From Acinetobacter chengduensis (lineage in GTDB: Bacteria > Pseudomonadota > Gammaproteobacteria > Pseudomonadales > Moraxellaceae): a stretch of 64,000 bases of DNA. The notes beneath the pieces were generated by a model, which worked only from the letters and a program-made list of their open reading frames with translations, made no database searches and had not been told where the DNA came from. The stretch is taken from assembly GCF_003664645.1 (NCBI RefSeq), contig NZ_RCHC01000006.1, forward strand, positions 152,314-216,313, read 5' to 3'. The stretch's first letter is position 1. Each line of letters starts with the position of its first letter. Shown here piece by piece: positions 1 through 64,000 of the stretch. The position numbers and the translations under genes are program-made.

Positions 1-300
1 TTCATCATGTTCTAATTGTTGATGCACAACAGCATGAATATCTTTTAAATACGCAAGTGTTTCACCAATACTCGTTTGTGGTGGAGTAATAAACTCCATC
101 AAAGCTTCAGAGTAATCAGTTGTAATATGCGGATGTGTTAATGCCGAACCCAATGCTTTGGGATGATCTGCTTGAGACAAAAAACCATTGCCCTGCATAC
201 GTAAGCTTTCACGTTCAATACCACGTAACATGCCCTGTATATGCGTAGAATCCACCCAATTTGGTAAAATATTTTGAGAGGTCGATTCGGGCTGACTCAT
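1..300 (-). CDS. gshA: Glutamate-cysteine ligase, N-terminal part (cut by window edge)
   Basis: Only the first 100 codons are visible; the gene runs leftwards off the window. The start is the ATG whose complement is at 298-300. The reading frame contains RGIERESLRM, an LSQ..HP..LGSALTHP stretch and TDYSEALMEFITP, which are hallmarks of the N-terminal ATP/glutamate-binding part of proteobacterial GshA. The enzyme joins L-glutamate and L-cysteine in the cytoplasm as the first step of glutathione synthesis. It is transcribed away from the DUF924 gene. The family match is firm; the rest of the protein cannot be judged here. Confidence 0.9.
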   Translation of the reverse strand, partial: MSQPESTSQNILPNWVDSTHIQGMLRGIERESLRMQGNGFLSQADHPKALGSALTHPHITTDYSEALMEFITPPQTSIGETLAYLKDIHAVVHQQLEHDE

Positions 301-507
301 TGCAATCTCGCTTAAAGGGAAGAACGACTAAAAGAAAATCATTTATTTAGCGCAGTATAACTTGATTTTTAGCTGGCAAGTTATAGTCTGCTGATTTTCA
401 ACTTCAGCTAGACTAGATTTTTGATTGTTTTTTTATCACAAAGTTGCACTATAAGACATTTGAGATTTGTGATTTTATTAACAAATAAATACGAAAGCTG
501 ATTAAAA

Positions 508-1050
508 ATGATGAATTATCAAGATATTTTAGATTTTTGGTTTAATGAAAAGACTCAACCGCATTGGTTTGCAAAAAGCGATGAGTTTGATGCGATCATT
601 GAAAAAAACTTTAAAACTGTTCATCTTCAAGCCACGCAGTGCGAACTTTGGACATGGCGTCAGAATGCCTCTGGCCGTTTGGCTGAAATTATTGTCTTAG
701 ATCAATTTTCGCGTAATTTGTATCGTCACTCTGCGCAGGCTTTTGCACATGATGCTATGGCATTGAGCCTCGCTCAAGAGGCAGTGCAACAAAGTCTAGA
801 CCAGCAGTTGCCAGCTAAACAACGTGCCTTTTTATATTTACCTTATATGCACAGCGAATCTAAACAGATTCAAGTACAGTCACTCGCATTATTTGAGCAG
901 TTGGCCAATCCCATCAATTTAGACTTTGCCCAACAACATAAAATGATTATTGATCGTTTTGGGCGTTATCCACATCGCAATAGTGTATTGGATCGCCATT
1001 CAACGGCAGATGAAATTGATTTTTTAAGCCAACCTAATTCAAGTTTTTAA
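508..1050 (+). CDS. DUF924 family protein
   Basis: A 180-residue protein with the DUF924 signatures LDQFSRN (residues 64-70), FLYLPYMHSE in the middle and RFGRYPHRN near the C-terminus. Members are small, mostly helical cytoplasmic proteins of unknown biochemical role, and the length is typical. Two adjacent ATG codons (508 and 511) could start it; no strong Shine-Dalgarno decides between them. There is no signal peptide. It heads a same-strand series of envelope-related genes, but the 53-base gap to the next gene carries no terminator, so co-transcription is possible. Confidence 0.85.
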   Translation: MMNYQDILDFWFNEKTQPHWFAKSDEFDAIIEKNFKTVHLQATQCELWTWRQNASGRLAEIIVLDQFSRNLYRHSAQAFAHDAMALSLAQEAVQQSLDQQLPAKQRAFLYLPYMHSESKQIQVQSLALFEQLANPINLDFAQQHKMIIDRFGRYPHRNSVLDRHSTADEIDFLSQPNSSF

Positions 1051-1103
1051 GCCTTGCTGCATAAGGCTATTTTCTCTTTTTCTATTTTAGTAGGCTCTCC
1101 AAT

Positions 1104-1667
1104 ATGAAAAAATTATATCTATCTCTTGCACTGGCCACAGCCTTTAGCCTTTCAGGCTGTGCAACCACGCCCTCAAAGCCCTTAAGCTTTGCAGAATTGG
1201 GGCAATTTAGTGCAACGCCACTAAATGCAAAAACTTACCGTATTAGTTTCCAAGCTACCCCAAATATGAGCTATGGCACAGCTGAAGAAATCACTTTGGT
1301 TAAAGCCGCACAAGCCACTCTACAAAATGGCTTTCAACTATTTAAAGTCACTGATGACCCAAGTAACCGTAGCCAACAACCGCCTCGAAAAGCGGTGGTG
1401 TACTCAAGCCCAATGTACCCTCCATCGGGTTTTTACCGCCGACATCCTGCTTTTTGGCCCGACCCATTTTATGATATGCCTCAAGTCGTAACTTTAGATC
1501 CAGTACAAGTGAGCTACACCATCGAATGCTTTAAAAATAATAAAGTGGCGCCACACGATGCCTTTGATGCCAGCTTAATCTTACAATCGTTGGGTGCAAA
1601 ATATGGTTTAACTGCCACAGGTGAGCCTTTAGTACCCCCTACAGCCACACAGCCCCAGCCAAAATAA
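1104..1667 (+). CDS. Probable outer-membrane lipoprotein (CC0125/CC1285-like)
   Basis: A 187-residue protein with a lipoprotein signal peptide: positively charged start, hydrophobic stretch and lipobox LSGC with the lipidated Cys at 19. The mature part has YRISF followed by an E-x-x-LVKAAQATLQNGFQLF region, as in the CC0125/CC1285 family of uncharacterised lipoproteins, then a Pro/Tyr/Phe-rich middle (about residues 98-130) and a Pro/Thr/Gln-rich tail. The +2 residue is Ala, so outer-membrane sorting is expected. It sits 21 bases before the DUF445 gene, probably co-transcribed. Function unknown. Confidence 0.75.
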   Translation: MKKLYLSLALATAFSLSGCATTPSKPLSFAELGQFSATPLNAKTYRISFQATPNMSYGTAEEITLVKAAQATLQNGFQLFKVTDDPSNRSQQPPRKAVVYSSPMYPPSGFYRRHPAFWPDPFYDMPQVVTLDPVQVSYTIECFKNNKVAPHDAFDASLILQSLGAKYGLTATGEPLVPPTATQPQPK

Positions 1668-1688
1668 TCACGGAGCCTAGACCGCCCT

Positions 1689-2993
1689 ATGTCTGAAGCG
1701 ACTCATGCCTCACCCAATTTGCAACGCAGTAAACGATTTGCAGGTATTGCCTTAGTTGTGGCTGTGCTGATTTGGCTGGCTTTAATGATTAGCGCCAAAT
1801 TACTGCCCGAATATGTGTGGCTCATTCATATTTTAATGCTTTCGGCAGAAGCAGGTGTCGTGGGCGGTCTGGCAGATTGGTATGCCATTACGGTGTTATT
1901 TCGTAACCCTTTTGGCAAAATGCCAATCCCTAAATTTTTACGTGACCACACTGAAATTATTCCGCGCAATAAAGCCCGTATTGCAGAATCTATGGGGCGC
2001 TTTGTGCAAGAGAACTTTCTCTCGCCACACATTGTGCAACGTAGTCTTGCCAATACCGACTTATCCTTAGCAATTGGCAAATGGTTGGCCAATCCTCAAA
2101 ATAATCAAAAAGTCACTGAACTCATTCAACAAACCGTGCCTAAATTTTTTGATTTTGTGGGTCAAGATCAAATCGGCCGTTTTATTCAAAACAACAGTGT
2201 GCAATGGGTCAAAAACACCCAAATTAACCACTTAGCCAGTGAAATGTTACGTGCCGTATTAGACAACGACTTTCACCAAGATGTATTACAACGTGGCCTA
2301 GATTTAGCCCATGAATGGATGCTACAACATCCCGAACAAGCACGTGATTTAAGCCGTCAGTTATTTAAAGAATTGGGCGTTTGGAAACTGGCCAAAGGTG
2401 CAAGTTGGATTGGTATTGATGTGCAACAACGCACTATGGATTCCTTATTGGAAAAAGTCGAATCGATGCTGGCAGATCCAGAGCATCCATGGCGACAAAA
2501 AATTGAAGACAGCGCACAAAGTCTTATGCTGGCCTTGGCCAATAATCAGAGCAATGCCAGCCTACGCCTTAACCAAACCAAGGATGCACTTTTAGATAGT
2601 CCACAAGTGCTGAACTTCTTGAGCGGTGCGGTGGTCATTTTATGCGATGCGATTAAAGCCGATTTGCAAAAACCAGACTCCGGTATTGCACAAAATTTAC
2701 GTGTGGCAATTCAGCAAGTCGGTGAAAATATGATGTCCAATATTGCCGTGCGCCAATTGTTAAACGATAAGATCAGTGAAATTGCCGTCGACCTTTCCGA
2801 CCAATACAGCGAAAAAGTGATTCTATTTATTAGTGCCCGTATTCATGAATGGGATTCACGCGAAATGATCGACAAAATTGAAAATGAAGTCGGTGGTGAC
2901 CTGCACATGATTCGCGTCAATGGTGTGGTCGTTGGTGCTTTTATTGGTTTAATTCTTGGCATCATTCGCGCGATTGTGGAATATGCAATTTAG
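1689..2993 (+). CDS. DUF445 family membrane protein (YjiN-like)
   Basis: A 434-residue DUF445 protein. It has an N-terminal membrane segment (about residues 16-36), the family-typical GGLADWYAITVLFRNPFG and IPRNKARIAESMGRFVQENFL blocks near residues 58-105, a long helical soluble region, and a C-terminal hydrophobic segment (about 413-433). Both ends are therefore membrane-anchored, with the helical body between them. The biochemical role is unknown. It follows the lipoprotein gene closely, and a 12-bp perfect stem-loop lies just after its stop codon. Confidence 0.85.
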   Translation: MSEATHASPNLQRSKRFAGIALVVAVLIWLALMISAKLLPEYVWLIHILMLSAEAGVVGGLADWYAITVLFRNPFGKMPIPKFLRDHTEIIPRNKARIAESMGRFVQENFLSPHIVQRSLANTDLSLAIGKWLANPQNNQKVTELIQQTVPKFFDFVGQDQIGRFIQNNSVQWVKNTQINHLASEMLRAVLDNDFHQDVLQRGLDLAHEWMLQHPEQARDLSRQLFKELGVWKLAKGASWIGIDVQQRTMDSLLEKVESMLADPEHPWRQKIEDSAQSLMLALANNQSNASLRLNQTKDALLDSPQVLNFLSGAVVILCDAIKADLQKPDSGIAQNLRVAIQQVGENMMSNIAVRQLLNDKISEIAVDLSDQYSEKVILFISARIHEWDSREMIDKIENEVGGDLHMIRVNGVVVGAFIGLILGIIRAIVEYAI

Positions 2994-3001
2994 CGCCTCA
3001 C

Positions 3002-3038
3002 TTTAGCCATCATAGTTAGACCGCACATGATGGCTAAA
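3002..3038. repeat. Perfect 12-bp inverted repeat after the DUF445 gene
   Basis: TTTAGCCATCAT at 3002-3013 pairs perfectly with ATGATGGCTAAA at 3027-3038 across a 13-base loop, 8 bases after the DUF445 stop codon. There is no T-run after it, so it is not a classical Rho-independent terminator. It may act as a 3' end stabiliser or as part of Rho-dependent termination. Confidence 0.5.
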
Positions 3039-3159
3039 TACATAACTCACAATCATCCCCTATAACGCGGATCACAGCAACGCTCCACATAGATTGACAA
3101 AGTGTTTGAGCACGCTAAGCTAAGCGGATAAATTTTAAACCACTATAAAACTATTAAAA

Positions 3160-3753
3160 ATGATAAAAACAACGCGATATATTGGCCTAATATGTGGCTT
3201 AAGTCTTGTGGCCCTTTCGGGTTGCCAAATGATTTCCAAAACCAGTCACAAAGTCACAGGCAGTGTGATGGGCATGTTGGGGCAAGAAAAAGCCCCTGAG
3301 CTCGATGCGCAAAGCGTTTTAGACTTGGCCAAAGCCTCCCAAGAAAAACTCGAACAGCTTTTGGCAAACATGCCTAAAAATGAATGGGTGTATTTAGAAA
3401 ATCCGCAATTGGGCACGGCAGAACTGCAAAATAAATCCACGGATAACTCCGTGCTATCGCTGGTCTTCAACTGTAAAATTGAGACTCAACGCCCAAGCTT
3501 TAGCCTGCAGAATGCCAATGGCCAAGTCATTTTAAAAGCTTATGATGACAGTGCTGGGCAAATTCAATTTTTGCTCGACAATAAAAACTTTGGCAACCCA
3601 TTCCAAACGTATCAAAGCAAGCAACTTGAAGGATTTAAAACCGCACTCAAGCAAGCCAAAGTCATTAAAATTTTTAATGCCTCCAAGCTGTATAGCTTCC
3701 AAAATAAATACCCTGAGCGCCTTGAGAATCCAGTGAATTGCAAAACCTCTTAA
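3160..3753 (+). CDS. Hypothetical lipoprotein
   Basis: A 197-residue protein with a signal peptide and lipobox LSGC (lipidated Cys at 22). The mature part has no motif I recognise. A helical stretch rich in Ala/Leu/Glu (about residues 50-73, VLDLAKASQEKLEQLL) precedes a mixed region. It is preceded by a 166-base gap and followed by argS, so it is probably its own transcription unit. Base composition resembles its neighbours, which gives no sign of transfer. I can support secretion and lipidation, not a function. Confidence 0.65.
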   Translation: MIKTTRYIGLICGLSLVALSGCQMISKTSHKVTGSVMGMLGQEKAPELDAQSVLDLAKASQEKLEQLLANMPKNEWVYLENPQLGTAELQNKSTDNSVLSLVFNCKIETQRPSFSLQNANGQVILKAYDDSAGQIQFLLDNKNFGNPFQTYQSKQLEGFKTALKQAKVIKIFNASKLYSFQNKYPERLENPVNCKTS

Positions 3754-3976
3754 CGTAATATATCGGGCTATAAAGCCCCCCGCTTTTAGCCTTCTTAAAC
3801 GCGATGTGCTGTAGCGTAGCGCGCATATTATTGATGCCATCGCGGGCGGTAATATTGCATGCCAGATCGGTTATATTTCATCGAATATTATTTATTCAGT
3901 ACAAATGGATTCACCTAAAGACAGTGAAATTTGCTATATTTATTGTTTTTCTGCGACATTTAATTTTCGACTGAAT

Positions 3977-5767
3977 ATGAATACGGCAATCCAAGCAGCT
4001 CTCGAACATGCAGTGCAAGCCCTTCAAGCTGAAGGCGTACTCCCAACTGACTTTAATAACAATGGCAACCTCACGCGTACCAAAGACCGAAGCCATGGTG
4101 ACTTCGCTTCGAACATCGCAATGATTGCCTCTAAAGCTGCTGGTATGAAGCCACGTGATTTAGCCGAAAAAATTCTTGTTGCCCTGCCTGAAGTTGCAGA
4201 CATCAGTAAAGCAGAAATTGCTGGCCCAGGTTTTATCAACTTTTTCTTAAATGCAGATCAGCGTTTTACAGTACTTGATCAAATTCAAGCGCAAGCAAAT
4301 GACTTCGGTCGCACAACAGCAAATGCAGCAAAAAAAATCCAAGTAGAATTTGTTTCTGCAAACCCAACATCAAGCCTACATGTAGGTCATGGTCGTGGTG
4401 CTGCGTATGGTATGACGGTTGCAAACTTGTTAGAAGCAACTGGCGCAACTGTTGATCGTGAATACTATGTTAACGATGCTGGCCGTCAAATGGACATCTT
4501 GGCAACATCCACTTACCTACGTTATTTAGAAATCACAGGTCAAGAGTTGGTATTCCCTAAAAATGCTTACCAAGGTGATTACGTTAAAGAAATCGCGCAA
4601 AGCATTATCGATAAAGACGGCAACGCCTACGTACGCCCAGTGGCTGATGTATATAAAGACGTGCCTGAAGATGTTCAGTTCGCTGCCGAACTTGATGCTG
4701 AAGGTAACAAAGTTGTGCTTTCAGGCGACAAAGAAAAACACATCGATGGCTTAATTTTAAATTCGCAAACCTTGCTTGGCGAAGGCTACCGTGTGTTCTT
4801 ACAAGCTGCTTTAAAAGCGATTCTTGATGATATTAAAGATGACCTTGGCGAGTTTGGTGTAACGTTCAACCAATGGTTTAGCGAAGAAACACTGACAGAT
4901 AAAATTACAGAAGCACTTCAAGTGCTTGACCAACGTGGCTTCCTTTACGAAAAAGACGGTAATATTTGGTTCAAATCAACTGCCTTTGGCGATGAAAAAG
5001 ACCGTGTAGTTAAACGCCGTAATGGTCAAACCACGTATTTTGCTTCTGACATTGCTTATCACCTCAACAAATTACAACGTGGCTATACAGATATCATTGA
5101 TATTTGGGGTTCAGACCACCATGGCTATATTGCACGTGTAAAAGCAGCCATTGATGCAATGGGTTATGACTCTAAAAAGTTAACTGTACTTTTGGTTCAG
5201 TTCGTAAGCTTATGGCGTGGCGGTGAGATGGTACAAATGTCATCTCGTTCTGGTCAATTCGTGACTTTACGTGACCTTCGTAAAGAAGTTGGTAACGATG
5301 CTGCACGTTTCTACTACGTCATGCGTAAGTCTGAACAACACATTGACTTCGACTTAGACTTAGCTGTTTCGCAAAGCAAAGACAATGCGGTGTACTACAT
5401 TCAATATGCGCACGCACGTATCTGCCGTATGTTAGAAAAAGCAGCATCGATGAATGTGAACTTTGACGCAACAGTTGCACGTGGTTTAGCAAACAAACTT
5501 GATTTAGATGCTGAAACTGAAATTTTAGCCAAACTTGCGGCTTATCCAGAGATTTTAGTTCGTGCTGCCAACGCATACGAACCACATCAAATTGGTAATT
5601 ACTTAAAAGAATTGGCTGCGTTGTTCCACGGTTGGTACAACGAAAACAAAGTGTTAGGTGATGATGCTGAATTGACTCAAGCACGTTTATTACTGTCTGT
5701 GAATGTACGCCAAGTTCTTCACAATGGTCTTAAATTGCTTGGTGTATCTGCACCAGAAAGCATGTAA
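3977..5767 (+). CDS. argS: Arginyl-tRNA synthetase
   Basis: A 596-residue class I aminoacyl-tRNA synthetase that charges tRNA-Arg. The N-terminal additional domain (KDRSHGDFASNIAM) is followed by the HIGH-type motif HVGHGRGAA (about residues 133-141), then NDAGRQMD, IWGSDHHGYI and the MSSRSGQF loop (about 420) that replaces KMSKS in ArgRS. A C-terminal anticodon-binding domain follows. The ATG at 3977 gives the usual MNTAIQAALEHAV start; the frame stays open 24 codons upstream, but that part does not look like ArgRS. A good terminator follows. Confidence 0.97.
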   Translation: MNTAIQAALEHAVQALQAEGVLPTDFNNNGNLTRTKDRSHGDFASNIAMIASKAAGMKPRDLAEKILVALPEVADISKAEIAGPGFINFFLNADQRFTVLDQIQAQANDFGRTTANAAKKIQVEFVSANPTSSLHVGHGRGAAYGMTVANLLEATGATVDREYYVNDAGRQMDILATSTYLRYLEITGQELVFPKNAYQGDYVKEIAQSIIDKDGNAYVRPVADVYKDVPEDVQFAAELDAEGNKVVLSGDKEKHIDGLILNSQTLLGEGYRVFLQAALKAILDDIKDDLGEFGVTFNQWFSEETLTDKITEALQVLDQRGFLYEKDGNIWFKSTAFGDEKDRVVKRRNGQTTYFASDIAYHLNKLQRGYTDIIDIWGSDHHGYIARVKAAIDAMGYDSKKLTVLLVQFVSLWRGGEMVQMSSRSGQFVTLRDLRKEVGNDAARFYYVMRKSEQHIDFDLDLAVSQSKDNAVYYIQYAHARICRMLEKAASMNVNFDATVARGLANKLDLDAETEILAKLAAYPEILVRAANAYEPHQIGNYLKELAALFHGWYNENKVLGDDAELTQARLLLSVNVRQVLHNGLKLLGVSAPESM

Positions 5768-5833
5768 AACACTGAATCAGATCACGGTCTTAGATCTATA
5801 AATCTATACCAATCGAGCTCTGACAAACAGTTT

Positions 5834-5866
5834 AAAAGCCAGATGGATGATCCGTCTGGCTTTTTT
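5834..5866 (+). terminator. Rho-independent terminator of argS
   Basis: AGCCAGA pairs with TCTGGCT, with additional inner pairing, followed by a run of T. It separates argS from the downstream SPOR gene, which therefore needs its own promoter in the AT-rich 5870-6010 stretch. Confidence 0.8.
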
Positions 5867-6021
5867 GTTTTGAGCCTTTTACTTTTAAATGTGCTATTTG
5901 CTTAATTTATGAAAATTAAACAAAATATAGATAACAGTCATGTAATATATAATAATCAAGAACAATATTTTAGGACTTTCCTAAAGTCGTTCGTCACAAT
6001 TAAAAAGAATGAGGTTTCCTC

Positions 6022-6621
6022 GTGTTTGGAAAAACGCAACGTGGTGTATCGGAGCGACCGAATAAACCTAAAAAGCCACTCATCCCTGCTTGGTTAGGCA
6101 CCTTAGTGGTCATTTTAATCGTGTTAAGCTTTGTGGTTGCACTCATGCTTTGGAAGCCGTGGCAACCCGTTAAACCGCGTGCACAAGCCACAGTAGAACA
6201 AACACAAGAAGAAACCAACAAAGACTACCGTTTCTATGACCTATTGCCACAGCAACAAGTCACCCCTATTCCAGAGCAAGCTATCCCTGAAAGTAAAAAC
6301 CAAGGGACAGTAGTCATTGTGGAAGCACCAGAGCAAAAAGCTGAAACCGCAAAGCCAGAACCAGGCCTTGTTGAAAGCACTGCACCTGTAGCACCCAACT
6401 ACATTTTACAAGTGCGTAGTTATGATGACCCTGACCAAGCCGATGCGCGTCGTGCTGAAATTATTCTGAATGGTTTATCTGCCGATGTAGTTCAAACCAC
6501 CGAAAATGGGAAAGTTTGGTATCGTGTGGTGTCTGGTCCTTATGACTCGCAAGATGCCGCAATCATTGCACAGCAAACCTTACAACATAGCGGGATCGAC
6601 TCCATCGTTGTAAAACGCTAA
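6022..6621 (+). CDS. SPOR-domain membrane protein, FtsN-like
   Basis: A 199-residue bitopic inner-membrane protein. A short basic cytoplasmic tail (residues 1-20) precedes one membrane segment (about 24-45, LGTLVVILIVLSFVVALMLW). A Pro/Glu/Gln-rich periplasmic linker follows, then a C-terminal SPOR domain (about 125-199: YILQVRSYDDPDQADARRAEI... VWYRVVSGPYDSQDAA) that binds denuded glycan at the division septum. The start is GTG at 6022 with GAGG 7 bases upstream. The argS-then-SPOR order is also seen in Pseudomonas, where the SPOR gene is ftsN-like. A septal role is inferred from domain and context. Confidence 0.85.
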   Translation: MFGKTQRGVSERPNKPKKPLIPAWLGTLVVILIVLSFVVALMLWKPWQPVKPRAQATVEQTQEETNKDYRFYDLLPQQQVTPIPEQAIPESKNQGTVVIVEAPEQKAETAKPEPGLVESTAPVAPNYILQVRSYDDPDQADARRAEIILNGLSADVVQTTENGKVWYRVVSGPYDSQDAAIIAQQTLQHSGIDSIVVKR

Positions 6622-6634
6622 TTCAGCACAAATA

Positions 6635-6660
6635 AAAAAAGCACCATCAGGTGCTTTTTT
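6635..6660. terminator. Bidirectional terminator between SPOR gene and psd
   Basis: A-run, GCACC, ATCA loop, GGTGC, T-run. The symmetry lets it serve the SPOR gene (+) and psd (-), which converge here. Confidence 0.8.
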
Positions 6661-6717
6661 TATTTCTATCGTTAAGCTTGCTTCTTTAAGAGGGAGCTTA
6701 ACGTAGGCAATCTAAAT

Positions 6718-7569
6718 TTAGAGGGTATGGCCTAAAGCTTCACCCATCACTACGGTTGAATTGGCACCAAAGGCAACATCCCATGCCATTTTGTCTTGTT
6801 CAAATAAAACCACCGCAGTCGAACCTAAGTAGAAACGCCCCAGCTCTGCTCCTTTTTCAAGTTTTAGATCATGCTGGTTTAATTCAATACGGCCCGTTGG
6901 TTTTACTTTACCTGTTGCAACGGTTTCAATGCCTGCCACAATCATCGCGCCTACCAATACGACAGCCATACGGCCTAATTCTGTATCAAACAAACACACC
7001 ATACGTTCATTGCGCGCAAACAACCCCGGAATGTTTTCTGCTGTGGTTTGATTCACAGAAAATAATTCACCCGGCACATATAGAGTTTCCGTTAATGTAC
7101 CTGCAAATGGCATGTGTACACGGTGATAATCTTTAGGTGACAAGTACACAGTAGCAAACTGACCATTTTTAAATGGCTCTGCCAATTGCGGATCGGCAAT
7201 CAGGTTTTCAACTGTAAATTTCTGTCCTTTGGCTTGAAAAATGTCGCCATTTTCAATTTTACCCAATTGTGAAATAGCGCCATCTGCAGGTGAAACAATG
7301 CTGCTTGCATCTAAATCAATTTCACGTACGCCATCTTTTAACGAACGGGTAAAAAATTCATTGAATGATTTGAATTTCAAAGCATTACTTTGCTCTGCAA
7401 TCGACATATCAATGCCATATTGTGCTTTGAACGCTGTAATCACCGCATTTTTAATGATTGGGTTTTCGCTGGCAGCAACTTTACCCACCACCCGTGACAA
7501 ACGATGTTGTGGCACCACTCGCTGAGCTTGAATAAAAATTTGTTGTTTTAAACGCGATGTAATGCTCAA
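6718..7569 (-). CDS. psd: Phosphatidylserine decarboxylase proenzyme
   Basis: A 283-residue membrane-associated enzyme that converts phosphatidylserine to phosphatidylethanolamine. The self-cleavage motif LGST is at residues 248-251, where the Ser becomes the pyruvoyl group of the alpha chain. Family blocks [21 protein letters not shown] and [27 protein letters not shown] are all present. The start codon appears to be TTG at 7569, inside the overlap with the upstream rhodanese gene: TTGA gives both the TTG start and the TGA stop. This points to translational coupling. Length is typical. Confidence 0.95.
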
Positions 7570-8408
7570 GATGGCAACTCCCCTGTAGCGATTGGACTAT
7601 CGAGGCGGTTGCCCCACTCACTCCACGCCCCATCATACGCTCGAATATTCCAACCCAATAACCGCCCCAAAATATAGGCTAGTCCTGAACGATGATGTGA
7701 CTGGCAATACACCACCACCGGTTCATTTAATTGAAAACCAAGTTGTTCTAAACGCTGCTGGGTGCGCGATAAAGGATGCAATTTTAAATGATTTTCACGG
7801 TTAAGGGCAGTACTCCACTCAAAATGGCGTGCGCTTGGAATATGTCCCCCACGTCTAGCCGCTAAACGAAGTCCCGTATATTCATCTTCTGTACGGCAAT
7901 CCCAAACTTGAATGGATTGATTTTTAATACTTTGTTCTAATTCTTCATAATCAATTTGCACTGCTTTTTTAGCATCTGACTGAATCGTCACCAATTGCTC
8001 AACTGCATCAAATTGTGGAATGTCGGTACTCGTGGGTAGACCCGCACCCAACCATGCATGAATTCCGCCATTCAATAGACTGGTATTTGTAAAGCCTATG
8101 CAATGTAAGTTCCAAATAAGGCGACCTGCCCATGCGCCACCTTCATCATCGTAGACAACCACATGATGCTCTGGCGAAATATTTAAGAATTCAATCAGCG
8201 CTTGTAAACCGTCTTCTTCGGGCAATAAGCCCATAGCTTGTTCTTCTTGGCGCACGAGAAGTTTTGGTTTTAGATGAAGAGCATGAGGGATATGTAACTG
8301 TTCATACACCGAAGCTCGGCTTAAATCTACAATTCTGAGTTTATCATTGCCTAAATGTGGGACCAAATCTTCTGCTTCTATCAGCAGACCAAAATCCAGA
8401 GTGCTCAT
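7566..8408 (-). CDS. Two-domain rhodanese-type sulfurtransferase
   Basis: Two rhodanese domains are visible. The N-terminal one (ending [14 protein letters not shown]) has Asp where a catalytic Cys would be, so it is inactive. The C-terminal one has the active loop [11 protein letters not shown] with the expected persulfide-carrying Cys. This is the arrangement of SseA-like thiosulfate or mercaptopyruvate sulfurtransferases; the donor substrate cannot be read from the sequence. The ATG at 8408 (MSTLDFG) is preferred. An upstream in-frame ATG at 8438 would add 10 residues. The stop overlaps the psd start by 3 bases, so the two genes form an operon. Confidence 0.85.
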
Positions 8409-8533
8409 CTTTTCGTAGCTATTATGGGTCAAATTCATCTGATCTTAGCACAGCTTATTTTCAAAAATGTGCAGTTTTTAAAAGAGGCTTAGCAAAATTT
8501 AAGATAAGTCTTTGGCAAAAATTCACATCCCAT

Positions 8534-8564
8534 AAAAAACCGCCTTGAGTTAAAAGGCGGTTTT
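8534..8564 (-). terminator. Terminator of pncB
   Basis: AACCGCCTT pairs with AAGGCGGTT, flanked by A- and T-runs. It lies 10 bases beyond the pncB stop on the minus strand. Confidence 0.75.
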
Positions 8565-8573
8565 AAATTTAAA

Positions 8574-9779
8574 TTAAGCACTTTCTGGAATTTCAAACAC
8601 CTGACGTAAATATGCCAAGAAGGTGTCATTATCGGTCATGGTTTTACCCGGACTATCTGAAATTTTTGCAACAGATTGGCCATTACATTCCACCAGTTTT
8701 AACACAATATTTAACGGCGTCTGCCCCATATCATTGGTTAAATTAGTGCCAATACCAAAGCTGACTTGGAAGCGGTCTTTAAAGTACTGATGCAGACTCC
8801 ACGCTTTTTGTAAATCTAAGCCGTCACTAAAGGTAAGCATTTTAGTTTTACTATCAATTTTTAGCTTTTTATAGTGTGCATAGGCTTTATCGCCCCATTC
8901 ATAGGGGTCACCACTGTCATGACGTAAACCATCAAATAATTTCGCAAAGTACAAATCGAAATCACGAAGGAATGCATCCATGCCAACTACATCCGTCAAG
9001 GCAATACCTAAGTCACCACGGTATTCCTGCACCCATGTTTCGAGTGCAGACTTTTGGAAGTTACGCAGACGCACGTCCAAAGCTTGGAAGGCTTGTAAAA
9101 ACTCATGTGCCATAGTGCCAATTGGGGTAATACCCAATTCTTTGGCAATTAAGACATTACTTGTACCGCGGAAAATTTCAGGAGTTGCTTGATTAAAGGT
9201 TTGAATGACATGCTTTTGCCATGCAAAACTATAACGGCGACGTGTACCAAAATCAGACACCAAGAAGGGTGGCTCATCTGAACCTTGTACTTCCTTATAA
9301 TGCTTAAGTAGCTCGACTTTAGCATCTAAGCGGCGCTGTCCTTCTATTAAAACGTCATCCGAACTCATACGACGGAAATATAATTCATTGACCAATGCGA
9401 GTACAAAAATCTCAAACATCATCGCTTGAACCATCGGGCCTTCGACCCAAATATCCAGACGCCCTTCTTCATCAATACCAGCCGTAATAAAACGGCGTTT
9501 TAACTGAAATAATTCAAGGTAATCAACAAAGTCACTTTTCAAAAAGCGCAGGCTACGTAAATAGAGAAGCTCATCTTCTTTAAACTGAAGCTTACACAGA
9601 TGATCTAACTGTTCATTGAGGTCATCTAAAATATCTACGAGCGGATAAACCGTGTCTTGCAAATTACGGCAACGGAAATGATAAACGCTGTGCGTCTGAG
9701 GAAATTTATGTAACACCACTTGTAACATGGTGAATTTATATAAATCTGTATCAAGCAAGGATTGTATGATTGGAGCCAT
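8574..9779 (-). CDS. pncB: Nicotinate phosphoribosyltransferase
   Basis: A 401-residue enzyme that makes nicotinate mononucleotide from nicotinic acid and PRPP in the NAD salvage (Preiss-Handler) route. It begins with the conserved [12 protein letters not shown]. It carries [14 protein letters not shown] and the GTMAHEF segment with the phosphorylated His, followed by [13 protein letters not shown] and the [13 protein letters not shown] phosphate-binding region. Length and start match the family. pncA and nadC also lie in this window but are not adjacent. Confidence 0.96.
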
Positions 9780-9882
9780 ATCGGATTTAAATTCGCTGTA
9801 CTTCTTGCATTAAAACACACTTTCAAATGCGATATTGCTAGTTTTATGCACAGCCAATGAAATAGCTAGATGATAAGCCTGC

Positions 9883-10413
9883 TTATTTCTGAGCAGGCAG
9901 TCCTGATTTTTCTTGTGCTTGAATGATTTTTTGCAACTGCTTTTCTTGCCCAATAATCTTGGCAAATTCGGCTGTGGTTTTTTGACCTGTCTGCTTAACG
10001 TTGGCATCACAATCAACTTGACGCAATTGTTTTGCAATAGAAAATTCCATTTTAAACAATGCACCCATTAACGCCGTGTTGCCTTTATTGTCACGCGCAC
10101 AGCGGTCAGCACCATATTTTAGTAATGTTGTTACAGTCTCTTGATGACCATAATACGTCGCCATCATTAAAGCGGTAAAACCCGAAGCATTGCGGACATC
10201 CACTGGAAAACCGTGCTTGAGGAATTCATTAATGACCTCTTGATTTCCCGTTTTGGCAGCAGCCATAAACAATTGGATCAATTCCTGTTGTGAGGTCATC
10301 TGAGCATCCGCAGTGATTTTAGCGGGGGAGATTTCTTCGGCGATTGCCACGTTTGCGAATGCGGAACCAAACGCGAGAAGACTGGCTAAAAATGTACGTT
10401 GCATAATGCTCAT
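9883..10413 (-). CDS. ankB: Ankyrin-repeat protein downstream of catalase (AnkB-like)
   Basis: A 176-residue protein with an N-terminal signal peptide (residues 1-25, ending IAEE) and about three ankyrin repeats (roughly residues 45-140), including GFTALMMATYYGHQETVTTLLKYGAD and NKGNTALMGALF. The start at 10413 has GGAG 7 bases upstream. In Pseudomonas aeruginosa a periplasmic/membrane ankyrin protein encoded after katB (AnkB) is needed for full catalase activity. The same order, with an exported catalase, suggests the same partnership. The protein-protein role is inferred; the repeats are visible. Confidence 0.85.
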   Translation of the reverse strand: MSIMQRTFLASLLAFGSAFANVAIAEEISPAKITADAQMTSQQELIQLFMAAAKTGNQEVINEFLKHGFPVDVRNASGFTALMMATYYGHQETVTTLLKYGADRCARDNKGNTALMGALFKMEFSIAKQLRQVDCDANVKQTGQKTTAEFAKIIGQEKQLQKIIQAQEKSGLPAQK

Positions 10414-10491
10414 GATGAACTCCAACAGTAATCGAATATATTTACGTTCCAATAGAACGTTCAAAAATGAAATGTGAAGCAAAGAAGAATG

Positions 10492-10539
10492 CCTGTAAAA
10501 CTCCCCTAGGGTTGCAGGAAAGGGTTTGAGTTTTACAGG
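10492..10539 (-). other. Strong stem-loop in the katB-ankB intergenic region
   Basis: CCTGTAAAACTC at 10492-10503 pairs perfectly with GAGTTTTACAGG at 10528-10539 across a 24-base loop. A second short stem (GGTGAC/GTCACC, about 10549-10576) lies just before it in the transcript. There is no long T-run. It could be an attenuator or an RNA-processing element giving unequal katB and ankB output. Confidence 0.5.
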
Positions 10540-10624
10540 ACTTTTCGGTGGTGACTTTCGTCTTTACCCTAGTCACCGATCTGATTGACGTATCGAAATG
10601 CGTCTTTCATCTTTAAGCGATTGC

Positions 10625-12151
10625 TTAGTCTTTTAACTGCGCTGCTTTTGCTTTAACAGTTGCTAAGTTACCGTTTACAGCTTTCGTCATACGCATACCG
10701 TAGTCAGCATCAGCTTTGTAGAAGTAAGACAACATGATGTGCTTAGTTTCTGAATCTTTAACGTTGCCAAGGTCAGCGGCTAAGTTCATGATTAAGTTGT
10801 CTTTGTCTTTTGCAGAATATGAACGGTAAAGCTCACCCGCTTGCTTGAAGTTCTGCTCTTTTACAGCCACTTGCTGAACAGTACCAGACAATGGTGTTTG
10901 TACTGCACGTGCTTTTGCTGTTGCTGGTTTTGGCTCTTTACGGCTAGGCTCGTAGTTCACGTCAGACGTTGTTGCACCAATGTTCATGTAGCCATCTTGG
11001 TTATTATTGTTTACATCAACCAATGGACGGTTTACAGGAATCTGCTGGTGGTTCGCGCCCAAACGGTACATTTGTGTATCTGAGTAAGAGAAGATACGAC
11101 CTTGTAATAGACGGTCTTCAGATGGCTCGATACCTGGTACGAGGTTACCTGGAGCCAATGCCACTTGTTCCGTTTCTTGGAAGAAGTTCTTCGGCATACG
11201 GTTCAGCGTTAAAGTACCTGCTTTAGTTTCAGGAACTAGATCTGTAGGCCAGATTTTTGTCGGGTCAAGCGGATCGAAATCAAACTTGCCTAAGTCTTTA
11301 GGATCCAATACTTGGATATAAAGATCCCATTTCGGGAAGTTACCCGCGTTGATGTTATTGTAAAGATCGTTAGTTAAGTGGTTGAAGTCTTTACCTTGTT
11401 GTTCCATCGCTTCTTTAACATTCAGACCCTTCACGCCTTGTTTAGAGCGGAAGTTAAATTTTACGTATTTGTATTCGCCTTTATCGTTATAAAGTTTGAA
11501 TGCATGTACGCCAAAACCGTCTTGTTCGCGGTAGCTGGTCGGAACACCTTGGTTACCATACACGTAAGTCAACATGTTGGTTGCCCACGGTTGGCTCGAC
11601 AAGAAGTCAAATACGCGGTTTGCATCTTGAACGTTGTTAATTGGGCTTGGCTTCATTGCATGAATGAAATCAGGGAATTTGATTGCATCACGGATGAAGA
11701 ATACTGGAGTTTGGTTACCCACTAAGTCCCAGTTACCTTCTTGCGTATAAAACTTGATTGCAAAGCCGTGCGGGTCACGTAAAGTTTCTGGAGAACCTTT
11801 ACCGTGAATTACAGTCGAGAAGCGTAAGAATACTGGCGTTTTAGTCCCAGCTTTAAACAACGAAGCAATGGTCAAATCTGATAAATCTTTAGTTGCAACA
11901 AACTCACCATAAGCACCTGTACCACGTGCATGCACTACACGCTCAGGAATACGCTCACGACCAAAACGTTGTAGTTTTTGAACCAATTGTACGTCTTGAA
12001 GTAGAACTGAACCATTTGGACCCGCAGTAATCGAGTTTTGATTATCGCCTACTGGTGCACCATTGTCTTTTGTTAATGGCGCTGCTTGAGTCGCCGCTGT
12101 TGTAGTTGCTAACATAGCAACTAGTAAAGAACGCTTAAACATCGTCTTCAT
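10625..12151 (-). CDS. katB: Periplasmic monofunctional heme catalase (KatB-like)
   Basis: A 508-residue clade-type small catalase that dismutates hydrogen peroxide. It starts with an export signal (about residues 1-23, ending TQAAP), so it acts in the periplasm, like KatB of Pseudomonas. Catalytic His is in ERVVHARGTGAYGEF, the distal Asn region is GNQTPVFFIRD, and the proximal heme-ligand Tyr is in RIFSYSDTQMYRLG. ATG at 12151 is used; an ATG three codons later is possible. It is followed by the ankyrin gene on the same strand. The AT-rich upstream gap is where peroxide control would act, but I cannot identify an OxyR site by eye. Confidence 0.93.
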   Translation of the reverse strand: MKTMFKRSLLVAMLATTTAATQAAPLTKDNGAPVGDNQNSITAGPNGSVLLQDVQLVQKLQRFGRERIPERVVHARGTGAYGEFVATKDLSDLTIASLFKAGTKTPVFLRFSTVIHGKGSPETLRDPHGFAIKFYTQEGNWDLVGNQTPVFFIRDAIKFPDFIHAMKPSPINNVQDANRVFDFLSSQPWATNMLTYVYGNQGVPTSYREQDGFGVHAFKLYNDKGEYKYVKFNFRSKQGVKGLNVKEAMEQQGKDFNHLTNDLYNNINAGNFPKWDLYIQVLDPKDLGKFDFDPLDPTKIWPTDLVPETKAGTLTLNRMPKNFFQETEQVALAPGNLVPGIEPSEDRLLQGRIFSYSDTQMYRLGANHQQIPVNRPLVDVNNNNQDGYMNIGATTSDVNYEPSRKEPKPATAKARAVQTPLSGTVQQVAVKEQNFKQAGELYRSYSAKDKDNLIMNLAADLGNVKDSETKHIMLSYFYKADADYGMRMTKAVNGNLATVKAKAAQLKD

Positions 12152-12371
12152 CTCACTAAAATTAATACCTTTCCTGCACGAGAGAAGATACCCATTTTCT
12201 TAAAATAGTTAAAACAGATTATTTTTATGATTTCAATCGTTTTGTTAGATTGTTTATTTTTTATCTAATATTTTTCAACAACTTATTGCTTTAATTTTAA
12301 TCAAAAACTCCATTTTAAATGCATTTTTGCTACAATTTGTCCTGATTTGATTTGATGGATAACAGTCCTAA

Positions 12372-12812
12372 ATGCGCGCCTTATTACAACGTGTTCTAGA
12401 AGCTAAAGTGGTCGTGGATGGTGAAACTACGGGTGAAATTCAGCACGGTATTTTAGTTTTTTTAGGCATTGGCAAAGAGGATGATTTGGTCAAAGGCAAA
12501 AAACTAATTGATAAGATCTTGAAATATCGTTTTTTTGATGATGAACAAGGCAAAATGGGTTGGAACATTAACCAAGCCAATGGTGGCTTATTACTGGTTT
12601 CGCAGTTCACTCTAATGGCACAAACACAAAAAGGCTTACGTCCAGATTTTGGCCCTGCCATGCCACCAAACGATGCAAAAGCCCTGTATGAAGAGCTTGT
12701 AAGCTATGCCAAATCACAGTTTGATAATGTACAAACAGGCATTTTTGGGGCCGACATGAAGGTGCATCTGGTGAATGATGGCCCAGTGACCTTTAATTTA
12801 GAAATTGAATAA
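12372..12812 (+). CDS. dtd: D-aminoacyl-tRNA deacylase
   Basis: A 146-residue Dtd, full length, which hydrolyses D-aminoacyl-tRNAs and so protects translation from D-amino acids. The two active-site strands are visible: SQFTLMA (about residues 77-83) and NDGPVTF (about 136-142), the latter being the GPVT motif. MRALLQRV is the standard N-terminus. It is divergent from katB and has a likely -10 element TACAAT near 12331. A terminator follows. Confidence 0.96.
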   Translation: MRALLQRVLEAKVVVDGETTGEIQHGILVFLGIGKEDDLVKGKKLIDKILKYRFFDDEQGKMGWNINQANGGLLLVSQFTLMAQTQKGLRPDFGPAMPPNDAKALYEELVSYAKSQFDNVQTGIFGADMKVHLVNDGPVTFNLEIE

Positions 12813-12830
12813 AGCCTTCAATACATCGAT

Positions 12831-12860
12831 AAAAAAAGCCCTCTAGATGAGGGCTTTTTT
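12831..12860. terminator. Terminator between dtd and the SCP2 gene
   Basis: A-run, GCCCTC, TAGAT loop, GAGGGC, T-run. It is symmetric and lies between converging genes. Confidence 0.8.
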
Positions 12861-12913
12861 AAATCCTCCCCTAGCCCATCCTTTAAAAAAGGAGAGGAAA
12901 CAAGGAGTAAATC

Positions 12914-13393
12914 TTACTTACCTGTTTTTTCTTTAATGAAAGCACGGGCAATTTTAATTTTTTCTTTTACAGGTTTTGGTAATTTTGGTGGAATCAACTT
13001 CGCTACTTGGTTAAACCAAACCAACAGACCAAAATCACCTTCCATTTTAATACTGCCGTTTTGCATACCTGTCATAAATGCAGTTGGATCGCCCTTCATG
13101 AGAGTTTTCACGCCTTGTTCGCTATCTGCAAATTGCAAAATAAAATCTGCTTTTTCTGCATCACCAGCAACGGTGTCAATGTGGCCATTATTAACAATAA
13201 TTTGACGTGCAAGGCCTAAGTCTGTGCCAATTTGAATACGAAATTGACGCTCATGAACCAACTCAATAAATTTAGGGCTGGTACGCGCAAGTTGTTTCAT
13301 ACGCAATGCTAAACCAGCAACCAGTAAATCCAGCGGATCCGTGCTGACATCAACCAGTGGTAATTTTACGACAGGAATTGATGATAATTTCAT
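12914..13393 (-). CDS. SCP2 sterol-binding-domain protein
   Basis: A 159-residue protein with an SCP2-like fold region (about residues 45-135): FRIQIGTDLGLARQIIVNNGHI, ADFILQFADSEQGVKTLMKGDPTAFMTGMQNGSIKMEGDFGLLVWF. SCP2 domains bind lipids or acyl-CoA in a hydrophobic tunnel. In proteobacteria a distant relative, UbiT/UbiJ, helps ubiquinone synthesis, but nothing here decides that. There is no signal peptide. Monocistronic by appearance. Confidence 0.8.
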   Translation of the reverse strand: MKLSSIPVVKLPLVDVSTDPLDLLVAGLALRMKQLARTSPKFIELVHERQFRIQIGTDLGLARQIIVNNGHIDTVAGDAEKADFILQFADSEQGVKTLMKGDPTAFMTGMQNGSIKMEGDFGLLVWFNQVAKLIPPKLPKPVKEKIKIARAFIKEKTGK

Positions 13394-13494
13394 GACTTTA
13401 AGCCTATTGTAATTGTTGGGAAATTGATTGCCTCATCCTACCATAACTTCATTTTTTTAATGCATGCCTTTAGCGTTTAAATTTGTGCTCAACA

Positions 13495-13526
13495 TAAAAA
13501 AGGCATGTATGAAACATGCCTTTTTT
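13495..13526 (-). terminator. Terminator downstream of the small membrane protein gene
   Basis: A-run plus GGCATGT pairing with ACATGCC plus T-run, 19 bases beyond the stop of the minus-strand gene at 13545. Confidence 0.8.
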
Positions 13527-13544
13527 CACCTTCGAATGTTTCTA

Positions 13545-13877
13545 TCAGCGACTTGAATATTGCTGATCATCCTCATAGACAGGTGTGTGTTCAATATATT
13601 GACGTTTTGCTGAGGCACGCTCTGCACGACGGTCTTCAAGCAATAGCATAAGAATAAATACTGTCATCGTCGTCATTAATGCCACTAAGTAGCTGGAAAT
13701 CATGCTGAGCTCAAATACAGTTTGTGTGCCAAAACGAATGACTTCAACCATGCCCCATACCAGCATCCCAGCCAGCATATAGTTTAACCAGCGACGATAC
13801 GGCGAGAAGAAAACAGCAATGACAGCAGCCGCGACTAAGCTCATGCCTAGAATGGTGGCAAAATTCGCTGTTACCAT
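13545..13877 (-). CDS. Small three-segment membrane protein, unknown function
   Basis: A 110-residue protein with three hydrophobic stretches (about residues 6-23, 31-45 and 57-79) and a charged C-terminal tail (EDRRAERASAKRQYIE... ending YSSR). The ATG at 13877 has GGAGG 6-10 bases upstream. An ATG 15 bases further out lies before that ribosome site, so it is not the start. It is its own unit, with a terminator behind. I do not recognise a family. Confidence 0.7.
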   Translation of the reverse strand: MVTANFATILGMSLVAAAVIAVFFSPYRRWLNYMLAGMLVWGMVEVIRFGTQTVFELSMISSYLVALMTTMTVFILMLLLEDRRAERASAKRQYIEHTPVYEDDQQYSSR

Positions 13878-14235
13878 ATAAACCTCCGTCATTTAATGAA
13901 ACCGTTGCTATGGCTAGGTTTCATCTAAAATTACCGTGTAATCAATCAATGGAATGTATGAACTTCAAACTCTATGCATGCATTATGCGCAGTTTTTTTG
14001 ATAAAAAAAGTCTTGTCTTCGGCCTAAGCGACACACATTGTCGCAATATTATTTTGTCATTACATTTTTTTATTTTGAAGTTTTCTTAGAACAAAGACCA
14101 TGCCTCGCTTGGCGTGTCATTACAAAAAAAAACCTGCTTTTTTGCAGTGAAAAATTTATTTTTCAGATCATGTTAATCGTTGTTTTTATCAACAATTTTA
14201 CATTTACCGTTGGTCGCCTATGAGTTGAAATCCAT
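13878..14235. other. Gene-free AT-rich stretch
   Basis: Holds the promoter region of the small membrane protein and the tail of serB. It contains a short hairpin (GCGAC/GTCGC near 14029-14045), and homopolymer A and T runs. I find no start codon with a ribosome site leading to a convincing protein, and no tRNA-like fold. Confidence 0.5.
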
Positions 14236-14265
14236 AAAAAAACGCAGTCATTTGACTGCGTTTTT
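14236..14265 (-). terminator. Terminator of serB
   Basis: AACGCAGTCA pairs with TGACTGCGTT and is flanked by A- and T-runs, 17 bases beyond the serB stop on the minus strand. Confidence 0.8.
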
Positions 14266-14282
14266 CATACAACTGTCACACT

Positions 14283-15503
14283 TTAGGCACGATTTAAATC
14301 TTTATCGTGTACACCTAAAAGATATAACACGCCATCTAGCCCTACGCTTGAAATCGCTTGATTGGCATTTTGACGTACCAATGGTTTAGCACGGAATGCC
14401 ACACCTAAACCTGCAATCGAAAGCATGGGTAAGTCATTTGCGCCATCCCCCACTGCAATTGCTTGTTCTAAAGAAATACCCATCTCTTCAGCAATTTTAG
14501 TGAGCAACAACGCTTTACGTGCGCCATCGACAATGTGGCCTTTCACTTCGCCGGTGACCACGCCATCTTGAATATCCAAAATATTAGCATGTACCTCATC
14601 AATACCGAGTTTCGCTTGTAAATACTCTGCAAAATACTGAAAGCCACCTGACAAAATTGCTGTGCGGTAACCCAAAGATTTCAATGTTGAAATTAGGCGC
14701 TCAGCACCTTCTGTTACTGTTAAGCGCTCTGCAATACTCGCCAGCACAGAAGCATCCATACCTTTGAGCAAAGCAACACGTGCACGGAAACTGCTTTGGA
14801 AATCAAGCTCACCCTGCATCGCACGTTCTGTAATCTCAGCCACCTGCTCGCCTACGCCCGCTTCTTTTGCTAACTCATCAATCACTTCTTGCTCAATCAG
14901 CGTCGAATCCATATCAAAGCACACAAGGCGACGGTTACGGCGGTAAGCATTGTCTTCTTGTACCGCAACATCGACATTCAGTTCACTTGAGAGTTTCAAG
15001 CAAGCTGCACGCATGGCTGCTGCGTCCAGCATTTGGCCTTTTAAACCAAACTCAACACAGGCACGCTTTGGCTCTACAGACTCGCCATTTAATGCTGGAC
15101 GGCCAGATAAACGGGTCACAGTTTCAATATTGAAGCCCTGTCCTGAGACAATTTTTGTTACCGCCTGTAAATGTGATGGCGTCAATTCTGGCGCCAAAGC
15201 TGTCACGATATAGCGTGTACGGCCACCTTCATTTACCCATTGATCATAATCTGCAGCAGAGATTGGTTTAAAACGAACAGTTAAGCCAATTTCATGTGCT
15301 AAAATCAGAATTTCCTTCATGGCTAATGCTGTAGCAGTTTGGTCATCTGACGAAACAACAATACCTAAAGTCAGTTGGTTATGTATGACGGCTTGACCTA
15401 CATCTAAGATTTGTAAGGAATGAACGGACAGTGCCTGCATTAATCGTGTAAATTGATTAGGCTGGTCTGGTCCCAGAAATGAAATAAGGATGATTTCTCG
15501 CAT
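14283..15503 (-). CDS. serB: Phosphoserine phosphatase with N-terminal ACT-type domains
   Basis: A 406-residue HAD phosphatase for the last step of L-serine synthesis. The catalytic motif is DMDST (residues 197-201), followed by LSGGF (motif II) and GDGANDLPM (motif IV). The first 185 residues contain two ACT-like regulatory modules (IILISFLGPDQPNQFTRL..., RYIVTALAPELTPSHLQAV...), which makes it longer than the E. coli enzyme, as is usual for Pseudomonas and Acinetobacter SerB. It is divergent from a YtjB-like membrane protein, the same arrangement as serB/ytjB in E. coli. Confidence 0.95.
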   Translation of the reverse strand: MREIILISFLGPDQPNQFTRLMQALSVHSLQILDVGQAVIHNQLTLGIVVSSDDQTATALAMKEILILAHEIGLTVRFKPISAADYDQWVNEGGRTRYIVTALAPELTPSHLQAVTKIVSGQGFNIETVTRLSGRPALNGESVEPKRACVEFGLKGQMLDAAAMRAACLKLSSELNVDVAVQEDNAYRRNRRLVCFDMDSTLIEQEVIDELAKEAGVGEQVAEITERAMQGELDFQSSFRARVALLKGMDASVLASIAERLTVTEGAERLISTLKSLGYRTAILSGGFQYFAEYLQAKLGIDEVHANILDIQDGVVTGEVKGHIVDGARKALLLTKIAEEMGISLEQAIAVGDGANDLPMLSIAGLGVAFRAKPLVRQNANQAISSVGLDGVLYLLGVHDKDLNRA

Positions 15504-15562
15504 GAATTGACTCGGGTCTGAGCTACAACTATTGTTAGAATCATAATCGAAAATAAACAGTT

Positions 15563-16831
15563 TTGCCTTGGAAGTTTACGTTGAATGCGCCTAGACAAGG
15601 GCTATTTGCTAGCCTACTAATAGTAAGTTTCGCTTTTCATACCTTTTTGCTGGTATTGGCGACCACACATCAGCTGAACGAAAACCGTGCCAGCCAAGGT
15701 CAACTGATGACCAGCCAATTGGTCACCGACAGCATTTCAGAAATGGAACCTGCCAATACCGTGTCATTGGCATTGCTTGCGGATCGCTATGCAACCAATC
15801 CGAGCGTGGCCTCTATTCGAATTTTAAATTCGGCCAAGCAAGTTCTCGCAACGGGTGGTCAAACCAAAACCCGTGAAGGAGAAGTCTTCGTACGCGATGC
15901 ACTGCTCAATGAGAAAAAAGTCGGTACGGTTGAAATCACTTTAATTCAACCAAGCATTGGTGAAATTTTACGTACCCAGTGGCTGGCTATTTTGGTTTCA
16001 TTCATTATTCATGGTTTATTGTGGTTAGCCTACCGCGGTATTGCTCGTCCAAGTCGTACTGAATACTTGGCACGCATTAACAATGAATCACGTTTGAAAC
16101 ATGAAATTCAAAGCTTGACGCAAGCGCTAGAGCAAGAAAAACACAACGCTGCTGTCGCAATTGCACAAGCACAGCAAAATGCGCAAAACAAACCGAAAAA
16201 AGAACACAAACCCGTCGTGATTGACAGCAGTAGTTTAGCGCTCAACATTCAATACTATGACCCGAAACAGTTGCTCGATACCGTCAATAAAACAGTTTCT
16301 GGTCCGTACTTTAATTTATGTCAGCTGTTTTTAAATAAAGCCACTGAACTGTGCATACAACACTATAAATTAAACAGCTCAGACATTTGTACTGTGCATA
16401 AATTTGATGATCATGGTGCAATGATTAGCATCTCAGCAGATACACCGAATGGTTTACAGTGTTTGACCATGATTAGCGCAGTATTCCAACTGCTTTCAGA
16501 TGTGCTCTATAAACGCTACCGTGAAGAGCGTCGCTTTGTTTTACAAACCCGTAGTGCAATTTCAAGTGCTGTTGAAGCGATGCAATTGAGCTCAGTACAA
16601 GCGGCTGAACGTCTCGTACAGCAATTATCTGCCAAAGAAAGTGCCGTGCAAGTACCGAATCATTTACTGAAAGAGATTTCGGATCATTTCCAATTGGTAA
16701 GTTTGCCCAATCCAACCAATGTACTGACCCGTCATGCCTTTATGATTAACGGAATGGATGCAGATGCTGCAGAATTGGCACAATCTTTCCGCACTGAAAT
16801 TTTAAAATCTAAGCAGTCTAAGGCATCTTAA
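15563..16831 (+). CDS. Membrane protein of the AhpA/YtjB type with long C-terminal domain
   Basis: A 422-residue inner-membrane protein. The first membrane segment is about residues 15-33 and the second about 140-157, with a roughly 105-residue periplasmic loop between them. A cytoplasmic coiled coil (about 165-205, rich in Gln/Ala/Glu) follows, and then a C-terminal domain of about 200 residues that I do not recognise. The N-terminal half and the divergent position next to serB fit the AhpA/YtjB family; the extra C-terminal half does not occur in the short enterobacterial form. The start is taken as TTG at 15563 (MPWKFTLNAPRQG) without a clear ribosome site, so it is uncertain. Confidence 0.65.
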   Translation: MPWKFTLNAPRQGLFASLLIVSFAFHTFLLVLATTHQLNENRASQGQLMTSQLVTDSISEMEPANTVSLALLADRYATNPSVASIRILNSAKQVLATGGQTKTREGEVFVRDALLNEKKVGTVEITLIQPSIGEILRTQWLAILVSFIIHGLLWLAYRGIARPSRTEYLARINNESRLKHEIQSLTQALEQEKHNAAVAIAQAQQNAQNKPKKEHKPVVIDSSSLALNIQYYDPKQLLDTVNKTVSGPYFNLCQLFLNKATELCIQHYKLNSSDICTVHKFDDHGAMISISADTPNGLQCLTMISAVFQLLSDVLYKRYREERRFVLQTRSAISSAVEAMQLSSVQAAERLVQQLSAKESAVQVPNHLLKEISDHFQLVSLPNPTNVLTRHAFMINGMDADAAELAQSFRTEILKSKQSKAS

Positions 16832-16850
16832 ACACTGCCCTATACGACAC

Positions 16851-16880
16851 AAAAAAGCCTGAAACGATTCAGGCTTTTTT
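16851..16880. terminator. Bidirectional terminator
   Basis: AAAAAAGCCTGAA pairs with TTCAGGCTTTTTT between the converging YtjB-like gene and pncA. Confidence 0.85.
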
Positions 16881-16904
16881 ATTGATACCCCAACAACATC
16901 GGCT

Positions 16905-17570
16905 TTAGCCCATCGGCTGTGCTTCACTCACAATATCTTTCATATAAATACGCTTTACACCACTTGAAAGCATATCTTGCCATGCCTGCTGTAATGAACC
17001 CTGTAAATCAATGCCCTTACATGCATCTGCCACTACGAAAGTACGAAAGCCTAAATGACTTGCATCCATCGCAGTCCATGCCACACAAAAGTCTGTCGCA
17101 ATACCCACAATAAAGACACTATCTATACCACGCTCTTTTAAATAACCAGCAAGCCCTGTCGAAGTTTTATGATCTGCTTCCATAAAAGCAGAATAGCTAT
17201 CAATGTTGCTATGCATACCTTTACGAATCACCAATTGAGCATGTGGAATCGATAAATCTGGATGTAAAGCAGCATCGTGTGTACCTTGTACACAATGTGT
17301 GGGCCAAAGCACTTGGGGGCCATAGGCCAATTTAATGCTGTCATAAGGCTGTGCACCCGCATGATTGGCAGCAAATGAAATATGATTCGCTGGATGCCAG
17401 TCTTGGGTTAGCACTACATTTTCAAAATATTGTGCCAATTGATTAATCGCAGGAATAATCTGATCTGCATTTGCCACAGCAAGGTTGCCACCAGGCGTAA
17501 ATCCATTCTGAACATCGACCACAATTAAGGCACAATTCTTTTGCATAACACTCAATCCATTTTCATTCAA
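16905..17570 (-). CDS. pncA: Nicotinamidase
   Basis: An isochorismatase-fold amidase that turns nicotinamide into nicotinic acid for the salvage pathway completed by PncB. The catalytic Asp is in VVDVQNGF, the metal ligands follow in LTQDWHPANHISFA, the Lys region is VIRKGMHSNIDSYSAF, and the nucleophile Cys is in GIATDFCVAWTA. The outermost start (17570) gives 221 residues. A second ATG at 17546 gives a more usual short N-terminus of ten residues before the catalytic Asp. Neither has a strong ribosome site. Confidence 0.93.
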   Translation of the reverse strand: MNENGLSVMQKNCALIVVDVQNGFTPGGNLAVANADQIIPAINQLAQYFENVVLTQDWHPANHISFAANHAGAQPYDSIKLAYGPQVLWPTHCVQGTHDAALHPDLSIPHAQLVIRKGMHSNIDSYSAFMEADHKTSTGLAGYLKERGIDSVFIVGIATDFCVAWTAMDASHLGFRTFVVADACKGIDLQGSLQQAWQDMLSSGVKRIYMKDIVSEAQPMG

Positions 17571-17597
17571 TTAAATCTGCGCTTTGGCGCATTCGGT

Positions 17598-18008
17598 TCA
17601 CGGTTGTAGTATTTCTTCTTGACGATAAAAATAAAATGACCCGCCTAAAGAATTCAAGTTATATCTTGGCAAATGTTGTTGTAAAGAGCATGCAAAACGT
17701 GGATAAATTTTGGCTTTACGTTCAGTCGAGGCGTGAAAACAAAAATATAAGGGTTGGTATTTATGCACAAAATTCACAATATGCTCACGCGTCAAACGCA
17801 TGACTTCAAACGCATTAATTCCCATGTTCACGTCATCTTGTACGGGCTCATCGGCAAAAGCTAGCCAAGCATTCATGCCTTTAGTTCGAGTGAAATTCAT
17901 TTTTTTGACATCACGTTTGAGCGTTAAATTAAACTCATTTTGCTTAAACGACAGTGTAAAAAGCTGACCATCGACCTTAAATTGTGCCATCCAATGATTC
18001 TGACTCAT
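17598..18008 (-). CDS. Hypothetical protein
   Basis: A 136-residue soluble protein without signal peptide or membrane segment. Visible features are a basic first half (LTLKRDVKKMNFTRTKGMNAW), a Cys in YFCFHAST and an aromatic-rich end (GGSFYFYRQEE). It is 27 bases upstream of pncA on the same strand with no terminator between them, so it may be co-transcribed. I recognise no family. Confidence 0.6.
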   Translation of the reverse strand: MSQNHWMAQFKVDGQLFTLSFKQNEFNLTLKRDVKKMNFTRTKGMNAWLAFADEPVQDDVNMGINAFEVMRLTREHIVNFVHKYQPLYFCFHASTERKAKIYPRFACSLQQHLPRYNLNSLGGSFYFYRQEEILQP

Positions 18009-18116
18009 TCGCCCCTCATATTCTTTATTATTAAATTGATTATCACATACAAATCAAATATCTAAATTAAAATATCATTAAAAAATGAGAACTTATTATT
18101 TTTAAGAATACCCCAT

Positions 18117-18147
18117 AAAAAAAGCCCGTAATCTACGGGCTTTTTTT
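18117..18147 (-). terminator. Terminator of the MhpT-like gene
   Basis: AAAGCCCGTA pairs with TACGGGCTTT across a 3-base loop. It lies 14 bases beyond the stop on the minus strand. Confidence 0.8.
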
Positions 18148-18160
18148 ATGTTTTAGGCGT

Positions 18161-19366
18161 TTAAGCCATACGACGTGTCAATAACAACATCACGATCGCA
18201 GAAATAATAATACATGGAATAGCAGCTGAAATTACACCTGCAGCACCAAAACCAGCAGTTAGCAACGCACCCGCAATTGCAGGCCCAAGCATTGCGCCTA
18301 CACGGCCCACTGCTGAGGCAACACCAATACCTGTACCACGCACAGTTGTTGGGTACACAATGCCACCAAAAGCATAGAGTACGCCTTGGCAACCAATAAC
18401 AAAGGCACCAACCAAAGCTGAAGCCAAGTACATTTGCGTTAATGAACCTGCTGCATTTAATGCCAATAGACCTGCTAAAATACCGCCGTACATTAATAGA
18501 ATAACAAAGGTTTTTTTCCAGCGATCAGTTAATACACCTAGAATCACCGTACCTACAGTTGCGCTCACCATGAAATAGAACTGTGCAGTCGCACCTTCTT
18601 TACGTGTAAAGCCTAACTCTTGGAACAACGACGGTAACCAACTTAACATGATGTAAACCACCATCAATGTGAAGAAGTAACTTGTCCAAAGGAAAACCGT
18701 ACGCAATAAGTTTTCAGAATTAAATAGGTCTTTGAATGAGCCTTGTTGTGTTGCTTCAGTATTTGCAATCGCAGTTTGCTCTTTTGCCTTTAAGTATTCT
18801 TTAGACTCAGGAAGCAATAGCATCATGATTGGAACCACGATGATCGGCAACAAACCACCTAAATAGAAAATATTTTTCCAGTTCGAGCCAAACTCAGTAC
18901 TTGCAACCAATGATAAAATTGCTGCACCCACAGGCATACCACAGTACATTAAGCCAACAGCACGACCGCGGTTTGCTGGTGTTACAGCTTCAGAGGCAAG
19001 TGTAATTAAGATTGGCATTGCGGCACCTAGTCCAGCACCTGCCAAGAAACGCACCGTAAGTAACGAGTTAAAGCTGTTTACCCATACGGTACATAATGTA
19101 AATACTGCAAAAATCGCTACTGACCAAATTAATACTGTTTTACGACCAATACGGTCCGCAATTCGACCACCAACCAGTGCACCAGGCAATAAGCCCAGAA
19201 TCCCTGCACTAAAAAACACCCCCAGTTGCGAACTGTCGAGACCAAAATGTTCACGAATACCCGCAGCTGCAATACCTGCTGCCTGAATGTCTAAGCCCTC
19301 GATTACGGCAATTAGAAAACAGATCGCTACCGTGACAATAGCATGCTTATTATCTGACTTTTCCAT
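18161..19366 (-). CDS. MFS transporter, aromatic acid type (MhpT-like)
   Basis: A 401-residue, 12-segment major facilitator. The loop 2-3 motif is GGRIADRIGRKTVL. The strings EGLDIQAAGIAAAGI, FFSAGILGLLPGALVGGRIADR and VGLMYCGMPVGAAI closely match E. coli MhpT (3-(3-hydroxyphenyl)propionate uptake). No aromatic catabolic genes lie next to it, so the substrate is open. The start has a GGAG-type site just upstream (complement at 19369-19372). It may be regulated from the long AT-rich gap upstream. Confidence 0.85.
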   Translation of the reverse strand: MEKSDNKHAIVTVAICFLIAVIEGLDIQAAGIAAAGIREHFGLDSSQLGVFFSAGILGLLPGALVGGRIADRIGRKTVLIWSVAIFAVFTLCTVWVNSFNSLLTVRFLAGAGLGAAMPILITLASEAVTPANRGRAVGLMYCGMPVGAAILSLVASTEFGSNWKNIFYLGGLLPIIVVPIMMLLLPESKEYLKAKEQTAIANTEATQQGSFKDLFNSENLLRTVFLWTSYFFTLMVVYIMLSWLPSLFQELGFTRKEGATAQFYFMVSATVGTVILGVLTDRWKKTFVILLMYGGILAGLLALNAAGSLTQMYLASALVGAFVIGCQGVLYAFGGIVYPTTVRGTGIGVASAVGRVGAMLGPAIAGALLTAGFGAAGVISAAIPCIIISAIVMLLLTRRMA

Positions 19367-20092
19367 TGGAGAATCCTTATGTCAATCAGTGTTCAAAAAA
19401 TGCATCATCTATGAGCAACTCAAATGAACATACTGACAATAAGTGTTAGTCCAAAGGCGTATACCGCTTATATTTGTTGATTTTTCTTTTAGTTAAACAC
19501 GTGTATATAAAGTCTTAAAAGCGATAAATATATTTCTACTTGATCAAACAAATGTAATATTTCAACAGACAGATCAATTACTATTATTTACAATTTGGTA
19601 TGTAATGAATTTTTTTATTATATTTAAAATAGATTACTAACATAACTTTTAAAGATCGATAATCATAAATACATAGTTATTTTCTATAACTTTGAAGTCT
19701 ATGTTTATCCATTTTTCATCTTAAATTCTGATTAAAATAGGCGGAATTGGGTTCTATACAGCGTTTTAAGTACCTTTCATCTCACTTGATCGATAGATTT
19801 TGCACTTTTCTAGTCTGTATTTTATCGCCTATATACATAGTTCAACAAAACAAACCCAAGCGAATATCATTCGTTAAAAACAAGTGCTTGATTGTTTTAA
19901 TTAAGCTTTGTATAAAGTTTTTTAATGCTTTGACTAAAGCATATTGTTCTTAGGCGCATGATCAGTCATAATTTGCATAAGCATTACCCAATTCCATGCA
20001 AACGGATTGATTTGCTGTCTATCAAAATACGAACCTGTCCAAATTCATACTCAATTTAGTCGTTTGGATAGAAAAATAGGATTGTTTTAAAA
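19367..20092. other. 726-base AT-rich intergenic region
   Basis: Lies between the divergently transcribed MFS gene and dapA. It is very AT-rich, with many TATA-like strings that could be promoters for both. Reading frames in it (for example near 19747-19953) lack ribosome sites and recognisable protein character. A short inverted repeat (TTGCAT near 19974 and ATGCAA near 19996) lies about 100 bases before dapA. No RNA gene or mobile element remnant is evident. Confidence 0.5.
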
Positions 20093-20992
20093 ATGACTCA
20101 GCAAGCACAGCCGATCCAAGGCTCAATTGTCGCAATCGTCACCCCAATGTTCGAAGATGGCAGCGTAGATTGGAAGGGACTCGAAAAGCTCGTTGAGTGG
20201 CATATCCAAGAAGGCACAAACAGTATTGTTGCTGTCGGGACGACAGGCGAAGCATCGACTTTAAGCATGGCTGAACACACACAAGTGATCAAAGAAATCA
20301 TTCGTGTTGCCAACAAACGAATTCCAATTATTGCCGGTACGGGTGCAAACTCAACCCACGAAGCGATTGAGCTAACCAAAGAAGCAAAAGAACTTGGTGC
20401 AGATGCTGCGCTACTGGTAACGCCTTATTATAATAAGCCGACCCAAGAAGGTCTGTTCCAACATTATAAAGCAATTGCTGAAGCCTCTGATTTACCACTA
20501 ATTTTGTATAACGTACCCGGTCGTACTGGTGTCGATATGCTCAATGAAACGGTTATTCGTTTAGCGGATATTCCACAAATTGTAGGTATTAAAGATGCAA
20601 CAGGCGATGTGCCACGTGGTATTGAGTTAATCAAAGGCCTTGAAGGCAAAACCATGACTGTTTATTCAGGCGATGATGCTACGGCATATCAATTGATGGA
20701 ACATGGCGCAAAAGGCAATATCTCTGTAACAGCTAATGTTGCACCAAAAGCAATGAGCAACGTTTGTGCAGCTGCCCTTGCAGGTGATCATGCGAAAGCT
20801 GCTGAATTTAATGCAACAGTTGCAAATCTACACAATATTTTATTTTGTGAATCTAACCCAATTCCTGTGAAATGGGCACTTCATGATATGGGCTTAATCA
20901 GCACAGGTATCCGCCTGCCGTTGACACCGCTTGCAGAACAATACCGCGCACCGCTAAACGAAGCACTTAATCAAGCGGGCGTAATCAAATAA
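20093..20992 (+). CDS. dapA: 4-hydroxy-tetrahydrodipicolinate synthase
   Basis: A 299-residue class I aldolase that condenses pyruvate with aspartate semialdehyde on the path to diaminopimelate and lysine. The motif GTTGEASTL is near residue 45, the catalytic Tyr is in LYNVPGRTGVD and the Schiff-base Lys is in VGIKDATGDV. The ATG at 20093 follows AGGATTG. dapA is followed 15 bases later by a bamC-like gene and then purC, the same order as the dapA-bamC region of E. coli. Confidence 0.97.
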   Translation: MTQQAQPIQGSIVAIVTPMFEDGSVDWKGLEKLVEWHIQEGTNSIVAVGTTGEASTLSMAEHTQVIKEIIRVANKRIPIIAGTGANSTHEAIELTKEAKELGADAALLVTPYYNKPTQEGLFQHYKAIAEASDLPLILYNVPGRTGVDMLNETVIRLADIPQIVGIKDATGDVPRGIELIKGLEGKTMTVYSGDDATAYQLMEHGAKGNISVTANVAPKAMSNVCAAALAGDHAKAAEFNATVANLHNILFCESNPIPVKWALHDMGLISTGIRLPLTPLAEQYRAPLNEALNQAGVIK

Positions 20993-21007
20993 AGAGCAGT
21001 AAAAATT

Positions 21008-21613
21008 ATGCAATTACGTTTAGGTCTCACCCTTGCACTTTCAGTATTCAGTTTAGCAGGTTGTAGTTCTTTGGCCTTTAAAAATGGCACCTTAGATTAT
21101 AAAGAAACCACGACTTTAGAACCGCTGAAATATCCTGAAGGCTCAATGGTGCGACCAGTAGCGCCATTGTATCCTGCTCCAACGGTTGATGCGCTTGCAA
21201 TTGAGCATGCACCAAAACTTGAAAACAAACGTGGCAACCGTTTTGCTTTACCACGCCCAGATGCAGCTCAGGAACAATCCGCTGCAGATGACACGAATAC
21301 TACAGCTATGCCAGGACGCCCACAGCTTTTAAGTGATGGAAATCAAAATCCTTTACTCAAAATAGATGGAAATTCTGCTACAATTTGGCAATACACACTT
21401 GCCACCCTCAGTAGTCTCAATCACACCATTATTGGTCAAAGTAAAAACCGTTATGAAGTAACTGTGAAAGTCGACCAAAAAATGTATGTGTTAAGACTGT
21501 CTTCTGTGGGTTCTAGCAATAATCTAGCTGTATTCAATGCCGATAACACTTTTGCAGACAAAGAAGTCGCTGCAGAATTGTTAGCTCAGATTTACCAAAA
21601 TTGGCCAGCCTAG
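21008..21613 (+). CDS. bamC: BamC-like lipoprotein
   Basis: A 201-residue lipoprotein with lipobox LAGC (lipidated Cys at 19). After it comes a BamC-type start: GTLDYKETTTLEPLKYPEG, then a proline-rich stretch ending near FALPRP. One compact domain (about residues 120-200) resembles a single helix-grip domain; E. coli BamC has two, so this is a short form. BamC is an accessory part of the outer-membrane protein assembly machine. Its place directly after dapA supports the call. The TAG stop lies inside the stem of the terminator that follows. Confidence 0.75.
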   Translation: MQLRLGLTLALSVFSLAGCSSLAFKNGTLDYKETTTLEPLKYPEGSMVRPVAPLYPAPTVDALAIEHAPKLENKRGNRFALPRPDAAQEQSAADDTNTTAMPGRPQLLSDGNQNPLLKIDGNSATIWQYTLATLSSLNHTIIGQSKNRYEVTVKVDQKMYVLRLSSVGSSNNLAVFNADNTFADKEVAAELLAQIYQNWPA

Positions 21614-21633
21614 ACATTTCTAGGCATTTTTTT
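21608..21633 (+). terminator. Terminator overlapping the bamC stop codon
   Basis: GCCTAGA (21608-21614) pairs with TCTAGGC (21619-21625) across CATT, followed by A and eight T. The bamC TAG stop (21611-21613) is in the left arm, so a ribosome terminating there would cover the stem. It ends 18 bases before the purC start. Confidence 0.8.
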
Positions 21634-21650
21634 TGAAAAAGGTTCCCTCC

Positions 21651-22370
21651 ATGTTAAAACAAACCTTGCTCTATACTGGTAAAGCGAAATCTGTTTATGA
21701 AACAGACAGTGCAGATCACCTCATCCTAGTCTTCCGTGACGATGCCTCTGCATTCAATGGCGAGAAAATCGAACAACTAGATCGTAAAGGTAAGGTGAAC
21801 AACCGTTTTAACGCCTTTATCATGGAAAAATTGGCAGCTGCTGGCATTGAAACTCACTTTGAGAAACTTCTTTCTCCAACTGAAGTTTTAGTGAAAAAAT
21901 TACACATGATTCCTGTGGAATGTGTAGTACGTAACTATGCTGCTGGTTCATTATGCCGTCGTTTAGGTGTTGAAGAAGGTAAAGAGTTGGTCCCACCAAC
22001 ATTTGAACTTTTCTTTAAAGACGACGCACTTGGCGATCCAATGGTAAACGAATCTCAAGCGATTTCTTTGGGTTGGGCGACTGCTGAGCAATTGGCTCAA
22101 ATGAAAGACTTAACTTACAAAGTTAATGACGTATTGAAAGAACTTTTTGCTGCTGGCAACATGCTTCTTGTTGATTTCAAGCTTGAATTCGGTGTTTTCC
22201 ACGACCGTATCGTACTGGGTGATGAATTCTCTCCAGATGGTTGCCGTCTATGGGACAAAGATACCAAGAAAAAACTCGACAAAGACCGTTTCCGTCAAGG
22301 CCTAGGCGGTGTTGTAGAAGCATACGAAGAAGTTGCTGCACGTATTGGCATCGACCTTTCAGACATCTAA
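21651..22370 (+). CDS. purC: SAICAR synthetase (phosphoribosylaminoimidazole-succinocarboxamide synthase)
   Basis: A 239-residue purine-pathway enzyme that couples CAIR with aspartate using ATP. It begins [14 protein letters not shown] and has [12 protein letters not shown], the [12 protein letters not shown] signature and [11 protein letters not shown]. The ATG at 21651 lies 9-10 bases after AAAGG. The frame extends upstream to a TTG at 21633, but that part is within the terminator. Length is standard for gammaproteobacteria. Possibly transcribed by read-through from dapA-bamC or from its own promoter. Confidence 0.97.
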
Positions 22371-22391
22371 TCGATTCTGAAACTTCAATCA

Positions 22392-22420
22392 AAAAAAACC
22401 GAGCGATGCTCGGTTTTTTT
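22392..22420 (+). terminator. Terminator of purC
   Basis: ACCGAGC pairs with GCTCGGT across a three-base loop, flanked by A- and T-runs. Confidence 0.85.
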
Positions 22421-22588
22421 GATTTTATAGCCTCAATATTTGCTAAAGCTCAAAAAATTTGTTGGTAAAAAACCATCAAAATAAAAATATTTTACCGGTC
22501 GTAAAATTAATTACTTTATTTTTAATAATAAATTCAATTACTTTTAAATTGATCTAAAAAACAAATCACATTGATAAAAATGCCCGTT

Positions 22589-22617
22589 TTTACAAACAGT
22601 ACAAAGCACCCTATCAT
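22589..22617 (+). promoter_or_regulatory. Sigma-70 type promoter of a putative small RNA
   Basis: TTTACA (22589-22594) and TATCAT (22612-22617) each differ from the consensus by one base and are separated by exactly 17 bases. No protein-coding start with a ribosome site follows. A strong terminator does, about 135 bases later. Confidence 0.65.
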
Positions 22618-22623
22618 GAATAC

Positions 22624-22758
22624 AGATTAGACAGGCAGAGTGATCTCAAACCAATCATGTATGCGCTGTCGACCAAATTATTTTGTCTTGCATCTATGCC
22701 AGACCGATCAGCTTTCTTTTTCAGCCCAGTTCTCCCCCAAGAAACTGGGCTTTTTTTT
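22624..22758 (+). ncRNA. Putative small RNA between purC and rarA
   Basis: Predicted from a near-consensus promoter (22589-22617) and a strong intrinsic terminator: AGCCCAGTT (22723-22731) pairs with AACTGGGCT (22743-22751), followed by seven or more T. The predicted length is about 135 nt. Just before the terminator is a U-rich single-stranded stretch (GCTTTCTTTTTC), which is typical of Hfq-bound RNAs. No open frame with a Shine-Dalgarno is present. It converges on rarA, whose 3' end lies 49 bases further. I do not recognise a known RNA family. Confidence 0.55.
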
Positions 22759-22806
22759 GTCCATGCCTTTTCGCTTAATACTGGGGTTGCACTCATGGAC
22801 AAGGTT

Positions 22807-24093
22807 TTACTGTTGCTGTTGCTGTTGCTGTTGCTGCTCTTGCCAACGGCGTTGTTGTAAACGCTCGCCTTCAACCTCACGCTTATTACGTGCCGACTCA
22901 TAGAGTTTCGTGCCCTTCAATTCAGGAGGTAGGTATTCTTGACGCACAAAATGCTCTGGATAATGATGTGGATATAAGTAATCCACTCCATAACCTTGTT
23001 CTTTCATTAACTTGGTTGGTGCATTGCGTAAATGCAAAGGTACAGGCAAATTGGCGGTTTTCTCGGCCAAATCCATTGCTTTATTAATGGCTAAATATGT
23101 ACTGTTACTTTTAGCACTGGTCGCCAAGTACACTACACATTGACCCAATATAATTCGTGCTTCTGGCATACCAATCGCTTGTACAGAGCGGAAGCATTCG
23201 CCCGCCAGTAATAAGGCATTTGGATTTGAGTTACCAATATCTTCAGATGCAGCAATCAGCATACGGCGTGCTAAAAATACGGGATCTTCACCACCTTTGA
23301 GCATACGTGCCAGCCAATACAAAGCAGCATCAGGATCACTGCCACGAATCGACTTAATCATGGCAGAGACTAAGTCATAGTGCTGCTCACCAGATTTGTC
23401 ATAGCGTGCAATATTTTGCTGAGCAACTTTTACGACTACCGCATTAGTAATGATATTTTCTACATCTGCTTCAAATGTACTTGCTACTAAATCCAATAAA
23501 TTAAGTGCCTTTCGTGCATCTCCAGCAGCAAATTGGATTAAAGCTTCATATTCTTCTATTTGAATATAACGGTCTTTTAAAAATTGATCTTGCTCAATTG
23601 CATGTTTTAATAATTTTTGTATAGACGCTTCATCTAGAGCATTTAAGGTATACACCTGACAACGCGACAATAGTGCGCTATTCACTTCAAATGATGGATT
23701 TTCAGTGGTCGCACCAATTAATGTAATTTTGCCTTTTTCAACAGCATTTAATAATGCATCTTGCTGAGACTTATTAAAGCGGTGAATTTCATCAATAAAC
23801 ACCACGGGCGTGAGTAGATCGCCACTGTCTGCGATGACTTCACGTAACTCTTTCACCCCTGTATTTAATGCAGACAAACTCACAAAAGGGCGATCTATGG
23901 CCTGCGCCAATAGCAATGCAATGGTGGTTTTACCGACGCCAGGCGGGCCCCAAAATATAATCGAAGGTAAATGCCCTTGATCAATCATCTGACGCAATGG
24001 CGCTTCCTCTCCCAGCAGGTGATCCTGCCCAATAATCTCAGAAAGGTCGCGGGGTCTAATTCGTTCTGGAAGCGGAATATTGCTGTCTGACAT
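22807..24093 (-). CDS. rarA: Replication-associated recombination ATPase RarA (MgsA)
   Basis: A 428-residue AAA+ ATPase of the clamp-loader type that acts at stalled replication forks. Walker A is GPPGVGKT (residues 49-56), Walker B is VVFIDEIHRFNKSQQD, sensor 1 is LIGATTENPSF, and the C-terminal tetramerisation region (KSIRGSDPDAALYWLARML) is intact. The last residues, after QQRRWQEQ, are an unbroken glutamine tract, nine at the very end, encoded by alternating CAA/CAG. The family normally ends without such a tail. It is divergent from the GGDEF-EAL gene. Confidence 0.95.
   Translation of the reverse strand: MSDSNIPLPERIRPRDLSEIIGQDHLLGEEAPLRQMIDQGHLPSIIFWGPPGVGKTTIALLLAQAIDRPFVSLSALNTGVKELREVIADSGDLLTPVVFIDEIHRFNKSQQDALLNAVEKGKITLIGATTENPSFEVNSALLSRCQVYTLNALDEASIQKLLKHAIEQDQFLKDRYIQIEEYEALIQFAAGDARKALNLLDLVASTFEADVENIITNAVVVKVAQQNIARYDKSGEQHYDLVSAMIKSIRGSDPDAALYWLARMLKGGEDPVFLARRMLIAASEDIGNSNPNALLLAGECFRSVQAIGMPEARIILGQCVVYLATSAKSNSTYLAINKAMDLAEKTANLPVPLHLRNAPTKLMKEQGYGVDYLYPHHYPEHFVRQEYLPPELKGTKLYESARNKREVEGERLQQRRWQEQQQQQQQQQ
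22810..22836. repeat. CAACAG hexanucleotide repeat in the 3' end of rarA
   Basis: On the coding (minus) strand CAACAG is repeated four times directly before the TAA stop, preceded by a further CAG. It encodes the C-terminal Gln tract. Repeats of this kind can change length by slippage in steps of two residues without breaking the frame. Confidence 0.8.
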
Positions 24094-24366
24094 TGTCTAA
24101 ATTCACGGCTGCTGAAAAATACATCGAGCTCTATTCTAACACTAGCTTTTTTGATTTCTGCAGCAATATTCTGTTGCAATCACAGAAGTTTTTGGGTGTT
24201 CATCGGCTAATTGTTGGATGGTCAGAATTTTGTGGAAAGTTTAAAATAAATATGATTAGTTATTTGTAAAACACTTCCTGAAAGTATGGCTTCACGCTAT
24301 GCTTGAGAAGATAACACGTACAGAAACAAGGATTGCTTCTGCTGCCATAGCCACATTGGTGACCCC

Positions 24367-26499
24367 ATGAAATCTTCATCGAAGAACAAGCCAGCCGTGC
24401 CACACGCTCAGTATGATGCTGAGCTTAGAACGACTTTACATACCGCACAGCCCAATGTTGTCGATGACGTTATGCTTCAACAATTTGCCAATAATATGCC
24501 CTTGCCACTGTGGCTACAAACTGCTCAAGGCTCGACTTTTAGTAACAATAAGCTTTGTCAGTTTATCGATTTAGATCTGAACCAGCATCTACCCGAAAAA
24601 TGGCTCAACTATATTCATCCTGAAGACTTCGAACATTTTATTGTCCTTTGGCAAAAAGCACAGCAAACCAAACAAAATTTTAAAAAAGAATGTCGCCTTA
24701 AACATCATCAACTTGGCTATCGTATGTGTGCAGTTCACACCGAATTTCCACACAGCTCTGGTACATTATTTGAATGTTCCGTCAGTTTTATCGATATTCA
24801 TGACAGTTATGAAAAACAACAAGCCTTAAGCCAACAAGTAACAGCACAAAATAAAATGCTGAATGCCAGTATCGACTGCATTAAAATCTTAGCACCCGAT
24901 GGCAACTTAACCCACATGAACCGTTCAGGTTGTCTGGCCTTAGGCGTTCCCATCGCCGAAAAAAAATTTGGCATGCCGTGGTTAAATTTATTACCAGCAG
25001 ACATTCGTGAAGCAGGCTCAGTAGCCTTAGCACAAGCCTGCCAAGGCAAAAATACCCGTTTTGCAGGCAAAAGCTTGAATGGTGAACAAACCCCTCTGTT
25101 TTGGGACAATATTTTGACCCCTATCTTGGACGAAAATGGGGTAACAGAAAGTATTTTATGTGTATCACGTGACGTGACCCAACAAAAAATAGCTGAAAGC
25201 CGTCTACAACAAGTCATTGAACATGATGAGCTGACAGGCCTATTTAACCGTCGCGCCTTTACCCGAATTTTTAAAAAACACCTGCAATATGCGCTCAATT
25301 ATGATCATCAAATTGGCCTAATGCTGATTGACCTCGACTACTTTAAGCATGTCAACGATACGCTCGGTCATGTTGCTGGTGATCATTTATTACATACTCT
25401 CGGTCAACGTTTTAAAAGCTGTTTTTCTGAAGATATTATTGTGTCACGCTTGGGTGGCGATGAATTTGCAATCTTGGTGCCAGAGCTTATCGATGAGCAA
25501 CAGCTGATGGATGTGGCCCACCAAGCTTGGCTACAACTGGATATGCCCATTAGCTACACAGGGCAATTCATTAATGGTGGTATGAGTATCGGCTGTTCGA
25601 TCTACCCGCGTGATGCACAAAGTTCTTCTAACTTAATGAAATGTGCCGATATCGCCCTGAATGATTTAAAGATTAGCGGACGTGGTGGCATACGCATGTT
25701 TAATTTAGACATGTTTAAAGCACTCGAAGCCACGACACGGCAACTTACTTTGGCACGCAGTATCATTAAAAATGATCAAATTGAACCGTTCTATCAACCA
25801 AAGGTTCAGCTACAAGATAGCCGTGTTATTGGCTTTGAAGCCTTACTACGCTGGAAAGATCAACATGGTGTATTGCAATTGCCTTCCCATATTTATGCAG
25901 CCTTCCAAGATTATGACTTGGCCTCACGTATTAGTGAAACCATGCAGAATAAAATCTTCCAAGACATGAATGAATGGCAAGACCAAGGCTTAGAATTACT
26001 ACCTATTTCAATTAATGCAGCACCCGTCGAATTTTTACGAGACGACTATGCAGAAAAAATGCTTTTGCGCTTGAAAAAGTACAAAATTCCACATGATAAA
26101 GTGGAAGTGGAAATTACCGAGCAAAGCTTGTCTGAACGAGGGTCTCATTATGTTATTCGTGCTTTACACCTCCTGAAAAAAGAAGGCTTGAGTATTTCGT
26201 TAGACGATTTTGGTACAGGGCATTCATCACTAACTCGTCTGAGTGACTATCCAATTGACTGTATTAAAATCGATCGTAATTTTGTTGAACGCATGACCAA
26301 AGATTCTTCTGCACTTGCGATTGTCAAAGCGATTACACAGCTCGGCTCTAGTATTTCCATGGATATTTTGGTTGAAGGAATTGAGAATACGGAGCAGCTC
26401 AATGTACTCAAAGACTGCGAATGCCAAAAAGGCCAAGGGTTCTATTTTTATCGCCCTATGAGCTTTGAACATATCAGCGCGCTGTTAGAAGTCCGTTAG
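24367..26499 (+). CDS. PAS-PAS-GGDEF-EAL cyclic-di-GMP protein
   Basis: A 710-residue cytoplasmic protein with no membrane segments. Two PAS-like sensor domains (about residues 35-145 and 155-275) precede a GGDEF domain with an intact RLGGDEF site near residue 360 and an EAL domain starting at GFEALLRW near 490. The EAL metal and catalytic residues look complete (SINAAPVEF, EITEQS, LDDFGTGHSS, IKIDRNFV). Both making and breaking c-di-GMP are therefore possible; the PAS domains presumably set the balance. The signal is unknown. It is divergent from rarA. Confidence 0.92.
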   Translation: MKSSSKNKPAVPHAQYDAELRTTLHTAQPNVVDDVMLQQFANNMPLPLWLQTAQGSTFSNNKLCQFIDLDLNQHLPEKWLNYIHPEDFEHFIVLWQKAQQTKQNFKKECRLKHHQLGYRMCAVHTEFPHSSGTLFECSVSFIDIHDSYEKQQALSQQVTAQNKMLNASIDCIKILAPDGNLTHMNRSGCLALGVPIAEKKFGMPWLNLLPADIREAGSVALAQACQGKNTRFAGKSLNGEQTPLFWDNILTPILDENGVTESILCVSRDVTQQKIAESRLQQVIEHDELTGLFNRRAFTRIFKKHLQYALNYDHQIGLMLIDLDYFKHVNDTLGHVAGDHLLHTLGQRFKSCFSEDIIVSRLGGDEFAILVPELIDEQQLMDVAHQAWLQLDMPISYTGQFINGGMSIGCSIYPRDAQSSSNLMKCADIALNDLKISGRGGIRMFNLDMFKALEATTRQLTLARSIIKNDQIEPFYQPKVQLQDSRVIGFEALLRWKDQHGVLQLPSHIYAAFQDYDLASRISETMQNKIFQDMNEWQDQGLELLPISINAAPVEFLRDDYAEKMLLRLKKYKIPHDKVEVEITEQSLSERGSHYVIRALHLLKKEGLSISLDDFGTGHSSLTRLSDYPIDCIKIDRNFVERMTKDSSALAIVKAITQLGSSISMDILVEGIENTEQLNVLKDCECQKGQGFYFYRPMSFEHISALLEVR

Positions 26500-26655
26500 T
26501 ACATGCATTCATGCTCTAGGATTACCATGCATAACCATCTACATATATGGCAACATAGACACGGCAACGCAATACAATGATATAGCCACATGCAATCAAT
26601 CAGGTGACGGCTCGCCAAAACCAACTATTCTATGTGCTAAAAAATCGCGCTCAAC

Positions 26656-27114
26656 TTAACGTACCCAGCGTATGATATATTCCTCAATTTCGTCAGGATC
26701 AATATCCAACTCACTAATACAACGGCCCGCAGCTGTTTTCTTTGCCGTTATGACAGTTTGTCGATTACCCGAAATCAAATAATGCCAAGAAGGTAATTTT
26801 TTTCCCTCTTGAACCCGTTTGTATGCACAACTTGAAGGCAACCAACGAATGGTATCCACTTGTACTGGCGTTAGTTGAATACAGTCAGGTACTGAGTCTT
26901 TACGATGCGTATAATCCGAGCACTGGCCTGTTTTACAATCCAATAACTGGCAAGCAACATTGGTATACGCCACTTCCCCAGTTTCATCATCTTCAAGTTT
27001 GATGAGACAACACAAACCACAGCCATCACATAGCGCTTCCCATTCAGTCGCATTTAACTCTGCAAGCGTGTAGTTGTTCCAAAATTGAGGGCGTAAAGTT
27101 TCCGTCATCATCAT
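26656..27114 (-). CDS. YcgN-type cysteine-cluster protein (UPF0260)
   Basis: A 152-residue member of UPF0260. The Cys cluster is complete: CDGCGLCC near residues 29-36, C-x5-C at TNVACQLLDC, then GQCSDYTHR and PDC. Such CxxCxxCC patterns usually bind zinc or an Fe-S cluster. The cellular role is not known. The gene begins with three consecutive Met codons at 27114, so the exact start is open by one or two residues. It stands alone between two convergent or divergent neighbours. Confidence 0.88.
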   Translation of the reverse strand: MMMTETLRPQFWNNYTLAELNATEWEALCDGCGLCCLIKLEDDETGEVAYTNVACQLLDCKTGQCSDYTHRKDSVPDCIQLTPVQVDTIRWLPSSCAYKRVQEGKKLPSWHYLISGNRQTVITAKKTAAGRCISELDIDPDEIEEYIIRWVR

Positions 27115-27299
27115 CGTATCAGTCTAAAAAAGCACAATCAGTATAGCAGTACATTTATGGCCTTTGCGGATTCCATCAGATCTTTAAGCATGCTGAAATA
27201 GATTAAAACTTAATCAACAGATTGCCAACGAAAGATCAACATTAGCTTGAACTTCATCACACTATACTGAATATGAAAAGAAAAACTTGGAGAATAACA

Positions 27300-27458
27300 A
27301 TGTTCCGTTGGGCGATTATATTTGCTGTGATTGCACTCATTGCCAGCTTATTAGGATTTGGTGGTGTTGCTGGTCTTTCTAAAGACTTTGCTGTGATTCT
27401 GTTGGTTATTGCAGTGATTCTAGCAATCGTAGGCTTTCTCTCACGAGGCAAAGTCTAA
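27300..27458 (+). CDS. DUF1328 small membrane protein (YtjA-like)
   Basis: A 52-residue protein made of two hydrophobic helices with the family pattern [24 protein letters not shown] and a GKV end. The ATG at 27300 has GGAG 8 bases upstream; the frame continues nine codons further out but without a site. DUF1328 proteins are small inner-membrane proteins of unknown function, often stress-linked in enterobacteria. A terminator follows. Confidence 0.85.
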
Positions 27459-27498
27459 AAGCGACGTTAAATTCTGAAATGCCATAATATCTATGACA

Positions 27499-27531
27499 CA
27501 AAAAAACAGCACCTCATATGCTGTTTTTTTT
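27499..27531. terminator. Terminator between the DUF1328 gene and murJ
   Basis: AACAGCA pairs with TGCTGTT, flanked by long A- and T-runs. It can serve both converging genes. Confidence 0.8.
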
Positions 27532-27571
27532 GGACTCAATTCTAGGTGATATCGTCACCTAGACTACATCT

Positions 27572-29113
27572 TTAAGGTTTTAAATGACGGGGTCTAAAAC
27601 CCATCGCGATTAATGCAATCAAATATGCCACAACGCCAACCACACATAGACCAATCACTTCGATAACACGCATCCATTGAGATACATCACCGTTGTACCA
27701 TGTTAAGGCATACCATAAAGCCCCAATCATCACGATATTGGCCACTGCAAATTGCACAGCCAGCTTTTTCCAATGTGCGCCAAAACGGAAAATATTGCGT
27801 TTGTGCAGATAGAAATACAGCATACCCGCATTGACCAAAGCAGAACCAGAAGATGCCAAAGCCAAGGCCATGTGCTCTGCATGCCAATCAATCAGTTTAA
27901 AGAAACCAATAAAGATAACGTTTAAAATGGCATTGGCTGCAACCGCCATCAAGCCAACACGTACTGGTGTTTTAGTGTCTTGCTGCGCATAAAATCCCGG
28001 TGCAAACACCTTAATTAACATAAATGAAATTACACCCGCACTCATACATTGCAGTGCCAAAGCGGTCATCTGTGTGTCTTCTAAGCTAAATGCGCCACGT
28101 TGGAATAAGGCTTGAATAATAGGTGTAGACAACATAAATAAAGCAATACTGGCTGGAATACCCACCAAAATAATTACTTTGGCTGCCCAATCAATCATGC
28201 CACGGAATTTGGCTTGATCTTGTTCAGCATGGCGGGCTGACAGTGACGGTAGAATAACCGTACCAATCGCAACCCCAATTAAGCCCAAAGGTAGCTCTGT
28301 CATACGTTCTGCACTGTATAACCATGACACAGAGCCATCTTGCATAAAGGACGCCCAAATGGTGTTAAGCAACAGGTTAATTTGCGTCACTGACACACCA
28401 AAGAGCGCAGGGAGCATCAATTTCATGATGCGATCCACACCTTCGTGTTTAAAATCGACTTTGGGTGGAATCAGTAGTTTTTTCTTCCAAAGCTCTGGAA
28501 TTTGAATCACCAACTGCAAAATACCCGCAATAAATACGGCCCAACCCAGTGCCATAATCGGCTCTGCCATATACGGCGTAAGCCACCATGCACCTGCAAT
28601 CATGGCTAAGTTCAGCAATACGGGGGAAAATGCTGGCGATAAAAATGAGCCATAACTATTTAAAATACTACTGGCAAAAGCAGTCAACGACATAAACAGT
28701 AAATACGGAATCGTTAAACGAAACATCTCTGTTGCCAAAGCAAATTTTTCTGGGTCATTATGAAAACCTGGCGCATAAATATATAAAATTGCAGGTGCAG
28801 CAATCATGGCCAAGAAAGTCAACGCAGTCATAAAACTTGCGAGACAGCCAAATACGCGACTAATGAGAATTTGTACCTCGGCATGCGTACGACTGGTTTT
28901 ATATTCCGTTAGTACAGGAATAAAAGCTTGTGAAAATGCCCCTTCGGCAAATAAGCGCCGAAAAAAGTTTGGAATACGAAACGCCACCACAAAGGTGTCG
29001 AAGTCCTTCCCTGCACCAAATACGTTGAGCAAAACAATGTCTCGTACCAAACCCAATACGCGTGACAACATGGTCATTGCACTGACTATAACGGTTGACC
29101 GCCAAAGTGCCAT
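27572..29113 (-). CDS. murJ: Lipid II flippase
   Basis: A 513-residue polytopic inner-membrane protein of the MurJ/MviN family that flips the peptidoglycan precursor lipid II to the periplasmic face. The N-terminus ALWRSTVIVSAMTMLSRVLGLVRDIV and the conserved FRIPNFFRRLFAEGAFSQAFIPVL are diagnostic. About 14 membrane segments can be drawn. The ATG at 29113 has AGG 6-8 bases upstream. A GTG three codons further out overlaps that site and is rejected. ampD lies just upstream on the same strand, so two cell-wall genes are neighbours. Confidence 0.95.
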   Translation of the reverse strand: MALWRSTVIVSAMTMLSRVLGLVRDIVLLNVFGAGKDFDTFVVAFRIPNFFRRLFAEGAFSQAFIPVLTEYKTSRTHAEVQILISRVFGCLASFMTALTFLAMIAAPAILYIYAPGFHNDPEKFALATEMFRLTIPYLLFMSLTAFASSILNSYGSFLSPAFSPVLLNLAMIAGAWWLTPYMAEPIMALGWAVFIAGILQLVIQIPELWKKKLLIPPKVDFKHEGVDRIMKLMLPALFGVSVTQINLLLNTIWASFMQDGSVSWLYSAERMTELPLGLIGVAIGTVILPSLSARHAEQDQAKFRGMIDWAAKVIILVGIPASIALFMLSTPIIQALFQRGAFSLEDTQMTALALQCMSAGVISFMLIKVFAPGFYAQQDTKTPVRVGLMAVAANAILNVIFIGFFKLIDWHAEHMALALASSGSALVNAGMLYFYLHKRNIFRFGAHWKKLAVQFAVANIVMIGALWYALTWYNGDVSQWMRVIEVIGLCVVGVVAYLIALIAMGFRPRHLKP

Positions 29114-29199
29114 CGTCTTCACCTAATTTTTAAATTGGCGCTATTGTAATGAAAGTTATGCCAACATTTCATTGGTTAAATTAGCGCTAGTTTGGTTAT

Positions 29200-29772
29200 T
29201 TATTTGTTTTTAAAATGATGTAATTGTTTCCGAAACAATGCCCAGTCAAAAAAAGGGCCTGGATCGGTTTTACGCCCTGGAGCAATATCTGAATGTCCTG
29301 CCAAATGCTGTTGAAGCTGAGGATAAGCCACTTGCAAACATGCGGTGACTTCGGTCAACACATCATATTGGGCCTGTGTAAACGGTAAATCATCACTGCC
29401 TTCTAGCTCAATGCCTATGGAATAGTCATTGCATTCTTTTTTGCCTAAATAGCTAGATCGGCCTGCATGCCATGCACGGTCATTAAAATTGACAAACTGT
29501 AGTACTTCCCCACTGCGTAAAATCAGCAGATGCGCTGAAACTTGCATACCTTCAATAGTCTGAAAATAGGGATGCTGTGACCAGTCCAATTGATTTTGAA
29601 AAAACTGCTCAATATAACCGCCACCAAATTGTGATGGAGGCAAACTAATATTATGCACCACGAGCAATTGAATCTCGGTCTGTTCAGGGCGCTGATTATA
29701 ATTAGGCGATGGCACTTGGCGCGCCCCCAGCAATTGGCCCTCACAGACCTGAAAATTTGCCTCTCTTGGCAT
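29200..29772 (-). CDS. ampD: 1,6-anhydro-N-acetylmuramyl-L-alanine amidase
   Basis: A 190-residue cytoplasmic zinc amidase that cuts the peptide from anhydro-muropeptides during cell-wall recycling. Its loss commonly derepresses AmpC beta-lactamase in species with AmpR. Zinc ligands His40 (VVHN), His160 and Asp170 (GHSDIAPGRKTDPG) and the catalytic Glu region IGIELEG (about 119-125) are present. No signal peptide, as expected for AmpD rather than AmpDh2/3. It is divergent from nadC, the same arrangement as in E. coli. Confidence 0.95.
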   Translation of the reverse strand: MPREANFQVCEGQLLGARQVPSPNYNQRPEQTEIQLLVVHNISLPPSQFGGGYIEQFFQNQLDWSQHPYFQTIEGMQVSAHLLILRSGEVLQFVNFNDRAWHAGRSSYLGKKECNDYSIGIELEGSDDLPFTQAQYDVLTEVTACLQVAYPQLQQHLAGHSDIAPGRKTDPGPFFDWALFRKQLHHFKNK

Positions 29773-29957
29773 AAATCAATCCTAATTCATCTGATGTCAT
29801 GCCGTATGTAATATACGACCTTCTGCCATGCTAAAACTTTCAATCTAAAATCTCAATTCGAGCTACCGATCCCCCGCGGAAATATCGCTCATTTTTTAAT
29901 GAACAATGCTAATATAACGCGCAAATTTTCCTCGGGTAAAAAAGAGACGGAACTTCT

Positions 29958-30803
29958 ATGAGCATATCTCAAACCTTGCTTGAACAAACTATTCAAATCA
30001 ATATTCAACAGGCGCTACAAGAAGATATTGGTGAAGGTGACATCACTGCGCTACTTACCCCAGAGGAAGAACAAGCCACTGCAACTATCATTAGCCGTGA
30101 AAGCATGATTCTTGCAGGTCAGCCATGGGTGAATGCACTCATTCAGGCCTACGATTCAAATGTACAAATCACATGGCTTAAAAATGATGGTGATCGTGTA
30201 GAAGCCAATGAAGCATTTTTAAAATTAGCGGGTTCAGCACGTAGTTTATTAACGGTAGAACGCCCAGCCTTAAACTTTGTACAGACATTGTCTGCTGTTG
30301 CTACAAAAACAGCTCACTATGTACAACAGCTTGAAGGCTTAGAAACCAAACTGCTTGATACACGTAAAACCTTGCCTGGCCTACGCATTGCACAAAAATA
30401 TGCTGTCGCCGTGGGTGGCGGTCAAAATCACCGCTTAGGTTTGTTTGATGCTTTTCTAATTAAAGAAAATCACATTATGGCAGCCGGTGGTATTGCTCAA
30501 GCGATTGCCAAAGCACATAGCATTGCACCGGGTAAACCCGTAGAAGTAGAAGTGGAAACTTGGGATGAGTTAAACCAAGCCCTCGAAGCGAAAGCAGACA
30601 TTGTGATGCTGGATAACTTTAGTCAGCAACAAATGATTGATGCAGTGAAGCATGTCGCAGGTCGTTGCAAACTAGAGGCTTCAGGTAATATTACCATCGC
30701 GAATTTACGTGAAGTTGCCACAACGGGTGTTGATTATATTTCTATGGGTGTTCTGACCAAAGATGTAATCGCTGTAGATCTGTCTATGCGTTTTAATGCC
30801 TAA
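29958..30803 (+). CDS. nadC: Quinolinate phosphoribosyltransferase (decarboxylating)
   Basis: A 281-residue enzyme that converts quinolinate and PRPP into nicotinate mononucleotide in de novo NAD synthesis. Diagnostic blocks are EDIGEGDITA, the active-site LDTRKTLPGLR, GGGQNHRLGLFDAFLIKENH, VEVEVETWDE, ADIVMLDNF and LEASGNI. Standard length. Its product is the same one PncB makes by salvage. A terminator separates it from the converging phospholipase gene. Confidence 0.97.
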   Translation: MSISQTLLEQTIQINIQQALQEDIGEGDITALLTPEEEQATATIISRESMILAGQPWVNALIQAYDSNVQITWLKNDGDRVEANEAFLKLAGSARSLLTVERPALNFVQTLSAVATKTAHYVQQLEGLETKLLDTRKTLPGLRIAQKYAVAVGGGQNHRLGLFDAFLIKENHIMAAGGIAQAIAKAHSIAPGKPVEVEVETWDELNQALEAKADIVMLDNFSQQQMIDAVKHVAGRCKLEASGNITIANLREVATTGVDYISMGVLTKDVIAVDLSMRFNA

Positions 30804-30810
30804 TGCATCA

Positions 30811-30846
30811 TTAAAAAAAGCGTAGCCAAAGCTACGCTTATTTTTA
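30811..30846. terminator. Terminator between nadC and the phospholipase C gene
   Basis: AAGCGTAGC pairs with GCTACGCTT with flanking A- and T-runs; symmetric. Confidence 0.8.
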
Positions 30847-30861
30847 TGCAGTATTTTTTGC

Positions 30862-33075
30862 TTAAACAGCACCCATAAATGGATCTGAATAGCCATGCTC
30901 ACCGGTTTCAATCCGTCCAGCAAAGCGACGTTCAAAACCTGATGATGCACCTAGACTCACGCTAAAGTCATACCAACCATGCACACTGCTCATGTCCAGC
31001 ATCAATTCTGCTTCACTGCCTGAAGTGGTTTTTATAACCCATGTTTTGCCATCTAAATAAGCATTGGCTTTTACGGCAAGTTCTGCACTTTGCGCTCCAT
31101 CCTGACGGACTTTCAAAAAAATACGTGGTGCGCATTCTTCCATACATACACGAATTTCAGGCAAAACTTCTCGCTGGTTTTTGTCTTGAGCATCGCCTTT
31201 AAAGCTCCGATGAAAACCATTTGGTCCCAATACCCACAGATCATATTTTCCATCTTGAAGTATCCAGTCATCATCCAGTTGCTTACCCGCTTCAACCATA
31301 TAACGACGGGGTACCGCATTTAAATCGAGCTGGTTATACACATGAAAAACGCCAGCTTGTGTGCCTGTATTGGAAAACAGTAATTTCACGTGCTGGGTTG
31401 TCATATTGAGTTTGGCACTGCAATGCAATATATAAGGCAAAGCCCGCGATGGACGCACGCCTATTTCTTGCATAGGCTTGGTTTGCAAAGTTGGTACTTG
31501 AACTTGGCTGAGTTTTTCTTGGTTGCTACGAATCAGGTCTGCTTGTGCCTTAGTTCGACTGCCTTCTAAAGTAGGCAATACTTGGGTATTTGGGGTCTTA
31601 AAATCAAAAGCTGAACGTAAATCGCCACATACCGCACGTCGATAAGGACTAATATTCGGCTCATGCACACCAAAGCGTTGCTCTAAGAATTGAATAATTG
31701 AGGTGTGGTCAAATACTTGTGAATTGACCCATCCACCACGACTCCAAGGGGAAATTACATACATGGGCACCCGAATACCTGGCCCATATACTCCATGCCA
31801 AAAATTACTGTTCTGTCCATTCACAAATTCAAGGCGAGGTTGGCTCACCGCCCCTGCTACAGCTGGATGATTAAAATATTCATAAGAAAGTGCTTGTTCC
31901 GATAAGGTCGTTTTGCCGTGCTGTTTTAGAATATCGCCTTGCGCATTAATCTCACGCGAAGGTGCTGAAGGTGAAGGCACATGATCAAAGAAGCCATCAT
32001 TTTCATCAAAATTGACCAACAGCGCAGTTTGGCTCCACACCTCAGGATGATCCGTTAGTGCATTGAGTAACTCTTGAATATACCAAGCACCTTGAACAGG
32101 GCTCGATGGCCCAGGGTGCTCACTATAAGTTGCTGGCGCAACAATCCAACTCACTTGCGGTAATTTATTCTGTTGCAAATCTTGTTTAAATTGACCCAAT
32201 AGACCACCGTCATTCGGCATGGTATTGGCAATGCCTTTATACAATGGCTCTTTTGCATCAATTACTTCATCATAAGCCGGACAAACAGCGACTGCATGGC
32301 TTACAGGCTGACCCGAACGCTCATTGGCAGCACGGTATTGCTTAAAGCCTGCCAATGGATTGTCGGTAAAATTATCGGGCATATTTTGATAAATTTTCCA
32401 GCTCACGCCTGCTTGCTGTAAACGCTCTGGGTAGGTCATCCAATCATAGCCTAGCGCTGAACTACCCATTTCATCAAACTCATTGACAACACTCGCCACC
32501 CCGGCCCCAGTAGGCCCATTCGTTCCCGTCCAAATAAACTGACGGTTTGGGTTGGTTCCTGCATGCATGGCACAGTGGTAGGCATCGCACAAGGTAAATG
32601 CATCTGCCAGTGCATACTGAAATTCAACTTCTGCTTTTTTAAAATAGCCCATCGATTGGGGCTTCTTATGCTCTACCCAATTGCCCATACGACCACAGTC
32701 CCAAGCCGCTTGACCATCTTTCCATGAATGTGGCGTACCACTGACCCGCTGTGCATTGCCTAATCGGCTGTCTAAATGATAAGGAAAATATACCTTTTTA
32801 TTTTGATCATACTGTGCCCAAACCTGTCGTCCGTCTACCAATGGAATCGCAAAGCGATCTCCAAAGCCACGTACACCTTTGAGCATGCCAAAATAGTTAT
32901 CAAAGGAGCGATTTTCTTGAGTTAAAATAATCACATGCTTGATATCTTGAAGAGTACCTGTTTCTACTTTTGCATCAATGGCTAAAGCTTTTTGAATACT
33001 GAGCGGAAAACCCGCTAAAGCTGCCGTACCCAAAAGGGTTTTTGACGAATTCACTAAAAAATCACGACGGTTCAT
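30862..33075 (-). CDS. plc: Phosphocholine-specific phospholipase C, Tat-exported
   Basis: A 737-residue enzyme of the acid-phosphatase-like PLC family. It starts with a twin-arginine signal (NRRDFLVNSSKTLLGTAALAG, cleavage near 33). Catalytic blocks are LTQENRSFDNYFGMLKGVRGFGDR (about residues 50-73) and NFDENDGFFDHVPSPSAP. Two C-terminal beta-type domains (about 520-737) are the family's PLC C-terminal repeats. It would hydrolyse phosphatidylcholine or sphingomyelin outside the cytoplasm. A 43-residue lipoprotein gene ends 21 bases upstream on the same strand; an AGGATA site precedes the ATG. In Acinetobacter such enzymes are linked to host lipid use. Confidence 0.92.
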   Translation of the reverse strand: MNRRDFLVNSSKTLLGTAALAGFPLSIQKALAIDAKVETGTLQDIKHVIILTQENRSFDNYFGMLKGVRGFGDRFAIPLVDGRQVWAQYDQNKKVYFPYHLDSRLGNAQRVSGTPHSWKDGQAAWDCGRMGNWVEHKKPQSMGYFKKAEVEFQYALADAFTLCDAYHCAMHAGTNPNRQFIWTGTNGPTGAGVASVVNEFDEMGSSALGYDWMTYPERLQQAGVSWKIYQNMPDNFTDNPLAGFKQYRAANERSGQPVSHAVAVCPAYDEVIDAKEPLYKGIANTMPNDGGLLGQFKQDLQQNKLPQVSWIVAPATYSEHPGPSSPVQGAWYIQELLNALTDHPEVWSQTALLVNFDENDGFFDHVPSPSAPSREINAQGDILKQHGKTTLSEQALSYEYFNHPAVAGAVSQPRLEFVNGQNSNFWHGVYGPGIRVPMYVISPWSRGGWVNSQVFDHTSIIQFLEQRFGVHEPNISPYRRAVCGDLRSAFDFKTPNTQVLPTLEGSRTKAQADLIRSNQEKLSQVQVPTLQTKPMQEIGVRPSRALPYILHCSAKLNMTTQHVKLLFSNTGTQAGVFHVYNQLDLNAVPRRYMVEAGKQLDDDWILQDGKYDLWVLGPNGFHRSFKGDAQDKNQREVLPEIRVCMEECAPRIFLKVRQDGAQSAELAVKANAYLDGKTWVIKTTSGSEAELMLDMSSVHGWYDFSVSLGASSGFERRFAGRIETGEHGYSDPFMGAV

Positions 33076-33096
33076 ATTAATATCCTGTTTTTATTC

Positions 33097-33228
33097 TTAG
33101 GGTGCACAGTGCATTTTGCAATTGGATTCAGCTGTTGGCGGTTGTACATTCCCTTCTGCCTGATCGTCTTTACATGCACTCAAAAGCAGGACTGAACTCA
33201 TCATGAGTCCAACAAAAAAAATTCGCAT
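33097..33228 (-). CDS. Tiny lipoprotein in front of the phospholipase C gene
   Basis: A 43-residue precursor with a lipoprotein signal peptide and lipobox LSAC (lipidated Cys at 19). Only about 25 residues are left after processing. These are acidic, then Pro-containing, and end in a Cys37/Cys41 pair (NCKMHCAP), which could form a disulfide or bind metal. The ATG at 33228 has AGAGGAAA 6-13 bases upstream. It is 21 bases before the phospholipase start, so almost certainly co-transcribed. Function unknown; an accessory role for export or folding is only a guess. Confidence 0.7.
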   Translation of the reverse strand: MRIFFVGLMMSSVLLLSACKDDQAEGNVQPPTAESNCKMHCAP

Positions 33229-33310
33229 TTGTATTTCCTCTTTGTAAATACCCCCATAGAAATAGCGTACAGCGATGACCAAAACATGATGCTTTCATGT
33301 CAAACAGATG

Positions 33311-33339
33311 AAAAAAACGCACCCGAAGGTGCGTTTTTT
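33311..33339 (-). terminator. Hairpin terminator upstream of rph's 3' end
   Basis: AACGCACC pairs with GGTGCGTT with A- and T-runs, 15 bases beyond the rph stop on the minus strand. Confidence 0.8.
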
Positions 33340-33354
33340 CTGGTCACTGTGGTC

Positions 33355-34071
33355 TTACCAACCCAATGCCTCTTGTTGTTTCTTAATCAATTCTTGAATG
33401 CCTTTTTCTGCCAATTCAAGCATTTCGTTGCACTGTGCACGAGTAAATGGTTTATCTTCTGCAGTCCCTTGAATTTCAATGAACTCGCCAGCTTGTGTCA
33501 TCACCACGTTTAAATCTGTTTGGCAATTTGAGTCTTCTTCATAGCAAAGATCAAGTAACGCTTCGTCTTGATACATACCTACAGAAATCGCCGCCACTAA
33601 ACCTTTTAATGGATCATGCTTAATCTTTTTCTTTTCAAGCAACACATTCATTGCATCAATCAATGCAACAGCCGCACCTGTAATAGATGCCGTACGTGTA
33701 CCACCATCAGCTTGAATCACATCACAGTCAATCGTAATGGTATTCTCACCCAATTTTTTCAAATCCACCATGGCACGTAAGCTACGGCCAATTAAGCGTT
33801 GGATTTCTTGCGTACGACCACTTTGTTTACCACGGGCTGCTTCACGGTCAGAACGTGTATGCGTAGAACGTGGCAACATGCCATATTCTGCTGTAACCCA
33901 ACCTTGACCTTGGCCTTTTAAAAAACGCGGTACTGAGTGATCGATACTGGCAGTACACAACACTTTTGTATGACCAAATTCAACCAATACCGAACCTTCG
34001 GCATAACGTGTGTAGTTACGGGTAATTTTGACATCACGTAATTGATCTAATGCTCGCTGGTCGATACGCAT
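33355..34071 (-). CDS. rph: Ribonuclease PH
   Basis: A 238-residue phosphorolytic 3' exonuclease that trims tRNA precursors. Family blocks: [73 protein letters not shown] and [14 protein letters not shown]. Full length, with no frameshift of the kind that truncates rph in E. coli K-12. It is transcribed alone, divergent from a TetR-type regulator. Confidence 0.96.
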
Positions 34072-34281
34072 AAAGGGTCCTTCATTTTACTAAATTACAA
34101 TGCGCTTCAGTATAGCAGAAGCCTGCTTCGAGTTTGACCACCGTACTCTGCCTTTTACAAAACACTGCATGAATTCAAATCATGTTCGCATACGGTATCC
34201 CCCTATTTTCCATGCCAGATCATCTCTAGGTGGGACATCCAATTTTTGCTAGACTGCAAAAAAGGATTTTTGGAACATAAC

Positions 34282-34935
34282 ATGTCGATACGCGATGAAC
34301 GTAAACAACAAAGTCGACAAGCACTTTTAGATGCAGCCTTAACACTCAGTGGGCAAGGGCGTGCCTTTAGCAGTATGAGTCTGCGTGAAATTACCAAAGC
34401 CGCCAACTTAGTGCCCACAGCGTTTTATCGGCACTTTAATGATATGGATGAGCTGGGTTTAGAACTGGTCGATCAAACCGCCTTACAGCTCAAACAAATG
34501 CAATATCAAATGGGACAAGTGGTTCAACATCAGCCCGACACACGCATTCAAAACTGTATTCAGCTACTGTTTAAACATATTCAAATGCACCCAGAGCCTT
34601 GGATTTTTTTTATTGCAGAACGCTGGGGTGGCTCGGCATGTTTACGCTATGCCATACAACGTGAGATTCAATATTTAACCACCGATTTAAGTGCAGATCT
34701 GGGCCGTACCCAAACCCTAAATCACATTCATCTACAGCATGATTTACAGGTCTTGTCGCAAATATTAATGAGCTTGGCTTTCAATTGGGCCATGAGCTGG
34801 ATGGACTTACAGCGCTCTGTTAGCCCTGAAGAACTTGGTGCGCAACAAGAACAACTCAAACTCGGCGCAATTACTCAAGTTCAACTGCTCTTCCGTGGGA
34901 TTTTGCATTGGGATCGCAATCAGTCATCGGTATAA
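34282..34935 (+). CDS. TetR-family regulator, FabR/DesT-like
   Basis: A 217-residue DNA-binding repressor type. The N-terminal helix-turn-helix (RDERKQQSRQALLDAALTL... MSLREITKAANLVPTAFYRHFNDMDELGLELVDQ) closely resembles FabR, which controls unsaturated fatty acid synthesis genes. Ligand-binding helices follow. The ATG at 34282 is used; a TTG 12 codons upstream is also in frame but weak. No desaturase or fab gene is next to it, so the target set is inferred only from the HTH similarity. Confidence 0.8.
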   Translation: MSIRDERKQQSRQALLDAALTLSGQGRAFSSMSLREITKAANLVPTAFYRHFNDMDELGLELVDQTALQLKQMQYQMGQVVQHQPDTRIQNCIQLLFKHIQMHPEPWIFFIAERWGGSACLRYAIQREIQYLTTDLSADLGRTQTLNHIHLQHDLQVLSQILMSLAFNWAMSWMDLQRSVSPEELGAQQEQLKLGAITQVQLLFRGILHWDRNQSSV

Positions 34936-34954
34936 GACGCAATCTCTAAGCATA

Positions 34955-34983
34955 AAAAAAACCCGCAACTTGCGGGTTTTTAT
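34955..34983. terminator. Terminator between the FabR-like gene and dsbA
   Basis: AACCCGCA pairs with TGCGGGTT with A- and T-runs; serves both converging genes. Confidence 0.85.
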
Positions 34984-34994
34984 TGAGTGTTGGC

Positions 34995-35612
34995 TTATTT
35001 GCCTGAACGCTCTTTTTCAATTAAGTAATTTAATACTTGAGTTACTTTGCCATCTTCACCTTGAATGACATATTTACCATTCACCGTTACTGCAGGCACA
35101 CCTGTCAATTGATAACGTTTTGCAAGATCTTGAGCTTGCGCAATTTTAGATGCGATTGGGAAAGAATCGTATGTACTATTAAATTTAGCTTCTGGAATAC
35201 CAAACTGGGTGAAGTATTTTGCAAAAGCAGCTTTTTCTAAAATAGGTTGTTGGCCTTCATGAATTGCATGGAATAACATCAAATGTGTTTTTGGGCGTAT
35301 GCCTAATGCTTCAGACACATAATAAGCACGCGCACCTTGTTCCCATACTGAATTCATGGCCGCAGGTGTGCGCACAAAGCGTACATCTTTAGGCATTTTC
35401 TTTAACCACGTTTGCATGTGTGGTTCAAGTTTAAAACAGTGTGGACAGCCGTACCAAAAGAATTCACGAACTTCAATTTTCCCCGGAACCTCAACTTGTA
35501 CAGGGTTTGCGAGCACTGTATAGTCTTTTCCTGCAACAAAGTCAGCGGCCATCGCGCTACCAGAAATGGCAAAAACAGCAGTGACCAAACTGCCGAAAAG
35601 GAATTTTTTCAT
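34995..35612 (-). CDS. dsbA: Periplasmic thiol:disulfide oxidoreductase DsbA
   Basis: A 205-residue precursor with a signal peptide (residues 1-22, ending AMAAD) and a thioredoxin fold whose active site is C56-P-H-C59, the DsbA dipeptide. The cis-Pro loop TGVPAVTVNGKY (near residue 170) is intact. It introduces disulfide bonds into exported proteins; candidate clients in this window are the Cys-containing secreted proteins. Monocistronic, divergent from ubiG. Confidence 0.95.
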   Translation of the reverse strand: MKKFLFGSLVTAVFAISGSAMAADFVAGKDYTVLANPVQVEVPGKIEVREFFWYGCPHCFKLEPHMQTWLKKMPKDVRFVRTPAAMNSVWEQGARAYYVSEALGIRPKTHLMLFHAIHEGQQPILEKAAFAKYFTQFGIPEAKFNSTYDSFPIASKIAQAQDLAKRYQLTGVPAVTVNGKYVIQGEDGKVTQVLNYLIEKERSGK

Positions 35613-35793
35613 TGAGATTATAGTCCTCTAACTCATTATGATTAGCTTATGCGATCACTATAAATCATTTATACAAATTTCGTTTCCATTCTGTGAAGTT
35701 TTTTAGCGCTTTTATCGCTTTTTTTAGAATAAGCGCTACACTAATAAGCCTCTGACTTTATTTTAAAATATAACCCTTGCCTGAGGTGAACCC

Positions 35794-36510
35794 ATGTCGC
35801 AGTTGAATGTTGATCCACAAGAAATTGCTAAGTTTGAAGCATTCGCTGCCATCTGGTGGGACCAGAACTCTGAATTCCGCCCATTACACATGATTAATCC
35901 ACTACGTTTAAACTGGATTGATGAACATTCGGGTGGTATTACAGGTAAAAAAGTCCTTGATGTCGGCTGCGGTGGCGGTATTTTGGCAGAAAGCATGGCA
36001 CGTCGTGGCGCGCAAGTCTTAGGTATCGATATGGGCCTTGCACCGCTGAATGTGGCACGCCTGCATGCCGAACAAGAAGGTGTGAACAATATTGAATATC
36101 GTCAAGTGCCCGTAGAACAATTGGCAGAAGAACACGCGGGGCAATATGATGTTGTGACGTGTATGGAAATGCTTGAACATGTACCAGATCCAGCCTCAAT
36201 TATTGCAGCTTGTAAAAAGTTGGTGAAACCAGGTGGCCATGTATTTTTCTCGACCATTAACCGTAATCCAAAATCTTATTTATTTGCCATTATTGGTGCT
36301 GAGTACGTATTACGCATGTTGGCGAAAGGCACACATGACTATCATAAATTTATTAAGCCTTCAGAGCTGGCACATGACATCCGTGGTGCAAATTTAAAAC
36401 TTAAAAATATGACTGGCTTACACTATAACCCACTGACCAAACGCTATTGGCTCGCACCTAATGTAGACGTTAACTATATGGTTCATACCATCAGTGAAGG
36501 CGCACAATGA
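35794..36510 (+). CDS. ubiG: Ubiquinone biosynthesis O-methyltransferase
   Basis: A 238-residue SAM-dependent methyltransferase that performs both O-methylations in ubiquinone synthesis. Motif I is VLDVGCGGG (residues 54-62). [19 protein letters not shown] at the start and [12 protein letters not shown] (motif post II) are typical of UbiG. A GAGGTGAACCC ribosome site precedes the ATG. Its stop overlaps the next start by four bases (ATGA), so ubiG-mupP are translationally coupled. Confidence 0.96.
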
Positions 36511-37205
36511 AAGCCGTACTGTTTGATTTAGACGGTACGCTCATCGACACTGCAGCCGACTTTATTCGGATTTTGCAAGACATGTGCCGCGAGAAAGGTT
36601 GCCCTGTCGTGGATGCCGATTTGATCCGTACGCAAGTGTCGGAAGGCGCACGTGCGATGGTGAAATTGGTTTATCCAGAGCTGGATGTAGAAGACCCTGT
36701 GTTTCTCGATCACCGCCAAGACTTTCTGGATCGATACGGCGCCGATATTGCCGTCGACACCGACTTATTTATTGGCATGCAAGCGTTATTGACTGAACTT
36801 GAGCAGCAACAGATTCCATGGGGGATTGTGACCAACAAACCCCGCTGGCTGAGTGAATCTTTGCTACAAGCATTAAACTTAACTGAGCGCTGCTCGGTGT
36901 TGGTTTGCCCTGAAGATGTCCGTAACACTAAGCCAGATCCAGAGCCCATGTATTTGGCAGCCGATCAGATTCAGATTGCCGCCAAAGATTGCATCTATGT
37001 GGGTGACCATCCACGTGATATTGACGCTGGGCGCAGTGCAGGCATGTACACGATTTTAGCAGCCTATGGCTATTTGCCACTTCAGTATAAAGATGACTTA
37101 ACAGCCTGGCATGCAGATTGTATAGTGAATACTGTTGTAGAATTACACGATGTCATTCGTCAGCACGTTATGGGTACAAACAGCATCCATCCTGCTCAAA
37201 TATAG
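36507..37205 (+). CDS. mupP: N-acetylmuramic acid 6-phosphate phosphatase (MupP), HAD family
   Basis: A 232-residue HAD phosphatase with motif [11 protein letters not shown] (Asp7, Asp9), motif II VTNKP and motif [14 protein letters not shown]. It could be mistaken for phosphoglycolate phosphatase (Gph). However, its place between ubiG and yciK is exactly that of mupP in Pseudomonas, and strings such as [15 protein letters not shown] and [15 protein letters not shown] match MupP as I recall it. MupP dephosphorylates MurNAc-6-P in the cell-wall recycling route that bypasses de novo MurNAc synthesis. ampD in this window feeds the same pathway. Confidence 0.85.
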
Positions 37206-37250
37206 CCAAAATAAAGACTGAAAAAACACAATAAAACGAGGAGATAGACA

Positions 37251-38000
37251 ATGAAATATTCAGAATATCAGCCTCGCCCCGATCTACTCAAAGATCGCAT
37301 TATCCTAATTACAGGTGCGGGCGATGGTATCGGTCGTGCAGCCGCAATCACTTATGCTCTTCATGGCGCAACGGTGGTTTTGCATGGTCGTACACTGAAC
37401 AAACTTGAAGTGATTTACGATGAAATTGAAGGTTTGGGCGCACCACAACCTGCGATTTTACCGCTTCAACTGTCTAGTGCTTCTTCACGTGATTATGAGT
37501 TATTAGTCGATACGCTCGAACGCCAATTTGGTCGTTTGGATGGTATTTTGCATAATGCAGGCATTTTGGGTGAGCGTACGCCACTGGCACATTACCCTGC
37601 CGATGTTTGGGATGATGTGATGGCGGTAAACTTACGTGCCCCGTTTGTTCTCACGCAAGAATTATTGCCTCTATTGCAAAAATCAGAGCATGCCTCTGTA
37701 GTTTTTGCCAGTTCAGGTGTAGGTCGTGAAGCACGTGAAAACTGGGGCGCTTATTCTGTGTCTAAAATAGCCATTGAGGCTGTGAGCACTTTATTTGCCA
37801 AAGAAAATCAGCACCCTAACATTCGCTTTAACTGCATCAATCCAGGGGCAACACGTACTGCTATGCGTGCAAAAGCCTACCCAGATGAAGACCCAAAAAT
37901 CTTACCGACACCAGAGCAAATTATGCCTGCCTATTTATACTTAATGGGCGATGACAGCTTAGCCTTAAATGGTGCCAGCATAGATGCACAAGATGCTTAA
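37251..38000 (+). CDS. yciK: Short-chain dehydrogenase, YciK type
   Basis: A 249-residue Rossmann-fold SDR. The cofactor motif TGAGDGIG is at residues 21-28, NAG in HNAGILGER, and the catalytic Tyr168/Lys172 pair in WGAYSVSK. YciK-family proteins are oxidoreductases whose physiological substrate is not known. The gene follows mupP after 45 bases with an AGGAG site, completing the ubiG-mupP-yciK operon also found in Pseudomonas. Confidence 0.88.
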   Translation: MKYSEYQPRPDLLKDRIILITGAGDGIGRAAAITYALHGATVVLHGRTLNKLEVIYDEIEGLGAPQPAILPLQLSSASSRDYELLVDTLERQFGRLDGILHNAGILGERTPLAHYPADVWDDVMAVNLRAPFVLTQELLPLLQKSEHASVVFASSGVGREARENWGAYSVSKIAIEAVSTLFAKENQHPNIRFNCINPGATRTAMRAKAYPDEDPKILPTPEQIMPAYLYLMGDDSLALNGASIDAQDA

Positions 38001-38028
38001 GTGTTTGGCTTAACTGATGCATGAAATC

Positions 38029-38053
38029 AAAGGAGGCTCTGGCCTCCTTTTTT
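38029..38053 (+). terminator. Terminator of the ubiG-mupP-yciK operon
   Basis: AAAGGAGGC pairs with GCCTCCTTT across TCTG, followed by T-run. Confidence 0.85.
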
Positions 38054-38142
38054 AGGGCATATACATTCATGCCACATTGGCTTGTAATTCCAGACAATAT
38101 GCGGATACTTATGCCAAACGTTTTAAGCAATGAGTGTCTGAC

Positions 38143-38562
38143 ATGTCTGACTTTAGCAATATTACTGTAACGCCAACCGAAGATGGCATGCTCAATCTAT
38201 TGATTGATGGCAAAGCTATTTCTGAAAAATATGGGATGAAGTTTGATCCAAGTATTTTGGATGACCTAAAAGCCTTAGAAAATGGCCAGAATGTGAAGCT
38301 ATTTGAACAGTTTGTATTTTCACATACTGACCTAAACTTCGAACATCGTTACCAGTACGTGCTTTGTATTGTGAAACAAGATGACCGCTATGCAACTGCA
38401 AAAAGTTTTGTTTACCGCATTACAGCAGAAGGCCAACCACCTGTTGAACACGTGATTACCAAGCAAGGTGTTCCAATGACTGAGCAAGATGTCCGTGAAT
38501 TTATTCAAGCACATTTGCAAAAATCGCTTACAGACTACACCGACCTTCAATTTGCTTACTAA
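38143..38562 (+). CDS. Hypothetical protein
   Basis: A 139-residue soluble protein of mixed strand/helix character, with no signal peptide, membrane segment or motif I can name. It contains MLNLLIDGKAISEKYGMKFDPSIL early on and ends in LQFAY. The ATG at 38143 is preferred; a GTG at 38134 is in frame with weak support either way. It stands alone, flanked by terminator-like hairpins. It looks like a genuine Acinetobacter-type gene by codon use, but the function is unknown. Confidence 0.6.
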   Translation: MSDFSNITVTPTEDGMLNLLIDGKAISEKYGMKFDPSILDDLKALENGQNVKLFEQFVFSHTDLNFEHRYQYVLCIVKQDDRYATAKSFVYRITAEGQPPVEHVITKQGVPMTEQDVREFIQAHLQKSLTDYTDLQFAY

Positions 38563-38647
38563 GCCTGTATCGAGCTCCCTCCTATTTTGAGTGGCTCAGG
38601 CTAAAGCTAGATCCTTCTTATAGGTTTAAAACTATTGGTCGCGCCAT

Positions 38648-38683
38648 CACAAGGCAACTCAGTGTGCCTTGTGTGATTTTTTT
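38648..38683 (+). terminator. Probable terminator after the hypothetical gene
   Basis: CACAAGGCA pairs with TGCCTTGTG; a run of seven T starts four bases after the stem. The gap weakens the call. Confidence 0.55.
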
Positions 38684-38854
38684 GCCAACCCTTTTTGATA
38701 TCATTAAGTTCTGTACACATTCTGAATGGGCTACTTTACAGCATTAATCGTATTTTTAAATTATTTTTATAATATTATTCGGTTTTTAAAATAAATCGAC
38801 CTCCTCTATGCTCACTGCATTAATTTTGTAGTCGCAACACTTGGGAGATAGATC

Positions 38855-39010
38855 ATGGTCGATCAACAACGTAAAACTGAAATTATTCGTTCAATTGAAC
38901 AACTACAATTGTCTACAGCACTCATTATGGCACTGGATCATGCAAACTCAGCAGAAGCAGTCGCTGAAGCTGTATATTGCCTATCAGGCTTGAGTGAACA
39001 GTGGAACTAA
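38855..39010 (+). CDS. Small protein, 51 residues, unknown function
   Basis: ATG at 38855 with GGGAGA 7-12 bases upstream, a very good ribosome site. The product begins MVDQQRKTEIIRSIEQLQL and reads as an amphipathic helix pair rich in Glu, Gln, Leu and Ala, ending EQWN. No signal peptide or membrane segment. A perfect 12-bp stem-loop follows 50 bases later. The clean site and compositional fit argue for a real gene; I recognise no family. Confidence 0.6.
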   Translation: MVDQQRKTEIIRSIEQLQLSTALIMALDHANSAEAVAEAVYCLSGLSEQWN

Positions 39011-39060
39011 AGCCAAAGCCTCACTTGCCCATACAATTTCATCTATTCACCAGCCCAAAA

Positions 39061-39094
39061 GGATTGAATAAAAACATCTTGCTTTATTCAATCC
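39061..39094. repeat. Perfect 12-bp stem-loop after the 51-residue gene
   Basis: GGATTGAATAAA (39061-39072) pairs with TTTATTCAATCC (39083-39094) across a 10-base loop. No T-run follows, so it is either a weak terminator or an RNA-stabilising hairpin. Confidence 0.5.
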
Positions 39095-39273
39095 AACATT
39101 CATATTCATCACAATAAGCAGATTTGATCATTTATAGATCTGCATTTTTGACGCATAATATCCTGATTATCTCTGCTTTATTTAAAGAATTATCGCAATA
39201 TCTTCACAGTTTCTCTGCATTTTTTGCGTAGAGTAATCCTATACACTATGAATCATTTAAATGAGGACTCAAC

Positions 39274-39678
39274 ATGAAAAAGATTTTGACTGCATTCGCA
39301 ATCTCTTTCAGTGCTTTGACAGCAAGCAGTATTTCTATTGCTGGTCCTCATTTTGACCACAAGGATGGTTATGATCAGCCCCGTGAATTTAACCGTGGGC
39401 AGGCGAAAAAATATCGTGAATTCCGTGAAAATAATGATGACGAACGTATGGATATGCGCCGTATGCGTGAAGAACGCGGTGTAAAACGTTTGCAACAACA
39501 TAAATGGCAAGCGGGTTACGTGCTCCCACAACATTATCGTGGTGATGGTTATAAAGTCGATTATCGAGACCAAAACTTGCCACGCCCAGATCGTAATCAA
39601 CAATGGTACAAAATCAATAATGACTATATTTTAGTGAACTCAGAGACCAACAGCATTATGCGTATTTTAGGTCTTTAA
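39274..39678 (+). CDS. RcnB-family periplasmic protein (first copy)
   Basis: A 134-residue precursor with a signal peptide (about residues 1-23, ending SIAGP) and the C-terminal RcnB pattern: VLPQHYRGDGYKVDYRDQNLPRPDRNQQWYKINNDYILVNSETNSIMRIL. The middle is highly charged, with many Arg/Asp/Glu. E. coli RcnB is a small periplasmic protein tied to nickel and cobalt efflux, but the fold is shared by many proteins of unknown role. No rcnA transporter is nearby. A GAGG site precedes the ATG. Confidence 0.8.
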   Translation: MKKILTAFAISFSALTASSISIAGPHFDHKDGYDQPREFNRGQAKKYREFRENNDDERMDMRRMREERGVKRLQQHKWQAGYVLPQHYRGDGYKVDYRDQNLPRPDRNQQWYKINNDYILVNSETNSIMRILGL

Positions 39679-39694
39679 ACCCCTTACACTGCAT

Positions 39695-39720
39695 AGCCCA
39701 ACATCGTTTGGGCTTTTTTT
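39695..39720 (+). terminator. Terminator of the first RcnB-family gene
   Basis: AGCCCAA pairs with TTGGGCT followed by a T-run. Confidence 0.8.
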
Positions 39721-39904
39721 ATGCCACTACTTTTTGCATGCTCGTAGCTTCAGCCCTGGATAGAGCCATAGCCTATTCTCAGCCTACTATTTTTCTTCAC
39801 ACATTTCACAATTCCACTCTATATCGCTCACGCTTTCTCTGAACTTTGTCGGTAATTTAAAGTTATCGAAACAGTAAAGCACTACAGCAATTTAGGTGAA
39901 TGAA

Positions 39905-40291
39905 ATGAAAAAACTGATCTCTTTTGCGACCCTTGCACTTTCAGGTTTAATCGCAACTTCGGCAATGGCGGCGCCTGATCATCGTTTTGATGACCGTCGT
40001 GGCAACCCATCACCAAGCCACATGCAAGCCCAAGATGCACGTTGGGACCATAACCGTTCACAACAATGGAACAATAAAAATCAGTGGAATCAACAACGCG
40101 TTAACCCAAGCCGTGAATGGCGTAGTGGTCAGACCTTACCACGTGAATTTCAGTCAACACGCTATAAAGTCAGTGACCGCGAAGCACGTAAATTGCCAAA
40201 TACTGGACGCTACCAACAATGGTACAAAGTAAATGGTGACTATGTCCTCGTCAATGAACGTAACGATCGCATCGTACGAATCATGGGCTAA
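39905..40291 (+). CDS. RcnB-family periplasmic protein (second copy)
   Basis: A 128-residue precursor with a signal peptide (about residues 1-22, ending AMAAP) and the same C-terminal RcnB pattern as the gene before it: LPREFQSTRYKVSDREARKLPNTGRYQQWYKVNGDYVLVNERNDRIVRIMG. The linker differs completely (His/Asn/Gln-rich here). The ATG at 39905 has AGGTGA about 5 bases upstream; an in-frame GTG at 39896 overlaps that site and is rejected. The two copies have separate terminators, so they are separately controlled. Confidence 0.8.
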   Translation: MKKLISFATLALSGLIATSAMAAPDHRFDDRRGNPSPSHMQAQDARWDHNRSQQWNNKNQWNQQRVNPSREWRSGQTLPREFQSTRYKVSDREARKLPNTGRYQQWYKVNGDYVLVNERNDRIVRIMG

Positions 40292-40322
40292 TTCCTAAAC
40301 CTCGGTGAAGCCCCCCCTTTTG

Positions 40323-40357
40323 CACCTGTATAATTCAACTTATACAGGTGTTTTTTT
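40323..40357 (+). terminator. Terminator of the second RcnB-family gene
   Basis: CACCTGTATAA pairs perfectly with TTATACAGGTG, followed by seven T. Confidence 0.9.
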
Positions 40358-40440
40358 GTCTGCGTAGCGCCTTTCTATTTTCTCTGTATGGTTTTTTTGA
40401 TTAGAATCAATATACCCGTAATCTCGGCATAGGCCTGCAC

Positions 40441-41787
40441 ATGACTTCAATGGACGTTTCTCAAAGCACAACTTTACAATACGTGCATTGGTTTCGGCAT
40501 TCTGCACCCTATATTAATGCTCACCGCGGGAAAACCTTTGTCATTATGTTTGATGGTGAAGCGGTTTTACACGCAAACTTCCAACATATTATTCATGACA
40601 TTGCGTTATTTCACTCTTTAGGTATCCGTTTAATTTTAGTGTATGGCGCACGCCCACAAATTAATCAGAACCTCCAAGCCAGCGGGCTCACAACACCATT
40701 TCACCATCATCGCCGTGTGACGACGCGTGAATCTTTAGGCGCAGTAATGAATGCGTCTGGTTCGATTCGTTTGCAAATTGAAGCACTGCTGTCGATGGGG
40801 CTGGCAAATTCACCTATGTATGGCGCACGCATTGATGTCGTGTCAGGCAATTTAGTGACTGCAAAACCCTACGGTATTCGTGAAGGTGTCGATTTCCAAT
40901 TATCAGGTGAAGTGCGTAGCATTGATACCGATGCGATTTCGCGCCATTTGCTCAATCAGAATATTGTATTGCTTGGACCTACAGGCTATTCCACTACGGG
41001 TGAAGTGTTTAATTTATTGGCTGAAGAAGTGGCAACCAAAACTGCAATTAGCCTCAAAGCGGATAAATTGATTTTCCTTGGTCGATCTGCTGGGCTTATG
41101 GATGAACACGGTCAATTAATTCGTGAACTCTTACCCCACCAGCTAGAGGAGTATCTTTTACAATATCAAGATGCCAACCCCGACATTTTATTACATTTAA
41201 ATGGCGCAAAGACCGCCTCATTACAAGGTGTGCATCGGGTACATCTCATTTCTTATGCCACTGATGGTGCCATGCTAGAAGAACTGTTTACCCGTGATGG
41301 TTCGGGCACCATGATTACCGATGCGCATTATGAAGAAGTCCGTACTGCGAATATTCAGGATGTCGGTGGCTTAATTAATTTGCTTCGCCCATTGGAAGAA
41401 GAAGGTATTTTGGTCTATCGCTCACGTGAACGCTTAGAAAATGAAATTGAACAATTTGCCGTGATTGAACGTGACGGCACAATTTTAGCCTGTGCCGCAC
41501 TATACCCAATTCCGACCGCTGAAGGTGAATTACGTTCGGCCGAAATTGCCTGCGTTGCAGTGCATCCGAGCTACCGCAAATCCAATCGCGGTAGTCAAAT
41601 CTTGCATTATTTAGAAGAAAAAGCCAAAGCGTTGGGCATTGAGCAATTGTTTATTCTGACCACACGAACCGCACATTGGTTTATCGAACAAGGCTTTGAA
41701 TCTGCCAGTGTGGATGATTTACCGAATGCACGTCAGGCTTTATACAACTACCAGCGTAATTCCTTGGTGTGTATCAAAACTCTTTAA
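40441..41787 (+). CDS. argA: N-acetylglutamate synthase
   Basis: A 448-residue ArgA of the classical two-domain type: an amino-acid-kinase fold (about residues 1-290; HRGKTFVIMFDGEAVL, LVYGARPQINQNL) that binds arginine as feedback inhibitor, and a C-terminal GNAT acetyltransferase (about 300-448; EIACVAVHPSYRKSNRGSQIL) that does the chemistry. It catalyses the first committed step of arginine synthesis. The start at 40441 is supported by length. Monocistronic by appearance. Confidence 0.95.
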   Translation: MTSMDVSQSTTLQYVHWFRHSAPYINAHRGKTFVIMFDGEAVLHANFQHIIHDIALFHSLGIRLILVYGARPQINQNLQASGLTTPFHHHRRVTTRESLGAVMNASGSIRLQIEALLSMGLANSPMYGARIDVVSGNLVTAKPYGIREGVDFQLSGEVRSIDTDAISRHLLNQNIVLLGPTGYSTTGEVFNLLAEEVATKTAISLKADKLIFLGRSAGLMDEHGQLIRELLPHQLEEYLLQYQDANPDILLHLNGAKTASLQGVHRVHLISYATDGAMLEELFTRDGSGTMITDAHYEEVRTANIQDVGGLINLLRPLEEEGILVYRSRERLENEIEQFAVIERDGTILACAALYPIPTAEGELRSAEIACVAVHPSYRKSNRGSQILHYLEEKAKALGIEQLFILTTRTAHWFIEQGFESASVDDLPNARQALYNYQRNSLVCIKTL

Positions 41788-42118
41788 GCTGGTTTAGACC
41801 GCCCTGCTTAGCTCAATTTTGACTAAGTTTATCTCTAAATTTTCGCAGGCCTCACTCTGGGCTTATCCGCAACAAGAGATAAGCTTATGCATAGATCTTA
41901 TATTCTAAAATAAACATTATATTTCAATAGATTAAAATCATTAAAACACGATATCTCTCATTATTTTTTAAGCAGAAAATTGCATAAGTTTTGCTGTTTT
42001 TTATTTATCTTTTTTCTTCATTAGAACTTTAAGTTTTTTTATTTTTTTCGAAAAAGAAAATTCATTAGCGTATGTGCATTCCATGTCGTTCTTATTTTAG
42101 GTTCAGGAGCAACCTGCT
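41788..42118. other. AT-rich leader region of the ssu operon
   Basis: 331 bases between argA and ssuA. A hairpin (GCTTATC/GATAAGC near 41870-41885) follows argA. The remainder is AT-rich with several possible promoters. A CysB- or Cbl-type activator site would be expected for a sulfonate operon, but I cannot define one by eye. No coding frame is convincing. Confidence 0.45.
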
Positions 42119-43081
42119 ATGCGCATCATCCCTTCTCAATTTTGGACAAAATCATTCGCTCTGTCTGCTGCGACTGTTGCTGTCATGATGCTGACGGGTT
42201 GCTCTAAAGACCAAGCCAAAGAAACCATTACATTAAATATTGGTTTTCAAAAATACGGCATTCTGCCAATTGTGAAAGAACGTGGCAATTTAGAAAAAGC
42301 CTTGCAAGAACAAGACGTCAACGTTAAATGGGTAGAATTTCCTGCAGGGCCACAGCTTTTAGAAGGACTCAATGTTGGAAGTGTTGTCTTAGGTGAAGCG
42401 GGTGAAGCACCGCCTATTTTTGCACAAGCGGCCAACTCAAATTTAGTTTACGTGGCTAACCAGCCTGCTGCACCGAAAGCAGAAGCATTGCTGGTACCTA
42501 AAAACTCTACCATCAAAACTGTAGCAGACCTGAAAGGCAAACGCGTGGCCTTAAACAAAGGCTCGAACGTCCATTACTTATTGTTAAAAGTATTAGAAGC
42601 GAATCACTTAACACTTAATGATATTGAGGTGATTTATTTACCGCCTTCTGACGCACGAGCAGCCTTTGAAAAAGGCGCTGTAGATGCGTGGGTGATTTGG
42701 GACCCATTCTTTGCAGCAGCCGAACAACAAATTAGTGCACGAGTATTGGCCACCGGTGAAAACTTAGTCAGCAACCATCAATTTTATTTGGCTGACCGTA
42801 AGTTTGCCGAAGCCAATCCTAAAGTCATTCAAGCTGTCGTTAAAGAATTGAATTTATCTACAGAATGGGTAGCAAGTCATCAAGATGAAGCTGCCAAATT
42901 ACTCGAAAAGCCAACCAGCTTAGATTTCAATATCTTAAAAAGCTCTATTTCACGCATGGGTTTTGGCGTTCAACCTATTAGCCCTGCGGTGATTAGCGAG
43001 CAACAGCGTGTTGCAGATGCGTTCTATGAGCAAAAGCTCATTCCAAACAAACTCAACATTGATGCTGCCATTATTAAATAA
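42119..43081 (+). CDS. ssuA: Aliphatic sulfonate ABC transporter substrate-binding lipoprotein
   Basis: A 320-residue periplasmic-binding-protein fold (NMT1/SsuA type) with the blocks GFQKYGILPIVKERG, VEFPAGPQLLEGLNVGSV, GEAPPIFAQAA, LKGKRVALNKGSNVHYLL and PPSDARAAFEKGAVDAWVIWDPF. Unlike the soluble E. coli SsuA it has a lipobox, LTGC, with lipidated Cys at 28, so it is probably membrane-tethered. It heads the ssuADCB cluster and captures alkanesulfonates. AGGAG precedes the ATG at 42105-42109. Confidence 0.92.
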   Translation: MRIIPSQFWTKSFALSAATVAVMMLTGCSKDQAKETITLNIGFQKYGILPIVKERGNLEKALQEQDVNVKWVEFPAGPQLLEGLNVGSVVLGEAGEAPPIFAQAANSNLVYVANQPAAPKAEALLVPKNSTIKTVADLKGKRVALNKGSNVHYLLLKVLEANHLTLNDIEVIYLPPSDARAAFEKGAVDAWVIWDPFFAAAEQQISARVLATGENLVSNHQFYLADRKFAEANPKVIQAVVKELNLSTEWVASHQDEAAKLLEKPTSLDFNILKSSISRMGFGVQPISPAVISEQQRVADAFYEQKLIPNKLNIDAAIIK

Positions 43082-43186
43082 TTTTTTAACACTTTCATTT
43101 TATTTCCCGCAGGACTGGCATTAAACATCTGATGATTTGATACAGCCTGTTGGATGACCGAGCACATTCAAAATTAAGGAACAAAT

Positions 43187-44356
43187 ATGAAAATTTTTTG
43201 GTTTATTCCAACTCATGGTGATAGTCGCTACCTAGGCACGAGCAAAGGTGCACGTGTTGTTGATCATGCTTATATGAAACAAATTGCCGTAGCAGTAGAT
43301 AACTTAGGCTACGAAGGTGTTTTAATTCCAACAGGTCGTTCATGTGAAGACCCATGGTTAACCGCTGCCAGCTTGATTGATGCAACCAAAAAATTAAAAT
43401 TCCTTGTTGCACTTCGCCCAGGAGTAACTACACCTGCATTGGCTGCACGTATGGCGGCAACTTTTGACCGCTTGTCGGGTGGTCGTGTATTACTCAATTT
43501 AGTGACTGGCGGTGATGAGCAAGAGCTCAAAGGTGATGGCGTATATGAAGACCATGCCACACGTTATAAAACTGCAAATGAATACACCACCATTTGGCGT
43601 GAAATTTTAACTCGCTCGCATACAGGTGAAAGTTATACCTTCCATGGTGAACGCCTAAGTGTAGATGATGCAAAATTATTGTATCCACCTGTGCAACAAC
43701 CGTATCCACCGCTTTGGTTTGGTGGTTCTTCAGATGATGCGATTGAGTTGGCTGCATCACAAGTAGACACTTATCTCACATGGGGTGAGCCACCTGCTGC
43801 AGTCAAAGAAAAAATTGCCGTGGTGAAAGCCCGTGCTGAAGCCAAAGGACGTGAACTGAACTACGGTATTCGTTTACACGTGATTGTGCGTGAAACCAAT
43901 GCCGAAGCATGGCAAGCAGCGGAAGAACTGATTCAATATGTGGATGATGCAACTATTCAAGCCGCTCAAGCCAAATTCAAAAGCATGGATTCCATCGGAC
44001 AACGTCGCATGGCAGAACTCCACAATGGCGACCGTACAAAGCTTGAAGTATCACCTAACCTGTGGGCGGGTGTAGGTCTTGTACGTGGCGGTGCGGGTAC
44101 AGCTTTAGTCGGTGACCCTGAAACTGTGGCAGCTCGTATTCAAGAATATGCAGACCTCGGCATTAATACCTTTATTTTCTCGGGCTATCCACATTTAGAA
44201 GAGTCTATTCGTTTTGCAGAATTAGTGTTCCCATTACTACCACTCGAAACCCAGCAGAAACTCACTCAACCTAATCTGACTGGCCCATTTGGCGAAATTG
44301 TCGCAAACAATTACACCCCAGATGAAAATAAAAAATCGATTCAGGAGCCAGCTTAA
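43187..44356 (+). CDS. ssuD: FMNH2-dependent alkanesulfonate monooxygenase
   Basis: A 389-residue luciferase-fold monooxygenase that releases sulfite from alkanesulfonates using reduced flavin. Strings [66 protein letters not shown] and [14 protein letters not shown] are diagnostic. AAGGA precedes the ATG. No ssuE flavin reductase gene is in the cluster. The NADPH:FMN reductase-like gene at 55505 is a possible but unproven partner, 11 kb away. Confidence 0.96.
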
Positions 44357-44357
44357 A

Positions 44358-45173
44358 ATGTCTAAACCTGTTTCGGTCGAAGCCTTCGCGGAAAAGAAGG
44401 TTTCACGTGGAACACAACTTGGGCAGCGTTTGCTGCCTTGGTTGCTTCCCATTGTACTGATTTTGCTCTGGCAAGTTGCTTCCGTCACAGGGCTTTTACA
44501 AAGTCGTATTTTACCCGCACCAAGCGCTGTGATTAGTGCCTTCTGGACTTTGCTATTAAGTGGTGAACTTTGGAAACATGTACAAGTGAGTGCTGGTCGC
44601 GCACTGATGGGGTTATTGGTGGGTGGTGGTTTGGGTTTATTACTTGGCCTGCTTAATGGCTCATCCAAAGTGGCATCGAACTTACTCGATACCACCATTC
44701 AAATGATCCGAAACATCCCTGCACTGGCGCTTATTCCTTTGGTCATTTTATGGTTTGGCATTGATGAAAGTGCCAAGCTATTTTTAGTCGCAATCGGTGT
44801 ATTTTTTCCAATTTATATTAATACCTATCATGGTATTCGCTCTGTCGATCCACAGCTCATCGAGATGGGAAAAAGCTACGGTTTAACTCGCTGGCAACTC
44901 TATAAAGACATTATTTTACCAGGTGCAATGCCATCAATCTTGGTTGGGCTACGCTTTTCGCTAGGCTTGGTTTGGGTTCTTCTGATTGTGGCCGAAACCA
45001 TTTCTGCCCAAGCAGGTATTGGTTATATGACCATGAACGCACGTGAGTTCCTACAAACCGACATCGTTCTAGTGGGGATTTTACTGTATGCCCTATTGGG
45101 TAAATTAGCTGACGTTTTAGCCGTTGCTTTAGAGCGTTATTTATTACGCTGGCATGCTGGCTATCAAAAATAA
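44358..45173 (+). CDS. ssuC: Aliphatic sulfonate ABC transporter permease
   Basis: A 271-residue inner-membrane permease with six hydrophobic segments and the EAA-type loop [29 protein letters not shown] that docks on the ATPase. The ATG at 44358 is one base after the ssuD stop, with AGGAG 10 bases upstream inside ssuD, so the two are tightly coupled. Function follows from family and operon. Confidence 0.95.
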
Positions 45174-45187
45174 AAAGGACACATGAC

Positions 45188-45988
45188 ATGACTGATTTAA
45201 GTATTGGCCGCCATGCCCAAGACAATCCAAATTCTCCTACTCAAACAGACATTAACCCAAATGCTGTGATTGGGGCTGACATTTACATCGAACAATTACA
45301 TAAGTTCTATGGCAGTGTAAAAGTACTCGAAGACCTCGATCTACATATTCAGCCTGGTGAATTTCTTGCCATTGTTGGACGTAGTGGCTGTGGTAAAAGT
45401 ACGCTATTACGTCTGATTGCTGATTTAGAAAAACCGAGCTACGGTGAAATCAAATTTAAATCAGCACGTCATATTCGTGAAGGCATTACCGCCGATGATA
45501 TTCGTGTTATGTTCCAAGACCCACGACTTCTGCCTTGGCGTAGCATTGAACAAAATGTTCAGTTAGGCTTAGCCAAAGAGCAACACGCCAATGCTTCTGC
45601 TATGCTGGAAAAAGTCGGACTAAAAGAAAAAGCGGCCTTATGGCCTTCCCAGCTTTCAGGTGGCCAACGACAAAGAACTGCACTCGCACGTGCACTTTCG
45701 CATCAGCCACGCATTTTACTATTAGATGAGCCCTTAGGCGCATTGGATGCCCTGACCCGTTTAGACATGCAGAACCTGATTGAAAAACTTTGGACTGAAC
45801 AAGGCTTTACTGCCATTTTAGTCACCCATGACGTTTCTGAAGCCGTTCAACTGGCCGATCGTATTATTTTGCTGGATAAAGGTCATATCGCCTCACAATT
45901 TAAGGTTGACTTGCCCCGCCCACGACAAAAAAATCTGGCTTTTAGCACACTGGAGCAACAGGTTTTAAATGCCGTGCTAGCCACCTAA
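45188..45988 (+). CDS. ssuB: Aliphatic sulfonate ABC transporter ATPase
   Basis: A 266-residue ABC ATPase. Walker A GRSGCGKS (residues 64-71), Q-loop in [12 protein letters not shown], signature LSGGQRQR, Walker [13 protein letters not shown] and the switch His in LVTHDVSEA are all intact. It powers SsuC. An N-terminal extension of about 30 polar residues precedes the fold. AAGGA precedes the ATG. It is the last gene of the operon; a perfect palindrome follows. Confidence 0.95.
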
Positions 45989-46009
45989 GCAAAATAAGCT
46001 GTCATTATG

Positions 46010-46036
46010 CCCAGCACTGCATGCAGTGCTGGGTTT
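46010..46036 (+). terminator. Perfect 24-base palindrome ending the ssu operon
   Basis: CCCAGCACTG pairs with CAGTGCTGGG across CATG (46010-46033), followed by TTTAAAT. The stem is very stable but the T-run is short, so it is a probable terminator; a binding site for a dimeric regulator is an alternative. Confidence 0.6.
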
Positions 46037-46331
46037 AAATCGTGTAGCTAAACTAAAAAATCACTTTAAAACCCTTCTTAAGCACCTAAACGGTGCAGAA
46101 ATTGAGTGCTTTAATTTGAAATCAACGACTTCCACCAGATTAATGAATAAAAATAATCATTTTTTTCTTTATACATACTATTTTTTATTTGATTTTACCT
46201 AGGCTGTCAGGATAATTTAATAGACGATCTATAAAATAAATCACCATTATTCATAAAATTACAAAGTTTGGTTGTGCACAAGGCTGCTGATTTGCCGTAC
46301 AATCCCCGATCCCCCTTTTCATTGTTTTAAA
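46037..46331. other. AT-rich gap upstream of the RutR-like gene
   Basis: About 295 bases with no coding frame of merit. It presumably holds the promoter of the TetR-type gene at 46332. I see no long inverted repeat that would mark an autoregulatory operator. Confidence 0.4.
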
Positions 46332-46952
46332 ATGCTAATGGAACAAAAAAAGAGTACTCAAAAACGTAATCAGTTGCTTAGCGCCGCACTGGACGTATTT
46401 TCCCTATATGGTTTCAATGGGGCTAGCCTAGATGAAATCGCGCAAATTGCAGAAATGCATAAGTCGAATATTTTCTATTATTATGAAAATAAAGAAGCGC
46501 TTTATGTCGAAGTGTTAACCACTGTATTACAAAAATGGTTAGCGCCGTTGCAAACACTAGAAGCAGATTTAGAACCTGCTGAAGCGATTACCAATTATTT
46601 GATACAAAAAATTGAAGTATCGCGTACACAGCCTAAAGCATCTCGTTTGTTTGCACTCGAAGTAATTCAAGGTGCGCCACATATTCTAGAGATCCTAAAA
46701 GGACCTTTAAAGAAACTGGTTAAACGTAAAGCCAAAGTGATTAGTAACTGGCAAGAGCAAGGTAAAATTTCAAAGGATATCGATCCTGAAATTTTCATTT
46801 TGAATATCTGGGCTGTTACTCAAAACTATGCAGACTTTTCTACCCAAATTGAAATGGTCACAGGCAAAACCCTGCGTAACCGTAGCATGAACCAGCGTGT
46901 GATCGAACACACGGTGCACATGATGCTCTATGGTGCACTACCTCGTAATTAA
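46332..46952 (+). CDS. TetR-family regulator, RutR-like
   Basis: A 206-residue regulator with an N-terminal HTH (KRNQLLSAALDVFSLYGFNGASLDEIAQIAEMHKSNIFYYYENKEALYVEVL) and a C-terminal domain resembling RutR (RLFALEVIQGAPHILEIL, ILNIWAVTQNYADFSTQI). RutR senses uracil/thymine in E. coli. ATG at 46332 or 46338 fits; the 20 codons upstream are open but atypical. No Shine-Dalgarno is evident. No rut operon is seen in the window, so the ligand and targets are uncertain. Confidence 0.8.
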   Translation: MLMEQKKSTQKRNQLLSAALDVFSLYGFNGASLDEIAQIAEMHKSNIFYYYENKEALYVEVLTTVLQKWLAPLQTLEADLEPAEAITNYLIQKIEVSRTQPKASRLFALEVIQGAPHILEILKGPLKKLVKRKAKVISNWQEQGKISKDIDPEIFILNIWAVTQNYADFSTQIEMVTGKTLRNRSMNQRVIEHTVHMMLYGALPRN

Positions 46953-47023
46953 TTCGCTCTATTGCCAAACATGGCAATGATTGGCATTCGGCCATAACTC
47001 GATATGGCCGCCAACCTTTAGTT

Positions 47024-47593
47024 TTAAGATTTTAAACTTTGATATAACGATAATAATTTTTGCGCGCCTAACAATAAATTTTCTTCCCAATCCAAATGTG
47101 CTGTGTCATTTGCACCATCGGTAATATATTTTACCGAGATTAAGCGAACGCCCAGTTTTTTACATACTTTTGCGATTGCGTAGCCTTCCATATCCACTAA
47201 ATTACACGGTACTTTCGGCAGCCCAGTTTCAAAGCTGTCGCCAGTACCGCAAATTCCTTGTGCTAAATGATTAAAATAAGGCTCAAGCTGAATCCCAGCA
47301 GGATACTCATCTTCCAGTGGCGTAACCCCTACTGCAAAGCCCAATGGCGACACATCCATATCACGCTGTACAAATTCAGTCACCTCAACCAATGCATGCG
47401 CATCAAAATGAGAACTCCCTGCGGTACCTAAGTTTAGTAAGGTTTTACAGCCCGTTTTTTGAATCACGTCATAGGCTTTAAATGCCGCATTGACTTTACC
47501 AATACCACTGTAGTGAACATTAATACCAGCCGACTCGAACAAGCCCTTCGACTCATTGGCTAAGGCCATCATTAGGGCCAAATCTTGTTTCAT
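47024..47593 (-). CDS. Nucleoside phosphorylase/nucleosidase-fold protein (MTA/SAH nucleosidase-like)
   Basis: A 189-residue protein of the PNP/UDP phosphorylase superfamily: MALANESKGLF, YSGIGKVNAAFKAYDVI, LLNLGTAGS, CNLVDMEGYAIAKV (metal- and ribose-binding region with catalytic Glu) and VKYITDGAND. The pattern is nearest to 5'-methylthioadenosine/S-adenosylhomocysteine nucleosidase but shorter than the usual 230 residues. GAGG lies 8-12 bases before the ATG. It converges with the RutR-like gene; the short gap holds two small hairpins. Confidence 0.8.
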   Translation of the reverse strand: MKQDLALMMALANESKGLFESAGINVHYSGIGKVNAAFKAYDVIQKTGCKTLLNLGTAGSSHFDAHALVEVTEFVQRDMDVSPLGFAVGVTPLEDEYPAGIQLEPYFNHLAQGICGTGDSFETGLPKVPCNLVDMEGYAIAKVCKKLGVRLISVKYITDGANDTAHLDWEENLLLGAQKLLSLYQSLKS

Positions 47594-47733
47594 GCACCAT
47601 TCCTCAAGTTAATGGCTACCGATATACCATAAATTGGCACAAAACAATAAAACCAGATGGCGAACGCACTGAATCTAACGCTTTAGATTGGGCTGAGCTC
47701 GGCCATAGATCTCAATAGTGTCTCTTGCTTGCT

Positions 47734-48810
47734 TTAAATTTGAAACTGCATGGGTCGCTTACCCAAAATAGATGGGGTTAAGGACTGATCATGACGTAAA
47801 GATTCTAAAATCTTTTCCAATGCAATATGCGCCATATCGCCACGCACACTATGTGAATGGGTCATTGGCATATTTTCTAAACCTTTACGGCGCGCCGCTA
47901 AAATTTTAATGTCTTGGTTATTCACTACCCACGTATACACGTTCACTGCGGGTTGAATCGCTTTAGCCAACACACGTGGTATTGGAAATTTATAACTTAC
48001 ACAGGTATATACTCGTGATTCATAAGGCCCAACAGGTGTAATCAGGCTATTAAAGACCATGCCTGAAGGCTCGCCCCAGTGGTATTCCACCAAGGTAATA
48101 TTGGGTGCAATAAAACTATCGCGATGTACTTGCTGTGCACCATGTGGATTGGTGAGCCATGGCATCATTCCTACATCGGCTTCATGGTCATGATATTCCA
48201 CCACTACTTTGCGTGGACTCACCTCAATGGTGGCATCTACAGCTTTGCCTGACTCAGAACGAAACCAACCTTCATGGACAAATATGGTATGGGTGACATC
48301 CATAATATTTTGCGCGACAGCCCCCATTTCACCATCATATTTACCCACCATATAATAGCTTTGCCAACCTGGCGCATCATAAAAAGGCAGTTTAAATATT
48401 TCTGGACGCGCTGTAGGGGCTTTATCTCCTAGATAGACCCAGATCAGGCCATCTTGCTCACAAACGTCATAACTACGCTGTTTAAACGCATGTGGTTTCT
48501 CTGGAAAAAATTTGCCATTCACACTTGGAATGTGCGCTACCTGACCATCAGCTTGATAAGACCAGCCATGATAAGGACACGTCACACAGCCATTGGTCAT
48601 TTTGCCTGCTGAAAGTGGAACGCCTCGATGAACACATTGATCTAACAATACCGCGGCTTGTCCGTTCTTTTGGCGAAACACAACAAAGTTTTTACCATAA
48701 ATAGTGGTTTGTAAGGGCTGATCTTTTTTTAATTCTTTAGAAGTACAAGCAACATACCATTCTTCTAATAAACCCTTGGCCTGATCCCAGAATTGAGTTT
48801 TTTCACACAT
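47734..48810 (-). CDS. Rieske-type oxygenase, alpha subunit
   Basis: A 358-residue protein with an N-terminal Rieske domain: C59-V-H61 and C78-P-Y-H81 hold the 2Fe-2S cluster. The catalytic domain carries the mononuclear iron site in MDVTHTIFVHEG (D-x2-H-x4-H). This is the single-component-type oxygenase group including VanA and related demethylases. The substrate cannot be told, and no ferredoxin or reductase gene is adjacent. It is not linked by spacing to the nucleosidase gene. Confidence 0.85.
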   Translation of the reverse strand: MCEKTQFWDQAKGLLEEWYVACTSKELKKDQPLQTTIYGKNFVVFRQKNGQAAVLLDQCVHRGVPLSAGKMTNGCVTCPYHGWSYQADGQVAHIPSVNGKFFPEKPHAFKQRSYDVCEQDGLIWVYLGDKAPTARPEIFKLPFYDAPGWQSYYMVGKYDGEMGAVAQNIMDVTHTIFVHEGWFRSESGKAVDATIEVSPRKVVVEYHDHEADVGMMPWLTNPHGAQQVHRDSFIAPNITLVEYHWGEPSGMVFNSLITPVGPYESRVYTCVSYKFPIPRVLAKAIQPAVNVYTWVVNNQDIKILAARRKGLENMPMTHSHSVRGDMAHIALEKILESLRHDQSLTPSILGKRPMQFQI

Positions 48811-49046
48811 TTTAAAATCCTGATTTCCATATAGAATTTTTATCTATTTAATTTTTATTGCGTTTTTTTAATTAATGGAGCGCATAAAATATGCCCGTCG
48901 CCAAGCATATTCTAACAGTTTAATGATTTTGCAAAATAGCATCCTGCAGATAAATCGTATCAGTATGGTCAAGTGGCAAGATCTTCAATTTAATGTCCCA
49001 TCTATTCTGTATCATGAGCCATCATATTGCTCGCCCAGTCCATAAA

Positions 49047-49070
49047 GCATGCTGTCATCCCAGCATGCTC
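49047..49070 (-). repeat. Inverted repeat after the TDT transporter gene
   Basis: AGCATGCTG (49047-49055) pairs with CAGCATGCT (near 49062-49070), between the 3' end of the transporter gene and the start of the Rieske gene region. T-run absent; possible weak terminator. Confidence 0.4.
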
Positions 49071-49105
49071 ATGTTTGCCTATTCACTCAGCAAATCCCCA
49101 ACCAA

Positions 49106-50257
49106 TTACAAAGCTTTGTCAGTGCACTGTGCTGTGGCTTCCAAGTAGCTTTTTAAACACGGTGAAAAGAATAAATGTCCTTGGTAAAAACCCAGTGCGG
49201 TTTTGCTGGCCACCCATAGCCACAGCACGATCAAACCAACACCTAAACCGTAACCAAAGTGATAAATCCATGCCATGTTGAGTTGAGCAGCAAGGTTCAA
49301 GACTGCAAAGCAATACACGCCCAGTGGAAAAGTCAAAGCCCACCAACCTAAGTTAAAAGGCAATACACGTCTGTGATGTAATGTGGTCAATATCGCTAAA
49401 CCTAACCACCACAAGCCAAAGCCCAATAGGATTAAACTACCTACGATACCTGCACCATGTAAGATCTGGCCCACATGTGCTAATCCAATGCTGGCCAATA
49501 AAGTCGGTGCTTGAGCACCTAGCACTAACAGGGCAAAAGCACCTGTGCCAATAGGACCCAACGCCAACCAATTACTAATTGCCAGTTCTTTGACAGGTAA
49601 TTGATGCAACGCCAAACGAAGCATTAAGATGGTTAAAATCGCAAAAGCAGGCAATACAGACATCCCCCAAAGTACATAACTGGCCAGCAAAATGCCTACC
49701 GCATGCTCTGTCACCGCAAGATGACCCAGTAATAAACCTCCACTTGTGGCTGCGACTTCACAGGCCACAATCGGCAGTAGCCAAACAGCCGTCATGCTTT
49801 TGAGTTCATGTTGTTGTCGTTGATACATCACAAAAGGAACCAACCAAGCAATCGCAACAGCCAAGACCACATCGATATACCAAAGTATCTCTGCCCAAAG
49901 CAAAGCCTCCTCGCCATAAATGGGCTGACCATATTTTAAAAAGCCATTTAAAATGGTCGCCAGCGCCATAGGGATTGCCCCAAAAAACAAGCACATCATA
50001 GGATGTTTAAAAATTTGTTTGGCCTCTACAGGGTAATACAGCCAACGCAATACATATAAAGCACTAAACAACACGAACATCATCATATTCAGATGCCAAA
50101 GCGCCACCCCAACAGACCATGTGAAGGTTTGAAAGATGGGAAACTCTGATACCATCAGTGCAACCACGCCTGTCCCCATACATACCGTAAACCAATTCGG
50201 AGTGAACTGACGGATCATCGTCTCAAGCCGTGTCTGTAAAAGCATAGTGTTTTGCAT
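49106..50257 (-). CDS. TDT-family transporter (TehA/SLAC1/Ssu1-like)
   Basis: A 383-residue membrane protein with about ten hydrophobic segments and the family start FTPNWFTVCMGTGVVALMV. Relatives include malate carriers (Mae1), the yeast sulfite pump Ssu1 and the anion channels TehA/SLAC1. Sulfite efflux would fit a genome region with an alkanesulfonate-degrading ssu operon 3 kb away, but this is inference. The product begins MQNTMLLQ, with GAGGACAACG before it. Monocistronic. Confidence 0.82.
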   Translation of the reverse strand: MQNTMLLQTRLETMIRQFTPNWFTVCMGTGVVALMVSEFPIFQTFTWSVGVALWHLNMMMFVLFSALYVLRWLYYPVEAKQIFKHPMMCLFFGAIPMALATILNGFLKYGQPIYGEEALLWAEILWYIDVVLAVAIAWLVPFVMYQRQQHELKSMTAVWLLPIVACEVAATSGGLLLGHLAVTEHAVGILLASYVLWGMSVLPAFAILTILMLRLALHQLPVKELAISNWLALGPIGTGAFALLVLGAQAPTLLASIGLAHVGQILHGAGIVGSLILLGFGLWWLGLAILTTLHHRRVLPFNLGWWALTFPLGVYCFAVLNLAAQLNMAWIYHFGYGLGVGLIVLWLWVASKTALGFYQGHLFFSPCLKSYLEATAQCTDKAL

Positions 50258-50463
50258 ATCGTTGTCCTCATCTAGAAGCTGGTCTTATCTTAACCAACTT
50301 TATAAATAAGAAAAATTGATTAATATTTATTGAATAAATCAATTAAACTTATATAAAGAATTAAACTACGGATTTCTTTTGCTTAAAAACACAACAACAA
50401 GACGAATGCTGAAGAATATGGCAATATATAGCACTCAAACATTTTCAACGATTTGATTCGCCC

Positions 50464-51465
50464 ATGCAGCTGCTCCGTCTGAATGCTTTAGCGCCCAACT
50501 TAGAATTTCCTCAAACAGCCTTAACGATTGGCAATTTTGATGGGGTACATTTGGGTCATCAGGCGATGCTCAGCCAACTTAAAGACATAGCCAAACAACA
50601 AAACTTAAAAACAGCGGTCATGATATTTGAGCCTCAACCGCTTGAATTTTTTAAATCTTACGAAGCTCCTCCACGTATTTCTTCGTTACGTGAAAAAGTC
50701 GAATACTTAACAGAGCTCGGCGTAGACTATATTGTGGTGGCAAAGTTTGATAACGACTTTCGTAACCTCAGTGCTGATACCTTTTGCGACATTTTAAAAT
50801 ACAAACTCAATACGCAAAGTTTAGTCTTAGGTGAAGATCATCATTTTGGTAAAAACCGTCAAGGCAATAGCGAATTTTTACGCCAGCGCGGTTTTCATGT
50901 AACCGATATACAAAATGTCGAGGTTAATGGTGAACGCGTGAGTTCAACGCTGGTCCGACAAACTCTACAAGCGGGTGATTTAGCTCATGCGGCTAAATTA
51001 CTCGGTCGTCCTTATAGCATCACGGGTCGTGTGCAATACGGCGATCAAATTGGTCGAACCATTAATTTTCCAACCATTAATGTGCGTTTAAACCGTCATA
51101 AACCGTGTTTGCACGGCATTTATGGTGTCGAAGTCATTTGCGAAACCGAATCCCTAAAAGCCAAAGTGGATCAAGCCCACGACAGCAAAAAAGGTATTGC
51201 TGGTTATGATGAGACTGCCCTGTTTGGTGCAGGTCATGTCGGCACTCGACCAGCCATCCAACAAGACCATCCAGAGTGGCGATTAGAAGTACATTTTCCT
51301 GATGTTTCTGCTAATCTGTATGGCCTGTTAATGCGGGTGACATTCTTAAACTATTTGCATGGCGAAAAGAATTATCCTTCGCTTGAAGCACTAAAAGCTG
51401 GAATTGATGATGATGTTGAGAAGCTACTTGAGTTTCGTCAAGATCATCCCCAATTCCCCTTTTAA
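50464..51465 (+). CDS. ribF: Bifunctional riboflavin kinase/FAD synthetase
   Basis: A 333-residue protein making FMN then FAD. The N-terminal nucleotidyltransferase part has IGNFDGVHLGHQAML (near residues 23-37), ISTLREK-like SSLREKVEYL, and RVSSTLVRQTLQAGD; the C-terminal kinase part has GRTINFPTINV and HGIYGVEV. It heads the ribF-ileS-lspA-fkpB cluster found in many gammaproteobacteria. Start ATG at 50464. Confidence 0.96.
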   Translation: MQLLRLNALAPNLEFPQTALTIGNFDGVHLGHQAMLSQLKDIAKQQNLKTAVMIFEPQPLEFFKSYEAPPRISSLREKVEYLTELGVDYIVVAKFDNDFRNLSADTFCDILKYKLNTQSLVLGEDHHFGKNRQGNSEFLRQRGFHVTDIQNVEVNGERVSSTLVRQTLQAGDLAHAAKLLGRPYSITGRVQYGDQIGRTINFPTINVRLNRHKPCLHGIYGVEVICETESLKAKVDQAHDSKKGIAGYDETALFGAGHVGTRPAIQQDHPEWRLEVHFPDVSANLYGLLMRVTFLNYLHGEKNYPSLEALKAGIDDDVEKLLEFRQDHPQFPF

Positions 51466-51528
51466 ATTCTCATATTTTTTATTGTAAAACGTGTCCGTAC
51501 AATCGGATTAAATTGGAAGACAACTTGC

Positions 51529-54375
51529 ATGAGCGATAAGCAAACTCCTGAAAATGCAGTGGATTACAAAGCCACGCTAAACCTCCCCGGTACTGAATTT
51601 GCAATGAAAGCAAATCTTGCAGTACGTGAAGCGAAATGGTTAGAAGAGTGGTATGCCGATGATATTTATCAGCAGATTCGTGCGTCGCGTATTGGCAAGA
51701 AAAAATATGTGCTTCATGACGGCCCTCCGTATGCAAATGGTCAAATCCATTTAGGTCACGCGGTCAACAAAGTCCTTAAAGACATCATCATCAAAAGCCA
51801 TGTGATGGATGGTTTTGACGCACCTTACGTACCGGGTTGGGACTGTCACGGTCTTCCAATCGAACTCAAAGTTGAAGAAAAAGTGGGTAAAGTCGGCGTA
51901 AAAGTCGATGCTTCTACGTTCCGTAAAGCCTGCCGTGAATATGCTTACACACAAGTTGAACTGCAAAAGAAAGACTTCGTACGTATGGGCGTGTTCGGTG
52001 ATTGGGACAATCCTTACCTCACCATGAACTTCAAACAAGAAGCTGACATCGTGCGTTCGCTAGGTGCAATTGCTAAAGCGGGTCATATCGAGCCGGGTCT
52101 TAAACCAGTGAACTGGTGTTTAGACTGTGGTTCATCTTTGGCTGAAGCCGAAGTTGAATACGAAGATAAAAAATCTGACGCAATTGACGTTGGCTTTACT
52201 GTTGTTGATTTAGCTGATTTATCTGCACGTTTAGGTGTAGAAGTAGCTGATCGTACAGACATCGTGATCTGGACAACAACGCCTTGGACCATGCCTGCCA
52301 ACCAAGCGGTTGCATTGCATGCTGAGCTTGAATACCAATTGGTTAAAGCTACAGGCGAAGACAAAGCATCTCAAAACTTCATCCTTGCAAAATCATTGGT
52401 TGAATCTGCAACTCAGCGTTATGGTTTCACTGCATTTGAAGTGCTTGCTGAATTCACAGGTTCTAAACTTGAGAATCTTGTACTTCAACATCCGTTAATC
52501 GCTGAACGCCAGGTACCTGTGATTTTGGGTGAACACGTAACCGATGCTAGTGGTACTGGTGCCGTACATACCGCACCCGGTCATGGTGTGGACGACTATA
52601 AAGTTGGCTTACAGTACAACTTAAAAGTTGAAAACCCAGTCGGTGGTAATGGTGTGTATTTACCAACTTCGCCTTTGTTTGCAGGCGAGCACATTTATAA
52701 AGCCAATCCAAAAATTATTGCTGCATTAACTGAAGCAAATAAACTTTGGGCACATGTAGTCATCAAGCATAGCTATCCGCATTGCTGGCGTCATAAAACT
52801 CCAATTATTTTCCGTGCGACACCACAATGGTTTATCAGCATGGATGCGAAGGGTCTGCGTAACCAAGCATTAAGCGCAATTGAAAATGACATCAGCTTTG
52901 TGCCAGATTGGGGTAAAAACCGTATTCAAGCGATGATCGAAGGTCGTCCGGACTGGTGTATCTCACGTCAACGTACGTGGGGCGTGCCAATTCCATTCTT
53001 CGTACATAAAGATACCAACGAGTTGCACCCACGTACCCCTGAATTGATTGAAGAAGTAGCTAAGCTGATTGAAAACGAGGGTATTGATGGTTGGTACAAC
53101 CGTGATGCACGCGAGTTCATTGGTGATGATGCAGATTGCTACAATGCAGTACGCGATACGCTAGACGTTTGGTTCGACTCTGGAACAACACACTTTGCTG
53201 TACTTCGTGAACGTGAAGAACTCACTGATCCTGCTGACTTGTACCTTGAAGGTTCAGACCAACACCGTGGTTGGTTCCAGTCTTCATTGTTAACCTCGAT
53301 TGCAATTAATGAACGCGCACCTTACAAAGGCTTATTGACGCACGGCTTCGTGGTCGATGAAAAAGGCCGTAAGATGTCAAAATCAATCGGTAACGTGATC
53401 ACACCACAAGACATCATTAAAGATATGGGTGCAGATGGTTTACGTTTCTGGATCGCATCTGCGGATTACCGTTATGAAATGACTGCGGGTAAAGAAATCT
53501 TTAGCCGTGCATCTGACGGTTACCGTCGTATCCGTAACACGCTTCGTTTCTTGCTTGCTAACTTGAATGGTTTCAAACCATCAACAGATGCATTGCCAGT
53601 GGATCAATTGATCGCGCTTGATCAATATATCTTGCAACGTGCTGCGGAAGTTCAAAAAACTATTCAACAAGCATACGAAGATATGAACTTCCATATCGTA
53701 ACGAATGCTTTGACCAACTTCTGTATCAACGACTTGGGTGGTTTCTACTTAGACATCATCAAAGACCGTCAGTACACAACTAAAGCGGATTCAGCTGCAC
53801 GTCATTCAGCTCAAACTGCGCTATATCATTTAGTACAAGCTTTCGTGCGTTGGATGTCACCAATCTTAAGCTTCACCGCACAAGAAGCATGGCCACTCAT
53901 TCCTGAGCAATCAGAGAAATATGTGTTCACTGCTGAATGGTATGACATTCCAGTCGCATCAACAGCAAATGCAGTTTCTGAAGCTGAATGGCAAACTTTG
54001 ATCTCTGTAAAATCTGCAGTGAATAAATTCATTGAAGCTGCACGTACAGCAAAAACTGTCGGTTCAAACCTGTCTGCAAAAGTTGAACTTTGGGCATCAA
54101 GCGAGCTGAAAACCGTTCTAGATAAATTGGGCGATGAACTTCGTTTTGTCCTCATTACATCACAAGTGATCGTGAATAACTTTGATGCGGCGCAAGGTGA
54201 AGCATCGGATCTTGAAGGCTTAAACGTGAAAGTTTCGGCAGCTGACGGTGAAAAATGTGCACGTTGCTGGCATGTGCTTCCCGATGTGAATACACATCAC
54301 GAACATCCAGGTCTTTGTTCTCGTTGTATTATTAACCTTCCTACAGGTCAAGGCGAAGAGAGAAAATATGCCTAA
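51529..54375 (+). CDS. ileS: Isoleucyl-tRNA synthetase
   Basis: A 948-residue class I synthetase. HIGH-type motif GPPYANGQIHLGH (near residue 65-77), the editing domain with WTTTPWTMPANQAV, KMSKS at KGRKMSKSIGNV, and a C-terminal zinc-binding module with CARCWHV and CSRC are all present. It loads tRNA-Ile and edits valine. Its last eight bases overlap the lspA start, so translation is coupled. The gene is bacterial-type and full length. Confidence 0.97.
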   Translation: MSDKQTPENAVDYKATLNLPGTEFAMKANLAVREAKWLEEWYADDIYQQIRASRIGKKKYVLHDGPPYANGQIHLGHAVNKVLKDIIIKSHVMDGFDAPYVPGWDCHGLPIELKVEEKVGKVGVKVDASTFRKACREYAYTQVELQKKDFVRMGVFGDWDNPYLTMNFKQEADIVRSLGAIAKAGHIEPGLKPVNWCLDCGSSLAEAEVEYEDKKSDAIDVGFTVVDLADLSARLGVEVADRTDIVIWTTTPWTMPANQAVALHAELEYQLVKATGEDKASQNFILAKSLVESATQRYGFTAFEVLAEFTGSKLENLVLQHPLIAERQVPVILGEHVTDASGTGAVHTAPGHGVDDYKVGLQYNLKVENPVGGNGVYLPTSPLFAGEHIYKANPKIIAALTEANKLWAHVVIKHSYPHCWRHKTPIIFRATPQWFISMDAKGLRNQALSAIENDISFVPDWGKNRIQAMIEGRPDWCISRQRTWGVPIPFFVHKDTNELHPRTPELIEEVAKLIENEGIDGWYNRDAREFIGDDADCYNAVRDTLDVWFDSGTTHFAVLREREELTDPADLYLEGSDQHRGWFQSSLLTSIAINERAPYKGLLTHGFVVDEKGRKMSKSIGNVITPQDIIKDMGADGLRFWIASADYRYEMTAGKEIFSRASDGYRRIRNTLRFLLANLNGFKPSTDALPVDQLIALDQYILQRAAEVQKTIQQAYEDMNFHIVTNALTNFCINDLGGFYLDIIKDRQYTTKADSAARHSAQTALYHLVQAFVRWMSPILSFTAQEAWPLIPEQSEKYVFTAEWYDIPVASTANAVSEAEWQTLISVKSAVNKFIEAARTAKTVGSNLSAKVELWASSELKTVLDKLGDELRFVLITSQVIVNNFDAAQGEASDLEGLNVKVSAADGEKCARCWHVLPDVNTHHEHPGLCSRCIINLPTGQGEERKYA

Positions 54376-54910
54376 TCCACAAGAAAAAAAGGGTTTCTTT
54401 CAATTCTACCCACACAATTTAGTGTGGGTGGGCTTATCCATTGTTGCCATTATTTTGGATCAATGGACTAAATGGATTGCCAGCACAAGTCTGAATTATG
54501 CAGACCCTGTTCCAGTCCTACCCTTTTTAAATTGGACATTACTCCATAACTATGGGGCAGCCTTTAGTTTCTTGTCCGATGCCGGTGGATGGCAACGTTA
54601 CTTCTTTACCTCACTTGCAGGTTTGGTGTCTGTTATTTTTGTATTTTGGCTCATGCGTATGCCAAAAACCGTGAAAATTTTACCGATTGCAATTGCACTT
54701 ATTTTAGGTGGCGCAATTGGTAATTTAATCGACCGCGTGTCTTTGGGTTATGTGGTCGATTTCATTCATGTGTATTACAACAACAGCCACTTCCCTGCAT
54801 TTAACCTTGCAGATAGTGCCATTACGCTGGGTACCATCTTATTGTTGATTGATACCTTCTTTTTAGAGAAGCAACGTATTCAACGTGCGGAAGCGCAAAA
54901 AAATGACTGA
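54368..54910 (+). CDS. lspA: Prolipoprotein signal peptidase
   Basis: A 180-residue inner-membrane aspartyl protease with four membrane segments. The catalytic Asp residues are D122 (GNLIDRV) and D149 (FNLADS). It removes lipoprotein signal peptides after lipidation, acting on the several lipoproteins encoded in this window. It overlaps ileS by eight bases at its 5' end and fkpB by eight at its 3' end. Confidence 0.96.
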   Translation: MPNPQEKKGFFQFYPHNLVWVGLSIVAIILDQWTKWIASTSLNYADPVPVLPFLNWTLLHNYGAAFSFLSDAGGWQRYFFTSLAGLVSVIFVFWLMRMPKTVKILPIAIALILGGAIGNLIDRVSLGYVVDFIHVYYNNSHFPAFNLADSAITLGTILLLIDTFFLEKQRIQRAEAQKND

Positions 54911-55385
54911 TTTGATTCATCCTAACGAAGAAATTCGTATTGAAGACGGCTCTAAAGTTGATCTTCACTTTTCTGTCGCGATTGAAAATGGCGTAGAAAT
55001 TGATAACACCCGTAGCCGTGCTGAACCTGTAAGCTTAGTGATGGGTGACGGTAGTTTATTGCCTGGTTTTGAAAAAGCATTATTTGGTTTACGTGCTGGC
55101 GACCGCCGTACGGTCAGCCTACCACCAGAAGATGCTTTTGGCCCTTGGAACCCCGAAAATGTACAAAAGTTTGACACTGTAAAATTTGAACAGCGCCCAA
55201 CTGAAGGTCACATGATCGAATTTGAAGACAAAGCCAAACAAAGCCTATACGGCGTGGTCAAAACCGTGGGTGAAGACATCACCGAAGTCGATTTTAACCA
55301 CCCATTGGCAGGCAAAAACATTACCTTTGAAGTGGAAATTTTTAAGGTAACGCCTGCTGGCCAGCAAGGCATTAAAATTATGTAA
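54903..55385 (+). CDS. fkpB: FKBP-type peptidyl-prolyl isomerase (FkpB/SlpA-like)
   Basis: A 160-residue SlyD/FkpB-type isomerase: VDLHFSVAIENGVEIDNTR, PGFEKALFGLRAGDRRTVSLPPEDAFG, and the insert-in-flap region TEGHMIEFEDKAKQSLYGVVKTVGEDITEVDFNHPLAGK. The ATG at 54903 overlaps the lspA stop (ATGACTGA). In E. coli ispH follows fkpB; here it does not, because a terminator and an FMN-reductase gene come next. Confidence 0.93.
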   Translation: MTDLIHPNEEIRIEDGSKVDLHFSVAIENGVEIDNTRSRAEPVSLVMGDGSLLPGFEKALFGLRAGDRRTVSLPPEDAFGPWNPENVQKFDTVKFEQRPTEGHMIEFEDKAKQSLYGVVKTVGEDITEVDFNHPLAGKNITFEVEIFKVTPAGQQGIKIM

Positions 55386-55403
55386 GTGACGTTTAGTCAT
55401 CAT

Positions 55404-55429
55404 AAAAAAGCACCTTAGGGTGTTTTTTT
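55404..55429 (+). terminator. Terminator of the ribF-ileS-lspA-fkpB operon
   Basis: AAGCACC pairs with GGTGTTT (one G-T pair) followed by T-run. Confidence 0.75.
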
Positions 55430-55504
55430 ATTAATTACATATCAATACTATACAACCAAATGGCCGTAGATTAATTTAAATAAAAAATAGCATTTGAGAA
55501 ACTG

Positions 55505-56047
55505 ATGAATATTCAAATTATTGTAGGTAGTGTTCGCGAAGGTCGTACCGCGATTAAAGTGGCTGCATGGGTCCAAACACAAATTGAACAGTATGGCTTT
55601 AGCACAGTTCAAACAGAAATTGTTGACTTAAAAGCGTGGGATCTGCCCTTTTTTGCAGGTGCAAACCCACCAATGACGGGTATTTATGACCAACCCAAGC
55701 AACAAGAATGGGCGGCTCAAATTGCCAAGGGTGATGCTTTCATTTTCATTAGTCCTGAATATAACCACGGCTACAGCCCTGCACTCAAAAATGCCTTAGA
55801 TTATTTGGGTAAAGAATGGAACGGGAAACCAGCAGCATACGTAAGTTATGGTGGTAGCAACGGTTCACGTTCGATTGATCAAATCCGCCAAGTTGCAACT
55901 CAGCTTGGACTGGTAGATACCAATGCTGTGGTTGAAATCCGTGATATTTTTGCCCGTAACCGTGCAGAAAATTTTGAAGGCAATGAATTTGATGACAAAG
56001 CCCTAAAAGCTGCTTTTGATAAACTCGTGAAATACGTCAGCGCATAA
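55505..56047 (+). CDS. NADPH-dependent FMN reductase family protein
   Basis: A 180-residue flavodoxin-fold reductase. The FMN phosphate loop is GSVREGRTAIKVAAWV (residues 8-23); SPEYNHGYSPALKNALDYL (near 81-99) and YGGSNGSRSIDQIR are family signatures. It reduces flavins or quinones; the acceptor is not evident. The ATG is preceded by weak GAG. The GacA box of the first Rsm-like RNA begins eight bases after its stop. Confidence 0.9.
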   Translation: MNIQIIVGSVREGRTAIKVAAWVQTQIEQYGFSTVQTEIVDLKAWDLPFFAGANPPMTGIYDQPKQQEWAAQIAKGDAFIFISPEYNHGYSPALKNALDYLGKEWNGKPAAYVSYGGSNGSRSIDQIRQVATQLGLVDTNAVVEIRDIFARNRAENFEGNEFDDKALKAAFDKLVKYVSA

Positions 56048-56054
56048 ATCACAG

Positions 56055-56072
56055 TGTAAGCTTTAGCTTACA
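56055..56072. promoter_or_regulatory. GacA/UvrY box of Rsm-like RNA A
   Basis: TGTAAG-CTTTAG-CTTACA matches the Pseudomonas GacA upstream activating sequence TGTAAG-N6-CTTACA in all twelve defined bases. Its centre is 53.5 bp upstream of the first base of the -10 hexamer TAATAT (56117-56122). Confidence 0.85.
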
Positions 56073-56128
56073 ACAACTGCGGATATTAGCCACTTTTCAC
56101 TTATTCATAAGCTGACTAATATAGGATT

Positions 56129-56264
56129 CATAGAGAGACAGGAAGTCTCCGAAGCCTAAAACAATAATGATAAGCAGGATAAACGCAGGAAGCGTACGGT
56201 ACGACAGGAGTTATACCGCTGAAATGAATCCGAAAAAGCCTCGACAGGATGTCGAGGCTTTTTT
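56129..56264 (+). ncRNA. Rsm/Csr-type regulatory RNA A (CsrA sponge)
   Basis: Predicted about 136 nt. Five GGA motifs: hairpin GAGAC-AGGAA-GTCTC at 56135-56149; an unpaired AGGA near 56177; CGC-AGGAA-GCG at 56184-56194; CGGTA-C-GAC-AGGA-GTT-A-TACCG at 56197-56218; and the terminator AAGCCTCGAC-AGGAT-GTCGAGGCTT (56236-56260) with its T-run. GGA in hairpin loops is the known binding site of CsrA/RsmA dimers, and such RNAs titrate CsrA. The start is inferred from the -10 TAATAT (56117-56122). There is no ribosome site followed by a protein-like frame. Confidence 0.82.
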
Positions 56265-56298
56265 CGTTATACTCTAAGCCACTCGAAACATCTTGGAT

Positions 56299-56694
56299 TT
56301 ACACATTCACTTGAAAACCTAAATCAACATCACATGCCGCTTGACCACCACAAATGCCCCAATTTTCTAAAGGACTTTCTCTCAGAAGAATCAATATATG
56401 GTCAGCTGGAATACCCAATGCCGTTAAATTCATAACTAATTTTTCATATAAACCACGCTTTGCTTCTATAGAACGCCCCGTAAAGCAATCAATGCTAATT
56501 TGCGTAAATAATTCTGGTTGGGTTAAGTGACTAAACACTTGAAAGCGGTGAGGTGCATGGACACACAGACGAATATTACGATCAGTTTGGGGGAGCTGAA
56601 AACATTGCTGTATCGTATCCAAGACTGTATTCAATAAAGCTTCTTCTTCTGCACGGCTATACTGGGTTCGAATATCGATTTGAATTGAAGGCAT
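56299..56694 (-). CDS. Tautomerase-superfamily protein
   Basis: A 131-residue protein with Pro directly after the initiator Met, the catalytic N-terminal proline of 4-oxalocrotonate tautomerase-type enzymes. It is twice the size of a 62-residue 4-OT, suggesting two fused beta-alpha-beta units, as in MIF- or cis-CaaD-like members. Motifs: IDIRTQYSRAEEEALLNTVLD and FTGRSIEAKRGLYEKLVMNL. The substrate is unknown. It lies between Rsm-like RNAs A and B on the opposite strand; the terminator of A points into its 3' end. Confidence 0.8.
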   Translation of the reverse strand: MPSIQIDIRTQYSRAEEEALLNTVLDTIQQCFQLPQTDRNIRLCVHAPHRFQVFSHLTQPELFTQISIDCFTGRSIEAKRGLYEKLVMNLTALGIPADHILILLRESPLENWGICGGQAACDVDLGFQVNV

Positions 56695-56756
56695 GGGGTA
56701 TTGTGCTTTTCTGTTGTTATGATCAATACATTATGAGTTTTTATGATTTATATCAA

Positions 56757-56774
56757 TGTAAGCATTTTCCTACA
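56757..56774. promoter_or_regulatory. GacA/UvrY box of Rsm-like RNA B
   Basis: TGTAAG-CATTTT-CCTACA: one mismatch in the right half-site. Centre 53.5 bp upstream of the first base of -10 TATAGT (56819-56824). Confidence 0.75.
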
Positions 56775-56830
56775 TCATCTGCGGAAATTAACCTCTATAA
56801 GCATTTAAAATTTCGAACTATAGTAAGTTC

Positions 56831-56960
56831 ATAGCCAGACAGGATGTCTGATAAGAAAAATAAAAAATGAAACAACGGCAGGATGCTGAATGGTATGAAA
56901 GGACACATGCCTTTGCAATGAATCACAAAAAAGCCCCGACAGGATGTTGGGGCTTTTTTT
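56831..56960 (+). ncRNA. Rsm/Csr-type regulatory RNA B (CsrA sponge)
   Basis: Predicted about 130 nt. Four GGA motifs, all in loops: CAGAC-AGGAT-GTCTG at 56836-56850; CGGC-AGGAT-GCTG at 56876-56888; GGTATG-AAAGGACA-CATGCC at 56892-56911; and the terminator AAGCCCCGAC-AGGAT-GTTGGGGCTT at 56931-56955 with T-run. The -10 is TATAGT at 56819-56824, followed by TAAGTTCATA-like sequence shared with unit C. This is the cleanest member: every GGA is presented by a stem. Confidence 0.82.
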
Positions 56961-57055
56961 ATTGCGTCTAGCATTGCATTAATTTTTTATAACTCCCCTA
57001 CTGATTATTCTCAATTATTTGTATTTAAATATGTTTTTTTAATTAGTGTTGAATT

Positions 57056-57073
57056 TGTACGTTATGACTTACA
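57056..57073. promoter_or_regulatory. GacA/UvrY box of Rsm-like RNA C
   Basis: TGTACG-TTATGA-CTTACA: one mismatch in the left half-site, the same variant as unit D. Centre 53.5 bp upstream of the first base of -10 TATATT (57118-57123). Confidence 0.75.
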
Positions 57074-57129
57074 AGAGATGCAGAATTTAGCGTCTTCTTT
57101 ACACAGAGAAACACAATTATATTAAGTTC

Positions 57130-57301
57130 ATACCAAACAGGAAGTTTGGAACACAATAAAAACAATACAGCAGGACTGCTGAACATAAAAAATATGCTTA
57201 AGCGCATAACATAAAAGAAAAAACAGACACAGCAATAAAAATGAGGCGATAGCCTGAGTAATAGATTAGAAAAGCCTCAACAGCAATGTTGAGGCTTTTT
57301 T
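57130..57301 (+). ncRNA. Rsm/Csr-type regulatory RNA C (divergent member)
   Basis: Predicted about 172 nt, the longest of the four. Only two GGA hairpins: CCAAAC-AGGAA-GTTTGG at 57133-57149 and CAGC-AGGACT-GCTG at 57168-57181. They are followed by hairpins without GGA (TATGC/GCATA near 57193-57208, AGGC/GCCT near 57244-57255). The terminator AAGCCTCAAC-AGCAAT-GTTGAGGCTT (57272-57297) has AGCAAT in the loop where the others have AGGAN. Probably a weaker CsrA binder or an RNA with an added role. Confidence 0.75.
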
Positions 57302-57516
57302 CATTTCCAGACATTCTAAAGCTGAAGTAGCATCATGGCCAAACTTGCATTTGGTCGTAAATACAAAATAGCTTTATAAAATTTAAAGCGTTTTTATCAA
57401 ACTCTACCTATAATTTGAATATTCTTTACGCAGTTTGCATTAAGGTTTGCTCGCGTATAAGAACTGTCTAAGGAACAGGCAGCAACTATAAAAAAAATGA
57501 AATGAGAGAATAATCT

Positions 57517-58557
57517 ATGCAGCCTCAGCAACAATTTTTAAACGAATACACCAAAGTATTTTCAGCGCCCCCTGAAAACAATTCGAGTACGGCATTGGCA
57601 CAATATATTGGCTCGCACCGTAACGAACTGATGCAACAGTTGCATGATTACGGCATTTTAGTTTTTCGAGGTTACCAAATAGAGCAACCTGAACAGTTCC
57701 AAATGCTGGTAGAGCAATATTTCCAACTCCAGCCGTGGAATGCATTTAACCCCAACATGCCAGGCTGGGCTGCATCATGGATGCGTAAATACAGTGAAAG
57801 TATTCTTGGCGCGGGTGATTACCGACGCTATATCGACCGTAATACAGTACAACTTGGCCCCGTCGAAAACTCAGTACAAGGTCCACATGTTGAAGGAGGT
57901 GTTCGTTCTGAGCGTTCCCGTTATATCGCACTTTTCTGCCAAGAACCATCAACCTATTTGGCCGAAACAGGGTTTAATAACTTAGAACTCATTTGGAATA
58001 AACTCCCCAAAACCTTACAAGAAAAATACTTAGGTGCTTGGAATCATTTTTCTTATGTCTCCGCGCGTAAGCTCAGTATATTTGATCGACTATTATTACA
58101 AAAAAGCCCTTTTAGCATTGAAATGCGCCAAGACAAAAAAGCCAAACTGACCTTGCAACGCTCGCCCCTAGTCATTCACCATCCAGACACTAAAAAACTG
58201 GCCCTACAACCTTGGGCATTTGCCAACAACACCAATCCGTTTGCACATCAAGCCGCGCAAACGTGTTTTTCTAATCGTGGTGACATTGAAATTGATTCCA
58301 CAGCAGATGGCATGCAACTGACATGGGAAATTTACAATCAGCAAGGCGAAAAAATTGAATGGACAGATGAAGAAAAACAACAATTCTTCAATGCCATGTA
58401 TAAAGATGCATTGTTATTGCAGTGGCATAAAGGCGATGTTGCCTTAGTTGATAATGTCAAAATTGCACATTGGCGCATGAATGGCGAGCAAGGCAACCGT
58501 AAGCTGATCCAAATTCAAGCCAATGTATTTAATGCAGACGATCATTATGCAGCTTAA
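57517..58557 (+). CDS. TauD/TfdA-like Fe(II)/2-oxoglutarate dioxygenase
   Basis: A 346-residue clavaminate-synthase-fold protein. It has YGILVFRGYQIE near residues 45-56, the iron ligands H124-x-E126 (GPHVEGGV, with Glu in place of the common Asp) and a distal His near 318 with a following Arg near 328 that would bind 2-oxoglutarate. Such enzymes oxidise small molecules, including amino acids in natural-product pathways and taurine-like sulfonates; the substrate is not evident. The ATG at 57517 is preceded by GAGAG. The gene lies between Rsm-like RNAs C and D. Confidence 0.8.
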   Translation: MQPQQQFLNEYTKVFSAPPENNSSTALAQYIGSHRNELMQQLHDYGILVFRGYQIEQPEQFQMLVEQYFQLQPWNAFNPNMPGWAASWMRKYSESILGAGDYRRYIDRNTVQLGPVENSVQGPHVEGGVRSERSRYIALFCQEPSTYLAETGFNNLELIWNKLPKTLQEKYLGAWNHFSYVSARKLSIFDRLLLQKSPFSIEMRQDKKAKLTLQRSPLVIHHPDTKKLALQPWAFANNTNPFAHQAAQTCFSNRGDIEIDSTADGMQLTWEIYNQQGEKIEWTDEEKQQFFNAMYKDALLLQWHKGDVALVDNVKIAHWRMNGEQGNRKLIQIQANVFNADDHYAA

Positions 58558-58596
58558 GCCATCTGTGATTGATTTTGGCCATTATTAAGATGCGCG

Positions 58597-58614
58597 TGTA
58601 CGCTACAGCTTACA
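58597..58614. promoter_or_regulatory. GacA/UvrY box of Rsm-like RNA D
   Basis: TGTACG-CTACAG-CTTACA: one mismatch in the left half-site. Centre 53.5 bp upstream of the first base of -10 TAATCT (58659-58664). It starts 40 bases after the dioxygenase stop codon. Confidence 0.75.
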
Positions 58615-58670
58615 TGGTTTGCAGAATTTTGCCTCTAGGCAATCCTGCTGATTCAGCATAATCTGTATTT

Positions 58671-58802
58671 ATCAGGAAACAGGACGTTTCCAAACTTAAT
58701 AACAAAAAGAACAAGTTTGTACATCAGGATGTGAGATACGACAGGAGTCATATCTAAAGTTACGAAATATCGAAAAGCCCTATCAGGAAGATGGGGCTTT
58801 TT
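58671..58802 (+). ncRNA. Rsm/Csr-type regulatory RNA D (CsrA sponge)
   Basis: Predicted about 132 nt with five GGA motifs. GGAAAC-AGGAC-GTTTCC forms hairpin 1 (58675-58691); its left arm contains another AGGA. A weak hairpin presents TCAGGA (58721-58732). AGATA-C-GAC-AGGA-GTC-A-TATCT (58734-58755) has the same C/A-mismatch design as a hairpin in RNA A. The terminator is AAGCCCTATC-AGGAA-GATGGGGCTT (58775-58799). A separate long stem CAAACTT/AAGTTTG (58691-58718) has no GGA. Confidence 0.8.
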
Positions 58803-59068
58803 CGTATCTATTGCCTGTGTTTTACCTACCTAAGTTCATATTGAGCATGCATAAAATTGTTTTGCATCTCAGGCTCTATTTTGATGCTTTCAATTGAATG
58901 AACAAGATGAAATACCGAGCCAATTCATCTTATTAAAAAACGACTCTCAACATTTACAATCACGCAGTGCTGGAAAATATTGCTTACAGTCTTTTCATAA
59001 TCACGACATACAGCCTGAAATGCACTTGTTATGGTGAATCAAATGCGTACACCTTTAGGATGAAACAG

Positions 59069-59614
59069 ATGACCAAGAAAGTGTTATTTATCACCTCAAA
59101 TGCAGGCGTAGAACAAGATGAACTGATCAAGCCCTTAGCGTTTTTAAGATCTAAAGGCATTGAAAGTATTCACGTAGCCCCTGAGCAACAACCTGTTGAA
59201 ACGGTCAAATTAGATAAAGAACCTGCTCAAAGCTATGATCCTGATGCCCTACTCAGCAAAGTAAATGCTGATGACTATGATCTGTTACTGATTCCGGGGG
59301 GTACAGTCAATGCCGATACACTCAGAATAAATGAAGATGCTCAGCGTTTGATACAGCAGTTCGCAGATGCACAGAAGCCAATCGCTGCCATTTGCCATGC
59401 ACCGTGGGTGCTGATTAATGCTAAACGCATTCAGGATAAGAATCTGACATCGTATAAAAGCATTCGTTTGGATTTAGAAAATGCTGGTGGGAAATGGACG
59501 GATGAAGAGGTACACCGCTGTAATACCGGGGGTTGGCCACTGATTACTTCGCGCAGCCCAGATGATATTCCTGCATTTAATCAAGCAGTTTTGAGCGAGC
59601 TCGAAGCGCTTTAG
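59069..59614 (+). CDS. DJ-1/PfpI family protein (type 1 glutamine amidotransferase-like)
   Basis: A 181-residue DJ-1/PfpI fold. The nucleophile elbow AAICHAPW holds Cys109-His110, and DLLLIPGGTVNADTLR is the preceding signature. Relatives include YhbO/PfpI deglycases, proteases and stress chaperones; which activity applies here is undecided. The ATG at 59069 is chosen because AGGA lies 8 bases upstream. The frame is open for 34 more codons but those look non-coding. A terminator follows. Confidence 0.88.
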   Translation: MTKKVLFITSNAGVEQDELIKPLAFLRSKGIESIHVAPEQQPVETVKLDKEPAQSYDPDALLSKVNADDYDLLLIPGGTVNADTLRINEDAQRLIQQFADAQKPIAAICHAPWVLINAKRIQDKNLTSYKSIRLDLENAGGKWTDEEVHRCNTGGWPLITSRSPDDIPAFNQAVLSELEAL

Positions 59615-59646
59615 TAAATTGGAATTGAATGCTTTTTCAGAAAGAT

Positions 59647-59671
59647 AAAAACCCCAAATGATGGGGTTTTT
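59647..59671. terminator. Terminator between the DJ-1 gene and the ankyrin gene
   Basis: AAAAACCCCA pairs with TGGGGTTTTT; symmetric between converging genes. Confidence 0.85.
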
Positions 59672-59702
59672 ATGATTTTGTTATGCACTTAATCCATTGT
59701 GA

Positions 59703-60014
59703 TTAGAGGCTTTTAAGATAAATAATGACATCCTCATTGCCTGCCATTTCTGCCAGCTCTAAGGCAGTGTATTGTGTTTTGTGCTGTACATCCGCACCTT
59801 TTTCTACCAGTAGTTTAACCACATCTAAATAGCCATTTTCTGCTGCCGCATGCAGTGCGCTATAACCTTCTTCATCGGTTTGGTTAACGTCTACGCCGTT
59901 GGCTAGACTTTTTTCGACTTCTGCGACTTCACCTAAAGATGCCCAATAGACCAGTTCAGGCAGGTGCAGTTCGTCATCATCTTCAGGGATTGGGGAAAAT
60001 GAGTTGAGTTTCAT
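59703..60014 (-). CDS. Small ankyrin-repeat protein
   Basis: A 103-residue soluble protein. An acidic N-terminus (EDDDELHLPELVYWASLG) leads into about two and a half ankyrin repeats (residues 28-100): VDVNQTDEEGYSALHAAAENGYLDVVKLLVEKGADVQHK, then TALELAEMAGNEDVIIYL. The ATG at 60014 has AAGGAA 6-11 bases upstream; a Met seven codons further out overlaps the preceding gene. It starts 10 bases after that gene's stop, so the two are a pair. The binding partner is unknown. Confidence 0.8.
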   Translation of the reverse strand: MKLNSFSPIPEDDDELHLPELVYWASLGEVAEVEKSLANGVDVNQTDEEGYSALHAAAENGYLDVVKLLVEKGADVQHKTQYTALELAEMAGNEDVIIYLKSL

Positions 60015-60024
60015 TAAAATTTCC

Positions 60025-60663
60025 TTAAACGTCATTAATTAAAAAATCAGTTTCTGCATATCCTGCTATTATCTCGACACTAATATTATCTAAAGATGTT
60101 TTCACTACCCAAACACCAAGAAAATCTCCAGCTCTAATAGTCGTGAAATAAAGCGCTAATAAACTTTCAATCTCTTCAATTTTTCTAGGTAATGTTTTAA
60201 CAAAATCATTGAGATTTTTTTCATTTCCCCAAGGATTGTCAGCATGTAGATATTTACCCAATTTATCATACAGATTTATATAATTCTTTAACGTTAAAAA
60301 ATCTCCCTCTTTCCTTTCAAAATGAAAAGTACCATCACATTTAATGATAGGATCTAACAAAGGTATTGGATAAAAATCTCTATTTACTGATTCTAGGTTT
60401 TTAATAATTTTCGCTGCATTGAAATCTTTACGATAATCATTATTACATTGTGACTTTCTTCTAAAATTCTCATATTGAAGTCTATTAGGGGCTATTGAAG
60501 CATATGCTATCAATTCCATAGCTTTTCTAAGCTGTAGAATTGCAGACTCTAAATAAAAGATATTGCTTGAGGTATGAAAGACTTTTAAGAAGTCTTTTAC
60601 TGCTCTGATACGCTCCAAACACAATGTCATATTTTTTTGATAAATCTTATTTAATTCATCCAT
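60025..60663 (-). CDS. Hypothetical protein, AT-rich, paired with the ankyrin gene
   Basis: A 212-residue, mainly helical, probably cytoplasmic protein with no membrane segment. LRKAMELIAYASIAPNRLQYENFRR (near residue 46) and LGKYLHADNPWG (near 134) resemble the look of HEPN-like helical bundles, but the similarity is too weak for a call. Codon use is clearly more AT-rich than the flanking genes (many ATA, AAA, TTT), suggesting recent transfer. The downstream ankyrin gene starts 10 bases after the stop. Confidence 0.55.
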   Translation of the reverse strand: MDELNKIYQKNMTLCLERIRAVKDFLKVFHTSSNIFYLESAILQLRKAMELIAYASIAPNRLQYENFRRKSQCNNDYRKDFNAAKIIKNLESVNRDFYPIPLLDPIIKCDGTFHFERKEGDFLTLKNYINLYDKLGKYLHADNPWGNEKNLNDFVKTLPRKIEEIESLLALYFTTIRAGDFLGVWVVKTSLDNISVEIIAGYAETDFLINDV

Positions 60664-60711
60664 AAGGTTATTTTGATTGTAAAAAATAAAGATACATAAA
60701 TAATTAGTTAG

Positions 60712-60741
60712 AAAAAAGCCCCCTTTCGGAGGCTTTTATTT
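60712..60741 (-). terminator. Terminator of the first AAHS-type transporter gene
   Basis: AAAAGCC and GGCTTTT arms around a C/G-rich core with T-run, 15 bases beyond the stop on the minus strand. Confidence 0.7.
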
Positions 60742-60755
60742 TTAAGAATTACAAC

Positions 60756-62096
60756 TTAAGCTTTCGCAGGCTGTGCCACTTCAACTTTATCTGAATCCGT
60801 GTCATGCATAATCAATGCAACCGCAATTGCTGTAATTAATACAGGCAAACCCACTGCAATAAAGTTAAAGTGCGCTGGCAAGTTCATCCCGAGCAAACCA
60901 CCAATCAAGATTGGCCCAATAATCGCACCCATACGGCCAATTGCAGACGACCAGCCAATCCCTGTCGAACGTACCGCAAGAGGGTAGTACTGAGCAACAT
61001 AGCTATATAACAGCATTTGCGAACCAATAGATGCTGCACCAGCCAAGAACACCAAAATGTAAAGCAAGAACTGATTCGACTGGAAGCCCATTAAGCTCAT
61101 CACAATCGCGCCCATAAGCCCTAAAAACATTAATACAGGTTTCAAATGGAAACGATCCGCCAAGATACCGCCACCCACAATACCTACCACAGCGCCTACA
61201 TTCATCACCATCATAAACATGAGGCTGTTATCCATAGAATAACCCGCAGCCATCATTAACTTTGGCAACCAGCTACTTAGTGCATACATCGTGAGTAAGC
61301 AAGTGAAAAATGCGATCCAGAACAAAATGGTATTTGTGGCACGGCCACGACGGAACAAACTCATTACGCTAGCAGATTCAGGCGTATCGACATGATTTAA
61401 CTCAAAAGTCGTTGTTTCTTGGACCTGAACTGCTGGCGCCAATTGGCGAACGATTTTTCGTGCTTCAGCTTGCTGGTTTTTTTGCACAATAAACGTTAAA
61501 GACTCAGGTAAAAATTTCCAAATTACTGGGAGTAAAAACAGTGGAATACCCGCAATAAAGAACATGATTTCCCAGCCAAAGCTTGGCGTAAACCACGCAC
61601 CCAATAAAGCAGCCATCACACCACCGACTGCATAACCACTAAACATTCCTGTCACTAGGGTACTACGCATCTTCTGTGGCGCATATTCAGAGGTTAAAGC
61701 CACAAGGTTAGGCATTACACCACCAATCCCTAAACCTGCTAAGAAACGCAAAATAGCGAATTCAGTCGGGTTTGATGCGAAGCCACCTGCAAAGGTTAAA
61801 CCACTGAATAGTACAATACAGATCATGATGACTTTTTTACGGCCAATTTTATCAGCCAAGGAACCAAATAACATGGCACCAAACATCATTCCTGCAAGTG
61901 CTGTACTGGCAAGCATACCCGCCTGCATTGCACTTAAGCCCCACTCTTCCATAAGCAAGGGTAAAACAACACCATTAATCGCTAGATCATAGCCATCAAA
62001 TAAGATAATAAGCAAACACCAAGCTAAAACTTTAAAATGGAATTTGGAAAATTTTGCGTGATCAATAATATCATTCACATTCACTGCTTTTGACAT
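60756..62096 (-). CDS. Aromatic acid/H+ symporter, AAHS family (copy 1)
   Basis: A 446-residue, 12-segment MFS protein. Strings LIILFDGYDLAINGVVLPLL, GMMFGAMLFGSLADKIGRKKVIMI, FLAGLGIGGVMPNLVALTSEYAP and the central loop motif match BenK/PcaK/VanK-type symporters (benzoate, 4-hydroxybenzoate, vanillate or muconate). The Asp in FDGYD is the proton-coupling residue known from PcaK. A perfect AGGAGG lies 7 bases before the ATG. The substrate is not fixed, as no ring-cleavage gene is adjacent in the window. Confidence 0.88.
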   Translation of the reverse strand: MSKAVNVNDIIDHAKFSKFHFKVLAWCLLIILFDGYDLAINGVVLPLLMEEWGLSAMQAGMLASTALAGMMFGAMLFGSLADKIGRKKVIMICIVLFSGLTFAGGFASNPTEFAILRFLAGLGIGGVMPNLVALTSEYAPQKMRSTLVTGMFSGYAVGGVMAALLGAWFTPSFGWEIMFFIAGIPLFLLPVIWKFLPESLTFIVQKNQQAEARKIVRQLAPAVQVQETTTFELNHVDTPESASVMSLFRRGRATNTILFWIAFFTCLLTMYALSSWLPKLMMAAGYSMDNSLMFMMVMNVGAVVGIVGGGILADRFHLKPVLMFLGLMGAIVMSLMGFQSNQFLLYILVFLAGAASIGSQMLLYSYVAQYYPLAVRSTGIGWSSAIGRMGAIIGPILIGGLLGMNLPAHFNFIAVGLPVLITAIAVALIMHDTDSDKVEVAQPAKA

Positions 62097-62283
62097 TACT
62101 CACCTCCTGTAAATCTTTATTTGCATTGCACTTTAACTAGCGCCCTTCAGTTTAAAATTTTGTTTTTTAGAACAAAGCTGAAGCCATTTACTAAAGTAGT
62201 TTTGCCTAATATTCACATAATTTATACCACCATAAAAATTCAACATTAGTCTAAGTTTTAGTAATTTATGCCAATTTATGTAC

Positions 62284-62313
62284 AAAAAAACCCCATTTAA
62301 ATGAGGTTTTTTT
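62284..62313 (-). terminator. Terminator of the second AAHS-type transporter gene
   Basis: AACCCCAT pairs with ATGAGGTT (one mismatch) with A- and T-runs, about 40 bases beyond the stop at 62353 on the minus strand, so each transporter gene has its own transcript end. Confidence 0.7.
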
Positions 62314-62352
62314 AATCTACAACAATTTAATTCCAAATATGATTATTCGCAC

Positions 62353-63717
62353 TTATGCACGAATGCTTTTTAAACCATCCTTTGCAGAATCTTGTACATT
62401 TGTCACAGACTGTTTGTCCGTGCGTACAATCAGCGCAACCGCAATCGCAACGATCACCACTGGAAAACCTACCGCCATAAAGTTAATTTGATGTGGTAAT
62501 TCCATGCCCAAAAGCATACCAATTAAAATTGGACCCACAATTGCGCCTGTCCGGCCCACAGCAGAGGCCCAGCCAATACCTGTCGAGCGTACTGTCACTG
62601 GATAGAACTGTGCTACATAGCTATACAGCAAGATTTGCGAACCAATGGCAGATGCGCCAGCAACCGCTACCAAGAAGTAAATAACGGGCTGTGGTGAATT
62701 AAATCCTAATAAAGATAATGCAACAGCGCCAGCCAAACATAAGCTAATAATCACTGGTTTTAAATGAAACTTATCAGCCAAAATACCGCCACCCACCGTA
62801 CCAATAACTGCGCCAATATTCATTGCTAGCAAGAACATTAAGCTACTGCTCATTGAATAGCCTGCTGCCATCATCAGCTTTGGTAACCAACTGCCTAAAG
62901 CATACAATGTTAATAAGCACATAAAAAAAGCTAACCAAAACAACAAAGTATTGATTGATCGCCCTTGTTTAAATAAGCTACTGACAAATGCAGGCTCTGA
63001 CACTTTAGCCTCGCTCAGCACGAGTTTCGCCTGTTTTGGTAGCTCAATCTCCGCATCTAAATGCTGTAAAATTTGGCATGCTTGCTCATCTTTTTGTGCT
63101 TTAACCAAAAAAGTTAATGATTCAGGCAAGAACTTCCAAACAAAAGGTAAAAACAACAGCGGTATACCCGCAATGAAAAACATAATTTGCCAGCCATAGC
63201 TTGGCGTGAACCATGCACCCAATAAAGCAGCCATCACACCACCAACCGCATAGCCACTAAACATGGTCGTCACTAAGGTTGCGCGTAAACGTTGCGGTGC
63301 ATATTCCGAAGTTAAAGCCACTAGATTAGGCAATACACCACCAATACCTAAACCCGCTAAGAAACGAAGTACACCAAATTCAGTTGGGTTTGATGCAAAA
63401 CCGCCAGCAAAAGTAAAACTACTAAATAGCACCACACAAATCATAATGACTTTTTTACGGCCTATTTTGTCTGCCAATGTGCCAAATAACATGGCACCAA
63501 ACATCATGCCCGCTAAAGCGGTACTGGCCAACATACCTGCCTGAACAGCGGTTAATGACCATTGTTGCATCAGTAAAGGAAGTGCCACACCATTAATGGC
63601 CAAGTCATAGCCATCAAATAAAATAATCAACAGACACCAAAACACCACCTTAAAATGAAAAGGTGTAAATTTAGCCTGATCAATCACTTGATTTACATTT
63701 ATTGCATTCTTTTCCAT
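62353..63717 (-). CDS. Aromatic acid/H+ symporter, AAHS family (copy 2)
   Basis: A 454-residue, 12-segment MFS protein, a close paralogue of copy 1. Long identical runs include GYDLAINGV, GRKKVIMIC, GGFASNPTEF, SGYAVGGVMAALLGAWFTPS and LLYSYVAQ. The region after segment 6 (KAQKDEQACQILQHLDAEIELPKQ) is the most different part. AGGAGG precedes its ATG, as in copy 1. It differs in the C-terminal tail (TDKQSVTNVQDSAKDGLKS). The pair arose by tandem duplication. Confidence 0.88.
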   Translation of the reverse strand: MEKNAINVNQVIDQAKFTPFHFKVVFWCLLIILFDGYDLAINGVALPLLMQQWSLTAVQAGMLASTALAGMMFGAMLFGTLADKIGRKKVIMICVVLFSSFTFAGGFASNPTEFGVLRFLAGLGIGGVLPNLVALTSEYAPQRLRATLVTTMFSGYAVGGVMAALLGAWFTPSYGWQIMFFIAGIPLLFLPFVWKFLPESLTFLVKAQKDEQACQILQHLDAEIELPKQAKLVLSEAKVSEPAFVSSLFKQGRSINTLLFWLAFFMCLLTLYALGSWLPKLMMAAGYSMSSSLMFLLAMNIGAVIGTVGGGILADKFHLKPVIISLCLAGAVALSLLGFNSPQPVIYFLVAVAGASAIGSQILLYSYVAQFYPVTVRSTGIGWASAVGRTGAIVGPILIGMLLGMELPHQINFMAVGFPVVIVAIAVALIVRTDKQSVTNVQDSAKDGLKSIRA

Positions 63718-64000
63718 GCCTCACCTCCTGTGAGATTGCATATCATTGTTGTAGTGATCCAATCGGGAAGCTTTTATTATTTGACTGATTTAGCCCAACC
63801 CAATACAAGAGCATTATTTGATCACAGTGATATTTTGTGAGACACGCGACAAAAGTCTAAAAAACAAACAAATTCCTGTACTTATAGGTACAGTTATTTA
63901 GGCTTAGAATGGAAAGTTTGAGCAATTTTGATCTTATATTTTTTAATTATTTATGTTAAATACGCTGATTTTTTAATCTACTTTAATTTTTTATCGCACC
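63718..64000. other. Upstream region of the transporter pair, window end
   Basis: AT-rich, with no protein-like frame. It must hold the promoter of copy 2 on the minus strand. Nothing else is identifiable. Confidence 0.4.

What the first reader, a model, noticed from the sequence alone, without database searches (positions are those of the whole stretch)
56055..58802. Array of four Gac/Rsm-type CsrA-sponge RNA genes in one 2.7-kb locus
Four non-coding units (56129-56264, 56831-56960, 57130-57301, 58671-58802) share one design: a GacA-type palindrome, a -10 element, an initial hairpin showing AGGAN, further GGA hairpins, and an intrinsic terminator whose loop is AGGAN in three of four. This matches RsmX/Y/Z and CsrB/C, which bind CsrA/RsmA through GGA in loops. 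Such RNAs are usually spread around the genome; a tandem family of four inside one locus, interleaved with genes, is unusual. I do not recall a published description for Acinetobacter and cannot check.
Basis: partly seen in the sequence, partly recalled or inferred. Interest (0 to 1): 0.95.

Follow-up and report, generated by a model that had tools for sequence, protein, structure and literature searches.

The report
Cluster of four CsrA-sponge RNA genes
This Acinetobacter chromosome carries four look-alike units side by side that are predicted to make small RNAs soaking up the global regulator CsrA, and relatives of the same unit match hundreds of Acinetobacter plasmid records, in most of the examined copies at a nearly fixed distance from a likely DNA-recombination site, so plasmids likely tap into the host's master switch.

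Summary
Four units (56129-56266, 56831-56960, 57130-57302, 58671-58804) each have a GacA-type palindrome 66-68 nt before the first hairpin's GGA, further GGA and a terminator. Against A. cumulans the RNA stretches are 93-95% identical, neighbouring genes 78-88%, spacers 36-79%. Helices covary while the loop AGGA is invariant. CsrA and best-match GacA and GacS relatives are encoded. No Rfam family matches at its cut-off. Best reading: a Gac/Csr-type CsrA-sponge cluster; transcription, GacA control and CsrA binding are untested.

The cluster belongs to a genus-wide family: 60 of 60 same-genus genomes match at E <= 0.01 (59 at 0.001), 3 of 144 others of the order at 0.001. Clusters of 2-4 occur in 27 of 80 loci. 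One unit, probably at this place, was predicted in A. baylyi in 2017 (PMC5568370).

Most striking: 411 plasmid-collection records match a plasmid copy; in 18 of 24 plasmid units examined a pdif-like Xer site lies 254-268 nt upstream. Ten paper searches listed no description, but key papers were not readable.

The parts
56055..56072 (+). GacA-type palindrome of unit 1 (TGTAAGCTTTAGCTTACA, 0 mismatches to the recalled consensus TGTAAGN6CTTACA)
   Evidence: 94% identical in A. cumulans
56120..56125 (+). -10-like element of unit 1 (TATAGG); start of the RNA inferred at about 56129
   Evidence: sequence; TA..T block aligned in 41 units; start not measured
56129..56266 (+). predicted sRNA unit 1: hairpin 1 56135-56149 (loop AGGAA), hairpin 56184-56194 (loop AGGAA), hairpin 56197-56218 (loop AGGA), terminator 56238-56264 (GGA in loop); 5 AGGA
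   Evidence: 95% identical in A. cumulans incl. a compensatory change in the terminator
56299..56694 (-). neighbouring gene, tautomerase fold (PF14552), convergent to unit 1; not part of the RNA cluster
56757..56774 (+). GacA-type palindrome of unit 2 (TGTAAGCATTTTCCTACA, 1 mismatch)
   Evidence: identical in A. cumulans
56819..56824 (+). -10-like element of unit 2 (TATAGT)
   Evidence: sequence
56831..56960 (+). predicted sRNA unit 2: hairpin 1 (CAGACA GGA TGTCTG), hairpin 56876-56888 with GGA in its loop, terminator with GGA in its loop; 4 AGGA
   Evidence: 95% identical in A. cumulans
57056..57073 (+). GacA-type palindrome of unit 3 (TGTACGTTATGACTTACA, 1 mismatch)
57118..57123 (+). -10-like element of unit 3 (TATATT)
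   Evidence: sequence
57130..57302 (+). predicted sRNA unit 3: longest (173 nt), hairpin 1 loop AGGAA, hairpin CAGCA GGAC TGCTG, terminator loop without GGA; 2 AGGA + 1 other GGA
   Evidence: 95% identical in A. cumulans, terminator loop the same there
57517..58557 (+). neighbouring gene, TauD/TfdA-type dioxygenase (PF02668); not part of the RNA cluster
58597..58614 (+). GacA-type palindrome of unit 4 (TGTACGCTACAGCTTACA, 1 mismatch)
   Evidence: identical in A. cumulans
58659..58664 (+). -10-like element of unit 4 (TAATCT)
   Evidence: sequence
58671..58804 (+). predicted sRNA unit 4: hairpin 1 (GGAAAC AGGAC GTTTCC), two further AGGA, terminator loop AGGAA; 5 AGGA in all
   Evidence: 93% identical in A. 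cumulans
55505..56047 (+). upstream neighbour, NADPH-dependent FMN reductase family gene (PF03358); not part of the RNA cluster

Best explanation
[quoted passage not shown] Shown by sequence: palindrome, constant spacing, covarying hairpins with invariant AGGA, terminators, conservation above that of the neighbouring genes, and csrA plus GacA and GacS relatives in the genome. Inferred: the units are transcribed; GacA binds the boxes; each RNA (2-5 AGGA) binds one or more CsrA dimers; when Gac is active the RNAs together titrate CsrA away from its mRNAs. Several units of one design would add up to a large, graded sponge pool. The same unit also occurs on plasmids as pdif-like (XerC/XerD) site + about 230 nt + GacA-type box + sponge-like RNA; that plasmids thereby raise the host's sponge level is inferred.
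For: Boxes and spacing. 87 detector hits, 0 in 5.7 Mb shuffled; GGA 67.1 +/- 2.4 nt after the box over the 87. Covariation on 37 RNAs: 91.3% of cells paired, 22 of 24 pairs with changes on both sides (shuffled mean 10.5, 0 of 500 as high), slid structures 35-45% paired; RNAalifold by itself folds hairpins 1, 3 and the terminator. Detector rows were chosen to have hairpin 1 and a terminator; hairpin 3 was not required and is 90.7% paired. Of 108 hits of a sequence-only model, 99 have GGA at the expected place and 95 a stem of 4 or more pairs, 8 with shuffled flanks. RNAs 93-95% identical to A. cumulans against 36-79% for spacers and 78-88% for genes. CsrA over the family cut-off, best GacA relative 267 bits (next 95), best BarA/GacS relative 565 bits (next 109). 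Family in 60 of 60 same-genus genomes at E <= 0.01 (59 by best E at 0.001), 3 of 144 others at 0.001. In A. baylyi, loss of GacA/GacS has a CsrA-dependent effect, and its authors postulate unnamed sponge RNAs (PMC12455638, passages).
Against: No transcript, GacA binding or CsrA binding is shown for any unit. The GacA relative is 267 bits against an NCBIfam cut-off of 280, the GacS relative 565 against 890. The box pattern alone is barely over its control in the genome (9 places against 5). Hairpin 2 pairs in only 67% of cells. Unit 3 has few GGA and none in its terminator loop. Of 80 loci, 15 have no match and 4 more only one upstream of fkpB on the other strand, so this place is not universal.
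Confidence: 0.84

Rival explanations
1. The units are GacA-controlled (or other LuxR-type-controlled) sRNAs that work by base-pairing with mRNAs, with Hfq, and the GGA loops are incidental.
For: A. baumannii produces over a hundred sRNAs and has an Hfq-dependent RNA network (PMC12802169, abstract start and passages). The terminators end in T runs. The A-rich linkers between hairpins are partly conserved.
Against: What is invariant as a run over 37 diverged RNAs is AGGA inside a covarying loop. GGA is at 4.3 per RNA against 2.5 in shuffled RNAs, though the detector itself required one GGA.
Confidence: 0.08
2. The units are cis-acting leaders or 3' ends of the neighbouring genes (FMN reductase, TauD, DJ-1/PfpI), not separate RNA genes.
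For: Unit 1 follows the FMN reductase gene by about 80 nt, and units 3 and 4 lie upstream of co-directed genes.
Against: Each unit has its own box, -10-like element and terminator, and units 3 and 4 end at least 160 nt before the next gene. Units of the same design lie next to other genes on plasmids and elsewhere in chromosomes.
Confidence: 0.03
3. The units are copies of a selfish repeat with no function for the cell.
For: Copy number varies (1-4 per locus, 2-12 matches per genome), and the plasmid version is tied to a recombination-like site.
Against: Changes that keep pairs, unit 1 grouping with the first unit of four more species and unit 4 with A. pragensis, conservation above neighbouring genes. 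No pdif-like site lies within 600 nt upstream of 74 chromosomal units.
Confidence: 0.03
4. For the plasmid copies only: the RNA is a checkpoint linked to Xer recombination, as Rcd of the ColE1 cer site, rather than a general CsrA sponge.
For: cer is a Xer core with accessory DNA of about 180 bp and encodes the 70-nt Rcd RNA (PMC5357621, passages). Here a pdif-like site, 226-240 bp with conserved blocks, and the unit keep a nearly fixed arrangement.
Against: The plasmid RNAs keep GGA loops and the GacA-type box of the chromosomal family, though the right half of the box is more degenerate on plasmids; Rcd binds tryptophanase. The two ideas could both hold.
Confidence: 0.2

Closest known systems
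RsmX/RsmY/RsmZ of Pseudomonas (GacA-controlled RsmA sponges), incl. tandem rsmX-1/rsmX-2 of P. brassicacearum
   Same: GacA-recognised sequence upstream, small RNA (rsmX-2 is 110 nt), GGA in hairpin loops; tandem duplicates known, up to 5 rsmX copies in P. syringae (PMC7911923, passages)
CsrB/CsrC of Enterobacterales
   Same: GGA repeats in hairpin loops, CsrA sequestration (inferred here); loop motif resembles CAGGA(U/A/C)G (recalled)
   Different: CsrB/C are longer with many more repeats (recalled); no Rfam match at cut-off
Predicted RsmA-regulating sRNAs of Acinetobacter baylyi ADP1 (Kulkarni 2006, not held; PMC5568370, section 16 read)
   Same: ADP1 24917-25035, minus strand, between ACIAD0018 and ACIAD0019, same gene geometry (upstream gene co-directed, downstream gene convergent); the unit of A. 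portensis lies at about 23.4-23.5 kb, minus strand (computed). Very probably the same locus (inferred; ADP1 itself was not compared)
   Different: In the section read: single predictions, no cluster, no genus-wide family, no plasmid copies, no covariation for Acinetobacter
Rcd RNA encoded in the ColE1 cer site
   Same: Small RNA gene physically tied to a Xer recombination site on plasmids (PMC5357621, passages)
   Different: 70 nt, FIS-regulated, binds tryptophanase; no GacA box or GGA hairpins in the passages seen
RsmQ, a plasmid-encoded CsrA-family regulator in Pseudomonas fluorescens
   Same: A plasmid enters the host's Csr/Rsm circuit (PMC9928087, abstract start in listings and passages)
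   Different: A protein regulator; here an RNA predicted to take CsrA away

Membership tests
Gac/Rsm (Csr) sponge sRNAs | Several A(N)GGA motifs shown in hairpin loops | tested here: met
   unit 3 weakest (2 AGGA)
Gac/Rsm (Csr) sponge sRNAs | Separate non-coding gene with own promoter-like element and intrinsic terminator | tested here: met
   (sequence level only; no transcript seen)
Gac/Rsm (Csr) sponge sRNAs | GacA-type palindrome upstream at fixed distance | tested here: met
   consensus TGTAAGN6CTTACA recalled; a GacA-recognised UAS is quoted in PMC7911923 (passage)
Gac/Rsm (Csr) sponge sRNAs | csrA/rsmA, gacA and gacS in the same genome | tested here: met
   (GacA and GacS by best match, both under the NCBIfam cut-offs)
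Gac/Rsm (Csr) sponge sRNAs | Binds CsrA/RsmA and relieves its regulation | not testable with these tools
   -
Gac/Rsm (Csr) sponge sRNAs | Transcription depends on GacA | not testable with these tools
   -
Rfam families of known sponge RNAs (RsmX, RsmY, PrrB/RsmZ, CsrB, CsrC; names recalled) | Match at the family's gathering score | tested here: not met
   0 matches in the window; 14 weak matches up to E = 5, none of these families; 3 matches on 8 further loci, none of these families
pdif module component (plasmid copies) | pdif-like XerC/XerD site at a fixed place next to the unit | tested here: met
   18 of 24 units at 254-268 nt; 4 of the other 6 have under 270 nt of upstream sequence, 1 has the site 1751 nt away with an annotated transposase gene between, 1 has none in 2.5 kb. 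Consensus recalled. Chromosomal units: 0 of 74 within 600 nt
Rcd-type Xer checkpoint RNA (plasmid copies) | Transcribed when plasmid dimers form | not testable with these tools
   -

The most novel reading that the evidence does not exclude
Acinetobacter plasmids have captured the host's Gac/Csr master switch as a mobile cassette: a unit of about 450-470 bp made of pdif Xer site, conserved spacer, GacA box and CsrA-sponge RNA, carried on hundreds of plasmids. It lets a plasmid raise the host's CsrA-sponge level by gene dosage, perhaps as a Xer-linked checkpoint in the manner of Rcd. The chromosomal four-gene cluster is the ancestral, dosage-tunable form of the same sponge system.
Probability: 0.45. 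Interest if true: 0.92.

Novelty: new variant of a known kind. Interest (0 to 1): 0.8.

Why it matters
CsrA is needed for growth on rich medium in A. baumannii (PMC12802169, passages), and recent work in A. baylyi postulates GacA-controlled sponge RNAs without naming them (PMC12455638, passages). These units give mapped candidates across the genus, so the missing middle of the Gac-Csr pathway becomes directly testable. If the plasmid copies are active, plasmids, including one in this genome that bears macrolide-resistance genes, carry an RNA device that acts on the host's global regulator, placed next to sites of the kind that shuffle plasmid modules. That would be an RNA counterpart of the plasmid regulator RsmQ.

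Tried and rejected
Rfam at gathering score and at E up to 5: no sponge family; a 34-bit ctRNA_p42d match at the unit 3 terminator is under its cut-off of 50 and is taken as a terminator look-alike. Coding potential: no sign of it. Chance: rejected. Young tandem duplication of all four: rejected; unit 1 groups with the first unit of other species and unit 4 with A. pragensis, while units 2 and 3 have starred support only with A. cumulans (the bootstrap had not settled). pdif at chromosomal units: 0 of 74 within 600 nt. Plasmid origin of the window's cluster: the 22 plasmid rows of the tree need 2 changes and the window's four units lie outside them; two chromosomal units (A. piscicola, A. rongchengensis) fall inside with unstarred support, and one long-branched own unit (C1) is unsure; left out of the tree were the antisense call on L115, the two recD-side units and the C27 unit. 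Finding the transcript in print: exprReg_29 on pAB2 of ATCC 17978 (PMC5538643, passages) is only a lead; its place was not seen, and the pAB1/pAB2 accessions are not held. A fraction of all Acinetobacter plasmids could not be given: their number in the collection is unknown (613 Acinetobacter records hold a Rep_3 relative). Paper searches; no title or abstract start among the rows listed (lists capped at 8-20 rows; one search had none) describes plasmid CsrA-sponge RNAs or this cluster. Kulkarni 2006, Singh 2025 (CsrA in A. baumannii) and Kroeger 2018 are not held, and preprints are not held, so print novelty is open.
Full report
What is there. The window lies in a genome close to Acinetobacter cumulans (product of the FKBP-type gene at 54903-55385, here called fkpB by my reading, 99% identical). 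Between 56055 and 58804 four units follow one design: an 18-bp palindrome of the GacA type, a -10-like element, a first hairpin with AGGA in its loop, further GGA, and an intrinsic terminator. From box end to the GGA of hairpin 1 there are 66-68 nt in all four. Two ordinary genes lie between them, a tautomerase-type gene (minus) and a TauD-type dioxygenase gene (plus).

Is it more than chance. In the window, boxes with at most one mismatch occur at these four places and at one more, 22102. In the whole genome the looser pattern TGTANGN6CNTACA has 9 places and its reversed control 5; by reading the DNA after them, 4 are these units, 3 more precede sRNA-like units and 2 do not, so the box alone is weak evidence. 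The composite of box, GGA hairpin and terminator gave 87 hits, both strands, in the window, 80 relatives' loci, 5 further loci of the own genome and 7 plasmid loci, and none in 5.7 Mb of pair-shuffled sequence, one strand scanned. Among the 87 are weak ones: an antisense call on L115, two recD-side units with 3 and 1 GGA, and two chromosomal units with 2 GGA. Over the 87 the GGA sits 67.1 +/- 2.4 nt after the box.

Is it RNA. From the 87 I kept 43 non-redundant RNAs and aligned 37 of them (dropped as weak, odd or antisense: L058 twice, L063 once, L109 twice, L115 once). In a structure of four hairpins, 91.3% of cells pair, 22 of 24 pairs have changes on both sides (shuffled mean 10.5; 0 of 500 as high), and structures slid by 1-3 columns pair in 35-45%. 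RNAalifold finds the first, third and terminal hairpins without help. The four letters AGGA in loop 1 are invariant. Hairpin 1 and the terminator were required by the detector; hairpin 3 (90.7% paired) was not; hairpin 2 is poorly aligned and only 67% paired. As a check less tied to structure, 108 hits of a sequence-only model built from the four units hold GGA at the expected place in 99 and a stem of at least 4 pairs in 95, against 8 with shuffled flanks. Between the window and A. cumulans the RNA stretches are 93-95% identical and the boxes 94-100%, against 73-91% from box to RNA start, 78-88% for the three genes and 36-79% for the spacers; the unit 1 terminator shows a compensatory change.

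The rest of the pathway. The genome encodes CsrA (118 bits, cut-off 73), a UvrY/SirA/GacA-type regulator (267 bits, cut-off 280, next best 95) and a BarA/GacS-type hybrid kinase (565 bits, cut-off 890, next best 109). Naming GacA and GacS thus rests on the best match by a wide margin, not on the cut-off.

How far it reaches. A model of box to hairpin 1 from 41 units (38 of the 43, leaving out L058 twice, L109 twice and L115 once, plus three plasmid units) matches 60 of 60 genomes of the same genus at E <= 0.01, with 2-12 matches each; one of them, with 9% contamination, has no match at 0.001. The seven one-contig genomes have 4-8. In 145 genomes drawn from the order it matches, at E <= 0.001, the window's genome and 3 of the other 144. 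Of 80 named loci around fkpB, many of them in the model's training set, 65 hold a match and 61 hold it downstream of fkpB on the same strand: four units in 6 loci, three in 1, two in 20, one in 34; 4 loci have only a match upstream on the other strand and 15 have none. Four of these 15 end within 1.25 kb after fkpB, one of them within 0.4 kb (lengths), so an absence or two may be missing sequence. A. cumulans WCHAc060092 has all four in the same order and nearly the same spacing. On a tree of 97 units, unit 1 groups with the first unit of five other loci (100/99) and unit 4 with the last unit of A. pragensis (99/97), so at least part of the cluster is older than these species (bootstrap had not settled).

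The plasmid branch. The own genome has matches on three contigs of 10.8-12.5 kb (C30, C31, C27). C30 and C31 encode Rep_3 initiators and MobA/MobL, C30 also msr(E)- and mph(E)-type resistance genes. C27 has type I restriction-modification genes (my reading), was not scanned for replication genes by profile, and its unit lacks GGA in the loops of hairpin 1 and of the terminator, so it looks decayed. A blastn search of the plasmid collection with the C31 unit finds 411 records (407 Acinetobacter, 2 Klebsiella, 1 Escherichia, 1 Citrobacter), 508 places. In the 60 best rows 59 have no annotated feature under the match; in 60 rows spread over the ranking two lie on hypothetical proteins and one record has no annotation. 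Many listed matches begin exactly at the first base of the box (query 37). At least three records of that collection are chromosome-sized, so not all 411 are plasmids. The chromosomal unit 1 itself matches 140 records.

I looked closely at 20 records or contigs: the three own contigs and 17 of the 411 records, chosen from the match lists. The model finds 24 units in them, at least one in each, as expected from how they were chosen. In 18 of 24 a pdif-like site lies 254-268 nt (site start to box) upstream in one orientation. Of the other 6, four have less than 270 nt of upstream sequence, one (pARA4) has the site at 1751 nt with an annotated transposase gene between, and one has none in 2.5 kb. 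At 67 pdif-like sites in 203 kb (0 in 4.06 Mb shuffled) the chance of a site in that slot and orientation is about 0.25% per unit. The stretch between holds a terminator-like inverted repeat and a conserved ATCC...GGA(T/C)A element in 17 aligned units. None of 74 chromosomal units has a pdif-like site within 600 nt upstream or the strict form of that element within 80 nt. Neighbours on several plasmids are toxin-antitoxin, restriction or resistance genes. The pdif consensus is from memory.

How it most likely works. GacA, when phosphorylated by GacS, would bind the boxes and start the RNAs; each RNA would hold one or more CsrA dimers on its GGA loops; together they would lower free CsrA. Several units give dosage and room for different inputs. 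On plasmids, the same device would add to the host's sponge pool in proportion to plasmid copies. All steps after the sequence features are inferred.

Against what is known. It works like RsmX/Y/Z and CsrB/C. By Rfam model it is a member of none of those families. For A. baylyi ADP1 a 2017 prediction lists one sRNA at 24917-25035 between ACIAD0018 and ACIAD0019 (PMC5568370, section 16), very probably the same locus; another paper cites the 2006 prediction for a CsrB-like RNA (PMC12442408, passages). Tandem rsmX genes are known in Pseudomonas (PMC7911923, passages). The rows listed by my ten paper searches show no paper on the cluster, the genus-wide family or the plasmid version. In three dif-module papers the terms non-coding, noncoding and (in two) RNA or (in one) sRNA gave nothing on such an RNA (PMC13141974, PMC6449649, PMC12907356). 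Singh 2025, Kulkarni 2006 and Kroeger 2018 could not be read, so this is not proof of novelty.

A second GacA-box pair. Next to a RecD-like helicase gene lie two tandem units with boxes and a GGA hairpin each (C1 about 299.7-300.3 kb). At least one of them is matched in 15 of 16 same-genus genomes of a 24-genome set; boxes were checked in four of these loci, the own one included. This is probably the recD/ACIAD0400 RNA that mutates during laboratory evolution of A. baylyi, which its authors suspected to belong to the csrA network (PMC11426457, passages); the boxes would support that.

Noticed in passing
own genome C1:299699-300259 (L109:3700-4260, minus; L178): Tandem pair of sRNA-like units with GacA-type boxes beside a RecD-like gene; at least one unit matched in 15 of 16 same-genus genomes. 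Probably the recD/ACIAD0400 small RNA that recurrently mutates in A. baylyi evolution experiments (PMC11426457, passages).
   Followed up: partly
own genome C1:189711-189807 (minus; L010, L158): A further chromosomal unit with box TGTAGGAAATAGCTTACA, diverged RNA and a terminator loop with GGA.
   Followed up: partly
own genome C30, C31, C27 (L107, L108, L169): Small contigs with a unit each; C30 carries Rep_3, MobA/MobL, msr(E)- and mph(E)-type genes; C30 and C31 begin inside the conserved element upstream of the box, which may be why the assembly broke there.
   Followed up: partly
17 plasmid units in L111-L116, L159-L161, L163-L168, upstream of the box: Conserved ATCC...GGA(T/C)A element plus a terminator-like inverted repeat between pdif-like site and box; function unknown, possibly Xer accessory DNA.
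   Followed up: partly
L163:11494 (13.4-kb plasmid of an A. baumannii ATCC 17978 derivative) and PMC5538643: A laboratory strain's plasmid carries a unit; an RNA-seq paper reports one highly expressed plasmid sRNA region in that strain, on pAB2, place not seen.
   Followed up: partly
plasmid collection, NZ_CP104448, NZ_CP077849, NZ_CP064203: Chromosome-sized A. baumannii records filed as plasmids, with 4-5 places matching unit 1.
   Followed up: no
phage collection, 6 records 'Acinetobacter phage MD-2021a'; IMG/VR contigs L182-L184: Matches to a unit or to its third hairpin in records labelled phage or viral; perhaps misfiled bacterial contigs, not examined.
   Followed up: no
L111:874-975, L163:9896-9996, L161:3962-4012: Rfam traJ-II and nhaA-I matches over their cut-offs on Acinetobacter plasmids.
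   Followed up: no
window 60756-63717: Two adjacent, similar transporter-like genes on the minus strand (my reading of the translations).
   Followed up: no
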